Shown here: positions 1 to 64,000 of the stretch, in pieces
Numbering within the stretch: the first letter of the stretch is position 1
Layout: every line of letters begins with the position of its first letter
Assembly (NCBI GenBank): GCA_017643165.1
Contig: JAEPNY010000003.1
Coordinates: 1-64,000, forward strand
Source: Psychroserpens sp.
GTDB taxonomy: Bacteria > Bacteroidota > Bacteroidia > Flavobacteriales > Flavobacteriaceae
DNA: 64,000 nt
Direction of reading: 5' to 3'
Notes under the pieces: generated by a model
Databases searched by the model: none
What the model was told of the DNA's origin: nothing
Seen by the model: the letters and a program-made list of their open reading frames with translations, nothing else
Translations under genes and position numbers: made by a program

Positions 1-41
1 GCGCCGATGGTACTGCATCCGTGGGAGAGTAGGTCGTCGCC
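1..41 (+). rRNA. rrf: 5S ribosomal RNA, 3' end (partial)
   Basis: The first bases (GGTACTGC then GTGGGAGAGTAGGTCGTCGCC) are the conserved 3' third of bacterial 5S rRNA, including the helix-I strand that pairs with the missing 5' end. A rho-independent terminator follows ten bases later, as expected at the end of an rrn operon. Only the 3' portion is inside the window; the rest, with 23S and 16S, should lie upstream. Confidence 0.9.
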
Positions 42-50
42 TTTTTTAAA

Positions 51-78
51 CCCTCAACTTGTCGTTGAGGGTTTTTTT
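51..78 (+). terminator. rRNA operon terminator
   Basis: Perfect 8-bp stem CCCTCAAC/GTTGAGGG with loop TTGTC, followed by seven T. It sits just after the 5S gene and should end the rrn transcript. Confidence 0.9.
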
Positions 79-107
79 ATGTTGAAACTTTAACTATTAA
101 AACAAAT

Positions 108-138
108 AAAAAGGCTCCTATTACTAGGAGCCTTTTTA
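108..138 (-). terminator. terminator of the acyl-CoA dehydrogenase gene (bidirectional)
   Basis: Ten-bp stem AAGGCTCCTA/TAGGAGCCTT around a TTAC loop, with T-runs on both strands. It lies just beyond the stop codon of the minus-strand acyl-CoA dehydrogenase and can also stop leftover rrn transcription. Confidence 0.85.
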
Positions 139-154
139 TTAATCTATAATTGAA

Positions 155-1297
155 TTATCCTTTAATAACACCTCGAGAGATTACAATTTTTTGAATCTCT
201 GATGTTCCTTCGTAAATCTGTGTGATCTTAGCATCACGCATTAAACGCTCTACATGATATTCTTTAACGAAACCGTTACCACCATGAATTTGAACAGCTT
301 CTACTGTTTGTTCCATAGCAACTTTCGAAGCATATAGTTTAGCCATGGCACTTGACATGTCATGATTCATACCTTGATCTTTTTCCCAAGCCGCTTTCAT
401 AACTAATAAGCGTGCTGCTTCAATTTCAGTATGCATATCAGCTAATTTAAAAGCAATTGCCTGATGATTGCAGATTTCAGTTCCAAAAGCTTTACGTTCT
501 TTAGAATACTTTAATGCTAATTCGTAAGCTCCGGCTGCAATACCTAGTGCTTGAGCAGCTATACCTATTCTACCTCCAGATAACGTTTTCATTGCAAATT
601 TGAACCCAAATCCATCTTCACCAATTCTATTGTCTTTAGGAACTTTTACATCATTAAATTGTAACGTATGTGTATCGCTTCCTCTGATTCCTAATTTATC
701 CTCTTTCGGACCAATATCAAATCCATCCATTCCTTTTTCAACGATGAAAGCATTGATACCTCTATGTCCTTTTTCACGGTCTGTTTGAGCAATTACTAAA
801 TATACATCACTACGACCTCCATTAGTAATCCAGTTTTTTGTGCCGTTTATGACGTAATGATCGCCTTTATCAATAGCAGTTGTTGCCTGTGAAGTTGCAT
901 CACTACCTGCTTCCGGTTCACTTAAACAAAATGCACCAATAGACTCACCAGTAGCAAGTTTAGTAAGATACTTTTGTTTCTGTTCTTCGGTACCATAAGC
1001 TTCTAAACCATAACATACTAGTGAATTGTTAACAGAAACCATTACTGAAGCCGAAGCATCAATCTTAGAAAGCTCTTCCATTATTAGAACATAAGAAATA
1101 GCATCCATACCACTCCCACCATATTTTGGGTCTACCATTATTCCCATGAAACCGAGTTCTCCCATTTTTCTAACCAGTTCTTGAGGGAATTCTTGTTTTT
1201 CATCCCTTTCGATCACTCCTGGAAGTAATTCAGTTTGCGCAAAATCACGAGCTGCGTCGCGAATCATCATATGTTCTTCGGTTAAGCTAAAATCCAT
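155..1297 (-). CDS. acyl-CoA dehydrogenase, short-chain type
   Basis: FAD-dependent alpha,beta-dehydrogenation of acyl-CoA thioesters, the first step of beta-oxidation or of branched-chain amino-acid catabolism, in the cytoplasm. The 380-residue length is normal for the family. The first family signature (CLSEPEAGSDA) lies near residues 122-132. The second is near the C terminus and ends in IYEGTSEIQ, where Glu363 sits at the catalytic-base position of the short-chain/butyryl-CoA class. The ATG start precedes a typical N-terminal helix (MDFSLTEEH). The gene stands alone between a terminator and the divergent anmK. The exact substrate chain length cannot be read from sequence. Confidence 0.93.
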   Translation of the reverse strand: MDFSLTEEHMMIRDAARDFAQTELLPGVIERDEKQEFPQELVRKMGELGFMGIMVDPKYGGSGMDAISYVLIMEELSKIDASASVMVSVNNSLVCYGLEAYGTEEQKQKYLTKLATGESIGAFCLSEPEAGSDATSQATTAIDKGDHYVINGTKNWITNGGRSDVYLVIAQTDREKGHRGINAFIVEKGMDGFDIGPKEDKLGIRGSDTHTLQFNDVKVPKDNRIGEDGFGFKFAMKTLSGGRIGIAAQALGIAAGAYELALKYSKERKAFGTEICNHQAIAFKLADMHTEIEAARLLVMKAAWEKDQGMNHDMSSAMAKLYASKVAMEQTVEAVQIHGGNGFVKEYHVERLMRDAKITQIYEGTSEIQKIVISRGVIKG

Positions 1298-1389
1298 AGT
1301 TTAATAAAATTAGTGAATTGTTAAAAAGTGTGTGCAAAGATACGTCTTTATTAGTATATTTTCAATTGGGATTGCTATTTTTACACAAT

Positions 1390-2448
1390 ATGATAAAATC
1401 TCAGTACAATGTCATTGGTGTCATGTCAGGAACTTCTCTCGACGGTATCGATATTGCGCATGTTACATTTTACAAAGCAAGTGAATGGCAATTCAAGATT
1501 AACCATGCCATAACTGTAGCATATTCAGATGATTGGAATCTTATTTTGAAAGACTTGGTTACACTTGATGTAGATGAAATTCAAAATATTGATATTTCAT
1601 ATACAGAATATCTTGCGACCATTTTGAATGATTATATTAATTCAATTCCAGAACTTACCGTAGATTTTATTTCTTCTCATGGGCATACTGCTTTACATCA
1701 ACCAGCAAAACAAATTACGTATCAAATAGGAAATCTTCCTATCTTATCAAAGCTATTAGGACGTACCGTTGTGTGTGATTTTCGTGTTCAAGATGTAAAA
1801 TTGGGAGGCCAAGGTGCTCCTTTGGTGCCAATTGGTGATCGGTTGTTGTTCCCTGAATATGATGCTTGTATAAATCTGGGAGGATTTGCCAATACTTCAT
1901 TTGAGCGAAATGGAAATAGAATCGCCTTTGATATCTGTCCAGTGAATATTGTTTTAAATTATTATGCGGAACAATTAGGAAAGTCTTTTGATGACGAAGG
2001 TCAAATAGCTAGAAAGGGTAAGACTAATACTAAACTGCTGAATCAATTAAATGACCATAGCTATTACAGGGCAGAACCTCCTAAATCGCTGGGATTAGAA
2101 TGGGTGAAAGAGCATGTATTTCCAGTTCTAGACCAAAGTGGTTCTTCAATTCAAGATATTTTGTGTACGTATGTTGAACATATTTCAATTCAAATATCTG
2201 AAACTATTGCAAATGGATCAAAAGTTATAATCACTGGTGGTGGTGCATTTAATACCTACCTATTAGAATGTTTAAGTAAGTTAAAATCGGTGAATTATAT
2301 AGTGCCATCAAACAGCGTTGTGAATTATAAAGAAGCCCTCATTTTTGGGCTACTGGGAGTGTTGAAATTAAGGGGTGAGATTAATTGTTTATCAAGTGTG
2401 ACTGGTGCCCGACACGACCATAGTTCGGGCGTCATTTATTATCCATAA
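1390..2448 (+). CDS. anmK: anhydro-N-acetylmuramic acid kinase
   Basis: Phosphorylates and opens 1,6-anhydro-MurNAc to MurNAc-6-phosphate in peptidoglycan recycling, in the cytoplasm. The N-terminal GVMSGTSLDGID is the family's nucleotide-binding signature; further Gly-rich blocks (LGGFAN, ITGGGAFN) fit the ASKHA fold. The reading frame extends to 1318, but the 24 upstream residues look like translated leader and the ATG at 1390 puts the conserved start at residue 1, giving 352 aa. Divergent from the acyl-CoA dehydrogenase gene. No recycling partner such as murQ is adjacent. Confidence 0.93.
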   Translation: MIKSQYNVIGVMSGTSLDGIDIAHVTFYKASEWQFKINHAITVAYSDDWNLILKDLVTLDVDEIQNIDISYTEYLATILNDYINSIPELTVDFISSHGHTALHQPAKQITYQIGNLPILSKLLGRTVVCDFRVQDVKLGGQGAPLVPIGDRLLFPEYDACINLGGFANTSFERNGNRIAFDICPVNIVLNYYAEQLGKSFDDEGQIARKGKTNTKLLNQLNDHSYYRAEPPKSLGLEWVKEHVFPVLDQSGSSIQDILCTYVEHISIQISETIANGSKVIITGGGAFNTYLLECLSKLKSVNYIVPSNSVVNYKEALIFGLLGVLKLRGEINCLSSVTGARHDHSSGVIYYP

Positions 2449-2514
2449 AATAATCGTAAATTTCTAATCTAGCGATTTTTTGTTTTTTATATTTGTTACA
2501 GAATTACTGACCTA

Positions 2515-3741
2515 ATGAAAGAACTACTTCACAAGTACGAAGAAAAAGAACCTGAAATTATATTTAATTGGAAAGATCCAGAAACCGAAGCCGAGGGCTG
2601 GACAGTTATAAACTCGCTTAGAGGTGGTGCAGCCGGTGGCGGAACAAGAATGCGCAAAGGATTAGATATGAATGAAGTTCTTTCACTTGCTAAGACTATG
2701 GAGGTGAAATTTACGGTATCTGGGCCAGCCATTGGAGGCGCAAAATCAGGTATAAATTTTGACCCAAGAGACCCTCGCAAAAAAGGCGTACTAGAACGTT
2801 GGTATAATGCAGTTTCACCATTGCTAAAAAGTTATTACGGAACCGGAGGAGATTTAAACGTAGATGAGATTCATGAAGTTATACCTATTACAGAAGAAAG
2901 TGGTGTATGGCATCCTCAGGAAGGTGTGTTTGAAGGTCATTTTAAGCCAACACAAGCCGATAAAATAAACCGCATTGGTCAATTACGTCATGGCGTAATT
3001 AAGGTTATTGAAAATCCAAAATATTCGCCAAGCGTTGATAAGAAATATACCGTCGCTGATATGATTACTGGATTTGGCGTCGCTGAAGCAATCAAACACT
3101 TTTATGATATACATGGAGATTCTGTAATTGGGAAAAGAGCAATAGTTCAGGGCTTCGGAAATGTTGGAGCGGCCGCGGCCTATTATTTAGCACAAATGGG
3201 AGCTAAAGTAGTGGGAATTATTGATATAGTTGGTGGTTTAATAAATGAGGAAGGATTTACATTAGAGCGAATAACCAACCTATTCTTAGATAAAACTGGT
3301 AATCATCTTGAAGGTGAAGACTTGATCCCATTTGAAGAAATGAATGAGAGGATCTGGTCTTTGGAAACCGAAATTTTTGCACCTTGTGCAGCATCTAGAT
3401 TAATTACGCAACAGCAGATTGATCAAATGATTAGCACTGGTTTAGAAGTTATTTCATGTGGTGCCAATGTGCCGTTTGCGGATAAGGAAATATTCTTTGG
3501 AAATATTATGGAACATACAGATAATAAAGTCAGTTTGATTCCAGATTTTATCTCAAATTGTGGAATGGCAAGGGTGTTCGCGTATTTCATGGAACGTAAA
3601 GTTCAAATGACTGACGAAGCAATTTTTAATGATACTTCAGAAACGATCCGGAAAGCACTTCAAGCAGTATACGATAAGAATCATACGAAAACAGGCATTA
3701 GCGAAACGGCATTTGAAATTGCCTTAACACAACTCATATAA
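2515..3741 (+). CDS. Glu/Leu/Phe/Val family amino-acid dehydrogenase
   Basis: NAD(P)-dependent oxidative deamination of an amino acid to its 2-oxo acid. Residues 30-160 form the dimerisation/substrate domain, with GPAIGGAKSGI carrying a catalytic-type Lys (about Lys77). A Rossmann domain with QGFGNVGAAAAY starts near residue 208. At 408 aa it is shorter than hexameric GDHs, and the family is common in Flavobacteria. A -7 type box (TATATTTG, 2488-2495) lies 20 bases before the ATG, without a clear -33 partner. The antiporter gene follows after 10 bases, so the two are probably cotranscribed. Glutamate versus branched-chain substrate cannot be decided. Confidence 0.88.
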   Translation: MKELLHKYEEKEPEIIFNWKDPETEAEGWTVINSLRGGAAGGGTRMRKGLDMNEVLSLAKTMEVKFTVSGPAIGGAKSGINFDPRDPRKKGVLERWYNAVSPLLKSYYGTGGDLNVDEIHEVIPITEESGVWHPQEGVFEGHFKPTQADKINRIGQLRHGVIKVIENPKYSPSVDKKYTVADMITGFGVAEAIKHFYDIHGDSVIGKRAIVQGFGNVGAAAAYYLAQMGAKVVGIIDIVGGLINEEGFTLERITNLFLDKTGNHLEGEDLIPFEEMNERIWSLETEIFAPCAASRLITQQQIDQMISTGLEVISCGANVPFADKEIFFGNIMEHTDNKVSLIPDFISNCGMARVFAYFMERKVQMTDEAIFNDTSETIRKALQAVYDKNHTKTGISETAFEIALTQLI

Positions 3742-3751
3742 CACATCTCAT

Positions 3752-5146
3752 ATGGAAACCGTAATAATTTTAGTATTTGTATTTGGCTATTTAGCAATCA
3801 CTCTTGAACATAGTATTAAAATTGACAAACTGATTCCAGCCTTAGTGATGATGGCAATAAGTTGGGCATTGATTTCACTAGGCATTGATTCTTTTACACA
3901 ATGGTTTGATTCTTCCGCTCATGGTTTAGTTGACGGATTCGAAAATTTAGGGCATGAGAGTAAGATGCATCTCATGGAAGAAACATTATTGCATCATCTT
4001 GGAAAAACAGCAGAAATTTTAGTTTTTCTATTGGGAGCAATGACTATAGTTGAGATTATCGATTATTTTGATGGCTTTTCAACAATTAAGAGTTTTATCA
4101 GGACCAAGAAGAAATCCAAAATACTTTGGATTTTCTGTATACTCGCTTTTATATTATCCGCAATTATCGATAACCTTACGGCTACTATTGTATTGATCTC
4201 AATATTACAAAAGATCGTTAAAGATAGAAACGTAAGAATTTGGTATGCTGGTTTAATCATTATAGCTGCTAATGCAGGAGGAGCATGGTCACCAATAGGT
4301 GACGTTACGACTACAATGTTATGGATTGGAAATAAGGTTAGTGTAGGTCATTTATTCGTTTATTTATTTATCCCTTCATTGTTGTGTATGTTGGTTCCCG
4401 CTTTTATTGCGTCATTCATGCCTGCATTCAAGGGTGATTTGGAGATTGAAGATTCGGATAATGGCAAACCTAAAAGTAGATTTAGTTCTACGATGCTTTA
4501 TTTAGGATTAGGAGCTATTGTTTTTGTACCAGTATTTAAAGTTATAACGCATTTGCCACCATATGTCGGTATGATGTTATCTTTAGGTGTTGTTGCGATT
4601 TTCGCTGAGATTTACAGTAATTCGAAATTTGCGATCTCTGGTGTTGGAGCTACTGAGCATGCTGATCATGCACATCATAGTCCAGTTCATCATTCACTTT
4701 CTAAAATAGAACTGCCTAGTATCTTATTCTTCCTCGGAATTTTGTTGGCAGTTGCGGCTCTTGAATCTTTGGGTATTCTATTTGGATTTGCAACATCGCT
4801 TCAAGAAACTATGCCTATGATGCATACTGAAATGGAAGGAACTAGAGTTTCTGACCTTGTGGTTCTCCTTTTAGGTGTTGGTTCCGCAGTAATTGATAAT
4901 GTACCATTAGTAGCTGCCAGTTTAGGTATGTTCTCTGAACCTATGGATGACCAACTTTGGCATTTTATAGCCTATTCAGCAGGAACGGGTGGAAGTATGT
5001 TGATCATCGGATCTGCCGCTGGAGTTGTGGCTATGGGAATGGAGAAAATCGATTTCTTCTGGTATCTTAAAAAGATTTCATGGTTAGCACTTATTGGCTT
5101 TCTTGCTGGTGCTGCTGCGTTTATCTTTACAAGAACATTATTCTAG
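3752..5146 (+). CDS. nhaD: NhaD-type Na+/H+ antiporter
   Basis: Inner-membrane antiporter for sodium export and pH homeostasis, expected in a marine bacterium. About a dozen hydrophobic segments span its 464 residues. Conserved blocks AIIDNLTAT and AVIDNVPLVAA resemble the paired Asp-Asn motifs of the ion-transporter superfamily, and AGGAWSPIGDVTT is typical of NhaD. A cytosolic or periplasmic loop near residue 305 is His-rich (HADHAHHSPVHH), possibly for metal or pH sensing (inference). It starts 10 bases after the dehydrogenase stop. Confidence 0.9.
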   Translation: METVIILVFVFGYLAITLEHSIKIDKLIPALVMMAISWALISLGIDSFTQWFDSSAHGLVDGFENLGHESKMHLMEETLLHHLGKTAEILVFLLGAMTIVEIIDYFDGFSTIKSFIRTKKKSKILWIFCILAFILSAIIDNLTATIVLISILQKIVKDRNVRIWYAGLIIIAANAGGAWSPIGDVTTTMLWIGNKVSVGHLFVYLFIPSLLCMLVPAFIASFMPAFKGDLEIEDSDNGKPKSRFSSTMLYLGLGAIVFVPVFKVITHLPPYVGMMLSLGVVAIFAEIYSNSKFAISGVGATEHADHAHHSPVHHSLSKIELPSILFFLGILLAVAALESLGILFGFATSLQETMPMMHTEMEGTRVSDLVVLLLGVGSAVIDNVPLVAASLGMFSEPMDDQLWHFIAYSAGTGGSMLIIGSAAGVVAMGMEKIDFFWYLKKISWLALIGFLAGAAAFIFTRTLF

Positions 5147-5213
5147 GTCATATACTTTTGACGATAAACTGTCGTTATTACAATAGTCATTATAAATTAT
5201 CAATCAATAAAAC

Positions 5214-5909
5214 ATGATATTACAAGATAATATTCAAGAAGGCGCCGAATTAATTACTGATGGCGAATCTGTTGAGAAATCCATATCTATAATTGAATTA
5301 ATAAGCAGTGGCGGTGTTGCAGGGCAAGTCATTATTGCAATTTTATTTATTCTGCTCATAGGTGCAATTTATATTTATTTTGAGCGCCTATTCGCTATTA
5401 AGGCAGCTTCCAAAGTTGATTCTAATTTTATGAATCAAATAAAGGATCATGTTAGTAATGGTAAGATAGATTCAGCACAAATGCTATGTGCTCAAGTTAA
5501 CTCACCTGTTTCGCGTTTAATCAATAAAGGAATTACAAGAATAGGAAAACCATTAGAAGATATTAATACAGCAATTGAAAATGCCGGTCGATTAGAGATT
5601 TATAGTCTTGAGAAGAACGTGAGTATTCTTGCTACCGTTTCAGGTGTTGCACCTATGATTGGTTTTCTAGGAACGGTAATTGGAATGATACTTTCGATTT
5701 TTGAAATTGCGAATTCTGGTGGACAGATCGATATTAAACAGCTTTCAGATGGTCTATATACAGCCATGACCACGACGGTTGCAGGATTGGTAGTAGGTAT
5801 TGTTGCTTATATGTTCTATAACCATTTGGTGGTAAAAACTGATAAAGTCGTGTATCAAATGGAAGCAAATTCTCTCGAGTTTTTAGATCATTTAAATGAA
5901 CCTATTTAA
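5214..5909 (+). CDS. exbB: MotA/TolQ/ExbB proton-channel family protein
   Basis: Inner-membrane proton-channel subunit that works with ExbD to energise TonB. Three membrane segments are visible (about residues 40-60, 140-165 and 180-205). The family block GVAPMIGFLGTVIGM lies at the start of the second. Length 231 aa is normal. A -7 box TACTTTTG (5153-5160) precedes the gene by about 54 bases. The stop overlaps the exbD start as TAATG, indicating translational coupling. TolQ is an alternative name, but the following exbD and tonB genes favour the TonB system. Confidence 0.9.
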   Translation: MILQDNIQEGAELITDGESVEKSISIIELISSGGVAGQVIIAILFILLIGAIYIYFERLFAIKAASKVDSNFMNQIKDHVSNGKIDSAQMLCAQVNSPVSRLINKGITRIGKPLEDINTAIENAGRLEIYSLEKNVSILATVSGVAPMIGFLGTVIGMILSIFEIANSGGQIDIKQLSDGLYTAMTTTVAGLVVGIVAYMFYNHLVVKTDKVVYQMEANSLEFLDHLNEPI

Positions 5910-6304
5910 TGAATTTACGCGGAAGAAATAAAGTCACTCCTGAATTTAACATGTCGTCAATGACCGACATTGTTTTCTTACTACTGATATTCTTTATGTT
6001 GGCGTCAACTCTTGTTACTACTAATGCAATTGATATCCTTTTACCTAAAGCAAGTGGGAAGACTGAAAATAAGAAGTCTGTAGCGGTTAGCATAAAGAAA
6101 GATCTTACGTACTATATTGACCAAAAACGTGTTGGTGAAAGTGTGCTTGAGAGTGAACTTATCACTATGTTATCTACAGAGACGGCACCTACTATTGTAT
6201 TAAGAGCAGAAAAATCTGTTCCTGTAGAAAATGTAGTTAAGGTTATGGATATTGCAAATCGAAATAAGTTTAAAGTGATATTAGCCGTAAAACCTAATAA
6301 TTAG
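5909..6304 (+). CDS. exbD: ExbD/TolR family biopolymer transport protein
   Basis: Single-span inner-membrane partner of ExbB. The N-terminal segment SSMTDIVFLLLIFFML carries the conserved Asp in MTDIVF that is essential for proton coupling in the family; a periplasmic domain follows to residue 131. It overlaps exbB by one base and tonB follows after 57 bases, forming a standard energising module for outer-membrane receptors. Confidence 0.92.
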   Translation: MNLRGRNKVTPEFNMSSMTDIVFLLLIFFMLASTLVTTNAIDILLPKASGKTENKKSVAVSIKKDLTYYIDQKRVGESVLESELITMLSTETAPTIVLRAEKSVPVENVVKVMDIANRNKFKVILAVKPNN

Positions 6305-6361
6305 ATCTGGTTTAACGATTGGCACGACTATTGAACTTTCTTTGAAAAGGTGAACATATAA

Positions 6362-7216
6362 ATGAAATACTTTGAAACCATACATGAAAGAAATGCAGCA
6401 AGAATCACAGCATTAATTGTTGTCATCTTGTTGTTACTTATGTTTGTGGTTAGAGGTTGTGCTTATATGGATCCTCCAATTGAGTATGGTGTTGCTGTCA
6501 ATTTTGGAAATTCACCTGTGGGTTCTGGAGATATTCAACCCACTAAACCTATAAAATCAAAACCAGTACAAGAGGTTGTTGAACAACCTAAAGAAACTCA
6601 AAAGCCGCAAGAGACTACTGAATCGAGCACTACTTCTGAGGATGTGTTAACCGAAGAATCAGCAGAAGACATTGCCATAAAAAAAGCTAAAGAAGCCGAA
6701 GCAAGAGCAAAAGCAGAGGCTGAACGTCAAGAACAACTAAGAAAGGCGGAAGAAGAACGTAAACGTAAAGAGGAGCAAGCTAAAAAAGATAAATTAGATG
6801 CCTTGATAGGCGGTGTAAAGAATTCAGAAGGGCCTCAAACTGGTGGTGAAGGACCTGGAGACGGTCCTGGAGATAAGGGACAATTAAACGGAGATCCTTA
6901 TGCACCAAGTTATTTTGGAGGTAGCGGTCCTGGTAAAGGTGGTGTTGGCTATGGTCTTGGCGGTAGAGGTAGACCATCGAAGAAAATCTTTAAACAAGAC
7001 TGTAATGAATACGGCCTCGTTGTCGTTAAAATTGTGGTAAACAGAAGTGGTCAAGTAATTGAAGCCGTTCCTGGTATTCAAGGTACAACGAATACGGATC
7101 CATGTCTTTTAGATCCAGCTAAGAAAATTGCGTTGTCACATAAATGGCCTGCAGATTCAAAAGCGCCCGCAAGACAAGTCGGATTTGTGAGTATCAACTT
7201 TGATGTCAGTCAGTAA
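6362..7216 (+). CDS. tonB: TonB-like energy transducer
   Basis: Transmits proton-motive force to TonB-dependent outer-membrane receptors. One membrane segment near residues 14-32 is followed by a Pro/Gln/Thr region, a Lys/Glu/Ala-rich stretch predicted helical (about 105-145), a Gly-rich linker (about 155-205), and a C-terminal domain of about 85 residues. Two Cys in the C-terminal domain (QDCNEY and DPCLLD) could form a periplasmic disulfide. The stop codon is directly followed by the folC ATG with no spacing. TolA would be an alternative, but the TonB-like C-terminal domain and context favour TonB. Confidence 0.8.
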   Translation: MKYFETIHERNAARITALIVVILLLLMFVVRGCAYMDPPIEYGVAVNFGNSPVGSGDIQPTKPIKSKPVQEVVEQPKETQKPQETTESSTTSEDVLTEESAEDIAIKKAKEAEARAKAEAERQEQLRKAEEERKRKEEQAKKDKLDALIGGVKNSEGPQTGGEGPGDGPGDKGQLNGDPYAPSYFGGSGPGKGGVGYGLGGRGRPSKKIFKQDCNEYGLVVVKIVVNRSGQVIEAVPGIQGTTNTDPCLLDPAKKIALSHKWPADSKAPARQVGFVSINFDVSQ

Positions 7217-8437
7217 ATGAACTACCAAGACACGATAAATTGGATGTTTCAGCAGCTACCGATGTATCAAAATCAGGGTAAATCGGCTTACAAGACAGAC
7301 TTATCCAACACGATTACGTTAGCAAATCATTTAAACAATCCTCAGTACGCATTTAAAAGTATCCATGTAGCTGGAACCAATGGAAAGGGGTCATGTAGCC
7401 ACATGCTTGCTTCCATTCTTCAGGAGGCTGGTTATTCTGTAGGTTTATACACGTCACCACACTTAAAAGATTTCAGAGAGCGAATTAAGATCAATGGTAA
7501 AGAAATAAGTAAACAGTATGTCATTCGATTTATAGAACGAAATAAGTCCTTCTTTGAAGCACGTCAGCTTTCATTTTTTGAAATGACCGTTGGGATGGCT
7601 TTTGAATACTTTGCTAAAAAGAAGGTTGATATCGCTATCATAGAAGTTGGGCTGGGAGGACGACTGGATTCTACCAATATTGTTACTCCTGAGGTTTCTC
7701 TGATTACTAATATTGGTTTTGATCATACAGAATTTCTTGGAGACACTTATGCTCAAATCGCATCAGAAAAAGCTGGAATTATCAAACCAGAAGTACCTGT
7801 GGTAATAGGAGAAACTCAAAAAGAAACTAAAGAGGTGTTTATCAATGTGGCCTCTCGAAATAATTCTGAAATTTACTTTGCCGATGAGAGTCATAATACC
7901 GAATATAAAAGTGATTTAAAAGGGAACTATCAGATCAAGAATATATCATCCGTAGTAAAAACAGTTCAAGTGTTACGTTCTCTAGGAACATTTGAAATTT
8001 CAGATCAGGTTATTGAATCGGGACTTTTAAAGGTAGTAGAAAATACTGGTTTGCTCGGAAGATGGCAAGTTTTACAGGAATCTCCTACGATTATTTGTGA
8101 TACGGCACATAATAAAGAGGGGTTGAGATATACCATTGATCAATTAAAGAAGATGTCCTTTAGAAATCTGCATATAGTTTTTGGAGTTGTAAATGATAAA
8201 GATCTGAATTCGATAATCCCATTGATGCCTAAACGAGCTAAATATTACTTTTGTAAACCTAATGTACCGCGAGGTATGGCTGCAAATGATTTAAAACAAT
8301 CTTATGTAAATGAAGGCTATGAAGGCAATAGTTTTAAAAGTGTAAAAGAAGCATTAGATACTGCAATAACCGCTGCGAATTCAAATGATTTGATATATGT
8401 TGGAGGTAGCACCTTCGTTGTAGCCGAGGTGGTTTGA
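7217..8437 (+). CDS. folC: bifunctional folylpolyglutamate synthase/dihydrofolate synthase
   Basis: ATP-dependent Mur-ligase-family enzyme adding glutamate to dihydropteroate and folates. The P-loop is VAGTNGKGSCSHM (about residues 51-63), followed by YTSPHL and RERI, and IIEVGLGGRLDSTN in the central domain. The C-terminal Mur-ligase domain has CDTAHNKEGL. Length 406 aa is normal. It begins at the base after the tonB stop, so it is almost certainly cotranscribed and translationally coupled with exbB-exbD-tonB. Confidence 0.94.
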   Translation: MNYQDTINWMFQQLPMYQNQGKSAYKTDLSNTITLANHLNNPQYAFKSIHVAGTNGKGSCSHMLASILQEAGYSVGLYTSPHLKDFRERIKINGKEISKQYVIRFIERNKSFFEARQLSFFEMTVGMAFEYFAKKKVDIAIIEVGLGGRLDSTNIVTPEVSLITNIGFDHTEFLGDTYAQIASEKAGIIKPEVPVVIGETQKETKEVFINVASRNNSEIYFADESHNTEYKSDLKGNYQIKNISSVVKTVQVLRSLGTFEISDQVIESGLLKVVENTGLLGRWQVLQESPTIICDTAHNKEGLRYTIDQLKKMSFRNLHIVFGVVNDKDLNSIIPLMPKRAKYYFCKPNVPRGMAANDLKQSYVNEGYEGNSFKSVKEALDTAITAANSNDLIYVGGSTFVVAEVV

Positions 8438-8487
8438 TTTAGTTATCAATGAGATATAAATTTATTTGATTTTTTTAGTAAAAAGCT

Positions 8488-8517
8488 TTTGCTAATTAAA
8501 AATCTAAGCTATATTTG
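8488..8517 (+). promoter_or_regulatory. Bacteroidota-type promoter of the tRNA-Val pair
   Basis: TTTG (8488-8491), an 18-bp spacer and TATATTTG (8510-8517) match the -33/-7 consensus of the primary sigma factor of this phylum. The first tRNA starts 15 bases downstream. Confidence 0.75.
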
Positions 8518-8531
8518 CAGTCCAATATTTA

Positions 8532-8606
8532 GGGCGCGTAGCTCAGTTGGTTCAGAGCACTTGGTTTACACCCAAGGGGTCAGGGGTTCGAATCCCTTCG
8601 CGCCCA
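8532..8606 (+). tRNA. tRNA-Val (anticodon TAC)
   Basis: Cloverleaf with a perfect 7-bp acceptor stem GGGCGCG/CGCGCCC, anticodon stem CTTGG/CCAAG and loop TTTACAC (anticodon TAC at 8567-8569), T-arm with GGTTCGAATC, discriminator A. The CCA tail is not encoded. Confidence 0.95.
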
Positions 8607-8607
8607 C

Positions 8608-8636
8608 AAAAGTCTACAGCAATGTAGACTTTTTTG
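8608..8636 (+). terminator. hairpin terminator between the two tRNA genes
   Basis: Stem AGTCTACA/TGTAGACT with loop GCAA and a run of T. It lies immediately after the first tRNA, so the second tRNA is reached only by readthrough or by its own promoter. Confidence 0.8.
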
Positions 8637-8648
8637 GTTTTTAGAAAT

Positions 8649-8723
8649 GGGTCATTAACTCAGTTGGTTTAGAGTGTTACCTTGACAGGGTAGAAGTCAC
8701 TGGTTCGAATCCAGTATGACCCA
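8649..8723 (+). tRNA. tRNA-Val (anticodon GAC)
   Basis: Acceptor stem GGGTCAT/ATGACCC, anticodon stem TTACC/GGTAG (one U-G pair), loop TTGACAG with anticodon GAC at 8684-8686, T-arm containing GGTTCGAATC, discriminator A. It reads GUC/GUU and complements the TAC isoacceptor upstream. Confidence 0.93.
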
Positions 8724-8727
8724 CAAA

Positions 8728-8759
8728 AAAGTCCTAAGTTATAGCTTAGGACTTTTTTT
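8728..8759 (+). terminator. terminator after tRNA-Val(GAC), shared with murF
   Basis: Eight-bp stem GTCCTAAG/CTTAGGAC with loop TTATAG and seven T on the plus side; the A-run on the 5' side gives a T-run for the minus-strand murF transcript, which ends at 8777. Confidence 0.85.
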
Positions 8760-8776
8760 GTTTAAGTATAAATCAA

Positions 8777-10042
8777 CTAGAGTAATTCTAATACGCGCTC
8801 GAGAGCCATTCCTCGTGATCCTTTAATTAAGATTAGATTTGAATTCAAATTCAATGAATCAAAGTTGTTTTTTAAACTTTCAAAGGAGTTGAAATAGAAT
8901 ATATGGTCTTGTCTATGTGGTATATTATAAAAATTCTCTCCAACTAAAATTAAGGTTTCTAAACCCATATCGGCTGCAAAATCTGCAATTGTTTGATGTT
9001 CGTGCTCGGCGTCTTCACCAAGCTCAAACATATCACCAAGAATCGCAACCTTTCTTGAATGTGACTGTAGTTTTAGATTACTCAATGCGGCTTTCATACT
9101 CGAAGGATTTGCATTATAGGCGTCTAAAATGATATCGTGACCACTTTGTTTAAGAAGTTGTGATCGATTATTTGTTGGTACATATTCTGATATCGCTTCT
9201 ATAATGTGGTCAATGGGAATCTTAAAATAGTTACCAATAGCAATTGCCACACAAATATTATTAAAATTGTAAGCGCCCGTTAATTGCGTCTTAACAGTTT
9301 TGCCTTGATACTCAAGAATAACAAATGGTTCTGAAGATACTAACGATGTTTTTGTTCCGAATTTAACTAGATGACTGTAATCACCAGCTTGTTTAATCTG
9401 AAGTGGATCAGTTTCGTTTATGAATATGGTTTTACCATGTGCTTTAAGATGAACATATAATTCAGATTTACCTTTAATAACACCTTCTACACCTCCAAAC
9501 CCTTCCAAATGTGCTTTTCCAAAATTTGTGATAAGTCCATAGTCTGGATACGCGATATTCGATAAAAATTCTATCTCTTTCTGGTGATTGGCTCCCATCT
9601 CCACGATAGCTATTTCCGTGGCCTCTGTTAGGGCTAATAAGGTTAACGGAACACCGATGTGATTATTGAGATTACCCAGAGTTGCCGAGGTGTTATATTT
9701 TTTAGATAGAACAGAATATATGAGTTCTTTAGTTGTCGTTTTTCCGTTAGATCCAGTAAGTGAAATTACAGGGATATTTAAGGCTTTACGATGGAGGGTT
9801 GCGAGTTCTTGTAAAGTGAGTAATACATCATTTACAAGAATACATTGGTCATTGTGCTTATAGTCTTCTTCATCAATGATGGCATATTTGGCACCATTTT
9901 CAATTGCTAGTTTAGCAAATTTATTGCCATTGAAATTATCACCTTTCAAGGCAAAAAACAGACAGTCTTTTTTTAGTTTTCGAGTATCAGTACAAACAGA
10001 TTCGCACTCTAAGAAGTACTCGTAAATGGTATTTAAATTCAT
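8777..10042 (-). CDS. murF: UDP-N-acetylmuramoyl-tripeptide--D-alanyl-D-alanine ligase
   Basis: Adds D-Ala-D-Ala to the UDP-MurNAc-tripeptide, the last cytoplasmic ligation of peptidoglycan precursor synthesis. The P-loop is LTGSNGKTTTKE (about residues 95-106), followed by NLNNHIGVP and EMGANHQKEI typical of MurF; the C-terminal domain has DAYNANPSSM and LGDMFELG. Length 421 aa is normal. It lies 66 bases downstream of gldJ on the same strand, with a terminator hairpin between them, so it probably has its own weak promoter. Confidence 0.94.
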   Translation of the reverse strand: MNLNTIYEYFLECESVCTDTRKLKKDCLFFALKGDNFNGNKFAKLAIENGAKYAIIDEEDYKHNDQCILVNDVLLTLQELATLHRKALNIPVISLTGSNGKTTTKELIYSVLSKKYNTSATLGNLNNHIGVPLTLLALTEATEIAIVEMGANHQKEIEFLSNIAYPDYGLITNFGKAHLEGFGGVEGVIKGKSELYVHLKAHGKTIFINETDPLQIKQAGDYSHLVKFGTKTSLVSSEPFVILEYQGKTVKTQLTGAYNFNNICVAIAIGNYFKIPIDHIIEAISEYVPTNNRSQLLKQSGHDIILDAYNANPSSMKAALSNLKLQSHSRKVAILGDMFELGEDAEHEHQTIADFAADMGLETLILVGENFYNIPHRQDHIFYFNSFESLKNNFDSLNLNSNLILIKGSRGMALERVLELL

Positions 10043-10052
10043 AAAATAAAAG

Positions 10053-10088
10053 TAAAAAAAAAGTCCTAATCGAACCGATCAGGACTTT
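10053..10088 (-). terminator. gldJ terminator
   Basis: On the minus strand AAGTCCT...AGGACTT forms an extended stem (inner ATCG/CGAT, one mismatch) followed by a T-run. It sits between gldJ and murF. Confidence 0.8.
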
Positions 10089-10108
10089 CTTTTCTTTATA
10101 AAGAATGA

Positions 10109-11794
10109 TTAATTTCTTCTTTTGTTTTTTCCTTGGCTTTTTGAACCAACTCTAGACATCGCACATCTAAATCCGATATAGTCTGTTGCCATATCCTGTG
10201 GGAAATAACGACGTTGTGCAGGATCGATCCAGTAAGCTCTATCTCTCCAAGATCCACCTTTATACACTCGTACTTCATCATTAATTAATGATGTTCTATC
10301 ATTTGAAGTGTCATATTCCTTTATTAACTGACCAGTTGAATCGCGTTCTACATTATGCTTTGGAGAGTTATACATTTTACGCGTTAAGCTTTCGTTTTCA
10401 GGAGTTTCTTCCTCTTCGAAATTATCGGCATATTGTCTAGAAGATCTAGCATCACCATCACGATAGTTTCTGTTATCACTCTTATCAAAGTTAGTACGTA
10501 AATACGTTTCATTTTGATCAACTCCAACCTGTAAAATTTCACCAGGAAGATTTCTAGCAACTACTTTACCGTTACTTAGTGTATCAAATACAATTTCATC
10601 TGGCGTTACGATCTTAACTTTTCCATCTTCACCTATTGAGTTCTTCGTATAAACGTTACCTCTATAGTAGTTGAAGTCATTAAATTCATCATCAACGATA
10701 GGACGGTAAACATCTGCTACCCATTCCGCTACGTTACCAGCCATATCATAAAGACCATAGTCGTTTGGTTCATATGACATTACTTGAGCCGTAATATCTG
10801 CTCCATCATCTGACCATCCAGCAATTCCACCGTAATCTCCTTTTCCTTGTTTGAAGTTGGCCAATTGGTCACCTTTAGTCTTTCGACGCCCTGAACGTGT
10901 ATATTGACCGTCCCATGGATATTTTTTACGTCCTCTATAAACGTTATAGTTTCTTAATTCGCTTAATCCTAATGCCGCATATTCCCATTCTGCTTCTGTC
11001 GGAAGTCTGTAATCAGGACCAATAATACCAGATTCTCTACGCGCATATCTATTAATAGTATCACCAGCTGCGGTAGTCTGTACTCGACGTCTAGACTTCT
11101 CTGGATTGATAATAGAATCAGCACCACCATATGTTAATGTAGGTGCGTTTATATAAGTATCAACATTAAAATTACTTTCAGCTGAAGAGCTTAAATGAGA
11201 ATCTCTTTCTAAATAACCAGCGTTTTGAAGATCCATTTCTGCTACACGGTCAGTTCTCCAGTTGGCAAATTCCACCGCTTGAATCCAACTTACACCAACT
11301 ACTGGATACTCACCATATCCTGGATGACGTAAATAGTTTTCGGTCATCATTTCAGCATAACCTAAACGGTTTCTCCAAACTAAGGTGTCTGGAAGTGCTC
11401 CTTCATATATTAATCTGTAGTTGTTTTCTTCTGGTGGATAAGTTCTTTTGATCCAATCAAGATATTCAGTATACATCTTATTAGTTACCTCAGTCTCGTC
11501 CATGTAGAATGATTGAACGTGCTGTTGGTTAGGTGAATTGTTCCAGTCATGCATCACATCGTCCTGAACTTTACCCATAGTAAAAGTACCACCTTCGATG
11601 AATACTAAACCTGGAGCTGTTTCTTGTTCTTGGAACTTGTCATTGTACTGAAAACCACCATTTTTATCATTTATTTTCCATCCTGTTGCTCTTGAAACGT
11701 TGTTTGAAGACGATTTTCTGCTGCAACTTACAATAGTTAAAGATACTACCAGGGCCAGTAATACCTTAAGGTTTGCGATGTTTTTCATATCCAT
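10109..11794 (-). CDS. gldJ: gliding motility lipoprotein GldJ
   Basis: Outer-membrane-associated lipoprotein of the gliding/type IX secretion apparatus, a paralogue of GldK. A signal peptide with a lipobox ending IVSC (about residues 21-24) is followed by a formylglycine-generating-enzyme (sulfatase-modifying-factor) fold starting with FIEGGTFTMGKV. Conserved pieces of that fold follow: RLPTEAEWEYAALG, GLYDMAGNVAEWVADVY, and near the C terminus VYKGGSWRDRAYW and GFRCAMSRVG. Length 561 aa fits the GldJ family. Start is MDMK or MK two codons later. Divergent from porU, an arrangement also seen in other Flavobacteria. Confidence 0.93.
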   Translation of the reverse strand: MDMKNIANLKVLLALVVSLTIVSCSRKSSSNNVSRATGWKINDKNGGFQYNDKFQEQETAPGLVFIEGGTFTMGKVQDDVMHDWNNSPNQQHVQSFYMDETEVTNKMYTEYLDWIKRTYPPEENNYRLIYEGALPDTLVWRNRLGYAEMMTENYLRHPGYGEYPVVGVSWIQAVEFANWRTDRVAEMDLQNAGYLERDSHLSSSAESNFNVDTYINAPTLTYGGADSIINPEKSRRRVQTTAAGDTINRYARRESGIIGPDYRLPTEAEWEYAALGLSELRNYNVYRGRKKYPWDGQYTRSGRRKTKGDQLANFKQGKGDYGGIAGWSDDGADITAQVMSYEPNDYGLYDMAGNVAEWVADVYRPIVDDEFNDFNYYRGNVYTKNSIGEDGKVKIVTPDEIVFDTLSNGKVVARNLPGEILQVGVDQNETYLRTNFDKSDNRNYRDGDARSSRQYADNFEEEETPENESLTRKMYNSPKHNVERDSTGQLIKEYDTSNDRTSLINDEVRVYKGGSWRDRAYWIDPAQRRYFPQDMATDYIGFRCAMSRVGSKSQGKNKRRN

Positions 11795-11828
11795 ACTTTT
11801 TAAGTAAGCTAGTTTTAATTTAGAGACG

Positions 11829-11857
11829 CAATATAGTAATTAAAGGTAAACTAACAA
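11829..11857 (-). promoter_or_regulatory. candidate gldJ promoter
   Basis: On the minus strand TTG (11855-11857), a 19-bp spacer and TATATTG (11829-11835), one mismatch from the -7 consensus TAnnTTTG. It lies 35 bases upstream of the gldJ start. Confidence 0.5.
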
Positions 11858-11872
11858 CATTTTTTGCCATTT

Positions 11873-11894
11873 AAATGCAAAAAAAGTTGCATTT
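11873..11894. repeat. inverted repeat in the gldJ-porU divergent region
   Basis: Eight-bp perfect arms AAATGCAA and TTGCATTT separated by AAAAAG. It lies between the two divergent promoters; it could be an operator or simply a hairpin. Confidence 0.5.
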
Positions 11895-11963
11895 CATCCC
11901 TTTTTTTGTACCATATAACGGATTTTTAATCAGTTTATCGATGTATTTTGCTGTTAATAACGG

Positions 11964-11993
11964 TTGAATAAATCAATTATTGTTGTAATTTTG
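11964..11993 (+). promoter_or_regulatory. porU promoter, Bacteroidota type
   Basis: TTG (11964-11966), 19-bp spacer, TAATTTTG (11986-11993): a full match to the -33/-7 consensus. The porU ATG is 53 bases downstream. Confidence 0.7.
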
Positions 11994-12045
11994 AATAAAA
12001 AAATAAGACACTATAATATCGCAAGTATATAGACGTTATTTGACT

Positions 12046-15000
12046 ATGAAAAAGAAACTACTATTGCCATTACTTCTTTGGTCCTTTTTGGGGTTTTCTC
12101 AACAAAAACAATTTACAATAAATTGGGATGAACCAATTACCCTTGAAACTTCTACAGACCAAATTGTTGTACCAAGTTTTGATAAGAAGCATTTTAACTT
12201 TACCTACAAGAAAGGTCTTATCTATTATGCATTATGGGATGAAAACAGTATAGTCGATGAAAATTCGGTAGCATTAAGTCAAGTTAATTATGTTAATTTA
12301 ACTACAGCTGATTTAAAGCAGTTACCGCTTTCAACGATTCCTGAAGCTCCAGTTCTTAAGCTTAGAAATTCAATAGATAGAGATGATGTGTCGGCATATT
12401 TGGAAATATCGCCAATCATTAATGACAACGGAATTTATAAAAAGATTACTTCTTTTACTGTAGACTACGAATTTGGTGGTCTTTCTCGTTCGGCACAAAA
12501 CACACAAGACATCACAAATTCAGTATTAAGCATCGGAACATGGCATCGTTTTTATGTAGATAAATCTGGAGTATTTAGACTTAGTAGAGCATTTCTCAAT
12601 TCAATAGGTGTAAATACAAACGTCGATCCAAGAAATATTAAGATATACGGAAATGGTGGTGCAATGTTACCTGTGGCTAATGATGAATTCTATCCCTTTG
12701 ACCTCACTGAAAACGCGATTCAGATCGTTGGAGAGGAAGATGGTGTATTTAATAATGATGATTATATATTGTTTTATGCAGAAGGACCTACCGGGTTCAA
12801 TGAGGATAGTGATACCAATTTAAACCTATACTCTGATAAATCTTATTATTACGTAACGACGCAAGGTGGATTTGGTAAACGCATGCAATCGATTGATGAA
12901 CCTGATGACGACCCAACTTTAGAAGTAAACACCTTTGAAGACTATCAATTTTATGAAGTCGATGAAACCAATTTGGCAAAAATTGGACGTCGCTGGTTTG
13001 GTGAACGTTTTGATATTGAAAATGAGCAAGATTTTACTTTTAGCTTTCCAAATCTTGTGTCTTCAGAACCAGCCAGAGTTAGAGTAATTACAGCTGGGAT
13101 AAGTGAAACTACCGAAACAAGTATGCAAATCTTATTAAATGGTTCCTTAGTTAGTACGCTTAATTATGTGATTATTGATGATCCTATTTTAGCTGATGGT
13201 GCTACGTATCAAGATCAAGTGAATTTGCCGTCTTCTGATGTTTTGGTTAAATTGATTTACAATAATAATAGTAACCCATCGGCCTTTGGATACTTAGATT
13301 TTATTTCGATTGAAGCGACGCGCGCATTGACTTTCGAAGGTTCACAAATAATTTTCAAAAAAGATGAAGTTGCACTCAACCCAGGCGTAGTTAGGTATGC
13401 AATTTCAAATGCAAATAATGTTCAAGAAGTATGGGATATTACCGATAAGTATAATGTTCGCCGTATTCTTAATACTGATTCAAGTTCAAATTTTGAGTTT
13501 AAAGACGTTGCTGGTGTTGCAAAACGATATCTCACAGTTACAAATTTAGACTATTATCAACCACTTCGAGATGCGAACACCTCAGTTGCTAATCAAAATA
13601 TTAAGGGAACAATCTTTCAAAATGCGCAAGGAGAGTTTGAAGATATTGATTATATCATTGTAGCTCATAACAATTATATCACGCAAGCTGAACGACTAGC
13701 ACAAATCAATCGTAATATTTACAATCTTAATGTTAAGGTGGTGACATTGAACGAGATTTATCACGAATTCAGTTCTGGAAACCCAGATATAACTGCGATC
13801 AGAAATATGGTGAAATACGTCTATAATAACGCGAGTTCACCCGAAAACAGAATTAAATATTTGTGCTTATTTGGTGACGCTTCTTATGACTATAAAGATC
13901 GGATATCAAATAATACCAATATTGTTCCTATTTGGAATTCTGTTGAAAGTTTTAGTCTTACCTCTTCATTTATTTCTGATGATTACTATGGTATGATGGA
14001 TGATAATGAAGGTTTTATGCAAATCCAAGATCGATTAGACATTGCTGTAGGTAGAATTCTTGCCGATACGCCCCAAAGAGCTAAAGAGTTGGTAGATAAA
14101 ATTGAAGGGTATTATGCGGAAGAAGCCTATGGAAGTTGGCGTAATAATTTTATCGTGATTTCTGATGATGTCGACAAATCATGGGAAACTGTATTACAAG
14201 GAACAACTGATGCCATTGGTGATGAAGTGACTAACGAAAAACCATTTGTAAATTCCATTAAGATTCATACCGATGCATTTCAACAACAAGCCACGGCAAG
14301 TGGTCAGCGATATCCTGAGGTTAATAAGGCCATTAAGGATGCAATCGAAGTTGGTGCATTAGTCGTCAATTATTTTGGTCACGGAGGAGAAGATGGGCTC
14401 AGTGGTGAGCGTATATTTACAAAAAACGATGCGCAAGACATACGAAATGTGTGTAAGTTTCCATTGTTCGTAACTGTAACTTGTGAATATACAAAGTTTG
14501 ATAACCCACAGCGATTAACTGCAGGAGAATTTACCTATTGGAACACTGAAGGTGGATCGATAGCACTTATAACGACAACCCGTCAAATATTCGTAACGAT
14601 TGGAGTTTCATTTAACGAAGTATTAGATCAGTATCTATTTAGTTATGGATCTAATGATTATCCAACTATGGCTGAAGCTTTACGTTTAACTAAAAATGAT
14701 GATGGCGTGGTTGGAAGTCCTCAAAAGTCTCTAGTGTTTTATATTGGAGATCCTGCAATGAAATTAGCTTTTCCAGATCCGCAAATTCAGCTTACAGCAA
14801 TTAATGATATTCCTTTAACCGACTTTAATGAACCCTTAAAAGCATTAGATCGTGTTAAGATGTCTGGTCAGATCTTAAGTGAATCGGGAAGCTTCTTGTC
14901 TAACTATAACGGGATTGTAACTGCAACAGTTTTTGATAAGAATATAGCGCGTCAAACCTTAGGTAATGATAACACTACTGACAATGGAACATTAATTATC

Positions 15001-15888
15001 CTCGATTTTGAAACTATAGGTGAAACTTTATTTAAAGGTCAGGCTACAGTGACAAATGGAGAATTTGATTTTGAGTTTGTTGTTCCTAGAGATATAGGAA
15101 TTCCTGTTGGACCAGGAAAAGTAAGTTTCTATGCAAAAGAAGAGAATGTTTTAGATGATAAAGCTGGTTATAATTTTGATATTCAAGTAGGTGGTATCAA
15201 TGAAAATGCTGAAGAGGATAATGTTGGTCCTGTCATTACTTTATTTATGAATGACGAAAATTTCGTTTCTGGTGGAATTACGAATGAACAACCAACACTC
15301 ATCGCAAAATTGCAAGATGATAATGGTATTAATACGGCTAGTGGTATAGGTCATGACATTACCGCAATTATTGATGGAGACGAAACAAATCCGTTTATAT
15401 TGAATGATTATTACCAAGCCAACGTAGATGATTACCAACGTGGTGCATTGAGTTATGCGTTTAGAGAATTAGAATCAGGTTTACATACATTAACGTTAAA
15501 AGCTTGGGACGTCTATAATAATTCTTCAACTGCAGAAATAGAGTTTTTAGTTAGAGATAAAGACGAAGAACTCGTTATAACCAATGTCCTTAATTATCCG
15601 AATCCGTTCATTGATTACACTGAATTTTGGTTTAATCACAATAGTTCAGATGTTTTAGACGTTTCAGTACAGATATTTACGGTTTCAGGTAAACTTGTTA
15701 GAACTTTAAATGGTCAAACCACTGGAGGTAGTAAAGTAACAAGCTCACTTTCTAAAGATATTGTTTGGGATGGCCGAGACGATTTTGGTGAAAAAATTGG
15801 AAAAGGGGTTTACATTTATAAACTAAAAGTAAGATCTAACCGTTTAAATAAACAAGTTGAAAAAATCGAAAAACTTGTCATACTATAA
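12046..15888 (+). CDS. porU: type IX secretion system sortase PorU
   Basis: Cell-surface gingipain-like cysteine peptidase that removes the C-terminal signal of T9SS cargo and attaches it to the surface. An ATG start at 12046 gives 1280 aa with a signal peptide (MKKKLLLPLLLWSFLGFSQ); the frame opens six bases earlier at TTG. The C25 peptidase domain lies in the middle third, with catalytic-type His779 in YFGHGGEDG and Cys813 in TVTCEYTKF. The C terminus has a FlgD-like/CTD beta-sandwich (NYPNPF, FTVSGKLVRTL, GKGVYIYKL), as PorU itself carries a retained CTD. First gene of the run to porV. Confidence 0.95.
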   Translation: MKKKLLLPLLLWSFLGFSQQKQFTINWDEPITLETSTDQIVVPSFDKKHFNFTYKKGLIYYALWDENSIVDENSVALSQVNYVNLTTADLKQLPLSTIPEAPVLKLRNSIDRDDVSAYLEISPIINDNGIYKKITSFTVDYEFGGLSRSAQNTQDITNSVLSIGTWHRFYVDKSGVFRLSRAFLNSIGVNTNVDPRNIKIYGNGGAMLPVANDEFYPFDLTENAIQIVGEEDGVFNNDDYILFYAEGPTGFNEDSDTNLNLYSDKSYYYVTTQGGFGKRMQSIDEPDDDPTLEVNTFEDYQFYEVDETNLAKIGRRWFGERFDIENEQDFTFSFPNLVSSEPARVRVITAGISETTETSMQILLNGSLVSTLNYVIIDDPILADGATYQDQVNLPSSDVLVKLIYNNNSNPSAFGYLDFISIEATRALTFEGSQIIFKKDEVALNPGVVRYAISNANNVQEVWDITDKYNVRRILNTDSSSNFEFKDVAGVAKRYLTVTNLDYYQPLRDANTSVANQNIKGTIFQNAQGEFEDIDYIIVAHNNYITQAERLAQINRNIYNLNVKVVTLNEIYHEFSSGNPDITAIRNMVKYVYNNASSPENRIKYLCLFGDASYDYKDRISNNTNIVPIWNSVESFSLTSSFISDDYYGMMDDNEGFMQIQDRLDIAVGRILADTPQRAKELVDKIEGYYAEEAYGSWRNNFIVISDDVDKSWETVLQGTTDAIGDEVTNEKPFVNSIKIHTDAFQQQATASGQRYPEVNKAIKDAIEVGALVVNYFGHGGEDGLSGERIFTKNDAQDIRNVCKFPLFVTVTCEYTKFDNPQRLTAGEFTYWNTEGGSIALITTTRQIFVTIGVSFNEVLDQYLFSYGSNDYPTMAEALRLTKNDDGVVGSPQKSLVFYIGDPAMKLAFPDPQIQLTAINDIPLTDFNEPLKALDRVKMSGQILSESGSFLSNYNGIVTATVFDKNIARQTLGNDNTTDNGTLIILDFETIGETLFKGQATVTNGEFDFEFVVPRDIGIPVGPGKVSFYAKEENVLDDKAGYNFDIQVGGINENAEEDNVGPVITLFMNDENFVSGGITNEQPTLIAKLQDDNGINTASGIGHDITAIIDGDETNPFILNDYYQANVDDYQRGALSYAFRELESGLHTLTLKAWDVYNNSSTAEIEFLVRDKDEELVITNVLNYPNPFIDYTEFWFNHNSSDVLDVSVQIFTVSGKLVRTLNGQTTGGSKVTSSLSKDIVWDGRDDFGEKIGKGVYIYKLKVRSNRLNKQVEKIEKLVIL

Positions 15889-15935
15889 TAAAGATTTATA
15901 TTTGCTTAACATTTTCAATGGCTTGACGTCTTGAA

Positions 15936-17183
15936 ATGAACATGAAATTACATATGAAAAAATACATACTAGCCCTTATTACACTTACGCTATTTAGTCA
16001 ATTAAATGCCCAAGAGACGATTACATTTCCAAATCAGTCCACCGTTATCACAACTGGTGTTCCGTTTATGTTAATCGCACCAGATGCGCGTTCAGCTGGT
16101 ATGGGAGATATTGGAGTTGCGACTTCTGTTGATGCATACGCTCAGCAATGGAATGCTGCAAAATATACCTTTTCTGAGGCTAAATCAGGAATAGCTGTTA
16201 GTTATACGCCATATTTAAGCCGTTTAGTAAACGATATCTCAATTGCGTATTTAACTTATTTTAATAGAATAAACGAAAGAAGTGCTTTTGGATTTAGTTT
16301 CAAATATTTCGGATTAGGTGAAATTGAGATTCGTCCAGATGAATTCTCACAGCCGTTAATAGAAAAACCTAATGAATTTACTGTTGATGCATCATATTCC
16401 TTGAGACTTGCAGATCAATTCTCAATGTCTGTAGCATTAAGATACTTGCGCTCTGACCTCAGAATTCAGGCCGTTGATGCAAATGCTCAGGCTGCTGGTT
16501 CATTTGGTGTTGATATTACAGGATATTATCAAAGTGAAGAAGAAGCGTATAATAGTTTTAACGGTAGAACTAGATTAGGATTTGCCATTCAAAATTTAGG
16601 ACCTAAAATTAAATATGATGATGGTGGTCGTGAAAACTTCTTACCTACAAACCTTCGTTTAGGAGGTGGATTTGATTTTATTTTTGATGAATACAATAAA
16701 TTGGCTTTGACAGCTGAGGTTACAAAATTATTGGTGCCAACACCACCATTATTTGGATTTGTTGACACGAATGGTGATGGTGAGCAGACTGTTGATGATC
16801 CATCTACGCCAGATGTAAATGAAAGTGAACCAACAATTATTACAGGTGGTCAATCCAACGATGTAAGTTTCTTGTCAGGAGTATTTCAATCTTTTGGTGA
16901 TGCACCAGGAGGATTTAGTGAAGAACTAAAAGAATTTACTTGGGCTATTGGTGCTGAGTACTTATATCAAGAATCATTTGCTTTTAGAGCAGGTTACTTT
17001 AATGAAAGTGAAGAAAAAGGTGCGCGTAAATTCTTTGCGCTGGGAGCTGGATTTAAATATACAACTATCAATTTGGACTTGTCTTATTTATTCTCTGCTT
17101 CAAAAGTACAGAGTCCTTTAGAAAACACACTTCGTTTTTCTTTGACCTTTAATTTCGGAGATGGCGAATATGACGAATATTAG
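15936..17183 (+). CDS. porV: type IX secretion outer-membrane protein PorV
   Basis: Beta-barrel shuttle that brings T9SS substrates from the translocon to PorU. The N terminus holds a signal peptide ending LNAQ; either the ATG at 15936 or the one at 15954 (MKKYILAL) could be the start, the latter giving a cleaner signal. The mature protein opens with the family block TTGVPFMLIAPDARSAGMGD and continues as amphipathic strands, with an acidic insert rich in Asp and Gly (about 272-285) and a C-terminal strand ending in an aromatic-rich segment. It follows porU by 47 bases. Confidence 0.95.
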   Translation: MNMKLHMKKYILALITLTLFSQLNAQETITFPNQSTVITTGVPFMLIAPDARSAGMGDIGVATSVDAYAQQWNAAKYTFSEAKSGIAVSYTPYLSRLVNDISIAYLTYFNRINERSAFGFSFKYFGLGEIEIRPDEFSQPLIEKPNEFTVDASYSLRLADQFSMSVALRYLRSDLRIQAVDANAQAAGSFGVDITGYYQSEEEAYNSFNGRTRLGFAIQNLGPKIKYDDGGRENFLPTNLRLGGGFDFIFDEYNKLALTAEVTKLLVPTPPLFGFVDTNGDGEQTVDDPSTPDVNESEPTIITGGQSNDVSFLSGVFQSFGDAPGGFSEELKEFTWAIGAEYLYQESFAFRAGYFNESEEKGARKFFALGAGFKYTTINLDLSYLFSASKVQSPLENTLRFSLTFNFGDGEYDEY

Positions 17184-17205
17184 TCGTCGCATAAAATTAC
17201 TACAG

Positions 17206-17237
17206 AAAAACTATTGTTCGAAAGCAATAGTTTTTTT
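17206..17237 (+). terminator. terminator of porU-porV
   Basis: Eleven-bp stem AAAAACTATTG/CAATAGTTTTT with loop TTCGAAAG and a T-run, between porV and cdd. Confidence 0.85.
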
Positions 17238-17254
17238 GTCTAAACTCATTTGTA

Positions 17255-17737
17255 ATGAAGGAGGTAAAAATAGAATCGCAGCTTATTGTTTATAATAATG
17301 TTGATGAATTACCAGACAACATTGCTTCCCTTATGGAAAAGGCCAAGGAAGCAAGATTAAGAGCATATGCGCCTTACTCAAAGTTTCTCGTTGGAGCTGC
17401 AATATTGCTAGATAATGGTGAAGTAGTCACAGGTAACAATCAAGAAAATGCTTCGTATCCATCAGGGCTTTGTGCCGAGCGTACAGCCATTTATTATGCA
17501 GGTTCAAAATATCCCGATGCAAAGATCTTAAGTATGGCGTTAACAGCTGGTTCACAAGAGCAATCTAATTCTACCCCAATTCCACCTTGTGGCGCTTGCC
17601 GTCAATCTATTGCAGAATATGAAGTGAAACAAGATGAGCCTATAGAAATATACTTTATGGGTACCACTGGAAAGGTCGTAAAATCTCACTCTTTGGCAAA
17701 TTTGTTACCTCTTGGATTTGATCGTAGTTTCCTATAA
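17255..17737 (+). CDS. cdd: cytidine deaminase
   Basis: Zinc-dependent deamination of cytidine and deoxycytidine for pyrimidine salvage. The catalytic motifs are CAERTAI (zinc Cys plus the proton-shuttling Glu) and PPCGACRQ (the other two zinc Cys), spaced as in the homotetrameric class. YAPYSKFLVGAA near residue 45 is the substrate-binding block. Length 160 aa is slightly longer than the 130-residue minimum because of an N-terminal extension. It follows the porV terminator and precedes pdhA, a neighbourhood recurrent in this family. Confidence 0.94.
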   Translation: MKEVKIESQLIVYNNVDELPDNIASLMEKAKEARLRAYAPYSKFLVGAAILLDNGEVVTGNNQENASYPSGLCAERTAIYYAGSKYPDAKILSMALTAGSQEQSNSTPIPPCGACRQSIAEYEVKQDEPIEIYFMGTTGKVVKSHSLANLLPLGFDRSFL

Positions 17738-17828
17738 CGATTTCGTAATAAATTTTACGATTTTCGGTTTTTTCATATCTAACTAAAGTGTTACTTTTGT
17801 TATTCGTTTAAATAATTTAACGTCACCA

Positions 17829-18827
17829 ATGCAAAAAATAACTAAAGAAGTTTATCTAAAATGGTATGAAGACATGCTATTTTGGAGAAAGTTTGAGGAT
17901 AAACTAGCTGCAGTATATATTCAACAAAAAGTAAGAGGATTTCTTCACCTCTATAACGGTCAAGAAGCTGTATTAGCTGGTGCATTACACGCAATGGATT
18001 TAACAAAAGATAAGATGATTACAGCTTATCGAAACCATGTTCAACCTATTGGAATGGGTGAAGACCCTAAACGTGTTATGGCAGAATTATATGGAAAAGC
18101 AACTGGAACATCACAAGGTCTAGGAGGATCTATGCATATCTTTTCGAAGGAACACAGGTTTTATGGAGGTCACGGTATTGTAGGTGGTCAAATTCCATTA
18201 GGTGCTGGAATTGCATTTGGAGATAAGTATCATGATCGTGATGCGGTAACAATTTGTTGTTTTGGTGATGGTGCTGCACGTCAAGGATCACTTCATGAAT
18301 CGTTTAATCTAGCAATGCTTTGGAATTTACCAGTAGTATTTGTGTGTGAAAATAATGGTTATGCAATGGGTACTTCAGTTGAGCGAACAGCAAACCACAC
18401 TGATATATGGAAATTAGGTCTTGGTTATGAAATGCCATGTGGACCAGTTGACGGGATGAATCCTGTTAAGGTTGCAGAAGCATTTGACGAGGCCATTACT
18501 AGAGCACGTACAGGTGGCGGACCAACATTCTTAGAAGTAAAAACTTACCGTTACCGTGGTCATTCTATGAGTGATGCACAGCATTACAGAACGAAAGAAG
18601 AAGTAGAAGAATACAAGAAGATAGATCCGATTACACAAGTCAAAGATATTCTATTAGAGAAGAAATATGCGACTGAAGATGATATTAAAGAAATCGATAA
18701 GCGCGTTAAGGATTTAGTTAAGGAATGTGAGAAATTCGCAGAAGAATCTCCATATCCAGATTTAAATGTGATGTACGATTCTGTATATGAACAAGAGGAT
18801 TATCCGTTTATACAACACAAAATTTAA
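17829..18827 (+). CDS. pdhA: pyruvate dehydrogenase E1 component, alpha subunit
   Basis: Thiamine-diphosphate-dependent decarboxylation of pyruvate and acetyl transfer to the E2 lipoyl group. The ThDP/Mg motif starts GDGAARQGSLHES (about residue 144) and closes with ENNGYAMGT. The HGIVGGQIPLGAG stretch and the phosphorylation-loop-like RYRGHSMSD are conserved in E1-alpha. Length 332 aa is normal. A -7 box TACTTTTG (17792-17799) lies 30 bases before the ATG. pdhC starts 3 bases after its stop; E1-beta is not adjacent, so it must be encoded elsewhere. Confidence 0.94.
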   Translation: MQKITKEVYLKWYEDMLFWRKFEDKLAAVYIQQKVRGFLHLYNGQEAVLAGALHAMDLTKDKMITAYRNHVQPIGMGEDPKRVMAELYGKATGTSQGLGGSMHIFSKEHRFYGGHGIVGGQIPLGAGIAFGDKYHDRDAVTICCFGDGAARQGSLHESFNLAMLWNLPVVFVCENNGYAMGTSVERTANHTDIWKLGLGYEMPCGPVDGMNPVKVAEAFDEAITRARTGGGPTFLEVKTYRYRGHSMSDAQHYRTKEEVEEYKKIDPITQVKDILLEKKYATEDDIKEIDKRVKDLVKECEKFAEESPYPDLNVMYDSVYEQEDYPFIQHKI

Positions 18828-18830
18828 GCT

Positions 18831-20459
18831 ATGGCAGAAGTAATTAACATGCCGCGTTTGAGCGATACAATGGAGGAAGGAACTGTCGCGACTTGGCTAA
18901 AGAAAGTTGGTGATAAGATTGAAGAAGGCGATATCCTAGCGGAAATCGAAACTGACAAGGCTACAATGGAGTTCGAATCCTTCAATGAGGGAACTTTGCT
19001 ACATATCGGTATTCAGGAAGGTGAAAGTGCTAAAGTAGATTCACTTCTCGCTATTATCGGTGAGGAAGGCGAAGATATTTCGGCCTTATTAAGTGGAGGT
19101 GCTGAAACAGTAACTGCAGAAGAAACTCCTGATGCATCGGAAGAAGAATCTTCAGAAGAATCGTCTAGTGCTTCGTCACAAGAACTACCAGAAGATGTTA
19201 CTGTTGTGACCATGCCACGATTAAGTGATACTATGGAGGAAGGAACAGTGGCAACTTGGTTAAAGAAAGTTGGTGATGCTGTTGAAGAAGGTGATATCCT
19301 CGCTGAAATTGAAACAGATAAAGCGACAATGGAATTCGAGTCCTTTCAGTCAGGTACCTTATTACATATTGGCTTAAATGAAGGTGAATCTGCGAAGGTA
19401 GATGCCTTATTAGCAATAATTGGTCCAGAAGGTACTGATGTATCTGATGTGGCTAAAAACTTTAAAGCGGGAAGCGCTTCTAGTGCATCAGCTAAAGATG
19501 AATCTCCTGCACCAGCACCTACAAAAGTAGCGGCTGCTCCAGAGGTCAAAGAAGAGACGCCAGTGGTTGCAAATTTATCAGTTAGTACTCCAACTGCGAA
19601 TGGTAGAGTATTTGCTTCACCATTAGCCAAAAAAATGGCTCAGGATAAAGGAATAGACCTTACACAGGTTCAAGGGTCTGGTGAAAATGGTCGAATCGTT
19701 AAGCGTGATATAGAGAACTTTAAACCAGCCGCTGCGAGTTCGTCAGCCCCTGTGGCTAAGTTCGTCCCTTCTGGACAAGAAGATTTCGACGAGGTACCGA
19801 ACTCTAACATGCGTAAGGCTATAGCTAAGAATTTGGCTAAATCCAAATTTACTGCACCACACTATTATTTGAATGTGGAGTTTGATATGGAAAATGCAAT
19901 CGCATTTAGAGCACAGTACAATTCCTTGCCAGATACAAAGATATCTTATAACGATATGATTGTTAAGGCATGCGCATTAGCATTACGCCAGCATCCGCAA
20001 GTAAATTCGCAATGGTTCGACGATCGTATGCAACTTAATAACCATGTACATATTGGTGTGGCAGTAGCTGTACCTGACGGTCTTGTTGTTCCTGTAGTTC
20101 GTTTTGCAAATGAGCAAAGTCTAACTCAAATTGGTGCTGCAGTCAAAGATTATGCGATTAGAGCCAAGAATAAGAAGTTGACACTAGATGAAATGGAAGG
20201 GAGTACCTTCACAATTTCGAATCTAGGAATGTTTGGAATTGAAAGTTTTACTTCAATTATTAATCAACCAAATTCAGCGATTCTATCGGTAGGAGCAATT
20301 ATTGAGAAGCCAGTCGTAAAGAATGGTCAAGTTGTTCCAGGACATACAATGAAATTAACTATGGCGTGTGACCATAGAACAGTAGATGGTGCCACTGGCG
20401 CAGAATTCTTACAAACTTTAAAAGGTTATATAGAGAACCCTGTAACAATGCTGGTTTAA
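18831..20459 (+). CDS. pdhC: pyruvate dehydrogenase E2, dihydrolipoamide acetyltransferase with two lipoyl domains
   Basis: Core acetyltransferase of the pyruvate dehydrogenase complex. Two lipoyl domains (about residues 4-78 and 125-199) carry lipoyl-lysines Lys43 and Lys164 in identical ETDKATMEF motifs. Ala/Ser/Pro-rich linkers follow, then a peripheral-subunit-binding domain (about 262-298, FASPLAKKMAQ to GRIVKRDIENF) and the catalytic domain with DHRTVDG (His515 and the expected Asp). Length 542 aa fits a two-lipoyl E2. The lipoyl domains are nearly identical, suggesting recent duplication or homogenisation. It is translationally close to pdhA (3-base gap). Confidence 0.94.
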   Translation: MAEVINMPRLSDTMEEGTVATWLKKVGDKIEEGDILAEIETDKATMEFESFNEGTLLHIGIQEGESAKVDSLLAIIGEEGEDISALLSGGAETVTAEETPDASEEESSEESSSASSQELPEDVTVVTMPRLSDTMEEGTVATWLKKVGDAVEEGDILAEIETDKATMEFESFQSGTLLHIGLNEGESAKVDALLAIIGPEGTDVSDVAKNFKAGSASSASAKDESPAPAPTKVAAAPEVKEETPVVANLSVSTPTANGRVFASPLAKKMAQDKGIDLTQVQGSGENGRIVKRDIENFKPAAASSSAPVAKFVPSGQEDFDEVPNSNMRKAIAKNLAKSKFTAPHYYLNVEFDMENAIAFRAQYNSLPDTKISYNDMIVKACALALRQHPQVNSQWFDDRMQLNNHVHIGVAVAVPDGLVVPVVRFANEQSLTQIGAAVKDYAIRAKNKKLTLDEMEGSTFTISNLGMFGIESFTSIINQPNSAILSVGAIIEKPVVKNGQVVPGHTMKLTMACDHRTVDGATGAEFLQTLKGYIENPVTMLV

Positions 20460-20483
20460 AACTATCCTATAAAAGTGTTAATT

Positions 20484-20509
20484 AAATCCTGCCTCGAGCA
20501 GGATTTTTT
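20484..20509 (+). terminator. terminator of pdhA-pdhC
   Basis: Stem AATCCTGC/GCAGGATT with loop CTCGA and a T-run, 25 bases after the pdhC stop. Confidence 0.85.
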
Positions 20510-20534
20510 ATCTTTAAAAACAAAACGTTAACTC

Positions 20535-21485
20535 ATGAAAAAACTAATCCCATTTTTCATTTTAATGCTTGTTTTCAACTGTAAATCTACAGATAATGGT
20601 GAATCAAAATCCATTACGATTACAAGTTCAGAGGTAGAGTCGGCTGTCACCTATTTAGCTGCTGATGAACGACAAGGACGAAACACGGGTAGTCCAGGAA
20701 TTACTGCCGCTGCCGATTATATTTCGAATCAGCTTCAATCTTATGGTGTAAATCCTTATTTCGAAACCTATAGAGATAACTTTGATGTTAATGGATTGGA
20801 TGCATTTAATGTCGTTGGATATATGGAAGGATCCGATCCCGAATTAAAAAACGAAGTCATTATTCTAGGTGCACATTATGATCATATTGGTCAAGGCAAT
20901 ACAGTTGAAGGAGATTCTATAGCGAATGGCGCTAATGATAATGCCGCTGGAACGAGTACTGTTCTAGCGATGGCAAAATATTTCGGAGCTAAGAAAAACA
21001 ACAAACGAAGTATTGTATTTGCCTTGTTTTCAGCCGAAGAGATGGGACTGAAAGGATCAAAACATTTGGCTGAGGCATTAAAAGCAGATAACCTAAATTT
21101 GTATACTATGGTTAACTTCGAAATGATTGGAGTGCCTATGAAAACAGATAGTTACAGTGCTTATTTAACAGGATATGAGATGAGTAATATGGCCGATAAA
21201 ATAAATGAATATGCAGGTTCGAATATTATCGGATTCTTACCAACAGCCAAAAAATATGGATTGTTCAGGCGTTCGGATAACTATCCATTTTTTAATCAAT
21301 TTAAAGTGCCTTGTCAAACCATATCAACATTCGATTTTACGAATTATGATTACTATCACCACGTTGATGACGAATCCCAACTAATGGATTATGAACATAT
21401 GGCGAAACTGATCAACGCAGTAATACCTGCAATCGAACGAATGAGTAATACACCAACCAAAGAAATTGTCATGTATGAAAACTAA
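20535..21485 (+). CDS. M28 family zinc metallopeptidase, probable lipoprotein
   Basis: Aminopeptidase-type peptidase exported to the envelope. The signal peptide ends in FNCKST, an imperfect lipobox (Asn at -1). Zinc ligands are seen in order: GAHYDH (His), GANDNAAG (bridging Asp), FSAEEMG (catalytic Glu and ligand Glu), FEMIG, and HHVDDE (last His). Length 316 aa is typical. First of three close plus-strand genes; its last 11 bases overlap the next gene. Confidence 0.88.
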   Translation: MKKLIPFFILMLVFNCKSTDNGESKSITITSSEVESAVTYLAADERQGRNTGSPGITAAADYISNQLQSYGVNPYFETYRDNFDVNGLDAFNVVGYMEGSDPELKNEVIILGAHYDHIGQGNTVEGDSIANGANDNAAGTSTVLAMAKYFGAKKNNKRSIVFALFSAEEMGLKGSKHLAEALKADNLNLYTMVNFEMIGVPMKTDSYSAYLTGYEMSNMADKINEYAGSNIIGFLPTAKKYGLFRRSDNYPFFNQFKVPCQTISTFDFTNYDYYHHVDDESQLMDYEHMAKLINAVIPAIERMSNTPTKEIVMYEN

Positions 21486-22161
21486 AAACATCATCGTCAC
21501 TGGAACAAGTCGTGGTATTGGTTTTGAACTAGTAAAACTGTTTGCGAGCCAAGGTCATAACGTATTGGCATTATCAAGAAACGATCAAACTATTAATGTA
21601 CTTAATTTAGCGGGTGTGAAAACCATAGCATTTGATCTATGTGAACCATCGCATTATGATAAAGTTGTTGAATTTATTTCGTCCAACTGGAACACTGTTG
21701 ATATACTCATCAATAATGCAGGTATGTTATTAAATAAGCCTTTTGCTAATACCGACTTTAACGATTTTACAAAAGTATATCAAACGAATGTATTTGGTGT
21801 TTCTGAATTGACAAGGGTTGTTTTACCACATATGCCTAAAGATGGACATGTCGTTACCATTAGCTCTATGGGAGGAATTCAAGGTAGTATGAAGTTTCCT
21901 GGATTAGCGGCTTACAGCTCGAGTAAAGGGGCAGTAATTACGTTGTCAGAATTGTTGGCTGAGGAATACAAAGAAACTGGTCCTCAGTTTAATGTATTAG
22001 CTCTAGGAGCCGTTCAAACAGAAATGTTGAAAGAGGCTTTTCCTGATTATCACGCGCCTACTAGCGCACTAGAAATGGCGACATACATTCACGATTTTGC
22101 GCTAACTGGAAACAAGTATTATAATGGTAAAGTACTTCAGGTTTCTAATTCGACTCCTTAA
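21475..22161 (+). CDS. short-chain dehydrogenase/reductase (SDR)
   Basis: NAD(P)-dependent oxidoreductase of unknown substrate. The cofactor motif TGTSRGIGFE is at residues 8-17, followed by NNAG, the catalytic Ser in ISSMGG and the YSSSK (YxxxK) pair. At 228 aa it is a classical SDR. The frame is open from a TTG at 21466, but the ATG at 21475 puts the Rossmann strand at the start; it overlaps the M28 gene by 11 bases and precedes the HAD gene by two bases, so the three are one operon. Confidence 0.88.
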   Translation: MKTKNIIVTGTSRGIGFELVKLFASQGHNVLALSRNDQTINVLNLAGVKTIAFDLCEPSHYDKVVEFISSNWNTVDILINNAGMLLNKPFANTDFNDFTKVYQTNVFGVSELTRVVLPHMPKDGHVVTISSMGGIQGSMKFPGLAAYSSSKGAVITLSELLAEEYKETGPQFNVLALGAVQTEMLKEAFPDYHAPTSALEMATYIHDFALTGNKYYNGKVLQVSNSTP

Positions 22162-22163
22162 AA

Positions 22164-22805
22164 ATGTCAAAATATAAATGTATAATATTTGATTGTGATG
22201 GTGTCTTAGTTGATAGCGAACCCATTGGGAATCAAGTATTAGTAGATATGGCAAATGCCTTGGGTGCCAATATCAACCTTGAATATGCCTATAAGCACTT
22301 TAAAGGTAATAGTATGCAGGCTTGTGCAGATATGATTGCAGAACTTATCACTCAACCATTCCCTAAAGATTTTATTGCGCAATATCGCAAAGAAAGTTTT
22401 GATGCATTCAGAAGAAATATAAAACCTGTAGAAGGAATAGTCGATGTTATCCAAAATTTGGATATAAGTTTTTGCGTGGCATCCAGTGGGCCAGAGAACA
22501 AAATTAGGCTAAATCTTGAATTGACAGGCTTACTTAATTTTTTTGAAAATAAAATATTTAGTTGTTATCACATCCAAAAATGGAAGCCGGATCCTTCAGT
22601 TTTTTTATGGGCGGCCGAGACCATGGGTTATGAGCCCAATGAATGTTTAGTAGTCGAAGATAGTCCTATTGGTGTTATGGCAGCAAAATCAGGAGGTTTC
22701 ACCGTTGCTGGTTATGCAGCTCATGATTATCGCAATGAATTAGGTGATATGGTTGACTATAAGTTGCTTGAAATGCAAGAGATCAATGCAATTATTAAAG
22801 GGTAG
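22164..22805 (+). CDS. HAD-superfamily hydrolase, beta-phosphoglucomutase-like
   Basis: Phosphatase or phosphoglucomutase of subfamily IA. Motif I FDCDGVLVDSEP is at residues 8-19 with a helical cap insertion after it, motif II is ASSGP, motif III is the Lys in QKWKPDP, and motif IV is VVEDSPIGV. Length 213 aa fits. The substrate is not predictable. Its 3' end overlaps the converging DoxX-like gene by 11 bases. Confidence 0.87.
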   Translation: MSKYKCIIFDCDGVLVDSEPIGNQVLVDMANALGANINLEYAYKHFKGNSMQACADMIAELITQPFPKDFIAQYRKESFDAFRRNIKPVEGIVDVIQNLDISFCVASSGPENKIRLNLELTGLLNFFENKIFSCYHIQKWKPDPSVFLWAAETMGYEPNECLVVEDSPIGVMAAKSGGFTVAGYAAHDYRNELGDMVDYKLLEMQEINAIIKG

Positions 22806-23175
22806 GTCGCGCAATCAATTCATTTAGATACCAATACGCCCAATACATTAATCCGAATTGTAATGGAATCCTAAGAATTAAAATCCATTTTGGAATCCCA
22901 GCAGACGCTTTTTCGCCAGAGAGCATATAAAAGTGGACCATTAAGAACACTATTAGCATTAAAATTATTCCATATAAGCTCCATTTCGCCGTTACAGGAT
23001 AGCACATTCCAATCCCTAAAACTATTTCAGCAACTCCGCTTAGATAAACTAAGAAGCGATGCTCGGGTAGATAATTGGGCATAACACGCATATAAATTTT
23101 AGGCTTGATGAAATGCATGATTCCAGCCACGATATACATAACTGCCATCACATAATTATGCCACGGATTATTCAT
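22795..23175 (-). CDS. DoxX-like small membrane protein
   Basis: Four hydrophobic segments in 126 residues, with the MAVMYIVAGIMHFIKP start and a YLSGVAEIVLGIGM block typical of DoxX/MauE-like proteins. The family is linked to thiosulfate-quinone oxidoreductase in archaea and to redox-related membrane roles elsewhere, but no specific activity can be assigned here. The start overlaps the 3' end of the upstream minus-strand gene by 8 bases, so the two are probably translated together. Confidence 0.8.
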   Translation of the reverse strand: MNNPWHNYVMAVMYIVAGIMHFIKPKIYMRVMPNYLPEHRFLVYLSGVAEIVLGIGMCYPVTAKWSLYGIILMLIVFLMVHFYMLSGEKASAGIPKWILILRIPLQFGLMYWAYWYLNELIARPTL

Positions 23176-24148
23176 CTTTGTACGTGTTATACGATATGCC
23201 TACGCCATAGTTATTGATATTTGTACGCAATAAACTTGATTCGATGCCATTACCTTGTTTAAATTGTACCCAATCATTACCATTAATAAAAATACGTTTG
23301 ATAAAAGTGCGATGATCATTAATTTCATCAGTAAATGGCAGTAAGGGTCTAAAATTGGTTGGTATCTTCACAATGCCACTGCTAGATTTGATTTCTTTGT
23401 ATTTTTTATTAGGTAATAATTTTCCGGTACTGTCAGTATATCCTAATACTTGTAGTGAAACAAAGAACCCATTCTTTGGAAAAAATATATCGTGTTCTGA
23501 AACATCAAGTTCAAATTTGTCACCATTTTTTTCTGTTACTCGGAATACAATATTTGTATAGGTCAACACATTTCCTGGAGATCCATTGTCATTTGCATAA
23601 AATTTTACTTTAAACAACGTCGAAAATTTGCGCTTGTCGGCATTGGCACGTTTTCGTTTTTTCCAATCACGGGACTCGAGAGAAATAGGAAATTTAACAG
23701 CTGTAATCTTTTTTAATTTATCATTCTGATTTGGAAAAAATACCGCAATTTCACTTTCAATTGTAGGTAGCCAGCATTTATAGTAATCGTCATCTAGATA
23801 AGGCTTTATACTTTCCCTTTTAAACTTTCGATCAAGCTTAGCTGTAAGTAAAACTTCATCTAACTCGTTTAATTCAATCGTCATTTTTATGGTATCAGGA
23901 AGATTTGTTGTAGCTAGACTTATGGTTTTATAACCCAATGCAGAAATATAGAGAGAGTCAACATCTGGATATAATTTTTTAGTAAAAATGAACATGCCGT
24001 CGTTATCAGCGAATAAGCCTTGGCCATCACCAAATGATACGGTAGCATATGATACGGGATATGAAGTCTCTTCATCTATGATCGTAGTTTGGCCATGAGT
24101 TGCGATGCTAATACTTAAAATGAAAAACCAAAAAATAGTATACTTCAT
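23168..24148 (-). CDS. exported protein with carboxypeptidase-like regulatory domain
   Basis: Signal peptide (MKYTIFWFFILSISIATHGQ) followed by a beta-sandwich of the CarboxypepD_reg-like type (about residues 20-95, with the GxxLFADNDG and ALGYKTISL pattern). The remaining 230 residues are a beta-rich region with a Lys/Arg-rich stretch (KKRKRANADKRKF). Related proteins occur widely in Flavobacteria without known function. The substrate or partner is unknown; the coupled DoxX-like gene gives no clear hint. Confidence 0.65.
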   Translation of the reverse strand: MKYTIFWFFILSISIATHGQTTIIDEETSYPVSYATVSFGDGQGLFADNDGMFIFTKKLYPDVDSLYISALGYKTISLATTNLPDTIKMTIELNELDEVLLTAKLDRKFKRESIKPYLDDDYYKCWLPTIESEIAVFFPNQNDKLKKITAVKFPISLESRDWKKRKRANADKRKFSTLFKVKFYANDNGSPGNVLTYTNIVFRVTEKNGDKFELDVSEHDIFFPKNGFFVSLQVLGYTDSTGKLLPNKKYKEIKSSSGIVKIPTNFRPLLPFTDEINDHRTFIKRIFINGNDWVQFKQGNGIESSLLRTNINNYGVGISYNTYKDE

Positions 24149-24207
24149 AGGAATTAATGAGAATTGAATTCGAATTTGGTTTAAAGATACAGATTAACAA
24201 TTGGGAA

Positions 24208-24239
24208 TAAAAAAACCGCTATCAATATGATAGCGGTTT
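24208..24239 (-). terminator. terminator of the DUF6249-type gene
   Basis: Twelve-bp perfect stem AAACCGCTATCA/TGATAGCGGTTT with a 3-base loop; on the minus strand it is followed by a T-run. Confidence 0.88.
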
Positions 24240-24264
24240 CGTTTTTGATTGATTAGATATATAT

Positions 24265-24615
24265 CTATTCGTCTTTATCTAAATTCTTGGTTAAAGTGAA
24301 GCCAGCAAAAAGACCAATACCTGCCATTAAGAATATTGTTCCAGGAAATGCTACTTCTTGGTCAACACCCAGGTTGTAATGTAATATTGATGCGATGAAA
24401 ATACCAATACCTATGCCCATTAAAAGTAATGCGACATTTAGAATAAGTACCTTCCAAATAGGAGCTGCATGGCGTCTACCTTTTACGAATATAGTTGCGT
24501 CCGCACCTTTTTCAATAAGTGCAAGACGTTCTTTATTACGCGTTGAAAAATACAAATAGAATAACCCAAAGATGGTTCCGAAGATAATTGGTATAATGAT
24601 TAATTCTGATCCCAT
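24265..24615 (-). CDS. small three-span membrane protein (DUF6249-like)
   Basis: 116 residues with hydrophobic segments near 4-24, 50-75 and 85-105. The ending of the first loop (TRNKERLALIEKGADATIF) resembles the DUF6249 family, often encoded next to ECF sigma genes in Bacteroidota. It is divergent from the sigma gene at 24756. Its upstream region holds TGTAACC-N16-CGTC on its own strand, the same promoter as the sigma gene, so it is probably a direct target of that sigma factor. Function unknown. Confidence 0.72.
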   Translation of the reverse strand: MGSELIIIPIIFGTIFGLFYLYFSTRNKERLALIEKGADATIFVKGRRHAAPIWKVLILNVALLLMGIGIGIFIASILHYNLGVDQEVAFPGTIFLMAGIGLFAGFTLTKNLDKDE

Positions 24616-24661
24616 AATGTTTCGTTTTTAATTGATTATAATTTTAATGTTTTGTGCTTAT

Positions 24662-24688
24662 GACGACAATTGTTTTAATTCGGTTACA
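24662..24688 (-). promoter_or_regulatory. ECF-type promoter, leftward
   Basis: Read on the minus strand: TGTAACC (24688-24682), exactly 16 bp, then CGTC (24665-24662). AAC in -35 and CGTC in -10 is the general ECF-sigma pattern. It drives the small membrane-protein gene starting at 24615. Confidence 0.65.
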
Positions 24689-24718
24689 ACTTTTTATAAA
24701 AATTTTTTCCGATCTTAT

Positions 24719-24745
24719 TGTAACCTGTTTAATATAAAGATCGTC
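24719..24745 (+). promoter_or_regulatory. ECF-type promoter, rightward
   Basis: TGTAACC (24719-24725), exactly 16 bp, then CGTC (24742-24745), the same boxes and spacing as the leftward promoter 30 bp away. The sigma-gene ATG is 10 bases after CGTC, so the mRNA would be nearly leaderless. Confidence 0.65.
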
Positions 24746-24755
24746 TTACCATAAA

Positions 24756-25346
24756 ATGACCACCAACAACGATCAAATACTCATCAATCAAATCAAACAT
24801 GGCGATACAAATGCCTTTGGGCAGCTTGTGGATCGATATAAGGACTTGGTTTATACATTAGCGATACGCATGCTGAAGAATAGAGAAGAGGCAGAAGAGG
24901 TTTCGCAGGACACGTTCATTAAAACCTATAAATCATTAGATCGGTTTAAAGGAGATTCGAAGTTTTCGACATGGATATATAGAGTGGCTTATAATACGTG
25001 TTTGGATCGAATAAAAAAAAATAGAAAACACTTGAATGATGTTGCGATTAATGAGGTTACAACTCATCAAGTACAAACTATAGATAATGCTTTAGATAAA
25101 TTAGAGGCTGAAGAAAGAAAAGAAGCAATTAAACATTGCATTGATAAACTTTCAAGTGAGGATAGCTTTTTGTTAACTTTATATTATTATGAAGACTTAT
25201 CTTTAGATGAAATTTCAGAGATCGTAGGAATGACATCTAATGCCATTAAAGTAAAACTGTTTCGATGCCGAAAGAAATTAGCAACGATTTTGACCTCGCA
25301 TTTGGAACCAGAAATAATTGAATATTATGGAAGAGAACGTAAATAG
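24756..25346 (+). CDS. RNA polymerase sigma factor, ECF type
   Basis: Extracytoplasmic-function sigma factor of 196 aa. Region 2 (about residues 24-90: DLVYTLAIRMLKNREEAEEVSQDTFIKTYKSLDRFKG and the -10-recognition block FSTWIYRVAYNTCLDRIKK) and region 4 (about 130-180: LTLYYYEDLSLDEISEIVGMTSNAIKVKLFRCRKKL) are both intact. Its own promoter and that of the divergent gene carry identical ECF boxes, pointing to autoregulation. The stop lies inside the next gene (20-base overlap), which encodes a membrane protein probably controlling it. Confidence 0.92.
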   Translation: MTTNNDQILINQIKHGDTNAFGQLVDRYKDLVYTLAIRMLKNREEAEEVSQDTFIKTYKSLDRFKGDSKFSTWIYRVAYNTCLDRIKKNRKHLNDVAINEVTTHQVQTIDNALDKLEAEERKEAIKHCIDKLSSEDSFLLTLYYYEDLSLDEISEIVGMTSNAIKVKLFRCRKKLATILTSHLEPEIIEYYGRERK

Positions 25347-25746
25347 TCACTTAGAAGAGCTCACCAAAAAGGTGATGACAACGCCAGACTTAGAATCACC
25401 TTCGTTTGATTTTAAGTCGTCTGTAATGACTGAAATCAATACTATTGAGCAATCTAGTGTTACAACTTATGAGCCATTAATATCAATTCGAGCGTGGGTT
25501 TTTATTGGGTTGGCCTTAATAGCTCTAGTGTTTTATTTTGTATTTGGTGATATAACGGTTACTACTGGTTGGTTGAGTAAGATTGGCATTGAACGTTTCT
25601 ATAGTTTTGAAATATCTAGTCCGATAACAAATCTAAATGTGTCTTCAACCTTAGTATACGCCATCGTATTCTTTGGTATAATGTTGGCGATTCAGATTCC
25701 GTTGTTAAAACGTTACTTCGATCAACGTATAAGCGTTAGTTCTTAA
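25327..25746 (+). CDS. two-span membrane protein, candidate anti-sigma factor
   Basis: 139 residues from the ATG at 25327 (an in-frame TTG lies at 25318). The N-terminal 55 residues are soluble and mixed-charge, followed by membrane segments near 57-75 and 105-128. This layout, the overlap with the sigma gene and the shared transcript suggest a membrane anti-sigma factor, but no zinc-binding HxxxCxxC motif is present and the sequence matches no family I can name. The 3' end overlaps the converging membrane-protein gene by 11 bases. Confidence 0.7.
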   Translation: MEENVNSHLEELTKKVMTTPDLESPSFDFKSSVMTEINTIEQSSVTTYEPLISIRAWVFIGLALIALVFYFVFGDITVTTGWLSKIGIERFYSFEISSPITNLNVSSTLVYAIVFFGIMLAIQIPLLKRYFDQRISVSS

Positions 25747-27058
25747 AATGCCAAAACGGTATGCGATCAACAATCCAATAGGTGGTATCATTATTTCTAA
25801 TACGCATTCTATTGATCTTAAGTAGATGTTTTCCTGAAGGAATACTATCAAGGTTTAGATAGGTTTCAAATCCTAATTCCTCTCTGAAATTTTGACTTAG
25901 AATAAAGTTGGATTCAAATGGAATAGAGTCTATTCTAATTGAATAAATTTCTCCGAATGTCTCAATATAGACTTTGGTTAAACTGTCCCGCTTAGACCTT
26001 GAATTATTAGTGTTTATTTTAACGACATCGGTCTTGAGTCCTCTGATATCTTTCTCTGGTTTTAATCCAGGATTAATAGCAAAAACACGATCTTCTACAG
26101 TTTCAGAATACGGCATAAAGATCTTGAGGTAAGAATCTTTAATCACTTTTGAAGGAATAGTTACATCACCAGTAAACACTTTAGAATTGGCTAACTGATC
26201 TTCATAATTTTCAATATTAGCAATCATATCATTAGAGTTGAGATCTGCTTTTAAATAATTTGAATTCTGGTACTTTACAGAAGACAAAATCATAATACCT
26301 ATATAAAATGGAACGAGTACGAAACTTAATCGTCTGCCAAACTTATGATCTAGGAAATTATAGACTAAGGGACGATATAAGAATGATAATGTTATAAAAC
26401 TAAAAACCCAATAAACAGGGAAGTAGATTTTTGAAATCCATTTTTTTTTCTTTAGTGATCCGAGAGTTACAAAATCGAAGAAGGTGATCAACATTCCAAA
26501 AACAACAAAAAGCATAAAAGGAATTCCAATGCCTTTTGAAATCCATCCTGGCAGCCAATCACTATCTAGGACATAATTGGCGGTGAATGCAATCGTGAGT
26601 ATCGTAAAAGTAATGGCTAAAACGTAAAAGATCAATAAGAATGAGATTGCAAAAATGATACTACAGTAGTTTTCAAGAGTCGCAATGTATCTATCGAAGG
26701 AGCCCACTCGTCTTTTAAGATATTTTGTGAATTTTTCGCTGTATTTTAAAGAGTCATAATCGATATCACCCGACACATAGCGTAAACCCAATGCTCCAAT
26801 CCATAATCCTCTGAGTAATACATGCAGTACAAGATTAAAAATTAGAATAGCGCATGATATTGTGGCCACTAACGAAATAACGAACTTGTATATTTGCTCG
26901 TTATCCTCGGCATCGGCGACACTTTGCATTAAAGGATCAAAAATTGTGAACAATCCAAATATGGCAAAACCAGAAATGATTAGCTCCAATTGCCAGCTTT
27001 CTTCTTGTAGTTTCTGTAATAGTTTTTTAAAAGCCGGATTGTTGTAGTCTTGACTCAT
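25736..27058 (-). CDS. uncharacterised multi-span membrane protein
   Basis: 440 residues. After a soluble N terminus (QDYNNPAFKKLLQKLQEESWQLELIISG) there are about six hydrophobic segments up to residue 270, then a C-terminal soluble domain of about 165 residues, rich in beta-prone stretches and with a basic DSLTKVYIET region. I do not recognise the family. It lies between two ECF sigma cassettes and overlaps the candidate anti-sigma gene tail to tail. It may be involved in envelope sensing, but that rests on position only. Confidence 0.72.
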   Translation of the reverse strand: MSQDYNNPAFKKLLQKLQEESWQLELIISGFAIFGLFTIFDPLMQSVADAEDNEQIYKFVISLVATISCAILIFNLVLHVLLRGLWIGALGLRYVSGDIDYDSLKYSEKFTKYLKRRVGSFDRYIATLENYCSIIFAISFLLIFYVLAITFTILTIAFTANYVLDSDWLPGWISKGIGIPFMLFVVFGMLITFFDFVTLGSLKKKKWISKIYFPVYWVFSFITLSFLYRPLVYNFLDHKFGRRLSFVLVPFYIGIMILSSVKYQNSNYLKADLNSNDMIANIENYEDQLANSKVFTGDVTIPSKVIKDSYLKIFMPYSETVEDRVFAINPGLKPEKDIRGLKTDVVKINTNNSRSKRDSLTKVYIETFGEIYSIRIDSIPFESNFILSQNFREELGFETYLNLDSIPSGKHLLKINRMRIRNNDTTYWIVDRIPFWHFKN

Positions 27059-27112
27059 TTAATTGAATTTGTGATTAAAGATAATGACTTTGAAAAAAAA
27101 ATTCAACAATTT

Positions 27113-27138
27113 TGAAACCCTCGAATATTTTTTTCGTT
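27113..27138 (+). promoter_or_regulatory. candidate ECF-type promoter of the second sigma gene
   Basis: TGAAAC (27113-27118), 16-bp spacer, CGTT (27135-27138), close to the general ECF pattern. A housekeeping -7 box TATTTTTG (27141-27148) overlaps just downstream without a well-spaced -33, so which is used is open. Confidence 0.4.
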
Positions 27139-27167
27139 TTTATTTTTGAATACTAACCAGATTGTAA

Positions 27168-27716
27168 ATGTCTAATACACATTCCATTTTAATAGAAAGA
27201 TGTCGAAAAGGAGATGAAAAAGCCATGATGCGCATATACGATTTATATTGTCAAGGAATGTTTCAAGTGGCCTGTAGATATTTAAATGATGAAGATGCCA
27301 AAGATGCAATCCAAGATAGTTTTTTAAAGGCGTTTACAAAACTAGAGTTCTATACAGAACAATTTAGTTTTGGGTCTTGGTTAAAACGTATTGTGATTAA
27401 TCAATGTATTGATGCGCTTAAAAAGAATAAGGTCGAATTTATTGAATCCTCTCAGGTTCAATTAACCACCTTAACCGATCTAGATGACTGGATGTTTGAA
27501 TCATCAATTACCAAAGCACAGATCATTGAAGTGATAGATCAATTACCGTTGAAATTCCAAGTAGTCGTCAAATTATATTTAATAGAAGGATTTGACCATG
27601 AAGAAATTGCAAGTATTCTCAACATTCCCGTAAAAACATCACGAACTCATTTGTTTAGAGGAAAAAAAATATTACGCGAACAACTTAAACCATTTTACGA
27701 TGAAGCAAGATATTAG
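27168..27716 (+). CDS. RNA polymerase sigma factor, ECF type (second)
   Basis: 182 aa with region 2 (AMMRIYDLYCQGMFQVACRYLNDEDAKDAIQDSFLKAF, then FGSWLKRIVINQCIDALKK) and region 4 (LPLKFQVVVKLYLIEGFDHEEIASILNIPVKTSRTHLFRGKKIL). It belongs to the same broad ECF group as the factor at 24756 but is clearly a different protein. Its last 17 bases overlap the next gene, and that one overlaps the third, so the three form a coupled operon. Confidence 0.92.
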   Translation: MSNTHSILIERCRKGDEKAMMRIYDLYCQGMFQVACRYLNDEDAKDAIQDSFLKAFTKLEFYTEQFSFGSWLKRIVINQCIDALKKNKVEFIESSQVQLTTLTDLDDWMFESSITKAQIIEVIDQLPLKFQVVVKLYLIEGFDHEEIASILNIPVKTSRTHLFRGKKILREQLKPFYDEARY

Positions 27717-28236
27717 AGATTTATTTAAGGATAGCCATATCGAGCGTAAAGAGCTTCCAGATCAACACCGAGAGGAGTTTTATCAAAAGTTAAAGGCTTC
27801 AAGACCACGTCGACAGTCAAAACTGAATTCTAGATATTTGTGGAAAGTCGCAATCATTATTATTCTATTTGTTGCATTTACCTTGACTATTTTCAAAACT
27901 TCAGACCGTATTTCAAATCAAGTTGTAGAAACGCCTATCGAAATGCAATTTGAGGTTATTGAAAAACAATACCTAGCATATATCGATAGAGAATGGGCTA
28001 GTTTTGTGAGTATGGCTGACGATGACAGGTTAGTAAAACGCTACGAATCCAAACTTGAGAATTTAAGTCAAGATTACCTGCAATTAAATCAACAACTTAA
28101 GGAAGATCCTAATAACATACTTTTAATAGAAGCGCTTGTCGAAAATTTAAAATCACGATTAAGTCTACTTAAGGATATTCAAAAGCACATCCATATTATA
28201 AATCAAAATAACGAACAGAATGAAAACAATTTTTAA
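27700..28236 (+). CDS. single-span membrane protein, candidate anti-sigma factor
   Basis: 178 residues: a basic cytosolic N terminus (about 1-48, with ERKELPDQHREEFYQKLKASRPRRQ), one membrane segment (about 49-68), and an extracytoplasmic part that is strongly helical and charged, with coiled-coil-like heptads (about 85-170, KYESKLENLSQDYLQLNQQLKED). Position directly after a sigma gene with a 17-base overlap, and topology, suggest an anti-sigma factor. No recognised family; assignment is inference. Confidence 0.7.
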   Translation: MKQDIRDLFKDSHIERKELPDQHREEFYQKLKASRPRRQSKLNSRYLWKVAIIIILFVAFTLTIFKTSDRISNQVVETPIEMQFEVIEKQYLAYIDREWASFVSMADDDRLVKRYESKLENLSQDYLQLNQQLKEDPNNILLIEALVENLKSRLSLLKDIQKHIHIINQNNEQNENNF

Positions 28237-29380
28237 AACGCTGTTACTGATACTCATCACATCTTTAGCGGCTCAAAGTCAAAACAAACATATATTAAGT
28301 GAGGTACTAAAAACGAGCTCTAATTCTGAGCTTAAGTTAAACCTTAATAATGCCTTTGTTCAATTAGAACAATCGCCAGATGACAATATTTATTTAGATT
28401 ATTCTATGGAATTCAAAAACTACGAGGTTGACGAGTTTGAGTCCATAATCAAAGGTATTTCGACAAATTTAGAACAAAAGGGTTCTAATTATATTCTGAC
28501 TCTAGACAGTAAACATGCTATGTCTAGTGTTGTGTTTAGTTTGGAATCTAGTTACGGTATTTCACTTGACAATGCATTTGCAACTGGTGAAGCGTCGAAT
28601 CGGAAAATTAAAAAATCAAAAGACGCGTTAATAAAAATGATGAGTTGGGATGATGCTAAGGCTGAAGTATTCTTGGAGACTTTAAAAAAGTATAAGGCCG
28701 ATGGGACTACTGAACCTATAGATCTCAATGAGGTCAAATCGTATAGCGTGAAATGTATTGTTAAAGTACCACAACGGGTAAAACTTAATTTACAATTAAA
28801 ACAGTCTGAAGTGCAATTTAGATATGACGCCTATAATGAAATTCGATGCGAAGGTGAGCAAACTACGATAAGGGGACAGAAATTTATCAATGAGAAGTCC
28901 AAGTTTCAGTTAAATGGAGGCATGTTTAAAGTGCATGTTCTATCTGGTGGAGATTTTATGTTTAAGGACCTAAATAAGGTAATGATTGCTGAAATGGACA
29001 ATGTGTCTATAGATTCTGAATTCTCCGATTTCAGTATAGGAGAAGTCGGCTCCTCTGTAAAGATAACCGATTTTAATAGTGAATTTTGGTTATATAACTT
29101 TGATGCTAATATGGGCACATTTAATATGGATACGGAGTATTCGAAGATCAACTTATATGTTACATTTTCATCAGACAATATAGCGATAACGACCTTCGGT
29201 TATGGAACCGTCCACTACATGAATAACCTGAAAACTGAAATTCCGCCAAGTCGCAACAAAACGTCTTCTAAAATGATGGTAATTGGTGACGATAATGCGA
29301 GTACAAAAAATAAAATTCGACTTAATTCAATTAATGGAATAATCAGAATTGGAGAAGATTTTATTGATTTCAGTAATTAA
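28220..29380 (+). CDS. exported protein with DUF4097-like beta-helix character
   Basis: 386 residues with a signal peptide (MKTIFKTLLLILITSLAAQSQ). The mature part alternates short beta-strands (VKLNLQLKQSEVQFRYDAYNE, ISVKITDFNSEF) like adhesin/DUF4097-type stacks. It is third in the sigma operon (17-base overlap with the second gene), so it is probably an envelope protein made when that sigma factor is active. Its stop lies 3 bases from the converging helicase gene. Family assignment is tentative. Confidence 0.65.
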   Translation: MKTIFKTLLLILITSLAAQSQNKHILSEVLKTSSNSELKLNLNNAFVQLEQSPDDNIYLDYSMEFKNYEVDEFESIIKGISTNLEQKGSNYILTLDSKHAMSSVVFSLESSYGISLDNAFATGEASNRKIKKSKDALIKMMSWDDAKAEVFLETLKKYKADGTTEPIDLNEVKSYSVKCIVKVPQRVKLNLQLKQSEVQFRYDAYNEIRCEGEQTTIRGQKFINEKSKFQLNGGMFKVHVLSGGDFMFKDLNKVMIAEMDNVSIDSEFSDFSIGEVGSSVKITDFNSEFWLYNFDANMGTFNMDTEYSKINLYVTFSSDNIAITTFGYGTVHYMNNLKTEIPPSRNKTSSKMMVIGDDNASTKNKIRLNSINGIIRIGEDFIDFSN

Positions 29381-29383
29381 TTT

Positions 29384-30622
29384 TCATTTATACCAACGTC
29401 TTTTCTTTTTTTTAGAGGCTGCACTTTTGCGGCCTTTTTTGTGTTTACTTCCCTTTTTCTTATGAATAATTGGTTTGGCATTCGGATCTAGAGGAAACGG
29501 ATGGTTGTTTTCCACCGGAATCTGATCATTTATAAATTGTTCAATAGATTTTACATAGTTTTTTTCATCCGCCGAGCATAACGAAAATGCCTCTCCAGCG
29601 CGTCCTGCCCTTCCGGTTCGACCAATACGATGTACGTAAGTTTCTGGGATATTTGGCATATCAAAATTGATTACTGCATCTAACTCTGAAATATCAATAC
29701 CACGTGCTGCAACATCAGTAGCGATCAAAATATTGACGCGGTTACGTTTAAAATCTGCTAGTGCTTTCTGTCTTTCGTTCTGATTGCGATTGCCATGTAT
29801 TCGCTCCACTTTAAAGCCTTCATCCTTGAGTCGTTCATAGAGTTTGTCAACGCCAAATTTGGTACGTCTAAAAATTAAAATGCTGCCGCTAACTGTGTTG
29901 TTTAGTAGATGCAAACACAGTGAGATTTTGTGACGTTTTGAAACATAAAATAATAGCTGATGAACAGAACTTGCAACCGAATCATTTTGTCCAATCTCAA
30001 TACGTTCTGGATTATTAAGAATCTGATTGGCTAATTGCTCAATACGATAAGGTATGGTGGCCGAAAAGAGCAAAGTTTGTTTATCTTCAGGGCATAAGCG
30101 TTCGATTTTTTTGACGTCATCAATAAACCCCATTGCCAGCATTAGATCTGCTTCATCTAAGACTAGTGTTCGGATATAATCGAGATTAAGAAGATCTTGC
30201 TTATGTAAATCTAGAAGCCTTCCTGGCGTGGCTACTAAAATATCAATTCCTTTTGCTAATAGTTCTTTCTGCGGTTCTATTTCGGTGCCACCATATATCA
30301 TAGCAGATCGAATATTGGAATGTTTGCCGTAAGACTTAAAATTTTTGGCAATCTGAATAGCAAGTTCTCTTGTTGGACTAACTATTAATGCTTTAATCTT
30401 TTTATTTGGTTTTGAAGCTTCTTGAGAAGTGATCAGTCCTTGTAAAATAGGAATTGCAAAGGCAGCCGTTTTACCAGTTCCAGTTTGCGCTGAGGTGATC
30501 ACATCTTTCCCATCTAAGACCACCGGAATTGTTTGGTCTTGTACAAGGGTTGGTGCTTCATAACCAATGGTAGAAATTGCCTCAAGTAAGATGGGATGAA
30601 GCTTAAATTTTTCGAAAGACAT
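29384..30622 (-). CDS. DEAD-box ATP-dependent RNA helicase, RhlE-like
   Basis: RNA unwinding in ribosome assembly or mRNA decay, often cold-induced. Motifs in order: Q motif (YEAPTLVQDQTIP), I AQTGTGKT, Ia PTRELAIQ, II DEAD (VLDEADLML), III SAT, IV LIFRRTK, V ATDVAARGID, VI HRIGRTGRAG. The tail is strongly basic (KKKGSKHKKGRKSAASKKKKRR), an RNA-binding feature of RhlE-type helicases. Length 412 aa is normal. It is preceded upstream by the hairpin-plus-10-mer element at 30732-30775. Confidence 0.92.
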   Translation of the reverse strand: MSFEKFKLHPILLEAISTIGYEAPTLVQDQTIPVVLDGKDVITSAQTGTGKTAAFAIPILQGLITSQEASKPNKKIKALIVSPTRELAIQIAKNFKSYGKHSNIRSAMIYGGTEIEPQKELLAKGIDILVATPGRLLDLHKQDLLNLDYIRTLVLDEADLMLAMGFIDDVKKIERLCPEDKQTLLFSATIPYRIEQLANQILNNPERIEIGQNDSVASSVHQLLFYVSKRHKISLCLHLLNNTVSGSILIFRRTKFGVDKLYERLKDEGFKVERIHGNRNQNERQKALADFKRNRVNILIATDVAARGIDISELDAVINFDMPNIPETYVHRIGRTGRAGRAGEAFSLCSADEKNYVKSIEQFINDQIPVENNHPFPLDPNAKPIIHKKKGSKHKKGRKSAASKKKKRRWYK

Positions 30623-30731
30623 GAATTCACGTTTGTTGGTAAAGATAGGTCAAATAAGATCGAAAAAAAACCAGATCTCATTACGGGCTACTTAAGTATG
30701 TAAAGCGATGAATTTGTTATTGTATAATAAA

Positions 30732-30775
30732 AAAGCGCAAGTCGATAAGACTCGCGCTTTGTCAGCTATTAATCA
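30732..30775 (-). repeat. intergenic hairpin plus CTATTAATCA module, copy A
   Basis: Stem AAAGCGC(A)AGTC/GACT(C)GCGCTTT (30732-30760, one mismatch) with a strong T-run on the minus strand, then after 5 bases the 10-mer CTATTAATCA (30766-30775). On the minus strand it can terminate the Crp-type gene or a short separate transcript; a -7 box TAATTTTG (30825-30818) lies about 60 bases upstream on that strand. Two other copies are at 39100-39143 and 39295-39334. The rest of 30623-30868 holds nothing else I can name. Confidence 0.55.
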
Positions 30776-30868
30776 TAGGGATTTACAATAGTGTTCTGTC
30801 AATCTTACTATTAGGAGCAAAATTACAATGACTATATCGAAAATAAATTGATGTATGTTAAGAAATAT

Positions 30869-31450
30869 CTAGGAGGTTAAGTCTTTTCGAATTCGACTTA
30901 AACTTTCTGTAGTGATACCCAAATAAGACGCGATATGGTAGTTTTTGATATTTTTTTCAATATTGGGATAGGTCTTAATAAAATTGATGTAGCGTTGTGT
31001 AGCAGTTTGAGATAAGTTTGATAAAATGCGCTTCTGAAATGCAGCAAATGCTCTTTCAAGCTTTTTTCTGAAAAAGGATTCAATTCTTGGAATCTGAGAA
31101 TACAGATATTCTTTATCTGATTTAGATAAGCGATATAAGATTGCATCCTGAATAACCTCAATGGTCATTATTGACTTTGTGTCTGAAAAGAAAGCCGTAT
31201 AATCACTAATCCACCAATCTTTTACGCCAAATTGAACGGTATGTTCTTTTCCTTGATTATCGATATAATAAGAGCGTAAGCAACCTTCCAAAATGTAATA
31301 ATGATTCTCAACAATATCGTCTGGTTTCAATATGATAGACCCTTTCTTATAAATGACTTTATGAAACACAGATTCTATGATCTTAATTTCATTATCTGAG
31401 AAAGAAAGGTCCTTGAATATTTCCTTTATTTTAGAATTATCCGACCGCAT
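30869..31450 (-). CDS. Crp/Fnr family transcriptional regulator
   Basis: 193 residues with an N-terminal cyclic-nucleotide-binding-like beta-roll (about 20-110: YKKGSIILKPDDIVENHYYILEGCLRSYY) and a C-terminal winged helix-turn-helix (about 150-190: RYINFIKTYPNIEKN, ASYLGITTESLSRIRKDL). No Fe-S Cys cluster of the FNR type is present. The ATG is directly preceded by CTATTAATC on the minus strand, the same sequence as in the module at its 3' side. Targets unknown. Confidence 0.88.
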   Translation of the reverse strand: MRSDNSKIKEIFKDLSFSDNEIKIIESVFHKVIYKKGSIILKPDDIVENHYYILEGCLRSYYIDNQGKEHTVQFGVKDWWISDYTAFFSDTKSIMTIEVIQDAILYRLSKSDKEYLYSQIPRIESFFRKKLERAFAAFQKRILSNLSQTATQRYINFIKTYPNIEKNIKNYHIASYLGITTESLSRIRKDLTS

Positions 31451-31604
31451 GATTAATAGCTAATATTCTATTAAAAGATACGTAAAAGCATTGATATTGA
31501 ACATTATACTATGTTAATTTTCATAGGTTTAACATAAAATCATATCTTTTTATGTCGTATTAAATGGAAGTCAGTGATACGTTTGTAAATTAATTATAGT
31601 CAAT

Positions 31605-31634
31605 AAAAAACCACCTTGAAATAGGTGGTTTTTT
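31605..31634 (-). terminator. terminator of the 31652 gene
   Basis: Stem AAAACCACCT/AGGTGGTTTT with a 6-base loop, T-run on the minus strand. The remainder of 31451-31651 contains no gene; it is the upstream region of the Crp-type gene. Confidence 0.85.
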
Positions 31635-31651
31635 ACTAAATATATCTTGTG

Positions 31652-32272
31652 TTACTGATTGGGTGTTGAACGTACATAGGAGAATCCACCGCCTGATCCG
31701 CCTTGTGACCATGAAGTGAATCGAATATCCATGTAGATATCATCCGTTATGAGATGTAATACCATATTGGCATTAACAGTACTTGGTGGTTCACTATCGT
31801 GTGTATCCTCCCAGTTTTGAAAGTTTAATGCACCAATGTTTGCTGTAGTTCCGAATGCCCATTCTGTGTCTGCTGGACTAGAAAATGAAGCGTAACTCAT
31901 TTCTGTAGCTATATTAAATATTCCTTGATTATTCGCTCGTGTTATCCACACATTATCTGTGATTCTATCTTGGTTTTCAGCTAGCGTCCAATCTTCATTA
32001 TTTTCTTTAACAAAAGTCAAACTTGCCCCTTGCCATACCGAATTAGGATTAAGACTCGCATCTGTATCGTCAACGTCGTCGTTGTTAGCTACAAAATTAG
32101 CAGGTTGTGAACATGATGATTGTGTCACTAATGGATCTCCAAAACCATCGCCGTCTGCGTCAGCAAACCACGTAGAAGGTTGACATTCATCATCGTCATC
32201 ATAGCATCCTTGAACAGTTATAAATGCGAATGAAAGACTTAATAGTAATAGAAATTTGAAATTATTTCTCAT
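31652..32272 (-). CDS. lipoprotein with Asp-rich calcium-binding-like motif
   Basis: 206 residues. Signal peptide with lipobox VQGC, followed by an Asp run (YDDDDEC) and the block FADADGDGFGDP with CSQPANFVANNDDVDDTDASLNP, the putative metal-binding pattern seen in MopE/thrombospondin type 3-like proteins. The C-terminal 120 residues are aromatic-rich and beta-like, ending in GGSGGGFSYVRS. A surface-exposed lipoprotein is likely; function not known. Confidence 0.75.
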   Translation of the reverse strand: MRNNFKFLLLLSLSFAFITVQGCYDDDDECQPSTWFADADGDGFGDPLVTQSSCSQPANFVANNDDVDDTDASLNPNSVWQGASLTFVKENNEDWTLAENQDRITDNVWITRANNQGIFNIATEMSYASFSSPADTEWAFGTTANIGALNFQNWEDTHDSEPPSTVNANMVLHLITDDIYMDIRFTSWSQGGSGGGFSYVRSTPNQ

Positions 32273-32335
32273 AATTCGTGTTTTTTGATTTCTTATATCG
32301 CTAAGATATAGAAAATTTTCCTACAGCCTATACCA

Positions 32336-32369
32336 CAAAAAAACCATCCTAATTGTTTAGGATGGTTTT
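32336..32369 (-). terminator. htpG terminator
   Basis: Thirteen-bp stem AAAACCATCCTAA/TTAGGATGGTTTT with a short loop, 30 bases beyond the htpG stop, T-run on the minus strand. Confidence 0.88.
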
Positions 32370-32399
32370 AGTTTTGAATATATGTTACAAATAATATTC

Positions 32400-34307
32400 T
32401 TATTTAATCATATCATAGCTACGTTTAATAAAGTTCGTTAATTCCTCGCCTTTAAGTAAGCCTTGAGATAAACGTGCTAAATCCAAACTTTGATTAATAA
32501 GTCGTTCTTGTTTTTTTCGAGTTTTGGTATTAAGAATTTCTCCAACCAATTCTGAGTTTGTATTTACAACAAGATTGTACATTTCTGGCATATGACCCAT
32601 GCCAAACATTCCACCACCAGTTTGTTGCATCTCCTTCATACGACGCATGAATTCTGGCTGCGTGATAATGAATGGTGAAGCATCGCTGTCCATGGCCTCT
32701 AACTGAACCATAAACTTATCTGAATGGATAATTTCTTTAAGTAAGCCATCTAAGGTAGATTTTTCCTCCTCAGAAAGTTTTGAAATCGTCGTGTCTTCTT
32801 TCTTGATCAAGTTGTCAATATGATCGCCATCGACACGTGCGAACGAAATGTTTTCCTTTGTTGATTCAAGCTTTTGGATCAAGTGAGAAACTATCGGTGA
32901 ATCTAATAGCAGAACTTCATAGCCTTTTCCTTTGGCTGTTTCGATATACGAATGCTGAGCATCTTTATCCGAAGCATAGAGTATAACTAATTTATCATCC
33001 TTATCGGTTTGTTTTGCCTTGATTCTGTTGTAAAGTTCTTCATATGTAAAGAATTCGCCATCAACCGTTGGATATAAAGCAAAAGCATCTGCTTTCTCAA
33101 AAAACTTTTCTTCTGATAGCATACCATACTCAATAACGATTTTGATGTCATCCCATTTTTTCTCAAAATCTTCTCGGTTGTTGTTAAATAAGGATTTTAA
33201 CTTGTCTGCTACTTTTCTCGTAATGTAAGATGATATCTTCTTCACAGCGCCATCTGCTTGTAAATAAGAACGAGAAACATTTAATGGAATGTCTGGAGAA
33301 TCAATTACACCACGAAGCATGGTTAAAAATTCTGGTACGATTCCTTCAACATTATCGGTAACAAAAACTTGGTTTTGATATAATTGAATTCTATCCTTTT
33401 GAATATTTAGATCATTCGTCATTTTTGGGAAATATAAGATTCCCGTTAAGTTGAATGGATAGTCAACATTTAAATGAATATTAAATAGTGGTTCCTCAAA
33501 CTGCATTGGATACAGTTCTCTGTAAAAGTTTTTATAATCCTCCTCTTCTAATTCTGTTGGTTGTTTAGTCCACGCGGGATTAGGATTATTGATAATATTG
33601 TCAACAGTAATTTTTTTGTGAGGTTCTGTTGTTTCTTTACCATCATCGCCAGTTACAGTTTGTGGCGTAAAGTCTGGATCGTTGACTTCCTTTGTTCCAA
33701 ACTTGATAGGAATTGGCATGAACTTATTGTACTTAACTAAAAGTTCATTAATACGATTTTCTTCTAAGAATTCTGTTGAGTCTTCTGCAATATGTAGAAC
33801 GATCTCAGTTCCTCTATCTGTTTTCTCTGAAGTTTCAAGGGTGAATTCTGGAGAACCATCACATGTCCAGTGCGCTGCAGGTTCATCTTTATGCGATTTA
33901 GTAATAATCTCTACGCGCTCAGCAACCATGAAAGCAGAATAGAATCCTAAACCAAAATGACCGATGATTCCAGCGTCTTTTCCTGCATCTTTGTATTTGT
34001 CTAAGAATTCCTCTGCGCCAGAGAATGCTATCTGGTTAATATACTTTTCAACTTCTTCAGCTGTCATTCCAACACCTTGATCAATGATATGAAGTTTATT
34101 TCCGTCCTTATCGATTTTGATTTCAATCTGGGGATTTCCATATTCTACTTTTGATTCACCAATGCTGGTTAAGTGTTTAAGCTTTAATGTGGCATCAGTT
34201 GCATTACTAATTAACTCTCTTAAAAAGATCTCGTGATCACTATATAAGAATTTCTTGATTAAAGGGAAGATGTTTTCAACCGAAACATTAATATTTCCTT
34301 TTGTCAT
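32400..34307 (-). CDS. htpG: molecular chaperone HtpG (Hsp90)
   Basis: Cytoplasmic ATP-dependent chaperone. The GHKL ATPase domain shows LRELISNATDA, DQGVGMT and GHFGLGFYSAFMVA; the middle domain has RGVIDSPDIPLNVSRSYLQ; the C-terminal dimerisation region ends at residue 635. Length is normal. Upstream on the minus strand lies a sigma-54-like element (34345-34360) and TGTCA/TGCCA sequences instead of an ordinary -33/-7 promoter, so heat-type control is plausible. Divergent from the tail-collar gene. Confidence 0.95.
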   Translation of the reverse strand: MTKGNINVSVENIFPLIKKFLYSDHEIFLRELISNATDATLKLKHLTSIGESKVEYGNPQIEIKIDKDGNKLHIIDQGVGMTAEEVEKYINQIAFSGAEEFLDKYKDAGKDAGIIGHFGLGFYSAFMVAERVEIITKSHKDEPAAHWTCDGSPEFTLETSEKTDRGTEIVLHIAEDSTEFLEENRINELLVKYNKFMPIPIKFGTKEVNDPDFTPQTVTGDDGKETTEPHKKITVDNIINNPNPAWTKQPTELEEEDYKNFYRELYPMQFEEPLFNIHLNVDYPFNLTGILYFPKMTNDLNIQKDRIQLYQNQVFVTDNVEGIVPEFLTMLRGVIDSPDIPLNVSRSYLQADGAVKKISSYITRKVADKLKSLFNNNREDFEKKWDDIKIVIEYGMLSEEKFFEKADAFALYPTVDGEFFTYEELYNRIKAKQTDKDDKLVILYASDKDAQHSYIETAKGKGYEVLLLDSPIVSHLIQKLESTKENISFARVDGDHIDNLIKKEDTTISKLSEEEKSTLDGLLKEIIHSDKFMVQLEAMDSDASPFIITQPEFMRRMKEMQQTGGGMFGMGHMPEMYNLVVNTNSELVGEILNTKTRKKQERLINQSLDLARLSQGLLKGEELTNFIKRSYDMIK

Positions 34308-34344
34308 GATTTATGATTTTAATATTAATTTCTACACTAGCTGG

Positions 34345-34360
34345 ACAACAAAAATGCCAA
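34345..34360 (-). promoter_or_regulatory. sigma-54-like promoter element upstream of htpG
   Basis: On the minus strand TTGGCA (34360-34355) and TTGT (34348-34345) with the spacing of -24/-12 elements; the invariant GC of -12 reads GT. TGTCA (34376-34372) and TGCCA (34384-34380) lie just upstream. Assignment is tentative. Confidence 0.4.
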
Positions 34361-34497
34361 CACGTTAAAAGTGACAAGATGGCAGAGTAAATTACCTGAA
34401 AAAGCTATAAATACCGGTAGTGGTGTTTCAAAATACCATGGATTTCGTTTCCAAATTTTGTGTAACTTGAAGACTACTAACCAAAAATATTTTAATC

Positions 34498-35070
34498 ATG
34501 ATTAAAAAAGTATTTCTTATTGCATTGGTAATCATTTGTTTCGGATTTACCACAGAAGAAGAACCTGCATATGATCAAGTAGGTTTTATAGGTGAAGTTA
34601 AATTATTTGCTGGAAATTTTGCACCCAGAGGATGGGCATTTTGCAATGGGCAAATGCTACCGATAAGTAACCATAATGCCTTATTCAGCATTCTAGGTAC
34701 AACTTATGGAGGCGATGGCAGAACGACGTTCGCGCTTCCTGATTTGAGAGGTCGTGTGGCTGTTAGTCCTGGCACTGGCCCTGGACTTTCGACATATCAG
34801 TTAGGACAACGTGGTGGATCAGAATATCATATTCAAACTGCTGCGGAGTCTCCTAGTATGAGCTATCAAATTCCAGCACTTGAGGTGGATTTTGAAAAAA
34901 TATCAAGATTACCAAGAGGAGCCAGTTCTGTGATAACAACAGGAAGTGCTCCTAATACTAAAATAAACACAGAAAGAGCAGGAGGGAATCAGTCGATGAA
35001 TAACGTTCAGCCATTTTTAGGTGTTAATTATATTATTTGTCTCAATGGTGTTTATCCATCGAGAAGTTAA
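34498..35070 (+). CDS. exported phage tail-collar domain protein
   Basis: 190 residues. A short signal peptide (MIKKVFLIALVIICFGFTTEEE) leads to a collar domain: GEVKLFAGNFAPRGWAFCNG, LPISNHNALFSILGTTYGGDGRTTFALPDLRGRV and GQRGGSEYH, with the FLGVNYIICLNG ending usual for microcystin-dependent (MdpB-type) proteins. No other phage gene is near, so this is a free-standing family member rather than a prophage. It may be a surface trimer; the role in Bacteroidota is unknown. It is divergent from htpG. Confidence 0.85.
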   Translation: MIKKVFLIALVIICFGFTTEEEPAYDQVGFIGEVKLFAGNFAPRGWAFCNGQMLPISNHNALFSILGTTYGGDGRTTFALPDLRGRVAVSPGTGPGLSTYQLGQRGGSEYHIQTAAESPSMSYQIPALEVDFEKISRLPRGASSVITTGSAPNTKINTERAGGNQSMNNVQPFLGVNYIICLNGVYPSRS

Positions 35071-35092
35071 TCAACCAAATTGATATGGCAAC

Positions 35093-35126
35093 AAAAAAGC
35101 TGATCACAAAAGTGATCAGCTTTTTT
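35093..35126 (+). terminator. bidirectional terminator
   Basis: Fifteen-bp stem AAAAAAGCTGATCAC/GTGATCAGCTTTTTT with loop AAAA between the converging tail-collar and S9-peptidase genes. Confidence 0.9.
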
Positions 35127-35145
35127 CATTTATTCATATTTGAAT

Positions 35146-37605
35146 TTATTTTTTGCCTTTTATTTTGGCGTCCTCATTTTGAATATCAGTGTCTTCTTTA
35201 CCTTTATTTTTAACATGTTTGTCTAACCATTGATCTTGTTCCCAAAGCATATGCATAATAGATTCTTTGGCGCGATAGCCATGACTCTCTTTTGGTAGCA
35301 TGACCAATCTAACAGTTGCACCTAATCCTTTCAAAGCATTAAAGTAACGCTCACTTTGTAATGGGTAAGTTCCAGAATTATTATCGGCAACACCGTGAAT
35401 TAATAATAAAGGTGTTTTCATTTTATCAGCATGCATAAATGGCGACATGTTATAATAGATTTCAGGGGCGTCCCAATAACTGCGTTCCTCACTTTGAAAT
35501 CCAAATGGAGTTAACGTTCTATTATAAGCGCCACTTCTTGCGATACCTGCTGCAAATAAATCGGAATGTGATAATAAGTTAGCAGTCATAAATGCACCAT
35601 AGCTATGTCCGCCTACTGCTACTTTATTTCTGTCGATATAACCTAGCTCATCAACAGCATCAATCGCGGCTTTTCCATTAGCAACTAACTGTGTTCTAAA
35701 GGAGTCATTTGGTTCTTCATCACCTTCACCAACTATTGGGAAAGCTGCGTCATCAAGGACGACATACCCACGAGTTACCCAATAAATTGGAGATCCCCAA
35801 TAAGGATATACGAATTCATTCGGGTTTGTAGTACTCTGCGAGGCGCTAGATTTATCTTTATACTCTCTCGGATAAGCCCATAAGATCATTGGATATTTCT
35901 TACCTTCTTCGTAGTCCAATGGTAAATATAAAGTACCTTCCAGATCCAAGCCATCATCACGTTTGTAACTTATAACGCGTTTGTTTACGTTTTTTAAACT
36001 TTCAAATGGATTTTTAAAGGTAGTAATAGCCGTAAGATCGTTTTTCTTATTGATGTTTCTGATATAGTAATTGGGATACTCTGTTTGCGACTGAATTCTT
36101 ACCAGAATTTTGCCCTTTTTCATATTAATGGCAGAATTTAAGCTTTCGAGTTTGTCGGTATATTCAGATTGATATAAGCGTTTTGTTTTATTCGTTTTTA
36201 GATCGTACTCATCGATAAAAGGAAACTGACCTTCCTTAGTGTATCCTGCTCCCATTAAATAGAGTTTATCACCATTCATCTCAAGACTATAACTCCCATA
36301 TTCATTTTTGGAGTTCATAAAATTTCCTGGGTCACTATACACATCTTGATAGTTTCTATCCGAAATAATCTTAGGTGATTGATTACTATTCGACGGATTG
36401 AATACATACGTTTTGGTATTTCGTGTGTTCCACCAATAGTCATAGGCAATAGCAGTAGATTCATTTCCCCAGCTAATACCACCAAATCGTTGTTGTGTCT
36501 TAAGTATCATGTTTGGTTGTCCGTTAAAGGGTGCATTGAGTTCATAAACTACATCCCTGTGTTCCGTCTCTACTTCTGGATCACCATTATCTAAAGCTTC
36601 ACACCATACTAAGGTAGCAGCTTTGTCAGAGCGCCATGACATACTTCTCTTACCCATTCGTGTTGCCATAAATCCTTTCGGCCTAACTTCATCTAGAGGA
36701 ACATCGTTAACCTGAGCTATCATTTTCCGACTAGTGTCATATACTTTACTTTCGCTAGGAAATCTCGAATACGTCACTATATAAGAAAACGGACGTTTTA
36801 TTTTGGTTACCATAATGTAGTTGCCATCTGGAGAAAAACTTATACCACGATACATTGCGGTTGGAAGAAAATCCTCCATTTTACCATCAATCGAAACTTT
36901 CTTTATAGATGATCTCGCCAATTGTTCGAAATTAAATTCGTCATTAGGAGTTTTTAGAAGATCTTGATAGGTTCTGTTTTGAGCTTTGGAACCATCGCTA
37001 ACTGAGACGGTTGGTCCTGTTGGCACCGCAACAGCCGTATTAATTAAAGACTTCCTGTCCTTAGGTAGCATTTTAACTAGCAAATGCTGATTGTTATCAA
37101 ACCAATTCAAAGTGCTTCCCATATTAGCATTTACAGTTGCTTCGGTGATCTTAGTGACTTTAGCTTTGGCAATATTTAATACCCATACTTCGACACCAGT
37201 ACTTGTAGTATTTAAACAGGCGATCATGGTTTCATCTGGAGACCAACGAAATCCTGAAAGCCGAGCATTGTCAGGAAGTCCAGAAACTTGAGTAGCTTCT
37301 TTGTCATTAGTCTTTTTGACTTGAATATTTGTATAATAAATCGTTCTACTTCCAATGTTGGTAACAGGATTGATTCTTAAACCAGCAAGACGCAATTCCG
37401 TTTCTGATAGTTCGGCGATGGATTTATACTGATCTCTGTAGAGTAAGACCATTTGCTCACCTTTACTGTCAATCTGAACGCCAGGTGCAAGTTCAACATC
37501 AGCTAATTGCATAATTTCATCTGGAGGTTGCTGGTAGGTCAAATTTTGTTGTGCAGATAAGTTGAAAACAACAAAACAGCATACAAATTGTAGAAGTTTT
37601 TTCAT
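35146..37605 (-). CDS. S9 family serine peptidase (prolyl oligopeptidase-like)
   Basis: Exported peptidase of 819 aa. Signal peptide (MKKLLQFVCCFVVFNLSAQQ), an N-terminal beta-propeller region (about 30-540) and a C-terminal alpha/beta-hydrolase domain. The catalytic Ser is in GGHSYGAFM, the Asp in HGVADNNSGT, the His in KESHGY. The last 20 residues are Lys/Asp/Glu-rich. Probably periplasmic; it degrades peptides for nutrition. Divergent from the fabH-like gene. The DPP-IV or glutamyl-type specificity is not determined. Confidence 0.88.
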   Translation of the reverse strand: MKKLLQFVCCFVVFNLSAQQNLTYQQPPDEIMQLADVELAPGVQIDSKGEQMVLLYRDQYKSIAELSETELRLAGLRINPVTNIGSRTIYYTNIQVKKTNDKEATQVSGLPDNARLSGFRWSPDETMIACLNTTSTGVEVWVLNIAKAKVTKITEATVNANMGSTLNWFDNNQHLLVKMLPKDRKSLINTAVAVPTGPTVSVSDGSKAQNRTYQDLLKTPNDEFNFEQLARSSIKKVSIDGKMEDFLPTAMYRGISFSPDGNYIMVTKIKRPFSYIVTYSRFPSESKVYDTSRKMIAQVNDVPLDEVRPKGFMATRMGKRSMSWRSDKAATLVWCEALDNGDPEVETEHRDVVYELNAPFNGQPNMILKTQQRFGGISWGNESTAIAYDYWWNTRNTKTYVFNPSNSNQSPKIISDRNYQDVYSDPGNFMNSKNEYGSYSLEMNGDKLYLMGAGYTKEGQFPFIDEYDLKTNKTKRLYQSEYTDKLESLNSAINMKKGKILVRIQSQTEYPNYYIRNINKKNDLTAITTFKNPFESLKNVNKRVISYKRDDGLDLEGTLYLPLDYEEGKKYPMILWAYPREYKDKSSASQSTTNPNEFVYPYWGSPIYWVTRGYVVLDDAAFPIVGEGDEEPNDSFRTQLVANGKAAIDAVDELGYIDRNKVAVGGHSYGAFMTANLLSHSDLFAAGIARSGAYNRTLTPFGFQSEERSYWDAPEIYYNMSPFMHADKMKTPLLLIHGVADNNSGTYPLQSERYFNALKGLGATVRLVMLPKESHGYRAKESIMHMLWEQDQWLDKHVKNKGKEDTDIQNEDAKIKGKK

Positions 37606-37706
37606 TTTGATTTGTTTTAATAGTTGAAGGCTTAAGATACTTAAAAATGAATTTTTAAAGATTAAGACTGTGTTAAAATTAGCCCTTTACTGGCTTTCTT
37701 ATTTTT

Positions 37707-37722
37707 GTTATGCGTGCATAAC
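37707..37722. promoter_or_regulatory. operator-like dyad upstream of the fabH-like gene
   Basis: Seven-bp arms GTTATGC and GCATAAC around GT. The left arm's first base is the last base of a -7 box TATTTTTG (37700-37707), so a bound protein would block that start. A second -7 box TAAATTTG is at 37753-37760. Confidence 0.45.
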
Positions 37723-37786
37723 GAATAGGCGTTAGTTTAGGCTTGAAATGGTTAAATTTGCATGTTGATCTAATAATTAAATAACT

Positions 37787-38797
37787 ATGTATAATTCAAA
37801 AATCACGGGTTTAGGGAAGTATGTTCCTGAGAATGTTGTTACAAATGATGACCTGAAGGAATGGATGGAAACGAGCGATGAATGGATTCAGGAGCGAACA
37901 GGGATAAAAGAACGTAGATGGATAGATCCTAAGACTAGTGATGATACGACTTCAATCATGGGCGCTAAAGCCGCTGAGATTGCTATAGAAAGAGCAGGAT
38001 TGACAAAAGATGATATTGATTTTATTGTTTTTGCAACCTTAAGTCCAGATATGTATTTTCCTGGCGGAGGTGTGAGAGTTCAGGAAATATTAGAAATGGA
38101 TACCATAGGAGCAATTGATGTAAGAAATCAATGTTCTGGATTTGTGTATGGATTATCAGTTGCCGATCAGTTTATTAAAACAGGAATGTACAAGCATGTT
38201 CTTGTAATTGGAAGTGAAAATCACTCTGGTGGATTAGAACGCTCTACAAGAGGTAGAAATGTAACCGTAATTTTTGGTGATGGCGCTGGTGCGGCCGTAT
38301 TGAGTAGAGAAGAGGATAATTCCAAAGGTATATTATCTACACATTTACATTCTGAAGGTAAATACGCTAAAGAGTTGGCATTAGAAGGACCAAGTACAGG
38401 ACGTTGGGTTGACGCGATTATGGAAGAAAACGATCCTGACGATGTTTCATATTATCCTTACATGAATGGGCAATTCGTTTTTAAGCATGCTGTGGTTCGT
38501 TTTAGTGAGGCAATTGTTGAAGGCTTACAAGCTAATAATCTTCAGAAAGAAGATATCGATATGCTCATTCCGCATCAAGCAAATTTGAGAATTGCACAAT
38601 TTATTCAGAAAAAATTCAGATTAAGCGACGATCAAGTTTATAATAATATCATGCGCTACGGAAATACCACTGCGGCATCAATACCAATTGCTTTAACCGA
38701 AGCTTGGGAAGAAGGTAAAATCAAAGAAGGTGATAACGTGGTTCTTGCTGCGTTTGGAAGTGGTTTTACTTGGGGAAGTGCAATCATCAAGTGGTAA
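37787..38797 (+). CDS. 3-oxoacyl-ACP synthase III family protein (FabH-like)
   Basis: Thiolase-fold condensing enzyme of 336 aa with the complete triad: Cys in RNQCSGFVYG, His in IPHQANLRI, Asn in GNTTAASIP. It resembles FabH but sits outside any rpmF-plsX cluster, so it may be a second, specialised KAS III using a different acyl chain. A small membrane-protein gene follows after 13 bases and is probably cotranscribed. Whether it makes fatty acids or a secondary lipid cannot be read from the sequence. Confidence 0.87.
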   Translation: MYNSKITGLGKYVPENVVTNDDLKEWMETSDEWIQERTGIKERRWIDPKTSDDTTSIMGAKAAEIAIERAGLTKDDIDFIVFATLSPDMYFPGGGVRVQEILEMDTIGAIDVRNQCSGFVYGLSVADQFIKTGMYKHVLVIGSENHSGGLERSTRGRNVTVIFGDGAGAAVLSREEDNSKGILSTHLHSEGKYAKELALEGPSTGRWVDAIMEENDPDDVSYYPYMNGQFVFKHAVVRFSEAIVEGLQANNLQKEDIDMLIPHQANLRIAQFIQKKFRLSDDQVYNNIMRYGNTTAASIPIALTEAWEEGKIKEGDNVVLAAFGSGFTWGSAIIKW

Positions 38798-38810
38798 CCA
38801 AAATCGCTGA

Positions 38811-39098
38811 ATGTTAGTGAAACGCTATTTAAAAATAGCAGGACTCCTCTTTTTAATTCAGTTACTAATATTAGTATTCAATACGTATAGTTTTCAGAAT
38901 GATATCTCGATTTTGGGAATTAAGTTGTCTAGTATTAATGGTATATTGGTTAGTGTTATTAGTTTTCCGGCAAAGTTGATAAGCCCTGAATTACCTTTTT
39001 ATGCACAAGACATCAGTGTTTTAATACTGACCTTAATTTTGAATTTAGGTGTCCAAGCCATAATTGTGACTTTTCTTTTGAATCAAATTAGAAAATGA
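38811..39098 (+). CDS. small two-span membrane protein
   Basis: 95 residues with hydrophobic segments near 8-27 and 68-90 and a short mixed region between them. No recognised family. It starts 13 bases after the fabH-like stop, and the hairpin that ends the pair begins right at its stop codon, so it is cotranscribed with the condensing enzyme. Confidence 0.65.
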   Translation: MLVKRYLKIAGLLFLIQLLILVFNTYSFQNDISILGIKLSSINGILVSVISFPAKLISPELPFYAQDISVLILTLILNLGVQAIIVTFLLNQIRK

Positions 39099-39099
39099 A

Positions 39100-39143
39100 A
39101 AATCCCAAAGCAAATGCCTTGGGATTTCCCCCGCTATTAATCA
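39100..39143 (-). repeat. intergenic hairpin plus CTATTAATCA module, copy B
   Basis: Stem AAATCCCAA/TTGGGATTT (39100-39127), then 6 bases, then CTATTAATCA (39134-39143). On the plus strand the hairpin ends the fabH-like operon. The bases further on share TAAAACTATTTT with copy C. The intergenic stretch 39099-39533 contains this copy, copy C, the hairpin at 39441-39469 and otherwise no gene that I can support. Confidence 0.55.
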
Positions 39144-39294
39144 ATTCTTGAAAAAACACTAAAACTATTTTTGGTGATCCTTAAATTGATTAGTTATAAA
39201 ACTTATCACAACTATAAGACGTCGAAAATCTAATTTTATTTTATGCGATGTCCTTTTTAACGCACAATTAACAGATTCGATCTATGCAAAAAAA

Positions 39295-39334
39295 ATCCGA
39301 GTTTTTACACTCGGATCTTCTCAACTATTAATCA
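39295..39334 (-). repeat. intergenic hairpin plus CTATTAATCA module, copy C
   Basis: Stem ATCCGAGT/ACTCGGAT (39295-39316) with a strong T-run on the minus strand, then 8 bases, then CTATTAATCA (39325-39334). It is followed on the plus strand by two tiny overlapping ORFs (ATG at 39340, six codons; ATG at 39357, eleven codons). Their reality is unproven. Confidence 0.55.
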
Positions 39335-39440
39335 ACTTTATGTTTAAAACTATTTTATGAAAAAAATTAACTCTATCGTAATTTCATTATAATAGTCGTG
39401 TATAAATTTAAAAGCTTACATCCTTGTTGATTTTATATCA

Positions 39441-39469
39441 AAAACCCAGAACTCTTAGTTCTGGGTTTT
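39441..39469 (-). terminator. terminator of the outer-membrane receptor gene
   Basis: Thirteen-bp stem AAAACCCAGAACT/AGTTCTGGGTTTT with loop CTT; T-run on the minus strand. It is 65 bases beyond the receptor's stop. Confidence 0.85.
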
Positions 39470-39533
39470 CTTATTTAATAACCTAACATTAACACTAACC
39501 ATCAACTATTTATGCTGGTCACTAAACATTATT

Positions 39534-42005
39534 TTACATGATGCCTCCTCCTGATTTCTCATCATTATCACGTTGTTTTCTTGATTTGGCTCTGTATTTA
39601 CCACCACCAAAACGATATGACAGTCCCGCAAATATGGTTTTAAATTCAGGTCTGAAATCTACAGTTTGTCTGAATGGTCGTTCACTTAGAATGTTGATTT
39701 TCTGAGTGTCTAATACATTATTGAAGTTTAAACTAAACGTTGCTCTATTCTCTTTAAGGAAGCTATAGCGCATTCCTAGATTTACGAAGTACATAGGGTC
39801 CATTTCAAAGTTCAATCCAGTCTCTTTACCACGATACATAGCAAACATTGAAAGAGATAATTTTTTAGTGACTCTAAAGTTATTGAATACTCTGAAGTTG
39901 TAAATGACATTATCGACCTCTACATCGCTAACGACGATATCGCTTTCTTGAGGATTAGGAATACTCGTATCTAACGATTCTGCAAATCCTCTTTGCTTTC
40001 TGGCAAATAAGTCAAAACTTGCATTGAAACTCCACCATTTGGTAGGACGATAATTACTTGAAATTTCGATACCATAAGCTGAGGTATTTCCGAAGTTATC
40101 ATTAGTAAGGATGACACGTCCTGAACCTAGATCAGATCGATCAACGAATACACCTTGGTTTAATTCATCTTCAATAAGTCTGTAAAATAGACCTCCAGTA
40201 ATACTACCTTTCTCTAGATTTCTTGTGTAATTCACTTCTAAAGAGTTCGTGAATTGTGGTTCTAAAGACGGATTTCCAAATTGAGAGATCAGTGGTGTGT
40301 TGAACTCTGGAATTGGATTTACCTGTCCAACACCAGGTCGATCTACACGTCTACTAAAACTGAATGCATAAGAATTTTTATCCGAAGCATTATAAGTTAC
40401 GAATGCAGATGGGTATACTTGTACATAATCATTTTCAAATGGAAAATCTGTCGTTGTATTATCAGTTAAATCTGTATCGATGGCAAGAGCATCTACATTT
40501 ACCGATTCTGCGCGAACGCCAAACTGATATGACCATTTGTTTTTTGTTAAGCCATAACTTACATATGCCGAATAAATATTACGTTCGTAATCGAATCTGG
40601 TTTGTGTTGGGATAAAGTTTCCAAATTCATTTTGAACTCTTGCATCAGAATTATAATTAATTGTATTATCAAATAATCGTGCTTGTAATCCAACTTCAAG
40701 CTTTGAAGTTTCAGAAAGTGGATTCACATAATCTAAATTGATCGTCGTTCTGTCTCTTTCGGTTTGCGTCAATTCATCAAAGTTTGGACGTGCATCAGGG
40801 CCTGTAAAAAGATTGCGTGTCATGACATCGCTATCAAATTGATTTAGGTCGACCTCTAATTCAATGTTATGTCCTTCTTTATTAAAGTCTAATTTATAGT
40901 TGAAGTTATATTGCTGACTGTCGTTTTCGTTTTCATTGTCAAATGTTTGTAATTGACTTAAAAATGAACCGCCATTAGTGAGTAATTCGGTCTCACCCAA
41001 AGTTCCTCCTGTAAAGAAGTTCTGATTGGTGAAAACAGATAAGGTGTTTTTATCATTGATGTAATAATCAACTCCAAATTTTAATAGGTGCGAATCGTTT
41101 TCGTCAAGGAAGTTGAACGTCTGAGAAATATCAGTCTCGGTTTGTGTTAATAATCCTGTATTTCTACGATCTACAATATTGTTACCATAACTTCCAAAGA
41201 AATTGAGTTTCCCATTTCTGTAGTTCATGTCTATTGAACTGTTGTACTTTGGTTCTAATTGATAACCTAGTCCGAAATTGACATTTCCGTTAAAACCGAT
41301 ATTTACATTTTTATGCAAAATGATATTAATGATACCACTCATACCATCGGGATTATATTTCGCCGAAGGATTGGTGATCAACTCTATTTGCTTTATTGAA
41401 GTCGAAGGAATTTGTCGTAGAAGCTGAGCGGCAGGAATATTAGATAATTTTCCATCGACCATGACTTGCACATTTTGATTTCCTCTAAGTGAGATTGCAC
41501 CAGTTTGCTGATCAACATTCACCGAAGGAATATTGTTCATAATATCGGAAGCAGTCGGACCTGCAGTCGTGAGATCTTTTCCAATATTGATGACCTTTCG
41601 ATCGATCTTTTGTTGAATGGTGGATACCTCTGCTACAACCGTGACCTCATTTAAGGTTTCGGCATCTTCTTCAAGCAGAATATCTCCAAATTTTACGTTG
41701 CGATTCCCTCTTTTAATAGAAATGTCCTTAGTAATAGTCTTATAGCCAATGTAAGTCACCTCTACCTTTAAATCACCTATAGGTAACTTCTCGATTTTAA
41801 AGGTTCCATCGTCACTTGATATACCACCTGTGATGACATTTCCAGACTTGTCTTTTACGACGATGTTGACATAAGGTAATGGCTCTTTAATTTTGGCGTC
41901 AATTACGCGGCCAGATACGTTACCATTATTAGGTTCTAATTTGGGAGGTTGTGCGAATGTAATCATAGCAAAGAATACAACGCACAGTTGTGTAAGTACT
42001 TTCAT
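39534..42005 (-). CDS. outer-membrane beta-barrel receptor, TonB-dependent-like
   Basis: 823 residues. Signal peptide, then a carboxypeptidase-like regulatory domain (about 28-110: GRVIDAKIKEPLPYVNIVV, TYIGYKTIT), a plug-like domain (about 125-230: ISLRGNQNVQVMVDGKL, MSGIINIIL), and a beta-barrel to the C terminus (OMP_b-brl_3 style), with a basic, disordered tail (KYRAKSRKQRDNDEK). The substrate is unknown; no SusD-like partner lies beside it. A 5' untranslated region rich in AATC repeats precedes the ATG. Confidence 0.85.
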   Translation of the reverse strand: MKVLTQLCVVFFAMITFAQPPKLEPNNGNVSGRVIDAKIKEPLPYVNIVVKDKSGNVITGGISSDDGTFKIEKLPIGDLKVEVTYIGYKTITKDISIKRGNRNVKFGDILLEEDAETLNEVTVVAEVSTIQQKIDRKVINIGKDLTTAGPTASDIMNNIPSVNVDQQTGAISLRGNQNVQVMVDGKLSNIPAAQLLRQIPSTSIKQIELITNPSAKYNPDGMSGIINIILHKNVNIGFNGNVNFGLGYQLEPKYNSSIDMNYRNGKLNFFGSYGNNIVDRRNTGLLTQTETDISQTFNFLDENDSHLLKFGVDYYINDKNTLSVFTNQNFFTGGTLGETELLTNGGSFLSQLQTFDNENENDSQQYNFNYKLDFNKEGHNIELEVDLNQFDSDVMTRNLFTGPDARPNFDELTQTERDRTTINLDYVNPLSETSKLEVGLQARLFDNTINYNSDARVQNEFGNFIPTQTRFDYERNIYSAYVSYGLTKNKWSYQFGVRAESVNVDALAIDTDLTDNTTTDFPFENDYVQVYPSAFVTYNASDKNSYAFSFSRRVDRPGVGQVNPIPEFNTPLISQFGNPSLEPQFTNSLEVNYTRNLEKGSITGGLFYRLIEDELNQGVFVDRSDLGSGRVILTNDNFGNTSAYGIEISSNYRPTKWWSFNASFDLFARKQRGFAESLDTSIPNPQESDIVVSDVEVDNVIYNFRVFNNFRVTKKLSLSMFAMYRGKETGLNFEMDPMYFVNLGMRYSFLKENRATFSLNFNNVLDTQKINILSERPFRQTVDFRPEFKTIFAGLSYRFGGGKYRAKSRKQRDNDEKSGGGIM

Positions 42006-42168
42006 TTTTTGATTGATTGATTAGATTGATGAACTAAAATTGATTGTTACTAGCATAGACGATCATTCTTGATTCCTGTTACTTTATTTAACACACCTTA
42101 ACAACTTTTTAACATTTAAAAATAGCTCTCGCTCAAGCATTGTATTTTTGTAAAAAGAATTGGAGCAA

Positions 42169-42528
42169 ATGAAAACTACATTGGTGATGGGTGCTTCCCT
42201 TAAACCACATCGTTATTCGAATATGGCTATACGTTCACTAGTCGATAAAGGAGTTGCAGTTAAGGCTTTCGGACTGAGACAAGGTGAGGTTTCAGATATT
42301 ACAATTGATACGGAGTTAGTTGATTATAAGGACATTCATACAGTTACGCTATATATGAATGCAAAGCGTCAGGAAGATTATTACGATTATATTATTTCGT
42401 TAAATCCTGAACGTGTCATATTTAATCCCGGAGCTGAGAATTTTGAATTTAAAGAACTGTTAGATCAAGCTGGTATTAATTCTGAAATGGCATGTACCTT
42501 AGTGCTGTTGTCTACGAATCAATATTAA
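42169..42528 (+). CDS. CoA-binding domain protein
   Basis: 119 residues from the ATG at 42169, forming a single Rossmann-like CoA_binding_2 domain: TLVMGASLKPHRYSNMAIRSL at the nucleotide-binding turn, later RVIFNPGAENFEF. A -7 box TATTTTTG (42143-42150) is 18 bases upstream. Its role is unknown; this family is widespread as stand-alone proteins. The last 30 bases overlap the converging symporter gene. Confidence 0.85.
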   Translation: MKTTLVMGASLKPHRYSNMAIRSLVDKGVAVKAFGLRQGEVSDITIDTELVDYKDIHTVTLYMNAKRQEDYYDYIISLNPERVIFNPGAENFEFKELLDQAGINSEMACTLVLLSTNQY

Positions 42529-43941
42529 TCCGAGGAAAGTTAAAAATCCATTTAAGATTAATATAAAAAACCCGAATTCAAATCCGAACCACTTTAAGCT
42601 ATTTGCACTAATTACATAAGAAAGTATAGGAGAAAGAATCGCTATAATTGGGACTATTGAATCTCTAACTTGCCATGTAGTAAAGAGCCCAAAGGCATAT
42701 AATCCAAGCAAGGGTCCGTAAGTGTAACCTGCGAATACAAATAATTTTGCAATGACACTCTCATCTTTAATCACATATTTGAAAGCAATAATTACTAAGA
42801 TTAGTACAAGAGAAATAAGAACATGTATGCGTTTTCTAACAGCCACCTGTTCTTTTTTAGAATATTTCTTTTCAATATCAAGAATATCAATACTGAATGA
42901 GGTGGTTAATGATGTAAGCGCGCTATCTGCACTTGAATAGGCAGCAGCAATTAGACCTAATAAGAAAAACACAAATACACCAACGCCTAAATGATCCTTC
43001 GCTAAAACAGGAAAAAGATCATCTTTATGGGCATCAATACCATTTTGTTGTGCATATACGGTAAGCAGTAAACCTAAACTTAAGAATACGAAATTGACAA
43101 TTGTCAGTACAATTGTGAACCAGAACATATTCTTTTGCGCATCCTTCAATGTTCTACAGGTTAGGTTTTTCTGCATCATATCCTGATCTAATCCAGTCAT
43201 AACAATTGCGATAAACGCCCCAGAAATGAATTGCTTCCAAAAATAATCTCCAGATTTATAGTCTTCAAAAAAGAACATTTTAGAGAGATCACTATCTAGC
43301 ACATAACCCAATAAATTTCCGCCTTCTATACCTAGTGCATCACTCACGAAATAGATAGCTACTCCAACCGCTATAAGCATAAATAGCGTTTGTAAGGTAT
43401 CGGTCCAAACAATAGTTTTGATACCAGATTTAAAGGTGTAAAGCCAAATCAGAAGTACGGTAATGGTAACCGTCTGCCAAAAACTTACGCCAAGAGCATC
43501 AAACAATACAATTTGAAGAACATTTGCAACTAAATAGAGCCTAAAACTTGCGCCTACAATTCTCGAAATAAGAAAAAATGAAGATCCAGTTTTGTATGCG
43601 TAATTACCAAATCGTGTCTCTAAATAGGTATATATTGACGTTAAATTAAGTCGGTAATACAATGGTAGTAATACAGTTCCTATGACTATATATCCAATAA
43701 TATAGCCAAGAACAACCTGCATGTAACTGAATTGCGAAGCCTCGATCCAGCCTGGTACGGATATAAACGTCACTCCAGATAATGAAGCTCCAATCATACC
43801 AAAAGCAACAACATACCAAGGAGATTGCTTGTTAGCTTTGAAAAAGGCATCATTTCCTGATGTTTTGCCCGTAAAATAAGAGACCAAAATAAGGACTCCG
43901 AAATAAGCTAGGATGAGAAAAATGATGGCGTTCGTCGACAT
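42499..43941 (-). CDS. sodium:solute symporter (SSS family)
   Basis: Inner-membrane transporter of 480 aa with about 13 hydrophobic segments. The SSS block is visible (GMIGASLSGVTFISVPGWIEASQFSYMQ and RFGNYAYKTGSSFFL, then GLIAAAYSSADSALTSLTTSF). The substrate (sugar, amino acid, sialic acid or similar) is not predictable from sequence alone. The C-terminal coding end overlaps the CoA-binding gene by 30 bases on the opposite strand. Confidence 0.88.
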   Translation of the reverse strand: MSTNAIIFLILAYFGVLILVSYFTGKTSGNDAFFKANKQSPWYVVAFGMIGASLSGVTFISVPGWIEASQFSYMQVVLGYIIGYIVIGTVLLPLYYRLNLTSIYTYLETRFGNYAYKTGSSFFLISRIVGASFRLYLVANVLQIVLFDALGVSFWQTVTITVLLIWLYTFKSGIKTIVWTDTLQTLFMLIAVGVAIYFVSDALGIEGGNLLGYVLDSDLSKMFFFEDYKSGDYFWKQFISGAFIAIVMTGLDQDMMQKNLTCRTLKDAQKNMFWFTIVLTIVNFVFLSLGLLLTVYAQQNGIDAHKDDLFPVLAKDHLGVGVFVFFLLGLIAAAYSSADSALTSLTTSFSIDILDIEKKYSKKEQVAVRKRIHVLISLVLILVIIAFKYVIKDESVIAKLFVFAGYTYGPLLGLYAFGLFTTWQVRDSIVPIIAILSPILSYVISANSLKWFGFEFGFFILILNGFLTFLGLILIRRQQH

Positions 43942-44023
43942 ATTCGGAATTTTAACAGAGATTTAGTTGATAATTACTATTTTCGCAAAAAAGTTGTGAC
44001 AATATTAAATAAATTATAATTAA

Positions 44024-44040
44024 GTACAATACTATTGTAC
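44024..44040. promoter_or_regulatory. perfect operator-like dyad upstream of the T9SS cargo gene
   Basis: GTACAATA-C-TATTGTAC, a perfect 17-bp palindrome with a single central base, 59 bases upstream of the 44100 start. It has no T-run, so it is not a terminator. Confidence 0.55.
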
Positions 44041-44099
44041 AGATTCTGCAGAAGTGATCTTTTTGTGAACTTCAGGAACCTAAATTAACCATCCTACCT

Positions 44100-47060
44100 A
44101 TGAAAAAATTATCGCTACTATTAACGTTTATTTTTACTGTTTGTTTGTTAAATGCTCAAGAATATCGCCAAATGATTGCGAAGGGCACTTACACAGTTGC
44201 TGAAATCCAAGCTTCAGCAGAAGAATACTTTAATCGTGTTGGAACCGAAAGAGGTCGAGGCTATAAACCCTATAAACGATGGGAATATCAGGCCTTGCAA
44301 AATATGGACGAAAATGGAATGCTAAAAACTCCTGAGTTCTATTATAACGAATTGCAACGCTATAATAGTTACTTAAATGAAAGTTCCACTTTAGCCCGTA
44401 CAACCGTTGGAGGTTGGGAAGAAATGGGACCAGTATATTGGAATCAATCTAGTGGTTGGAATCCTGGTGTTGGTCGAATCACATCTGTCGCATCAGAAAA
44501 TGGAAATACCGATCATATGATCGTAGGCGCCAACTCAGGTGGAGTATGGAAGACGCTTGATGGTGGTGCGACATGGACAGTTCTCACAGATGATCTATCT
44601 AATCTTTTGGTATATGCGCTAACAATAGATCCAACAAATGCATCAAACTATTATTGGGGATCTAACAGCGGAACAATATTTAGATCTACGGATGCTGGTG
44701 CTACATGGACACTATTGGCAGATACTGGTGACGGAAATGTAAATAAAATATTGATAGATCCTACTAATACCAACAAAATGTACTGTTCTGTTGAAGGTGG
44801 TGGTATTTACAAGTCAACCGATGCTGGAATTACATGGGACAGGATAGAAAGTAGTGCAACAAATGGTTACGATGTTGAATTTAAACCAGGTGACACTAAT
44901 GTTATTTATGCATCGGGAACTTCGTTTTATATATCTACAGATGGCGGAAATACTTTTACGTCGCCTAATGGTTTAGGTGCATGGACACAAGAATTCGTAA
45001 GTGGAACAAATAATTGGACTACGGCTACATCTAATCAGAATAATACAGTTACGCCTCGTACTGGTAATGCAATGGCATTATTTTATATAGGAAACTTTTC
45101 ACAACCAACAACAAGCTTAATTACACCAAGTATGGATTTGACTGGAGCGACCAACGCGTCAGTAAGTTTTTCATATACGAATGTGAACTGGGCTGGTGAT
45201 ATTGATACCATGAGAGTTTTATATAAAACCTCGGCAGGTGGTGCTTGGATTGAATTAGCAGAATATACAGCAGAATCTACAAGTTGGAATGACATTACAT
45301 TAGCTTTACCTAATCCTTCTGCTGACTACTATGTCGCTTTCGAAGGAACGTCGTTCTATGGTCGCGGACTCACTTTAGATGACGTTAGTATTGATGATAC
45401 AACTTTAGGAACCGTTTTCCAAGATGGATTCGAAGCAAGTCCTAATTCTTTTGTTGGCGGACCTAAAATGATAGGAGTTTCTGCAGATGATCCAAATGTA
45501 GTTTACGTAGTAGAATCACAGAATGGAACTTTTGCTGGATTCCATAAATCAGTTAATAGTGGTGGTGTCTTTACGCAATTAGATCACACGAATAAGAACT
45601 ACTTTGGATATGCAACCAATGCGGATGATGATCTTGGTCAAGCACCTCGAGATATGGATGTTGCTGTGAATCCTAATGACGCCGATGATGTACATATTGC
45701 AGGTATTAACACTTGGCGGTCAACAGATGGTGGCGTGAATTTTAGTATTACGTCTCAGTGGGTTCCAGGAAATGCTGCAGCTTTAAATATTGGGTACTGT
45801 CATGCAGATGTAGATATTTTAGAATTCATGGGCGGTAAATTATATGCTGGGACCGACGGTGGTATCTATGTAGCAAATAATCCAACAGTGGTGGATTCAA
45901 ATTATTATACAGATTTATCCACTGGACTAGGGATTAAGCAGTTTTATAAAATTGGAGTAAGTCAGTCAGACCCTGTAATCGTAACAGGAGGGTCTCAAGA
46001 TAATGGTACTTCTACATTGGATGCGGCAGGATTATGGTCAGATTGGTTAGGTGCAGACGGTATGGAATCTTTTGTAGATAAAGACAATAACAACGTGCTA
46101 TATGGAACATCTCAGTTTGGAAGTCTTTACAGAACAACAAACGGAGGAGCATCACTTTCGGGTATATCGACACCGAGTTCAGGAAATTGGATTACACCAT
46201 TTGAACAAGATCCAATCGTTTCTAATACTATATATGCTGGATATAATCAAGTTTATAAATCTACTAACGCTGGTGGATCATGGACGACAATTTCGCAAGA
46301 TTTTGGTGGTGATCTTAATCACTTAAAAATTGCACCTTCAACAAACGAAATTATGTATGCGGCTATTGGAGATCGATTATTCGTGAATACGTTTGCATCA
46401 TTTAATACAACGTGGACAGAATTATTCGGGTTTGCTGGAACGATTAATTCAATCGCAATTCATCCAACAGATCCTAATAAGATTGCAATTGCTACGACAT
46501 CTAATAGAAAAGTGTACGTTTCAAATAATGGTGGAACAACATGGTTAAACTATCAATTCAATCTACCAGATTTTAGTTCAAGAGCTTTAGTTTGGGATGA
46601 CAATGGAAATAATGGTTTATACCTTGGAATGAACTATGGTGTGTATTATATTGATGATACCTATACAGAGTGGCAGCCGTTTAGTAACGGTCTACCTAAT
46701 GTGATTGTTAGTGAGTTAGAAATTAATTCAGTAGAAGGAAAAATATATGCCGGAACCTACGGACGTGGATTATGGCGTTCAGACCTTTTTGATGATACAT
46801 TGAGTCTTGCTGAATTTGAATTAGAAGGATTAGAAATGTATCCTAATCCAGCCAAAACTGAAGTCACTTTAAGCTGGGATAAAAGTACTGATGTTACGAT
46901 TCGAATATTTGATACACAAGGAAAGTTGATGTATATGGCTAAAGATCAAAATATCTTGGAAGCAAAATCTATAGATATCTCTAGTTTTTCAACTGGTCTT
47001 TATTTTGTTCGTGTAAATAATACTGAAGGCTTTGTGACTAAAAAATTGATCATCGACTAA
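44100..47060 (+). CDS. T9SS-exported protein with Sortilin/BNR-type repeats
   Basis: 986 residues: signal peptide (MKKLSLLLTFIFTVCLLNAQ), then many Asp-box-like repeats (STDAGATWTLL, STDAGITWDRI, STDGGNTFTSP, STDGGVNFSIT, STNAGGSWTTI, SNNGGTTWLNY) forming a VPS10/sortilin-type propeller. A jelly-roll-like insert, about residues 300-440, contains ITPSMDLTGATNASVSF and LDDVSIDD. The C terminus is a type A T9SS sorting domain (MYPNPAKTEVTL to GFVTKKLIID). It is therefore a likely surface or secreted protein processed by PorU. Its ligand or enzymatic role is unknown. Confidence 0.88.
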   Translation: MKKLSLLLTFIFTVCLLNAQEYRQMIAKGTYTVAEIQASAEEYFNRVGTERGRGYKPYKRWEYQALQNMDENGMLKTPEFYYNELQRYNSYLNESSTLARTTVGGWEEMGPVYWNQSSGWNPGVGRITSVASENGNTDHMIVGANSGGVWKTLDGGATWTVLTDDLSNLLVYALTIDPTNASNYYWGSNSGTIFRSTDAGATWTLLADTGDGNVNKILIDPTNTNKMYCSVEGGGIYKSTDAGITWDRIESSATNGYDVEFKPGDTNVIYASGTSFYISTDGGNTFTSPNGLGAWTQEFVSGTNNWTTATSNQNNTVTPRTGNAMALFYIGNFSQPTTSLITPSMDLTGATNASVSFSYTNVNWAGDIDTMRVLYKTSAGGAWIELAEYTAESTSWNDITLALPNPSADYYVAFEGTSFYGRGLTLDDVSIDDTTLGTVFQDGFEASPNSFVGGPKMIGVSADDPNVVYVVESQNGTFAGFHKSVNSGGVFTQLDHTNKNYFGYATNADDDLGQAPRDMDVAVNPNDADDVHIAGINTWRSTDGGVNFSITSQWVPGNAAALNIGYCHADVDILEFMGGKLYAGTDGGIYVANNPTVVDSNYYTDLSTGLGIKQFYKIGVSQSDPVIVTGGSQDNGTSTLDAAGLWSDWLGADGMESFVDKDNNNVLYGTSQFGSLYRTTNGGASLSGISTPSSGNWITPFEQDPIVSNTIYAGYNQVYKSTNAGGSWTTISQDFGGDLNHLKIAPSTNEIMYAAIGDRLFVNTFASFNTTWTELFGFAGTINSIAIHPTDPNKIAIATTSNRKVYVSNNGGTTWLNYQFNLPDFSSRALVWDDNGNNGLYLGMNYGVYYIDDTYTEWQPFSNGLPNVIVSELEINSVEGKIYAGTYGRGLWRSDLFDDTLSLAEFELEGLEMYPNPAKTEVTLSWDKSTDVTIRIFDTQGKLMYMAKDQNILEAKSIDISSFSTGLYFVRVNNTEGFVTKKLIID

Positions 47061-47083
47061 TCAATTCATACAATTTATTCAGG

Positions 47084-47112
47084 CCACCATCAGTTATAGA
47101 TGGTGGTTTTTT
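47084..47112 (+). terminator. terminator after the T9SS cargo gene
   Basis: Stem CCACCATC/GATGGTGG with a 7-base loop and T-run, 23 bases after the stop. Confidence 0.85.
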
Positions 47113-47124
47113 GTTTAATATCAA

Positions 47125-47153
47125 TTGAGTTTGCAAGACATATTGTAACTTCG
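47125..47153 (+). promoter_or_regulatory. candidate recR promoter
   Basis: TTG (47125-47127), 18-bp spacer, TAACTTCG (47146-47153), one mismatch from the -7 consensus. The recR ATG follows at 47159, so the mRNA would have almost no leader. Confidence 0.45.
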
Positions 47154-47158
47154 CGCAT

Positions 47159-47776
47159 ATGGAGTTTTCATCGAAATTATTGGAAAAAGCAGTGAATGAG
47201 ATGTCGCAATTACCTGGCGTAGGTAAGCGTACAGCCTTACGTTTAGTGTTGCACCTAATGCGTCAACCTCAACAGCAGACTTTAGATCTTTCAGAAGCAC
47301 TAGCCCAAATGCGAACAGAAATAAAATTTTGTAAAAGTTGTCATAATATCAGCGATACTGAAATTTGTGAGATCTGCGCTAATCCCAACCGTGTTGAGGA
47401 TGTTATTTGTGTAGTTGAAGATATAAGAGATGTCATGGCAATTGAAAATACAAGCTCCTTTAAAGGGTTATATCATGTACTCGGAGGCAAAATTTCTCCT
47501 ATGGATGGAATTGGACCAAATGACCTCAATATTCAGTCGTTGGTTGAAAAGGTGAAACAAGGAGCAGTTAAAGAATTAATTTTTGCGTTAGGCTCCACCA
47601 TGGAGGGCGATACTACAAACTTTTATATCTATAAACAGATTCAGGATTTTAATATCAAGACATCTACTATCGCCCGAGGAATTTCCGTAGGAAATGAATT
47701 AGAATATACCGATGAGGTTACGCTTGGTAGAAGTATAATCAACCGCATTCCTTTCGAAGCATCACTCAAATCATAA
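47159..47776 (+). CDS. recR: recombination protein RecR
   Basis: Recombination mediator acting with RecO/RecF at single-stranded gaps. Helix-hairpin-helix ([17 protein letters not shown]), a C4 zinc finger ([16 protein letters not shown]), a Toprim domain ([14 protein letters not shown]) and a Walker-B-like region to residue 205 are all present. The next gene begins 6 bases after the stop in the same reading frame. Confidence 0.95.
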
Positions 47777-47782
47777 TCGCAT

Positions 47783-48889
47783 TTGAAGTTATCTGTAATC
47801 ATATTGAATTATAATGTGCGCCATTTTTTAGAATTATGTCTAAGAAGTGTGTGTGCTGCCGTTAATGATTTAGATGCTGAAATTATTGTTGTAGATAATC
47901 AATCAACAGACGATAGTTGTCTGATGGTTAAGTCTTTATTTCCAGAGGTTGTTTTGATTGAAAATGACAATAACTACGGATTTTCAAAAGGTAATAATAT
48001 TGGAGTTGAAGTAGCGAAAGGCGATTACCTCTGCATTTTAAATCCAGATACCGTTGTTTCTGAAAATACATTCAGTTCATTACTAAAGTTTGCAGATCAA
48101 AAGCGTGAAATTGGAATTGTAGGTTGTAGACTTATAGATGGACAAGGTCGTTTCCTTCCAGAAAGTAAGCGCCATATCCCAACACCATGGGTAGCAATTA
48201 AAAAAATTCTTGGTTGGTCAAAGACCTATTACGCTTCAGAAGTGAACGAAATTGATACTGGGCCAGTCGCTGTATTCGTCGGTGCATTCATGTTACTTAA
48301 AAAGGACATTTATAATGCGGTTGGTGGATTTGACGAAGACTATTTTATGTATGGAGAAGATATTGATCTATCTTATAAAATTCTTAAAGCAGGTTACAAC
48401 AACTACTACGTAGGACAATCATCCATTATCCATTATAAAGGTGAAAGTACGCTGAAGGATAAATCTTACGCTAAACGGTTTTATGGTGCAATGCAAATCT
48501 TTTATGACAAGCATTTTAAATCCAATTTTATATTTGATACCTTGGTGTGGATTGGGATCAGAGTAGCACGTTTAACAAGTCCAAAAGACGAAAAACAAGA
48601 TAGAATTACAGGTCAATATATATTGGTGTCTTCAAAACAACATCCGAGTCTTGAATCGGCTTTAGATGCTCCAGTTGAATTGATTACAGATCTTAAGACT
48701 TATAATAATAAGACTGAATATATTCTTGATAATAACTATTTAGACTTCAATTCAATTATCGAAATACTGTCTAAAGCACCGAAAAATTCATCGGCTACAT
48801 TTAAAATTCTTCCAAAAAATTCTAACTTTATCATTGGAAGTAACAGTTCGAAACAACGAGGAGAGGTACTTTCGTTTGTAAACAATTAA
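47783..48889 (+). CDS. glycosyltransferase family 2
   Basis: 368 aa. The GT-A N-terminal fold opens with LSVIILNYNVRHFLELCL, then VDNQSTDDS, YGFSKGNNIG, LNPDTVV (DxD-like), GGFDEDYFMYGEDIDLSYK. The only plausible start is the TTG at 47783, because the recR stop lies in the same frame two codons upstream and the next in-frame ATG is past the conserved N-terminal strand. The C-terminal 110 residues are less conserved. Acceptor unknown, probably cell-envelope polysaccharide. Confidence 0.88.
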   Translation: MKLSVIILNYNVRHFLELCLRSVCAAVNDLDAEIIVVDNQSTDDSCLMVKSLFPEVVLIENDNNYGFSKGNNIGVEVAKGDYLCILNPDTVVSENTFSSLLKFADQKREIGIVGCRLIDGQGRFLPESKRHIPTPWVAIKKILGWSKTYYASEVNEIDTGPVAVFVGAFMLLKKDIYNAVGGFDEDYFMYGEDIDLSYKILKAGYNNYYVGQSSIIHYKGESTLKDKSYAKRFYGAMQIFYDKHFKSNFIFDTLVWIGIRVARLTSPKDEKQDRITGQYILVSSKQHPSLESALDAPVELITDLKTYNNKTEYILDNNYLDFNSIIEILSKAPKNSSATFKILPKNSNFIIGSNSSKQRGEVLSFVNN

Positions 48890-48969
48890 TTGAAAAAATC
48901 TCAATAAATGTGTTGAATTTTCATTAATTTTGCAATCTCTAAACAAATAACAGAGGCTAGATTACAGAT

Positions 48970-50310
48970 ATGGCAAAATTTGAACTTAAGCTACCCAAAA
49001 TGGGAGAGAGTGTTGCAGAGGCAACGATAACATCTTGGTTAAAGGAAGTTGGCGATACCATCGAAGCAGATGAAGCGGTATTGGAAATTGCGACTGATAA
49101 GGTTGATAGTGAAGTGCCTAGCGAAGTAGATGGTGTTTTAGTTGAAAAACTATTTGATATAGATGACGTTGTTCAAGTTGGGCAAACCATTGCAGTTATA
49201 GAAGTTGCAGGTGACGCCCCATCTACAAATGATACTCCAAAAGCAGAACCTGTTCAAGAAGCAATACAAGAAACCGCGCCAGCTGCAGCTGAAGTTGCGA
49301 AAACTGTAGAAGTTGCAAAGGAATCAGCTACTGCAATTGTGAGTTCTGGTGAACGCTTCTATTCTCCACTAGTTAAAAATATAGCCAAAAAAGAAGGTGT
49401 TTCCCAAGGCGAACTAGATGCCTTGTTGGGAACCGGTAAAGATGGTCGCGTTACTAAGAATGACATTTTAGCTTATCTGGATAATAGAGGAGCTACTGCG
49501 ACAGCTGCACCTGTTGAGCAAAAGCCAACCGTTCAAGCTGCATCAGCGCAATCAAATGTCGAAACAAAGAAACCTGAGGCGGCACCTGTAGTTGCTAATG
49601 GCGATGACGAGATCATTGAAATGACTCGAATGGGTAAATTGATCGCGCACCACATGGTAGAGTCTGTTCAGACATCTGCTCATGTACAAAGTTTCATTGA
49701 AGCTGATGTTACCAAAATTTGGAATTGGCGTAAAAAAGTAAAAGATGAATTCTTGAATAGAGAAGGAGAGAATCTTACGTTTACCCCAATATTTATGGAG
49801 GCAGTAGCAAAGGCGTTACGTGATTTCCCTATGATGAATATCTCAGTTCAAGGTGATAGCATTATAAAGAAAAAACATATCAATCTTGGAATGGCAGCAG
49901 CTTTACCTGATGGCAATTTGATCGTTCCTGTTATAAAAGATGCAGATCAACTGAATTTGGTTGGAATGACCAAAAAAGTGAATGATTTGGCAACTCGTGC
50001 TCGAAATAATGCGTTGAAACCTGATGATATTCAAGGTGGAACTTATACAGTGACCAATGTTGGTACCTTCGGAAGTATTATGGGAACACCAATAATTAAT
50101 CAGCCGCAAGTTGGAATTCTTGCTTTGGGTGCTATAAGAAAAGTGCCTGCCGTAGTAGAGACTCCTGAAGGTGATTTTATTGGTATTCGATATAGAATGT
50201 TCTTATCACATTCCTATGATCATCGTGTCGTTAATGGTGCTTTAGGAGGCCAATTTGTTAAGGCAGTAAAAGACTATCTCGAAGCTTGGGATCCCAATAG
50301 AGAGATTTAA
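48970..50310 (+). CDS. 2-oxo-acid dehydrogenase E2 component (single lipoyl domain), HxxxNG variant
   Basis: Acyltransferase core, most like the branched-chain 2-oxo acid dehydrogenase E2. One lipoyl domain (about residues 1-79, Lys44 in EIATDKVDSE), an Ala/Pro/Glu-rich linker, a peripheral-subunit-binding domain (about 131-170), a second linker and a catalytic domain. The active-site motif reads DHRVVNG: His418 is kept but the usual Asp at 422 is Asn, clear in the codon AAT. PdhC in this same window keeps Asp. A -7 box TAATTTTG (48925-48932) precedes it. The matching E1 is not nearby. Confidence 0.86.
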   Translation: MAKFELKLPKMGESVAEATITSWLKEVGDTIEADEAVLEIATDKVDSEVPSEVDGVLVEKLFDIDDVVQVGQTIAVIEVAGDAPSTNDTPKAEPVQEAIQETAPAAAEVAKTVEVAKESATAIVSSGERFYSPLVKNIAKKEGVSQGELDALLGTGKDGRVTKNDILAYLDNRGATATAAPVEQKPTVQAASAQSNVETKKPEAAPVVANGDDEIIEMTRMGKLIAHHMVESVQTSAHVQSFIEADVTKIWNWRKKVKDEFLNREGENLTFTPIFMEAVAKALRDFPMMNISVQGDSIIKKKHINLGMAAALPDGNLIVPVIKDADQLNLVGMTKKVNDLATRARNNALKPDDIQGGTYTVTNVGTFGSIMGTPIINQPQVGILALGAIRKVPAVVETPEGDFIGIRYRMFLSHSYDHRVVNGALGGQFVKAVKDYLEAWDPNREI

Positions 50311-50316
50311 ATTATA

Positions 50317-50348
50317 AAAGGCACAATGAAAATTGTGCCTTTCTTTTT
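50317..50348 (+). terminator. terminator of the E2 gene (bidirectional)
   Basis: Eleven-bp stem AAAGGCACAAT/ATTGTGCCTTT with loop GAAA, followed by a broken T-run, between converging genes. The last bases overlap the start of the next stop codon. Confidence 0.8.
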
Positions 50349-51534
50349 ATAGATAGCTTAACCACCACTTATCTTTATTTTCTAATTTGTAAGTCATGTA
50401 TTTTTTACAAATAGGATACAATAAAACCACTACAATCACCCAAACTATATAGGTCAACCAAAGGTCAAAACCTTTTGTAGCCAAATAACCACTTGTAAAT
50501 CGTGAAGTTGTGAAAATCATTTCCTTCCAATTTTCACCAAGCACTAATAAACCAATAATTCCAATAAAATGAATGAGGTATAGATGTATGATATAATAGA
50601 AAAATGGAACGCGACCGATAACCACCAATATACGCGTCCACCTATTTTTCACAGCATCAATGAGATATAATAAAATCATCGCAGGACCTAAGGTCATTAA
50701 AGCATAAAGGAGTGACGGTGGATATTTAGTTGTGTTAATGAATGACATTAACGTATACATAAAGTTCTCTTCTTTGTTCCATGGTGTTAAATTGCCATAA
50801 CCATTCACAAATCTTAAACCAATGAAAACAGTGATAGCTGTTAAACCTAAGTAGAGTAACCATTTTCGTCGAATTGATGCACTAAATTCCTTATGGTATA
50901 GTGTTCCAAAACAATACCCTAAAATCATAATTCCTAACCAAGGCAGAAAAGGGTATGCTATAAATAACATGGTTTCACCATTATTATAAAAAGCAGCACC
51001 TTGTTGGTGCGTCATATACCATAGAATAGATCCAATATCATTGCCTTGGGCTGTAATTCCATCTAGGAGATTATGTCCTACTAGAATAAGGAATCCGAGT
51101 ACAATTAATAGCCTTTTTTGTAAATAGATTAGTGCCGACAGGAACACCATACAAATGCCTATGGCCCAAATAACCTGAAAAATATGCAGTCCCAAAGCTA
51201 TATCAAACGTCCAGGCCAAGTTTACTACGGTCAACTCGATAAATATGAGCCAGAGCCCTCGAGTAAATAGAAATTTGGAAAGCGTCTTCTTTGATTGCTT
51301 TTGGCTGCCGTATAAAAACGCCGAGGTTCCTGCTAAAAACACGAAAACTGGTGCGCAGAAATGAGTGATCCACCGCGTAAAGAATAAGCCTGGAGTGGTC
51401 GTATCCATATTGGTCGGATCAATGTACAAATAGCCGTAATTAGTATAATCTCTAACATGATCTAGTGCCATCAGTATCATGGCAAGGCCGCGTAAGACGT
51501 CAATCGACTCTATGCGCTTGGATTTAGTTTTCAT
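50347..51534 (-). CDS. multi-span membrane protein, DUF1624 / heparan-alpha-glucosaminide acetyltransferase-like
   Basis: 395 residues with about ten hydrophobic segments. The N-terminal RIESIDVLRGLAMILMALDHVRDY is the signature of the DUF1624/YeiB-type acyltransferase-like group, which is thought to move acyl groups across the inner membrane. The His in LDHVRD fits the catalytic-His position in the family (known for HGSNAT). Acceptor and donor are unknown. Confidence 0.8.
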   Translation of the reverse strand: MKTKSKRIESIDVLRGLAMILMALDHVRDYTNYGYLYIDPTNMDTTTPGLFFTRWITHFCAPVFVFLAGTSAFLYGSQKQSKKTLSKFLFTRGLWLIFIELTVVNLAWTFDIALGLHIFQVIWAIGICMVFLSALIYLQKRLLIVLGFLILVGHNLLDGITAQGNDIGSILWYMTHQQGAAFYNNGETMLFIAYPFLPWLGIMILGYCFGTLYHKEFSASIRRKWLLYLGLTAITVFIGLRFVNGYGNLTPWNKEENFMYTLMSFINTTKYPPSLLYALMTLGPAMILLYLIDAVKNRWTRILVVIGRVPFFYYIIHLYLIHFIGIIGLLVLGENWKEMIFTTSRFTSGYLATKGFDLWLTYIVWVIVVVLLYPICKKYMTYKLENKDKWWLSYL

Positions 51535-51640
51535 AATGGATTGAAATTAGTTGGTGAGTTCTAAGTTCGTCTAATTATTCCATATTCCAAAATCTTCAAA
51601 TCCACAGAAATCTCATTATCTTTGTCAAAAAATTTGCTAC

Positions 51641-52414
51641 ATGCAACTCAATTTATCAAAGCCCATCTGTTTTTTCGATCTGGAAACAACCGGAATTAAC
51701 ATTACTAATGACAGAATAGTTGAAATTTCGATCTTAAAAGTTTATCCGAATGGAAAGGAAGAATCTTATACACAGCGCGTGAATCCTACAATTCCTATTC
51801 CTGCTGAAGTAACTAAGGTTCATGGGATTTCCGATGCCGATGTCGCAGATAAACCGACATTTAAGGAAATTTCGAAGGAAGTGCATCATATGATTAAAGA
51901 TTCCGACCTAGGAGGTTTTAATTCCAATCGATTCGATATTCCTTTGTTGGCTGAAGAAATGTTACGCGCTGAAGTTGATTTCGATATGAAGAATCGTCAA
52001 TCAATAGACGTGCAAACTATATTTCACAAAATGGAACAACGTACATTAAGTGCAGCCTACAAGTTCTATTGTGATAAGAATTTAGATGATGCACATAGTG
52101 CTGAAGCAGATACAAAAGCGACATTTGAAGTGTTAAAGGCGCAAATTGAACGTTATGAAGAACTGGAAAATGATGCGAAGTTCTTGGCCGAATTTAGCTC
52201 AAGAAAACGATTTGCTGATTTTGCGGGATTCATTGCTTACAATAAAGAAGGTCAAGAATGTTTTTCATTTGGAAAGCATAAAGGGAAACTGGTAACCGAT
52301 GTATTGGAAAATGAACCAGGATATTTTGGTTGGTTGTTGAATGCCGATTTTCCACTATATACCAAGAAAGTACTTACCGCAATTAAATTGAGAGCATTCA
52401 ATAATAAACTGTGA
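51641..52414 (+). CDS. DEDDh 3'-5' exonuclease with C-terminal DUF3820-like domain
   Basis: DnaQ-type exonuclease of 257 aa. ExoI has FFDLETTG (Asp, Glu), ExoII GFNSNRFDIPLL (Asp), ExoIII DDAHSAEADTKATF (His, Asp), completing DEDDh. The C-terminal part (about 185-255: FSFGKHKGKLVTDVLENEPGYFGWLL) is the DUF3820/quorum-sensing-regulated-factor fold. A -7 box TATCTTTG (51617-51624) with TTC 19 bp upstream lies before the ATG. It could act in repair or RNA processing. Leads a run of four plus-strand genes. Confidence 0.85.
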   Translation: MQLNLSKPICFFDLETTGINITNDRIVEISILKVYPNGKEESYTQRVNPTIPIPAEVTKVHGISDADVADKPTFKEISKEVHHMIKDSDLGGFNSNRFDIPLLAEEMLRAEVDFDMKNRQSIDVQTIFHKMEQRTLSAAYKFYCDKNLDDAHSAEADTKATFEVLKAQIERYEELENDAKFLAEFSSRKRFADFAGFIAYNKEGQECFSFGKHKGKLVTDVLENEPGYFGWLLNADFPLYTKKVLTAIKLRAFNNKL

Positions 52415-52434
52415 TAACAATTAAGTTGACTTAG

Positions 52435-53046
52435 ATGAAACTTATCTGCATAGGTAGAAATTACACCGAACATATTGAAGAGCTGGAAAATGAAAGACCA
52501 ACAGATCCTGTGGTATTTCTTAAACCAGATACCTCGATACTCTTAAAGAAGCATCCCTTTTTCATTCCTGACTTTTCTAATGATGTACATCACGAAGTTG
52601 AAATCTTAGTTAAGATTAATAGAGTAGGGAAACATATCGCTAAGAAATTTGCTCATAAATACTATAACGAAATTGGATTAGGTATTGATTTTACGGCACG
52701 TGATTTACAATCACAACTAAAATCTAAAGGTTTACCATGGGAAAAAGCAAAAGCGTTTGATGGTGCTGCAGTCATAGGTGAATGGTTGCCGAAGTCTAAT
52801 TTTGATAATGTCGATAACATTAATTTTAGTTTATTAAAAAATGATACGCCTGTGCAACAAGGGAATACCAGTCACATGCTATGGAAAATTGATGAGATCA
52901 TAGAATATGTCTCTAAATATTTTACTTTAAAGATTGGAGATATTATATTTACGGGAACACCAGCAGGAGTTGGCAAAGTTATTGCTAACGATAAATTAAA
53001 GGGATATATCGAAGACAAAGAATTGTTTTCAATTACAGTTAAATAA
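52435..53046 (+). CDS. fumarylacetoacetate hydrolase (FAH) family protein
   Basis: 203 residues matching the FAH C-terminal domain: ICIGRNYTEH, HHEVEILV (metal-binding Glu pair), GLGIDFTARD, and FTGTPAGVG. Members cleave C-C bonds in oxo-acids or decarboxylate oxaloacetate; the substrate here is unknown. It is 20 bases downstream of the exonuclease and overlaps the Hpt gene by one base (TAATG), so the genes are cotranscribed. Confidence 0.86.
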   Translation: MKLICIGRNYTEHIEELENERPTDPVVFLKPDTSILLKKHPFFIPDFSNDVHHEVEILVKINRVGKHIAKKFAHKYYNEIGLGIDFTARDLQSQLKSKGLPWEKAKAFDGAAVIGEWLPKSNFDNVDNINFSLLKNDTPVQQGNTSHMLWKIDEIIEYVSKYFTLKIGDIIFTGTPAGVGKVIANDKLKGYIEDKELFSITVK

Positions 53047-53387
53047 TGGAACAACATTACAAATTAACACGCGTCAAAGAATTAGCAGATAATGACATGG
53101 ATTTCGTAAAGTCACTCGCAGAGGCCTTTTTGGAAGAAGTACCTGTTGATGCTGAGCGACTTAAAATAGCCGTAGGCGAAGAAGATTATTATAATGCATA
53201 TCAGGCAGCTCATAAAATGAAACCAACGGTTGATCTTTTTGAATTGGGCGTTTTACAGGATCTTATCGTAGTGCAAGATTGGGGTAAATTCGAGAAGCAT
53301 GGCGAAGATTGTTCCAGAGAGTTAGAATTAGTATTAAGCGCTGTAGAAAACGCTACTGCCGAATTAAAAGAAGACTTTAATCTGTAA
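53046..53387 (+). CDS. histidine-containing phosphotransfer (Hpt) domain protein
   Basis: 113 residues, a single helical bundle. The phosphorylatable His lies in YQAAHKMKPTVDLF (about His57), the equivalent of the Hpt AHxLK motif. No histidine kinase or response regulator is encoded nearby, so its partners are elsewhere. It is one base overlapped on both sides (with the FAH and cinA genes), indicating tight coupling. Confidence 0.8.
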   Translation: MEQHYKLTRVKELADNDMDFVKSLAEAFLEEVPVDAERLKIAVGEEDYYNAYQAAHKMKPTVDLFELGVLQDLIVVQDWGKFEKHGEDCSRELELVLSAVENATAELKEDFNL

Positions 53388-54634
53388 TGCAAGCAGAAAT
53401 AATTACGATTGGCGATGAAATTCTCATTGGCCAAATTATAGATTCCAATTCCGCATTTATATCAAAAGAACTTAATAAAATCGGTGTATCTGTTTATCAG
53501 ATTACCTCGGTACAAGATGATCGTGAACACATTCTTAAATCACTTCGAGAAGCTGAAGATAATGCCGATCTCATTATAATGACTGGAGGTCTAGGGCCAA
53601 CAAAAGACGATATTACCAAGAAGACTATCGCCGAGTATTTTAATGATAGTCTAGAAGAGGATATTTCGGTACGTAAAAACATTGAACATATTTGGGAGGT
53701 CTTTGTAAAAAAACCACTAATGCAGGTTAATATTGACCAGGCTTTGGTGCCTTCTAAGTCGCAAGTCTTAATGAATAAATATGGCAGTGCTCCAGGGATG
53801 TGGCTTGAGAAGAATAATAACGTCTTCATATCATTACCAGGCGTACCATACGAGATGAAAGCCTTGATGATTGATGAGGTATTACCAAAATTAAGGTCAC
53901 AATTTAATTTTCCGTTTATCATGCATAAGACTTTCTTAACCTACGGAATGGGAGAGAGTATGGTTGCCGAACGCATTGAAGCCTTTGAAGATAATTTACC
54001 AGAATTTATCAAATTAGCCTATTTGCCAAGCTTAGGCCGCGTACGATTAAGGCTATCTGCCAAAGGTATGGATAAGATGCAAATTGAATCGGAAATGGAA
54101 AAGCAGACCCGATTATTATTACCACAAATAGAAGATATATTTTCTGGATTTGAAGAAGATATTTCAATAGAAGCCATCATAGGTAAATACCTAACGCAAC
54201 AAGAGAGAACAGTTGCAACGGCCGAAAGCTGCACTGGTGGATTAATTGCCGAGCGATTTACCGCTAATGCTGGTGCTTCTAAATATTTTAAAGGTAGTAT
54301 TGTTAGCTATACTAAAGAAACAAAAGTTAATGTTTTGGGCGTTTCCGAAGTATTAATAAATGAACATTCAGTGGTAAGTGCTGAAGTAGCCGAAGCTATG
54401 GCCGAGCGTGCAAGAATTTTACTGAATACCGATTTTGCGGTCGCTACTACTGGAAATGCTGGTCCAACAAAAGACGACACTGCTGAAGATCTTGGGATTG
54501 TATATATCGCTATCGCTACTAAGAATGGGACATATTCTGAAAAGCATAGTTTTGGTAATCATCGTGTGAAGGTCATCAATAAAGCCGCGAATAAAGCCTT
54601 CGAATTGTTGCAAAAAGAAATTTTAAAAAAGTAA
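53387..54634 (+). CDS. cinA: CinA family nicotinamide-nucleotide amidohydrolase
   Basis: Cleaves NMN to nicotinate mononucleotide or hydrolyses ADP-ribose, in NAD recycling; also annotated as competence/damage-inducible. The N-terminal MoCF-like domain has EIITIGDEILIGQIIDSNS and MTGGLGPTKDD; the C-terminal amidase domain has ATAESCTGGLIAERFT and TTGNAGPTKDDT. Length 415 aa is normal for the full two-domain form. It overlaps the Hpt gene by one base, and the rpmB promoter follows. Confidence 0.93.
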   Translation: MQAEIITIGDEILIGQIIDSNSAFISKELNKIGVSVYQITSVQDDREHILKSLREAEDNADLIIMTGGLGPTKDDITKKTIAEYFNDSLEEDISVRKNIEHIWEVFVKKPLMQVNIDQALVPSKSQVLMNKYGSAPGMWLEKNNNVFISLPGVPYEMKALMIDEVLPKLRSQFNFPFIMHKTFLTYGMGESMVAERIEAFEDNLPEFIKLAYLPSLGRVRLRLSAKGMDKMQIESEMEKQTRLLLPQIEDIFSGFEEDISIEAIIGKYLTQQERTVATAESCTGGLIAERFTANAGASKYFKGSIVSYTKETKVNVLGVSEVLINEHSVVSAEVAEAMAERARILLNTDFAVATTGNAGPTKDDTAEDLGIVYIAIATKNGTYSEKHSFGNHRVKVINKAANKAFELLQKEILKK

Positions 54635-54643
54635 CAATTTAAG

Positions 54644-54675
54644 TTTGTTGGTATTGCAAAGTTTTCTTAAATTTG
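54644..54675 (+). promoter_or_regulatory. promoter of rpmB-rpmG-DUF4295
   Basis: TTTG (54644-54647), 20-bp spacer, TAAATTTG (54668-54675): a full consensus pair. The rpmB ATG is 40 bases downstream. Confidence 0.75.
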
Positions 54676-54714
54676 CAGCCTGTTTTAAAGACACATAATT
54701 TAAAGTTAAAAGAA

Positions 54715-54951
54715 ATGTCAAGAGTTTGTGAACTTACTGGGAAGAAAGCGATGGTTGGAAACAACGTTTCTCACGCTATGAATAAAACCAAGCGTAAATT
54801 TAACGCCAACTTAATTAAAAAGCGTTTTTACATTCCTGAAGAAGATAAGTGGGTAACTTTAAAAGTATCAACTTCGGCTTTAAAGACAATCAACAAGATT
54901 GGAATTTCTGCTGCAATTAAAGAAGCAAAATCTAAAGGATTTTTAAAATAA
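54715..54951 (+). CDS. rpmB: 50S ribosomal protein L28
   Basis: 78 aa from the ATG at 54715 (MSRVCELTGKKAMVGNNVSHA). The frame opens 42 bases earlier, but that extension would cross the promoter and is not translated in the family. The CELTGKK start and the NVSHAMNKTKR block are typical of L28. First gene of the L28-L33-DUF4295 run. Confidence 0.96.
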   Translation: MSRVCELTGKKAMVGNNVSHAMNKTKRKFNANLIKKRFYIPEEDKWVTLKVSTSALKTINKIGISAAIKEAKSKGFLK

Positions 54952-54979
54952 TAGCGCAACGCGTTAAAAGACACCTAAA

Positions 54980-55162
54980 ATGGCAAAGAAAGGAAATAGA
55001 ATACAAGTAATACTAGAGTGCACAGAGCATAAAGATTCTGGAATGCCAGGAACTTCTCGTTACATTACAACTAAAAACAAAAAGAATACGCCAGACAGAA
55101 TGGAGATCAAAAAATTCAATCCGATCTTAAAGCGTATGACTGTTCACAAAGAAATTAAGTAA
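54980..55162 (+). CDS. rpmG: 50S ribosomal protein L33
   Basis: 60 aa with [13 protein letters not shown] and [21 protein letters not shown] typical of L33, with the CxxxH-type N-terminal pair reduced compared with the zinc-ribbon form. It lies 28 bases after rpmB, the standard arrangement in Bacteroidota. Confidence 0.96.
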
Positions 55163-55196
55163 TTAGGTCTATTAAGACTTTTAAAAATATACCGTC

Positions 55197-55349
55197 ATGG
55201 CAAAGAAATCAGTAGCATCATTACAAACAGGATCTAAGAGACTTACGAAAGCGATCAAAATGGTAAAATCACCTAAGACTGGTGCTTACATGTTCGTAGA
55301 GTCAGTAATGTCTCCAGACATGGTTAATGATTTTTTCAACAAAAAATAA
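55197..55349 (+). CDS. DUF4295 family small protein
   Basis: 50 aa, MAKKSVASLQTGSKRLTKAI to MVNDFFNKK, basic and helical. This tiny protein accompanies L28 and L33 in Bacteroidota and is probably ribosome-associated, but its role is unknown. It begins 34 bases after rpmG and ends before a strong terminator. Reported because it is below the usual ORF-length cutoff. Confidence 0.9.
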   Translation: MAKKSVASLQTGSKRLTKAIKMVKSPKTGAYMFVESVMSPDMVNDFFNKK

Positions 55350-55374
55350 TTTAAACTTTAACGGTTTAAACACA

Positions 55375-55405
55375 AACTGCTTTCATATTTGAAAGCAGTT
55401 TTTTT
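55375..55405 (+). terminator. terminator of the L28-L33-DUF4295 transcript
   Basis: Ten-bp stem AACTGCTTTC/GAAAGCAGTT, loop ATATTT, T-run. The ftsY promoter's -33 box lies inside the loop and 3' arm. Confidence 0.88.
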
Positions 55406-55418
55406 ATATCTATATTTG
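55388..55418 (+). promoter_or_regulatory. ftsY promoter overlapping the upstream terminator
   Basis: TTTG (55388-55391), 19-bp spacer, TATATTTG (55411-55418), a full consensus pair. The -33 box spans the last loop bases and the first base of the terminator's 3' arm. Confidence 0.65.
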
Positions 55419-55495
55419 ACGGATTGTCTGCCAAATTAGCAGCAAATGCAGTTCGGCGCGACATTTGACTACAACTACTAAACAAACCATAACGA

Positions 55496-56470
55496 ATGAG
55501 TTTTTTCAAAAAGATATTTTCTTCGGAAAAGAAAGAAACCCTAGATAAAGGATTGGAAAAATCCAAAACCTCATTTTTTACGAAACTTAATAAGGCCGTA
55601 GCTGGTAAATCGAAGGTAGACGATGACGTTCTCGATAATTTAGAAGAGGTGCTTGTAACAAGTGATGTAGGTGTAGATACAACACTTAAGGTCATTGATC
55701 GTATTGAAGCACGAGTAGCTAAAGATAAATACTTAGGAACTGCGGAGCTTAATCAAATTCTTCGTGATGAAATAGCAGGTTTATTATCTGAAACCAATTC
55801 TGGAGAAGATACCGAATTTACGATTCCTGAATTACCAAGTCTTGATGGAGGAGGGAAACGTCCATACGTACTTATGGTTGTAGGTGTGAATGGTGTTGGT
55901 AAAACTACAACAATTGGAAAATTAGCCTATCAACTCAAAAAGCAAGGTTTGAATGTCGTATTAGGTGCGGCAGATACCTTTAGAGCAGCTGCAATAGATC
56001 AACTTCAAGTATGGGCAGATCGTGTTAAGGTTCCAATGGTTAAACAAGCTATGGGTAGTGATCCAGCAAGTGTGGCTTTTGATGCATTACAATCAGGTGT
56101 GAATCAAAATGCAGATGTGATTATTATCGATACGGCAGGGCGTTTACACAACAAGGTTAATCTTATGAATGAGTTAAGTAAAGTGAAGCGTGTGATGCAA
56201 AAAGTTGTAGGTGACGCTCCACATGATGTGTTGCTTGTTTTGGATGGTTCTACTGGTCAGAATGCATTTGAACAGGCAAAACAATTTACCGCAGCAACAG
56301 AAGTGACATCACTTGCTGTAACTAAACTCGATGGAACTGCAAAAGGAGGTGTTGTTATTGGTATTAGTGATCAATTTCAAATACCCGTAAAATATATCGG
56401 TGTTGGAGAAGGGATTGAAGATCTTCAAGTATTCAATAAATTCGAATTTGTAGATAGTTTCTTTAAATAA
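55496..56470 (+). CDS. ftsY: signal recognition particle receptor FtsY
   Basis: GTPase that docks SRP-ribosome complexes on the inner membrane. A short N domain (1-110) leads to the G domain: G1 GVNGVGKTTTIGKLA, G2 DTFRAAAIDQ, G3 IDTAGRLHN, G4 TKLDGTAKGG, and GVGEGIEDLQVF at the end. Length 324 aa lacks the long acidic A domain of E. coli FtsY, usual in this phylum. The next frame follows its stop in the same frame. Confidence 0.95.
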   Translation: MSFFKKIFSSEKKETLDKGLEKSKTSFFTKLNKAVAGKSKVDDDVLDNLEEVLVTSDVGVDTTLKVIDRIEARVAKDKYLGTAELNQILRDEIAGLLSETNSGEDTEFTIPELPSLDGGGKRPYVLMVVGVNGVGKTTTIGKLAYQLKKQGLNVVLGAADTFRAAAIDQLQVWADRVKVPMVKQAMGSDPASVAFDALQSGVNQNADVIIIDTAGRLHNKVNLMNELSKVKRVMQKVVGDAPHDVLLVLDGSTGQNAFEQAKQFTAATEVTSLAVTKLDGTAKGGVVIGISDQFQIPVKYIGVGEGIEDLQVFNKFEFVDSFFK

Positions 56471-56479
56471 GATTCCGTT

Positions 56480-56815
56480 TTGCATCGCGTTCGTGAAGTC
56501 AGTTCTTTGTTGTATGTCCCAATAGGGGTTGCTATCATCCAATCCTTATACGATAGTTTTTCTATATTATCGAACTATGTACTTTCACCAAAAAATCCTT
56601 TAATTCCGGATTATTTAGTGCATTACGCATCATTTCCGAGATTTATTCTGTTAGGGATATATCTCATACTGGGGATGTTAAGTTACTACTTGTTAAGAAA
56701 GAAAACCAATTCCAAAATTCTTGTTATTATACTTTTTGTGCTGTCTATTGCATTGGTGTTATTCAAAAGTCATGTCATTATATTTTTTCATAGGTTTAAT
56801 CCTTATGGACAGTAG
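56480..56815 (+). CDS. small membrane protein, uncharacterised
   Basis: 111 residues from a TTG at 56480 (TTG codons at 56507 and 56510 are also possible); no early ATG exists. Three hydrophobic segments are seen (about 10-32, 53-68 and 76-102). It directly follows the ftsY stop by 9 bases in the same reading frame, so readthrough would give a fusion. Convergent with the DUF4249 gene, 9 bases apart. Unknown family. Confidence 0.55.
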   Translation: MHRVREVSSLLYVPIGVAIIQSLYDSFSILSNYVLSPKNPLIPDYLVHYASFPRFILLGIYLILGMLSYYLLRKKTNSKILVIILFVLSIALVLFKSHVIIFFHRFNPYGQ

Positions 56816-56824
56816 TTATACATA

Positions 56825-57652
56825 TTATTCTATCGTATAAGAAGTTCTTACAACTTCAGTCAATCTAAAATAGCCTAGAACTTCCTCATCAGGATTGTTT
56901 ATATTAAAACAATTGCCCTTTAACTGAACCGGAATGGATTGAAATGGCCCATCATTTTCACCTGATTGCTCGATGAGAATTGAAATAAAATTATAATACT
57001 GTTCTGAAATACCGTAGATACTTATATCAACGATTGCTCCTGGTACCAACTCCTCATTATCGAACTCAATAAAATTTTCATTGCCGTCTGTGAACTGATC
57101 ACTCAATGAAGTTAAGGTAAGTAACGGATTTACAGATGAATTGAACTCGCCCAAATAATAATTTTCAATATTAATTGGGTCATCGAAAAACACCTTAATC
57201 TGAATCTCCTCTTCGTCACCAGCGCCTTCTATGGTTTGTTCTATGGTATTAATTTCAGTTACAGACGCTAGTGTTTCTGAGGCTCTGTAAATCTGAGAAT
57301 TATAAAAGATCTCAAGAGTGTAAGACTGATCGAGTTCAGGGATGAAATTAGTTGTAATATAATTCCCGTTATTTTGATCTTCAAAGCTAAACTGCGTGCC
57401 ATCATCATCTTTTGTGATCGTTACAATAGCTCCTGTAACAGGTAAGTCAGGATCGTTATTAAAAAAGCTTGTAGACTCACTTAATGAAATGGTTTGTGTT
57501 TGTCCCGAAGTGCCTTTTTCCCAATCAATAGAAGCCTCTACTACTAATCTGGCATTACCTGTCGGGACATCCACATCCACCGTGTCTGTGCACGAGTTCA
57601 AAAAAACAATCAAAATTAAAACTAAGGCTAAAGGTTTATATGTTGTATTCAT
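56825..57652 (-). CDS. DUF4249 family lipoprotein
   Basis: 275 residues from the ATG at 57652; the frame extends upstream but overlaps the receptor's end, and the chosen start gives a signal peptide with lipobox LNSC. The mature part has Ig-like strands (ARLVVEASIDWEKG, VTGAIVTITKDDDGTQFSFEDQNNGNY) typical of DUF4249. It starts 4 bases after the receptor stop, forming a transport pair where it probably acts as the surface-exposed partner of the TonB-dependent receptor. Substrate unknown. Confidence 0.85.
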   Translation of the reverse strand: MNTTYKPLALVLILIVFLNSCTDTVDVDVPTGNARLVVEASIDWEKGTSGQTQTISLSESTSFFNNDPDLPVTGAIVTITKDDDGTQFSFEDQNNGNYITTNFIPELDQSYTLEIFYNSQIYRASETLASVTEINTIEQTIEGAGDEEEIQIKVFFDDPINIENYYLGEFNSSVNPLLTLTSLSDQFTDGNENFIEFDNEELVPGAIVDISIYGISEQYYNFISILIEQSGENDGPFQSIPVQLKGNCFNINNPDEEVLGYFRLTEVVRTSYTIE

Positions 57653-57656
57653 CTTA

Positions 57657-60026
57657 TTAGAATTTAAAGTTGTATGAAATTGAAGGAATGATTCCGAAAA
57701 TTGCTGTTCTCGTAGCTTCGTTTGCTCCTGTACTTTGGTTTTGACCAAAAGTTATCGAAGCAGCATTTTTGCGATTGTATATATTGTAAATCCCAAATAC
57801 CCATTCTGATTGCCATTTACGGTTTTTATTTTTCCAAGGCGTTAGTGTTGCTGAAATATCGAGTCTGTGATAGGCAGGTAATCTATTGGCATTTCGATTT
57901 GAATAAGTTGCAATCGATAATCCATTATATTGAAATTGTCCGTTAGGATACGTAACTGGTCGTCCTGTTTGAAATACGAAGTTTGTTCCAAATCGCCATT
58001 TGTCATTTAGTTTGTAGCTACCAGTAAATGAAATATCATGCGTTCTATCAAAGTTTGTATTATACCAATTACCGTTGTTGATACCTAAACCACCTGCGTT
58101 TCCACCTGGTGTTCGCTGCTCAGATTTTGATAATGTATATGCTAGCCATCCTGTAAAATCACCTTTGTTTTTTCGTAGTAACAATTCTAATCCATAAGCT
58201 CGAGATTCACCAATAAGGATTTCTGTTTCAATTGTGTTTTGAGCAATTAGATCAGCACCATCAATATAGTCGATACGGTTGTCTACTGTTTTGAAATAAG
58301 CTTCTGTTTCAATAGAGTACATGTCATCTTTGAAGTTTCTAAAATATCCAACAGCAAATTGATCTGCGAGTTGCGGATCTATAAATTTCCCGCTTGGCGT
58401 CCACACATCTAAAGGCGTTGCTGAAGTGGTATTTGAGATCAAATGTAAATATTGTGCGATTCTGTTATAACTCGCCTTAAGAGAGCTGTTGTCATTTAAC
58501 TGGAATGCTAATGCAAAACGCGGCTCGAAATTTCCAAAATCTGCGATACTTTCACCACTACCAAAATTCGTTTCTCCAATTGGATCTGCTCGTTCGTAAA
58601 TATCCAACTGTTCGTTATATATAACCGGAAGGTCGTTTGCATAATTATTTAAAGTTTGTCTTCCTAGTCTGTTGAAATAAGAGTAACGCAAACCATATTG
58701 CGCTGTTAGACGATCGGTTAATTTATGTTCTAAACCTATATATGCTCCTGCTTCCAAGGCGTATTTATTATCTAATTTTAATGGGTTAATTCCTGATGTT
58801 GCATCTAATGGATTTAATTCTCCAGGATTGAAGTCATAATAAATTCCACTAACACCGAAATCAAACGTAAGTTTATCGTTCAAGTAGTAACCAAAATCAT
58901 ATTTTAGGTTATAGTTGTCAATATCGGAAGTCCAATCGATTCCTTCTGCGTTGATTTCAAGATTATAATTGTATCGACTATAGATCAACGAGAGGTTTGA
59001 AAATAGTTTATCGTTGAAAATATGGTTCCAACGTAAATTTCCAGAAAGATTACCATAGGAATTATTGAAGAAGTTGGATAATTCAAAATTGTCATTCCCA
59101 AAATATCCTGATAAGTAGAATCTGTTTTTATCGTTTAATTCGTAGTTTGTTTTAAGATTGAGGTCGTAAAATCCTGCGCGATTTTCATTACCGGCTATTG
59201 CCAGAAATAAATCGGCGTAAGACGCACGTCCCGCTAATAGAAATGATCCTTTATCCTTAAAAGTAGGTCCTTCAACTGCAAGTCTACTAGATATAGCGCC
59301 AATACCACCGGAAATTTTAAACGCTTTACTATTACCATCTTTCTGACGAATGTCTAATACAGAGGATACACGTCCGCCATATCGCGATGGGATACCACCT
59401 TTATATAATTTCACGTCCTTAATGGCGTCTACATTAAAGACTGAAAAGAATCCAAAGAGATGAGAAGCATTGTATATAATGGCTTCATCAAGTAACACTA
59501 GATTTTGATCTTCAGCACCACCACGAACATTAAATCCGGAAGCACCTTCTCCTGCATTGGCTACGCCTGGTAAAAGTTGTAAAGATTTGATAACATCTAC
59601 TTCACCAAGAACTGTTGGAATTTGTTTAATTGATTGACTTGATAATTTAGATACACTCATTTGCGGTGATCTGAGATTCACTTTTTTAGATTCTTTCGTT
59701 GTAATGATTATCTCATCTAATAGCCCTGAATCCTCTTCGAGTTCGGCGTTGAATCTTAGATTTTTGTTGAGTTCAATAGTTTTTTCTATTGTTCTATAAC
59801 CCAAATATGAAATTATTAACGTGTAGTTACCGCTTGATGTCGTAAGCGAGTAAAAACCATATTCGTTTGTAGTTGTTCCTATTGAGGTGCCTTTTAAATA
59901 AATAGTTGCACCTAAAAGTGTTTCACCATTCGTTTGATCCTTTAGTGTACCACTTACGGTAAACTTTTCTTGTGAAATTCCTGCAGAAGATACCAGGAAC
60001 ACTAAAAAAATCAGAGTTTTCTTCAT
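57657..60026 (-). CDS. TonB-dependent outer-membrane receptor with carboxypeptidase-like domain
   Basis: 789 aa. Signal peptide; carboxypeptidase-like regulatory domain (about 22-105: SGTLKDQTNGETLLGATIYL, ISYLGYRTIEKTI); plug domain (about 125-235: GEVDVIKSLQLLPGVANAGEGASGFNVRGGAEDQNLVLLDEA); 22-strand-type barrel to the C terminus (FGIIPSISYNFKF). Cotranscribed with the DUF4249 gene. Its upstream region holds the two 21-bp repeats, and the AraC-type regulator lies beyond. The imported substrate is unknown. Confidence 0.92.
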   Translation of the reverse strand: MKKTLIFLVFLVSSAGISQEKFTVSGTLKDQTNGETLLGATIYLKGTSIGTTTNEYGFYSLTTSSGNYTLIISYLGYRTIEKTIELNKNLRFNAELEEDSGLLDEIIITTKESKKVNLRSPQMSVSKLSSQSIKQIPTVLGEVDVIKSLQLLPGVANAGEGASGFNVRGGAEDQNLVLLDEAIIYNASHLFGFFSVFNVDAIKDVKLYKGGIPSRYGGRVSSVLDIRQKDGNSKAFKISGGIGAISSRLAVEGPTFKDKGSFLLAGRASYADLFLAIAGNENRAGFYDLNLKTNYELNDKNRFYLSGYFGNDNFELSNFFNNSYGNLSGNLRWNHIFNDKLFSNLSLIYSRYNYNLEINAEGIDWTSDIDNYNLKYDFGYYLNDKLTFDFGVSGIYYDFNPGELNPLDATSGINPLKLDNKYALEAGAYIGLEHKLTDRLTAQYGLRYSYFNRLGRQTLNNYANDLPVIYNEQLDIYERADPIGETNFGSGESIADFGNFEPRFALAFQLNDNSSLKASYNRIAQYLHLISNTTSATPLDVWTPSGKFIDPQLADQFAVGYFRNFKDDMYSIETEAYFKTVDNRIDYIDGADLIAQNTIETEILIGESRAYGLELLLRKNKGDFTGWLAYTLSKSEQRTPGGNAGGLGINNGNWYNTNFDRTHDISFTGSYKLNDKWRFGTNFVFQTGRPVTYPNGQFQYNGLSIATYSNRNANRLPAYHRLDISATLTPWKNKNRKWQSEWVFGIYNIYNRKNAASITFGQNQSTGANEATRTAIFGIIPSISYNFKF

Positions 60027-60226
60027 AATACATGTTTATATTCTTAGTAAATGTTTTGATGAATTTTAACCAAACAAAACATAAAGTAGGATTAAAATCA
60101 GGTTGAAGATCAATAGATTCCTAGGTGTGATATATGACTTGACTTTACCCATTAATTATGCTTGTCTAAAGTTGAATTCAAGTCAAATCTAAGGGTGATA
60201 GGTATTGAATAAAAACGAAGTAAGTT

Positions 60227-60247
60227 CAGAATACGTTTATTGAACGT
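60227..60247. repeat. 21-bp regulatory-type repeat, copy 1
   Basis: Contains the dyad ACGTT-TATTG-AACGT (60233-60247). It matches copy 2 at 60322-60342 in 20 of 21 bases, and the starts are 95 bp apart (about nine helical turns). It lies in the region upstream of the receptor gene. Confidence 0.6.
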
Positions 60248-60321
60248 TTTTAATATAATTATGTTATAAACAACTGAAAAACAGTTAGATAATAATTTTT
60301 TGAAATATTAATTTAAAAGTG

Positions 60322-60342
60322 CAGAATACGTTTTTTGAACGT
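60322..60342. repeat. 21-bp regulatory-type repeat, copy 2
   Basis: Dyad ACGTT-TTTTG-AACGT (60328-60342), one base different from copy 1. The 370-base stretch 60027-60396 holds these two repeats, a small AACTG/CAGTT hairpin (60272-60286) and no gene. Confidence 0.6.
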
Positions 60343-60396
60343 CTTACGACTGCTTACTAGAAAATATGATCCGAAATGTTAAATGAAAATAGATAA

Positions 60397-61410
60397 TTAT
60401 ACAAATCGCTGTTTATACTGGCTAGGTGTCATTCCTTTGAGCTTTTTAAAAGTAGTATTAAAGGTAGATTTTGAACTAAATCCAACTTCATTCGCTATTC
60501 CCAAGAGCGTATAGTTTTTATAGGTGTCATTCTCAAGACATTTTATAAACTCTTCAATACGATACTGATTCAGTAAATCTTGAAATCCTGTTTTCATATG
60601 TACATTCAGAATTTCAGATAGATGTTGTCTCGGAATGTTCAGCTGATTGGCAACATCAATTACCGTAAGATCACGATTCTTAAATAGCTTTTCTTCCGTC
60701 ATAAGACGTAATAGTTCAGATCGGTTAATTTCAATATTCTTGGCATTTAAACTGGACGTTTTGTATTTAGAAGTCTCCGATTTTGGCAATACATCCTTTG
60801 GAGCAATTATTAATTTATATAAAACGTAGTAAAATAGAAAAATAGCGGCTAGTAGAATACCGTAACTATCTAAGAAAAAGGGAGAATCTTCAGAGTTTGT
60901 GGCAAAGAAAGCGAGTTCGTCTATAATGAAGATCAATGTGAGTGGTGCGATAAAAATGAGTAGCCATTTCTCCTTTTTAGTTTTAATAATATCGTAAATA
61001 GTATAGATAAGCATAATCATAAAAGAGAACTCGATTATTCCTTTTCCAATTTTAAAAAGTATAAATTCATTTAATGTCGTGTATGCCTTAACTGCATTAA
61101 AACCTATGTATAGTAAATAGGGCGTGAAAAACCACAAATCATTATAATTGAATTTGTCTTTGTTAGACTTATAGTATCGTACGAACAAAAAGAAGAATGT
61201 GATGATTAAGGTGTCATGAAATAAAAACCAATCAGAATCATTAACAAATAAATTGTAGTCATCATCACCTATTGTGTATAAAATCACAGATAAAATGCAA
61301 CCAAGAAGAAGTTTAAAATTAACGTCCTTATAGTCTCGCTTGTGCCTGAGCAATATAAAAATTAAGAAAAAGCCTTGTAATAAGGCAATAATTTGAATGG
61401 TTTTAAGCAT
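60397..61410 (-). CDS. membrane-bound AraC-family transcriptional regulator
   Basis: 337 aa. The N-terminal 215 residues carry about seven hydrophobic segments; the C-terminal 100 residues are an AraC/XylS helix-turn-helix (LTVIDVANQLNIPRQHLSEILNVH, LLGIANEVGFSSKSTFNTTFKKLKGMTPSQYKQRF). Such membrane-sensor AraC proteins occur in Bacteroidota. It lies upstream of the receptor operon on the same strand, and the repeats between them are candidate binding sites (inference). The signal sensed is unknown. Confidence 0.86.
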   Translation of the reverse strand: MLKTIQIIALLQGFFLIFILLRHKRDYKDVNFKLLLGCILSVILYTIGDDDYNLFVNDSDWFLFHDTLIITFFFLFVRYYKSNKDKFNYNDLWFFTPYLLYIGFNAVKAYTTLNEFILFKIGKGIIEFSFMIMLIYTIYDIIKTKKEKWLLIFIAPLTLIFIIDELAFFATNSEDSPFFLDSYGILLAAIFLFYYVLYKLIIAPKDVLPKSETSKYKTSSLNAKNIEINRSELLRLMTEEKLFKNRDLTVIDVANQLNIPRQHLSEILNVHMKTGFQDLLNQYRIEEFIKCLENDTYKNYTLLGIANEVGFSSKSTFNTTFKKLKGMTPSQYKQRFV

Positions 61411-61540
61411 ATGCTGTTAATTCATAAACAATATAGGTATTCTAGCAATGTGGATTTGGGAATAAGTTAATTATTATTTACCAACGTAAAAATTAAAATA
61501 AATTATATAGCTGTTATTTATTTTTTTACTTTTAATCCAT

Positions 61541-61966
61541 ATGGCTGATATATTATTCGATATTTCAATACAAGCTGCACCTGAGCAAGTGTTTGAATCC
61601 TTTTGCTTACCAGAGCATTTAGATAATTGGTGGACGCTAAAGTCATCGGGTACACCTGAGCTTGGAAATATTTATAATCTCAATTTTACAGATCAGTATA
61701 ATTGGTACGGACAAGTCTCGGATGTCATTCCTAATGAGCGTTTTTATCTCAAGATGACGCAATCCGATCCTGATTGGGATCCTACTACTTTCGGAATTCA
61801 ACTTGAAGCGAAAGCTGAAGCCACGCTACTCAAATTTTCACATTCAAATTGGCCATCCAATAATCATCATTATCGGCATTCAGCATTTTGCTGGGCACAA
61901 TTACTCAATGGGTTAAAGAATTACATTGAAAAAGGAGAAGTCATTTCTTTTGAAAATCGAAGTTAA
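61541..61966 (+). CDS. SRPBCC/AHSA1 domain protein
   Basis: 141 residues of the START-like fold: ISIQAAPEQVFESFCLPEHLDNWWT at the N terminus, RFYLKMTQSDPDWDPTTF in the middle and HHYRHSAFCWAQLLNGLKNYIEKGE at the end, typical of activator-of-Hsp90-like proteins. Probably a ligand-binding or chaperone-like protein; no function can be assigned. Confidence 0.85.
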   Translation: MADILFDISIQAAPEQVFESFCLPEHLDNWWTLKSSGTPELGNIYNLNFTDQYNWYGQVSDVIPNERFYLKMTQSDPDWDPTTFGIQLEAKAEATLLKFSHSNWPSNNHHYRHSAFCWAQLLNGLKNYIEKGEVISFENRS

Positions 61967-62030
61967 AGTTCTGTTATTGGCGATTTCTTCGGAACTCATT
62001 TTTCCGTATTTTTATGGAAAACGCTAACCA

Positions 62031-63710
62031 ATGAAATACAATTACTTCCTATGCTTATTACTATTGGTAATGGCATGCAAGAAAACTGAGGATTCTAATC
62101 TATCTACTGAAACTGAAACTGAAACAAACGAAACTGTTACAGATGATAATGACATTAGTGACATTTCAACCAAAGATTTTCGAGAATTCAAAGTCTTAGA
62201 TTCTAAATACATTTCAAATGAATCCATTTGGGCTGATGTCAATGCGGATCTCGCAGATTTCACTGAAGACGATTACAAGGAACTTTCTCCGTTAATTTTG
62301 GATCAGGATATACCTACCTTACATGGAAATATCCTAAATGGGAAGTTAAGCTTTGAAAGCCTAACCAAATTCTACCTCTATCGTATTCGAAAATATGATC
62401 GGGAAAATGACTTATCGTTAAACTCAGTTATCTCTATTAATCCCAATGCCATAAATGAAGCTCGTGCTAAAGATGCCATGTTTAAGGATATGGAGGTAAG
62501 AGAAAATATTAATTACTCGGTTTTTGGGATGCCAATTTTATTAAAAGATAATATTAACACATCTGAAATGCCTACGACCGCTGGAGCTGTGGCATTCAAG
62601 GTTAATCAAACAGATGATGCCTTTATTGTGTCGCAATTGAAAGCGAATCACGCCATTATTTTAGGTAAAGCAAACCTGAGTGAATGGGCCTATTTCTTTT
62701 GTGGAGATTGCCCAAGTGGCTATTCGGCAATTGGCGGACAAACACTTAATCCCTATGGCAGACGTGTTATAGATACGGGTGGTTCAAGTTCGGGAAGTGG
62801 AGTTGCGGTCGCAGCAAATTTTTGTGCCGCTGCGATTGGTAGCGAAACCTCTGGGTCTATATTGTCGCCTGCAAGTCAGAATTCAACCGTTGGATTGAAG
62901 CCAACCATCGGACTCGTAAGCCGTACAGGAATTGTTCCTATATCGTCAACTTTAGATACGGCAGGACCAATTACACGAACAGTGATAGACAATGCCATCG
63001 TACTAGATGCCATATTCGGTGAAGATAAAGTTGATTCTAAATCATTTATGATTTTGTGGCAGCAGCCTTTTTACGCAGAAAATCTCGATAAGGGTTCACT
63101 TGAAGGTAAACGATTTGGGATGTTCAATAATCTAAAATCAGATACGCTCTATATGAGCGCTATTGAAGTCCTCAAAGCTAAAGGTGCAGAGATAGTTGAA
63201 ATGGATCCTTTAGAAATTGATCTGCCTAAGTTCATTCGATTACTGAATTTAGATATGAAACCAGATTTGGCAGCCTATTTAAATGACTACAGTAATTCTG
63301 AATTAGGTTATAAAACTATAGAAGATATTATGGCGTTCAATCAGACAGATAGTTCTGGCATTATGCCTTACGGTCAACGTTTATTTAGAGGTGTATCTAA
63401 TGATTCTTCGACTGCTGAAGAATTCGAAGAAATTAAGACTGTGTTAAAGGCAAATGGACAGCAATTCTTTGATGAGCCTATGAAGACTCATCAGTTGGAC
63501 GGGTTTCTTTCAATTAATAATTATCATGCAGGATATGCTGCAGTTGCCGAATATCCTGCGCTGACCGTTCCTATGGGATATTCTGAAAGTGGTGCGCCTA
63601 AGGGCTTAACATTCATTAGTTCAAGATTAAGAGAAAAGCAGCTTTTAGAATGGGCTTACGTGTATGAACAAGCCTCTAAAATGCGTGTGCCACCGAAAAA
63701 TTATAATTAA
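62031..63710 (+). CDS. amidase family lipoprotein
   Basis: Amidase-signature hydrolase of 559 aa exported to the envelope. Lipobox VMAC (residues 13-16), then a Thr/Glu/Asp-rich linker partly coded by a 6-bp tandem repeat. The Ser-Ser-Lys triad is present: Lys in PILLKDNIN, Ser in GGSSSGSGVAVAANFC, Ser in SETSGSI. It may cleave amides in peptidoglycan or amino-acid derivatives; substrate unknown. Converges with the serine hydrolase gene (4-base overlap). Confidence 0.9.
   Translation: MKYNYFLCLLLLVMACKKTEDSNLSTETETETNETVTDDNDISDISTKDFREFKVLDSKYISNESIWADVNADLADFTEDDYKELSPLILDQDIPTLHGNILNGKLSFESLTKFYLYRIRKYDRENDLSLNSVISINPNAINEARAKDAMFKDMEVRENINYSVFGMPILLKDNINTSEMPTTAGAVAFKVNQTDDAFIVSQLKANHAIILGKANLSEWAYFFCGDCPSGYSAIGGQTLNPYGRRVIDTGGSSSGSGVAVAANFCAAAIGSETSGSILSPASQNSTVGLKPTIGLVSRTGIVPISSTLDTAGPITRTVIDNAIVLDAIFGEDKVDSKSFMILWQQPFYAENLDKGSLEGKRFGMFNNLKSDTLYMSAIEVLKAKGAEIVEMDPLEIDLPKFIRLLNLDMKPDLAAYLNDYSNSELGYKTIEDIMAFNQTDSSGIMPYGQRLFRGVSNDSSTAEEFEEIKTVLKANGQQFFDEPMKTHQLDGFLSINNYHAGYAAVAEYPALTVPMGYSESGAPKGLTFISSRLREKQLLEWAYVYEQASKMRVPPKNYN
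62106..62125 (+). repeat. hexanucleotide tandem repeat in the amidase linker
   Basis: Three units of ACTGAA followed by AC, coding for alternating Thr/Glu just after the lipobox. Changes in unit number keep the frame and would only alter linker length. Confidence 0.7.
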
Positions 63711-64000
63711 TTATTGATAAGGGCATTTATTTTAGCCCATAATTCATCGTCAAAATTTGATAAGGCGAAATTTAAATCGTCCGCAGATTCACCCATTCTC
63801 ACAACGACCAAGTTTTGATCTGGTACGATGTATATTTTTTGATCATCACGTCCTAATGCACAAAACATAGTTTCTGGAGCATTTGGAATGATCTCACCTG
63901 GAAATTCAAGTTGTAATTGTGGTAATCTATACGTCGATTTTCCGTTTAACCACCACATATAACCGTAGGCTTGATTTAGATCTTGGGAGGTGTTTATTGC
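63707..64000 (-). CDS. serine hydrolase (beta-lactamase family), C-terminal part
   Basis: The frame stays open to the window edge, so only the last 97 or so residues are seen. GYMWWLNGK followed by FCALGRDDQKIYIVPDQNLVVVRMGES is the C-terminal region of class C beta-lactamase-related serine hydrolases. The catalytic SxxK and YxN motifs are beyond the window. Overlaps the amidase gene tail to tail by 4 bases. Confidence 0.8.
   Translation of the reverse strand, partial: AINTSQDLNQAYGYMWWLNGKSTYRLPQLQLEFPGEIIPNAPETMFCALGRDDQKIYIVPDQNLVVVRMGESADDLNFALSNFDDELWAKINALINN

Follow-up and report, generated by a model that had tools for sequence, protein, structure and literature searches.

ECF sigma factors that control their own expression and are encoded together with an anti-sigma factor are a known kind of system. 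Promoters of the SigW/SigM type carry AAC and CGT boxes with an N16 spacer. The locus of Psychroserpens sp. analysed here resembles these systems in its probably autoregulated sigma gene, its putative downstream membrane anti-sigma factor and its AAC/CGT N16 promoter, and differs from them in that its sigma factor falls below the SigW cut-off, its anti-sigma factor has no recognisable anti-sigma domain and no wider strict regulon was found. A closer match in the -35 region is the motif proposed for ECF16, tGTAACc-N16-CGAA, from the ecfF-osrA system of Bradyrhizobium japonicum (PMC3420878). There too, in the available part of that paper, the sigma factor has the promoter in front of its own operon, and the -35 box and the spacer agree with ours. 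However, the -10 box is CGAA in ECF16 and CGTC or nGTC here (a comparison of promoter motifs, not of proteins), so the present sites do not match the ECF16 motif, and the same text lists seven candidate transcription units for EcfF. In Flavobacterium psychrophilum, the SM6 motif likewise has an ECF-type CGT -10 box, the element on which this comparison rests (PMC9723704). The SM6 selection listed in the accessible text includes one ECF/anti-sigma pair, but the motif is also found upstream of T9SS, Band-7 and other genes. In Bacteroides thetaiotaomicron, the available portion of one study states that no motif of this kind was known at the time for the alternative ECF factors (PMC7366714). Finally, the ECF sigma gene sigJ of Streptomyces coelicolor is named as leaderless in the accessible part of one article (PMC3160421), whose reference list, by the title of one entry, places the sigJ promoter under another sigma factor; here, in contrast, a short leader is predicted to come from the factor's own promoter and to recur across the phylum. 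In the listed titles, opening parts of abstracts and text portions that were compared, our literature search found no description of this promoter pair or system; one listed Brucella paper, outside this comparison, contains TGTAACC.

The window, that is, the whole stretch of 64,000 nucleotides that was analysed (contig JAEPNY010000003.1, positions 1 to 64,000), contains a gene gap from which, very probably, two diverging promoters are read by the adjacent ECF sigma factor, with a sigma mRNA that is predicted to be nearly leaderless. The locus is organised as follows:

24265 to 24615, minus strand: gene for a DUF6249 small membrane protein (PF19762), 116 aa, three predicted spans
24662 to 24688, minus strand: predicted promoter of the divergent DUF6249 gene, with the same boxes and spacer length as the plus-strand promoter
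24689 to 24718, no strand: A/T-rich 30-bp stretch between both -35 boxes, read from the sequence
24719 to 24745, plus strand: predicted promoter of the sigma/anti-sigma operon, -35 TGTAACC, 16-nt spacer, -10 CGTC
24751 to 24755, plus strand: zone where transcription of the sigma operon is predicted to start, from two published yardsticks
24756 to 25346, plus strand: gene for an ECF sigma factor, 196 aa, with regions 2 and 4 (Pfam, NCBIfam) and CA-rich codons 2-5
25327 to 25746, plus strand: gene for a putative anti-sigma factor, 139 aa, two predicted spans (sequence, hydrophobic peaks)

A first-pass annotation of the window had described TGTAACC-N16-CGTC on both strands, and the sequence contains both sites exactly: TGTAACCTGTTTAATATAAAGATCGTC at 24719-24745 on the plus strand, which indeed ends 10 nt before the sigma ATG at 24756, and TGTAACCGAATTAAAACAATTGTCGTC at 24688-24662 on the minus strand, 46 nt before the DUF6249 ATG at 24615. 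The two promoters have identical boxes and an identical spacer length (16) with different spacer sequences. The genome-wide search that the annotation had proposed returns just this pair, since the 3,142,098-base assembly holds 2 exact matches, back to back in one gene gap and 30 bp apart. This number is by itself not unusual, as the reversed-pattern control also gives 2 matches in the genome, and with up to two mismatches the window contains 8 matches against a shuffle mean of 7.49, which is the chance level. The pair goes beyond chance because its members are co-located and both are retained in relatives, not because of their count; by rough arithmetic, rather than a computed test, a coincidence of the sole exact matches in one gap would occur about 1 in 10^4 times, and we take the co-location not to be chance. 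It is tempting to speculate that the stretch at 24689-24718 is a contact shared by the two promoters from upstream.

The gene downstream of the plus-strand promoter encodes a protein of the size (about 200 aa) and composition of an ECF factor, with region 2 (PF04542, E 3.6e-20) and region 4 (r4_2, PF08281, E 5e-13) both over the Pfam cut-off. Among the best 25 of its 106 NCBIfam matches, the superfamily model TIGR02937 is the sole one over cut-off, and the best scorer, the SigW equivalog model, reaches 142.6 bits against the 209 demanded. The divergent gene belongs to the DUF6249 family (PF19762, 52.1 bits, cut-off 33), and its product has hydrophobic peaks at residues 5-23, 56-74 and 88-106. 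The predicted model of this protein (mean pLDDT 77.7) found no PDB match at E≤0.001 in a fold search, the best having E 1.8, and the sole match in a literature search for DUF6249 concerned bean kinases.

Directly 3' of the sigma gene, and overlapping it by 20 nt, starts a membrane protein gene, the arrangement expected of an autoregulated sigma/anti-sigma operon. The window protein has two hydrophobic peaks, and it has neither a Pfam match nor a recognisable anti-sigma domain. Its homologues are 129-143 aa long, begin within the sigma gene in 73 of the 80 named loci and retain the motif PSxDF..VM in the cytoplasmic part (alignment A2, 41 sequences). When the A2 members were scanned with profiles, RseA_N appeared in 2 of 41 (best E 0.044) and zf-HC2 was absent among the best 25 of 47 families, while 5 of 10 phylum relatives picked for scanning exceed the zf-HC2 cut-off. 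The predicted model places two helices before the first span, with a mean pLDDT of 66.3 that makes it too poor to use. Class I anti-sigma factors are defined by a bundle of helices 1-3 together with a helix 4, of the zf-HC2 or RseA_N type. In class I proteins, helix 4 is the part assigned to sigma-2 binding in the text available (PMC7406223), and we infer that the window protein is a shortened class I anti-sigma factor that retains the helix-4 part. The helix 1-3 bundle seems to have been lost near Flavobacteriaceae, and several distant relatives retain a zinc-type domain.

The comparison with close relatives used the best 80 of at least 377 confirmed relatives. Their titles are mostly those of Flavobacteriaceae genera, three being 'Bacteroidia bacterium' MAGs, and two of the loci (L069 and L077) have identical upstream DNA, which leaves 79 distinct loci. 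A sigma-side motif, defined as TG[TA]AAC-N16-18-GTC ending no more than 40 nt from the ATG, is found in all 79 (shuffle mean 0.03, reversed control 0), in every case as TGTAACC with 18 nt from AAC to GTC. The base 5' of GTC is C in 74 loci and A in 5; a stricter scan that requires CGT misses the motif in 5 of the 80 loci, by exclusion the five AGTC cases. The distance from GTC to the ATG is 9 nt in 21 loci, 10 in 35, 11 in 20, 12 in 2 and 13 in 1. The divergent DUF6249 gene is found in 77 of the 79 loci, and all 77 carry the motif with CGTC (shuffle mean 0.1), 33-64 nt from the DUF6249 ATG; the two remaining loci are L035, which is cut by the contig end, and L087, which has no match in the 4-kb flank.

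The two genes also come and go together in the genus. Among 23 congeners, the sigma gene (E≤1e-30) and the DUF6249 gene (E≤0.001) occur together in 20 and are jointly absent from the other three (G006, G015 and G017), and by our own reading of the matches the exact motif precedes both genes in all 20 carriers. In one congener (G022) the genes stand apart, with sigma on contig C56 and DUF6249 on C67, each behind its own promoter; the sigma gene there has TGTAACC-N16-CGTC 10 nt 5' of its ATG, and neither of the two 3-kb loci contains a second motif. At the C56 locus (L182), a short tandem repeat of the CTACAAT type lies just upstream of the sigma promoter, where DUF6249 is missing, and may mark the rearrangement point. 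The genes are on different contigs in G009 as well, where the contigs end between the promoters, probably at an assembly break. Two congeners, G004 (locus L030) and G007 (L031), have a second sigma gene, 38-39% identical, next to a further DUF6249-like gene; TGTAACC...CGTC is present on the sigma side, and we read the arrangement as a duplicated or related circuit.

Since the two heptamers, GGTTACA...TGTAACC, form an inverted repeat within one gene gap, they could in principle be the palindromic operator of a dimeric regulator and not paired -35 boxes. We regard this as highly improbable and reject it because the gap between the arms varies, the -35 boxes lying 19 to 514 bp apart in relatives, and because single arms stand alone before each gene in G022. 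Moreover, GTC follows AAC after 18 nt in 79 of 79 sigma-side and 77 of 77 DUF6249-side loci of the close relatives. The separate motifs of G022 indicate that each box pair travels with its gene, which speaks against one operator common to both.

A different question is which factor reads these promoters. The genome carries 21 Sigma70_r2 matches, and ECF regulons may overlap in F. psychrophilum, according to the accessible text of PMC9723704; the promoters could thus be real while mostly serving a different ECF sigma factor, with the adjacent one as a target and not the master. One other ECF gene of the genome, L156 (G000:C3:262103-262128), would fit such a scheme with TGTAAC-N17-GTC upstream, 3 nt 5' of its assigned ATG, a start that is uncertain; this may reflect cross-recognition or a related autopromoter. 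Against this reading, the sigma and DUF6249 genes share their presence or absence across the genus, the motif pair goes with them, and the strict motif lies within 300 nt upstream of just 1 of the 20 other Sigma70_r2 genes, several of which have uncertain start codons. We therefore consider control by another factor unlikely. The first-pass annotation had predicted that the sigma factor drives both its own cassette and the membrane protein; that both genes have ECF-type promoters is supported by sequence comparison, and their reading by the adjacent sigma factor is the most likely explanation because of the conservation, the co-occurrence and the separated genes in G022. A second ECF gene, 2.4 kb away at 27168-27716, has TGAAACC-N15-CGTT at 27113-27138 on the plus strand, 29 nt 5' of its ATG, possibly its own, different autopromoter.

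Beyond the family, PF19762 was found in 62 of 198 Bacteroidota genomes, at 66 places, of which 64 loci were analysed, the remaining two being the copy in the window and an additional copy within one of these loci. An open reading frame resembling an ECF gene is divergent from DUF6249 in 50 of these loci, on the same strand in 8 and not found in 6. The sigma-side motif occurs in 40 of the 50 divergent loci (shuffle mean 0.05, reversed control 0), a count of related loci that, like those of the close relatives, are not independent. Eleven of the 50 come from the window's own family, and outside it the motif is present in 29 of 39. The DUF6249-side motif was counted, without a shuffle control, in 36 of the 50 and is missing in 14, and an open reading frame with a hydrophobic span follows the sigma gene in 45. 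The 10 loci without a sigma-side motif include two with near copies (L206 and L225) and two GC-rich ones without anything similar (L191 and L202). In the 40 motif loci, the -35 box is TGTAAC in 34 and TGAAAC in 6, GTC ends 9-13 nt from the assigned sigma ATG in 34, and the base 5' of GTC is A in 17, C in 13, T in 8 and G in 2. Because this base varies across the phylum, the deep consensus, as read from these alignments, is TGTAACC-N16-nGTC, with CGTC usual just in and near Flavobacteriaceae. The initial proposal of AAC and CGTC as the general ECF pattern was thus right in seeing ECF-type promoters, whereas the deep -10 core is GTC, narrower than had been claimed.

The same annotation had expected its consensus to open a wider regulon, and the counts do not support this. 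TGTAACC-N16-CGTC has 64 matches in the 23 genomes by our own tally, 42 at the pair and 22 elsewhere; the 42 include two from G012, where identical sites at both ends of one contig (C1:11-104 and C1:3084458-3084551) were counted as a duplicate and probably reflect an untrimmed circular chromosome. The 22 exact sites away from the pair show no excess over the 47 of the reversed control. In the window's own genome, TGTAAC-N18-GTC has 15 matches against 19 for the reversed control, and GTAAC-N16-18-CGTC has 37 against 57 (compared by count), again no excess. The 13 TGTAAC-N18-GTC sites besides the pair include none in gene gaps: 12 fall within unannotated open frames of 80 aa or more, some of them antisense, and the remaining one is inside a tRNA-His gene. 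Because these sites sit outside gene gaps, the strict-consensus regulon appears to comprise, within such gaps, the two promoters alone; further targets may have weaker boxes, different spacer lengths or promoters inside genes.

The short distance between the sigma promoter and its gene has a further consequence, as a -10 box 10 nt from the ATG predicts an mRNA with almost no leader. Two published yardsticks, each taken from the available part of its source, locate the start. Aligning GTC with the -10 numbering of Mycobacterium tuberculosis (Mtb) sigma-H, G-11 T-10 T-9 (PMC6411747), sets +1 at 24754 and leaves a leader of 2 nt; the ecfF start, which maps 6 bp beyond the -10 box (PMC3420878), would place the start at 24751 with a leader of 5 nt. 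Together they predict leaders of 1-6 nt for the 76 of 79 loci with a distance of 9-11 nt, although 5-6 nt, as one yardstick gives, is short yet not strictly leaderless. A distance of about 10 nt between -10 box and start codon marks leaderless genes, and it is 10 nt in the window and 9-13 nt in 79 of 79 relatives. While the 10-nt distance had been seen before, the predicted near-leaderless sigma mRNA is a new element. In 72 of 79 loci, no further in-frame ATG, GTG or TTG comes before codon 14; in 5 the next one is codon 13 and in 2 codon 4.

The first codons are also biased. Codons 2-5 are 81% A+C in the 79 loci; ACC makes up 69% of 124 Thr codons there against 24% of 831 elsewhere, and AAC 92% of 65 Asn codons against 23% of 936, biases whose P-values are inflated by the relatedness of the loci. 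We read this as either a DNA-level constraint or shared ancestry. According to the accessible part of PMC9031893, translation is enhanced by CA repeats that follow the start codon, in leaderless and leadered mRNAs alike. Nearly leaderless messages would be uncommon in this phylum, where the portions of the sources available report 5.5% leaderless mRNAs in F. psychrophilum (PMC9723704), about 3.7% of 5' UTRs under 10 nt in B. thetaiotaomicron (PMC7366714) and, in Flavobacterium johnsoniae, predicted leaders of which 87% exceed 10 nt (PMC6847099).

Basal expression requires some source, and the promoters might belong to the adjacent sigma factor while most of its mRNA comes from elsewhere with an ordinary leader. 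A TAnnTTTG on the plus strand within 140 nt in 6 of 79 loci, and an in-frame upstream start codon within 60 nt in 14 of 79, would agree with this; however, TAnnTTTG is missing within 140 nt in the other 73 and in the window gap, and the short GTC-ATG distance is retained across the phylum. On balance we find it rather doubtful that most sigma mRNA has an ordinary leader, and favour the nearly leaderless transcript.

We propose that the anti-sigma factor, anchored in the membrane and expressed from the sigma operon, would keep the sigma factor inactive until a membrane or envelope signal frees it. The freed factor would bind TGTAACC and, 16-17 nt on, (n)GTC on both strands, activating its own gene and that of its inhibitor, a positive loop with a built-in brake, as well as the DUF6249 membrane protein, a conserved output or feedback part. 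The sigma mRNA would start about 1-6 nt before its start codon and probably be translated as a leaderless-like message, and the DUF6249 message would have a leader of about 40 nt. One could go further and speculate that this is a closed switch of ancient origin that spans the Bacteroidota, that it has no strong targets besides its own promoter and that of DUF6249, that its (nearly) leaderless sigma mRNA lets the loop run when ordinary translation initiation is impaired, and that the membrane protein, rather than a battery of genes, is its whole output; we put forward this extended version tentatively, as a possibility somewhat on the improbable side.

The consensus TGTAACC-N16-nGTC is now linked to a likely sigma factor, its inhibitor and a target, and it is widespread enough to be taken up in tractable Bacteroidota species. 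If the sigma message starts (nearly) leaderless, it would be an inherent and conserved example within a phylum for which leaderless mRNAs are described as rare, and there would be a testable reason for it, namely a loop that is independent of normal initiation. Our results also indicate DUF6249, a family of small membrane proteins, as the component that provides the output of, or feedback to, a stress circuit.
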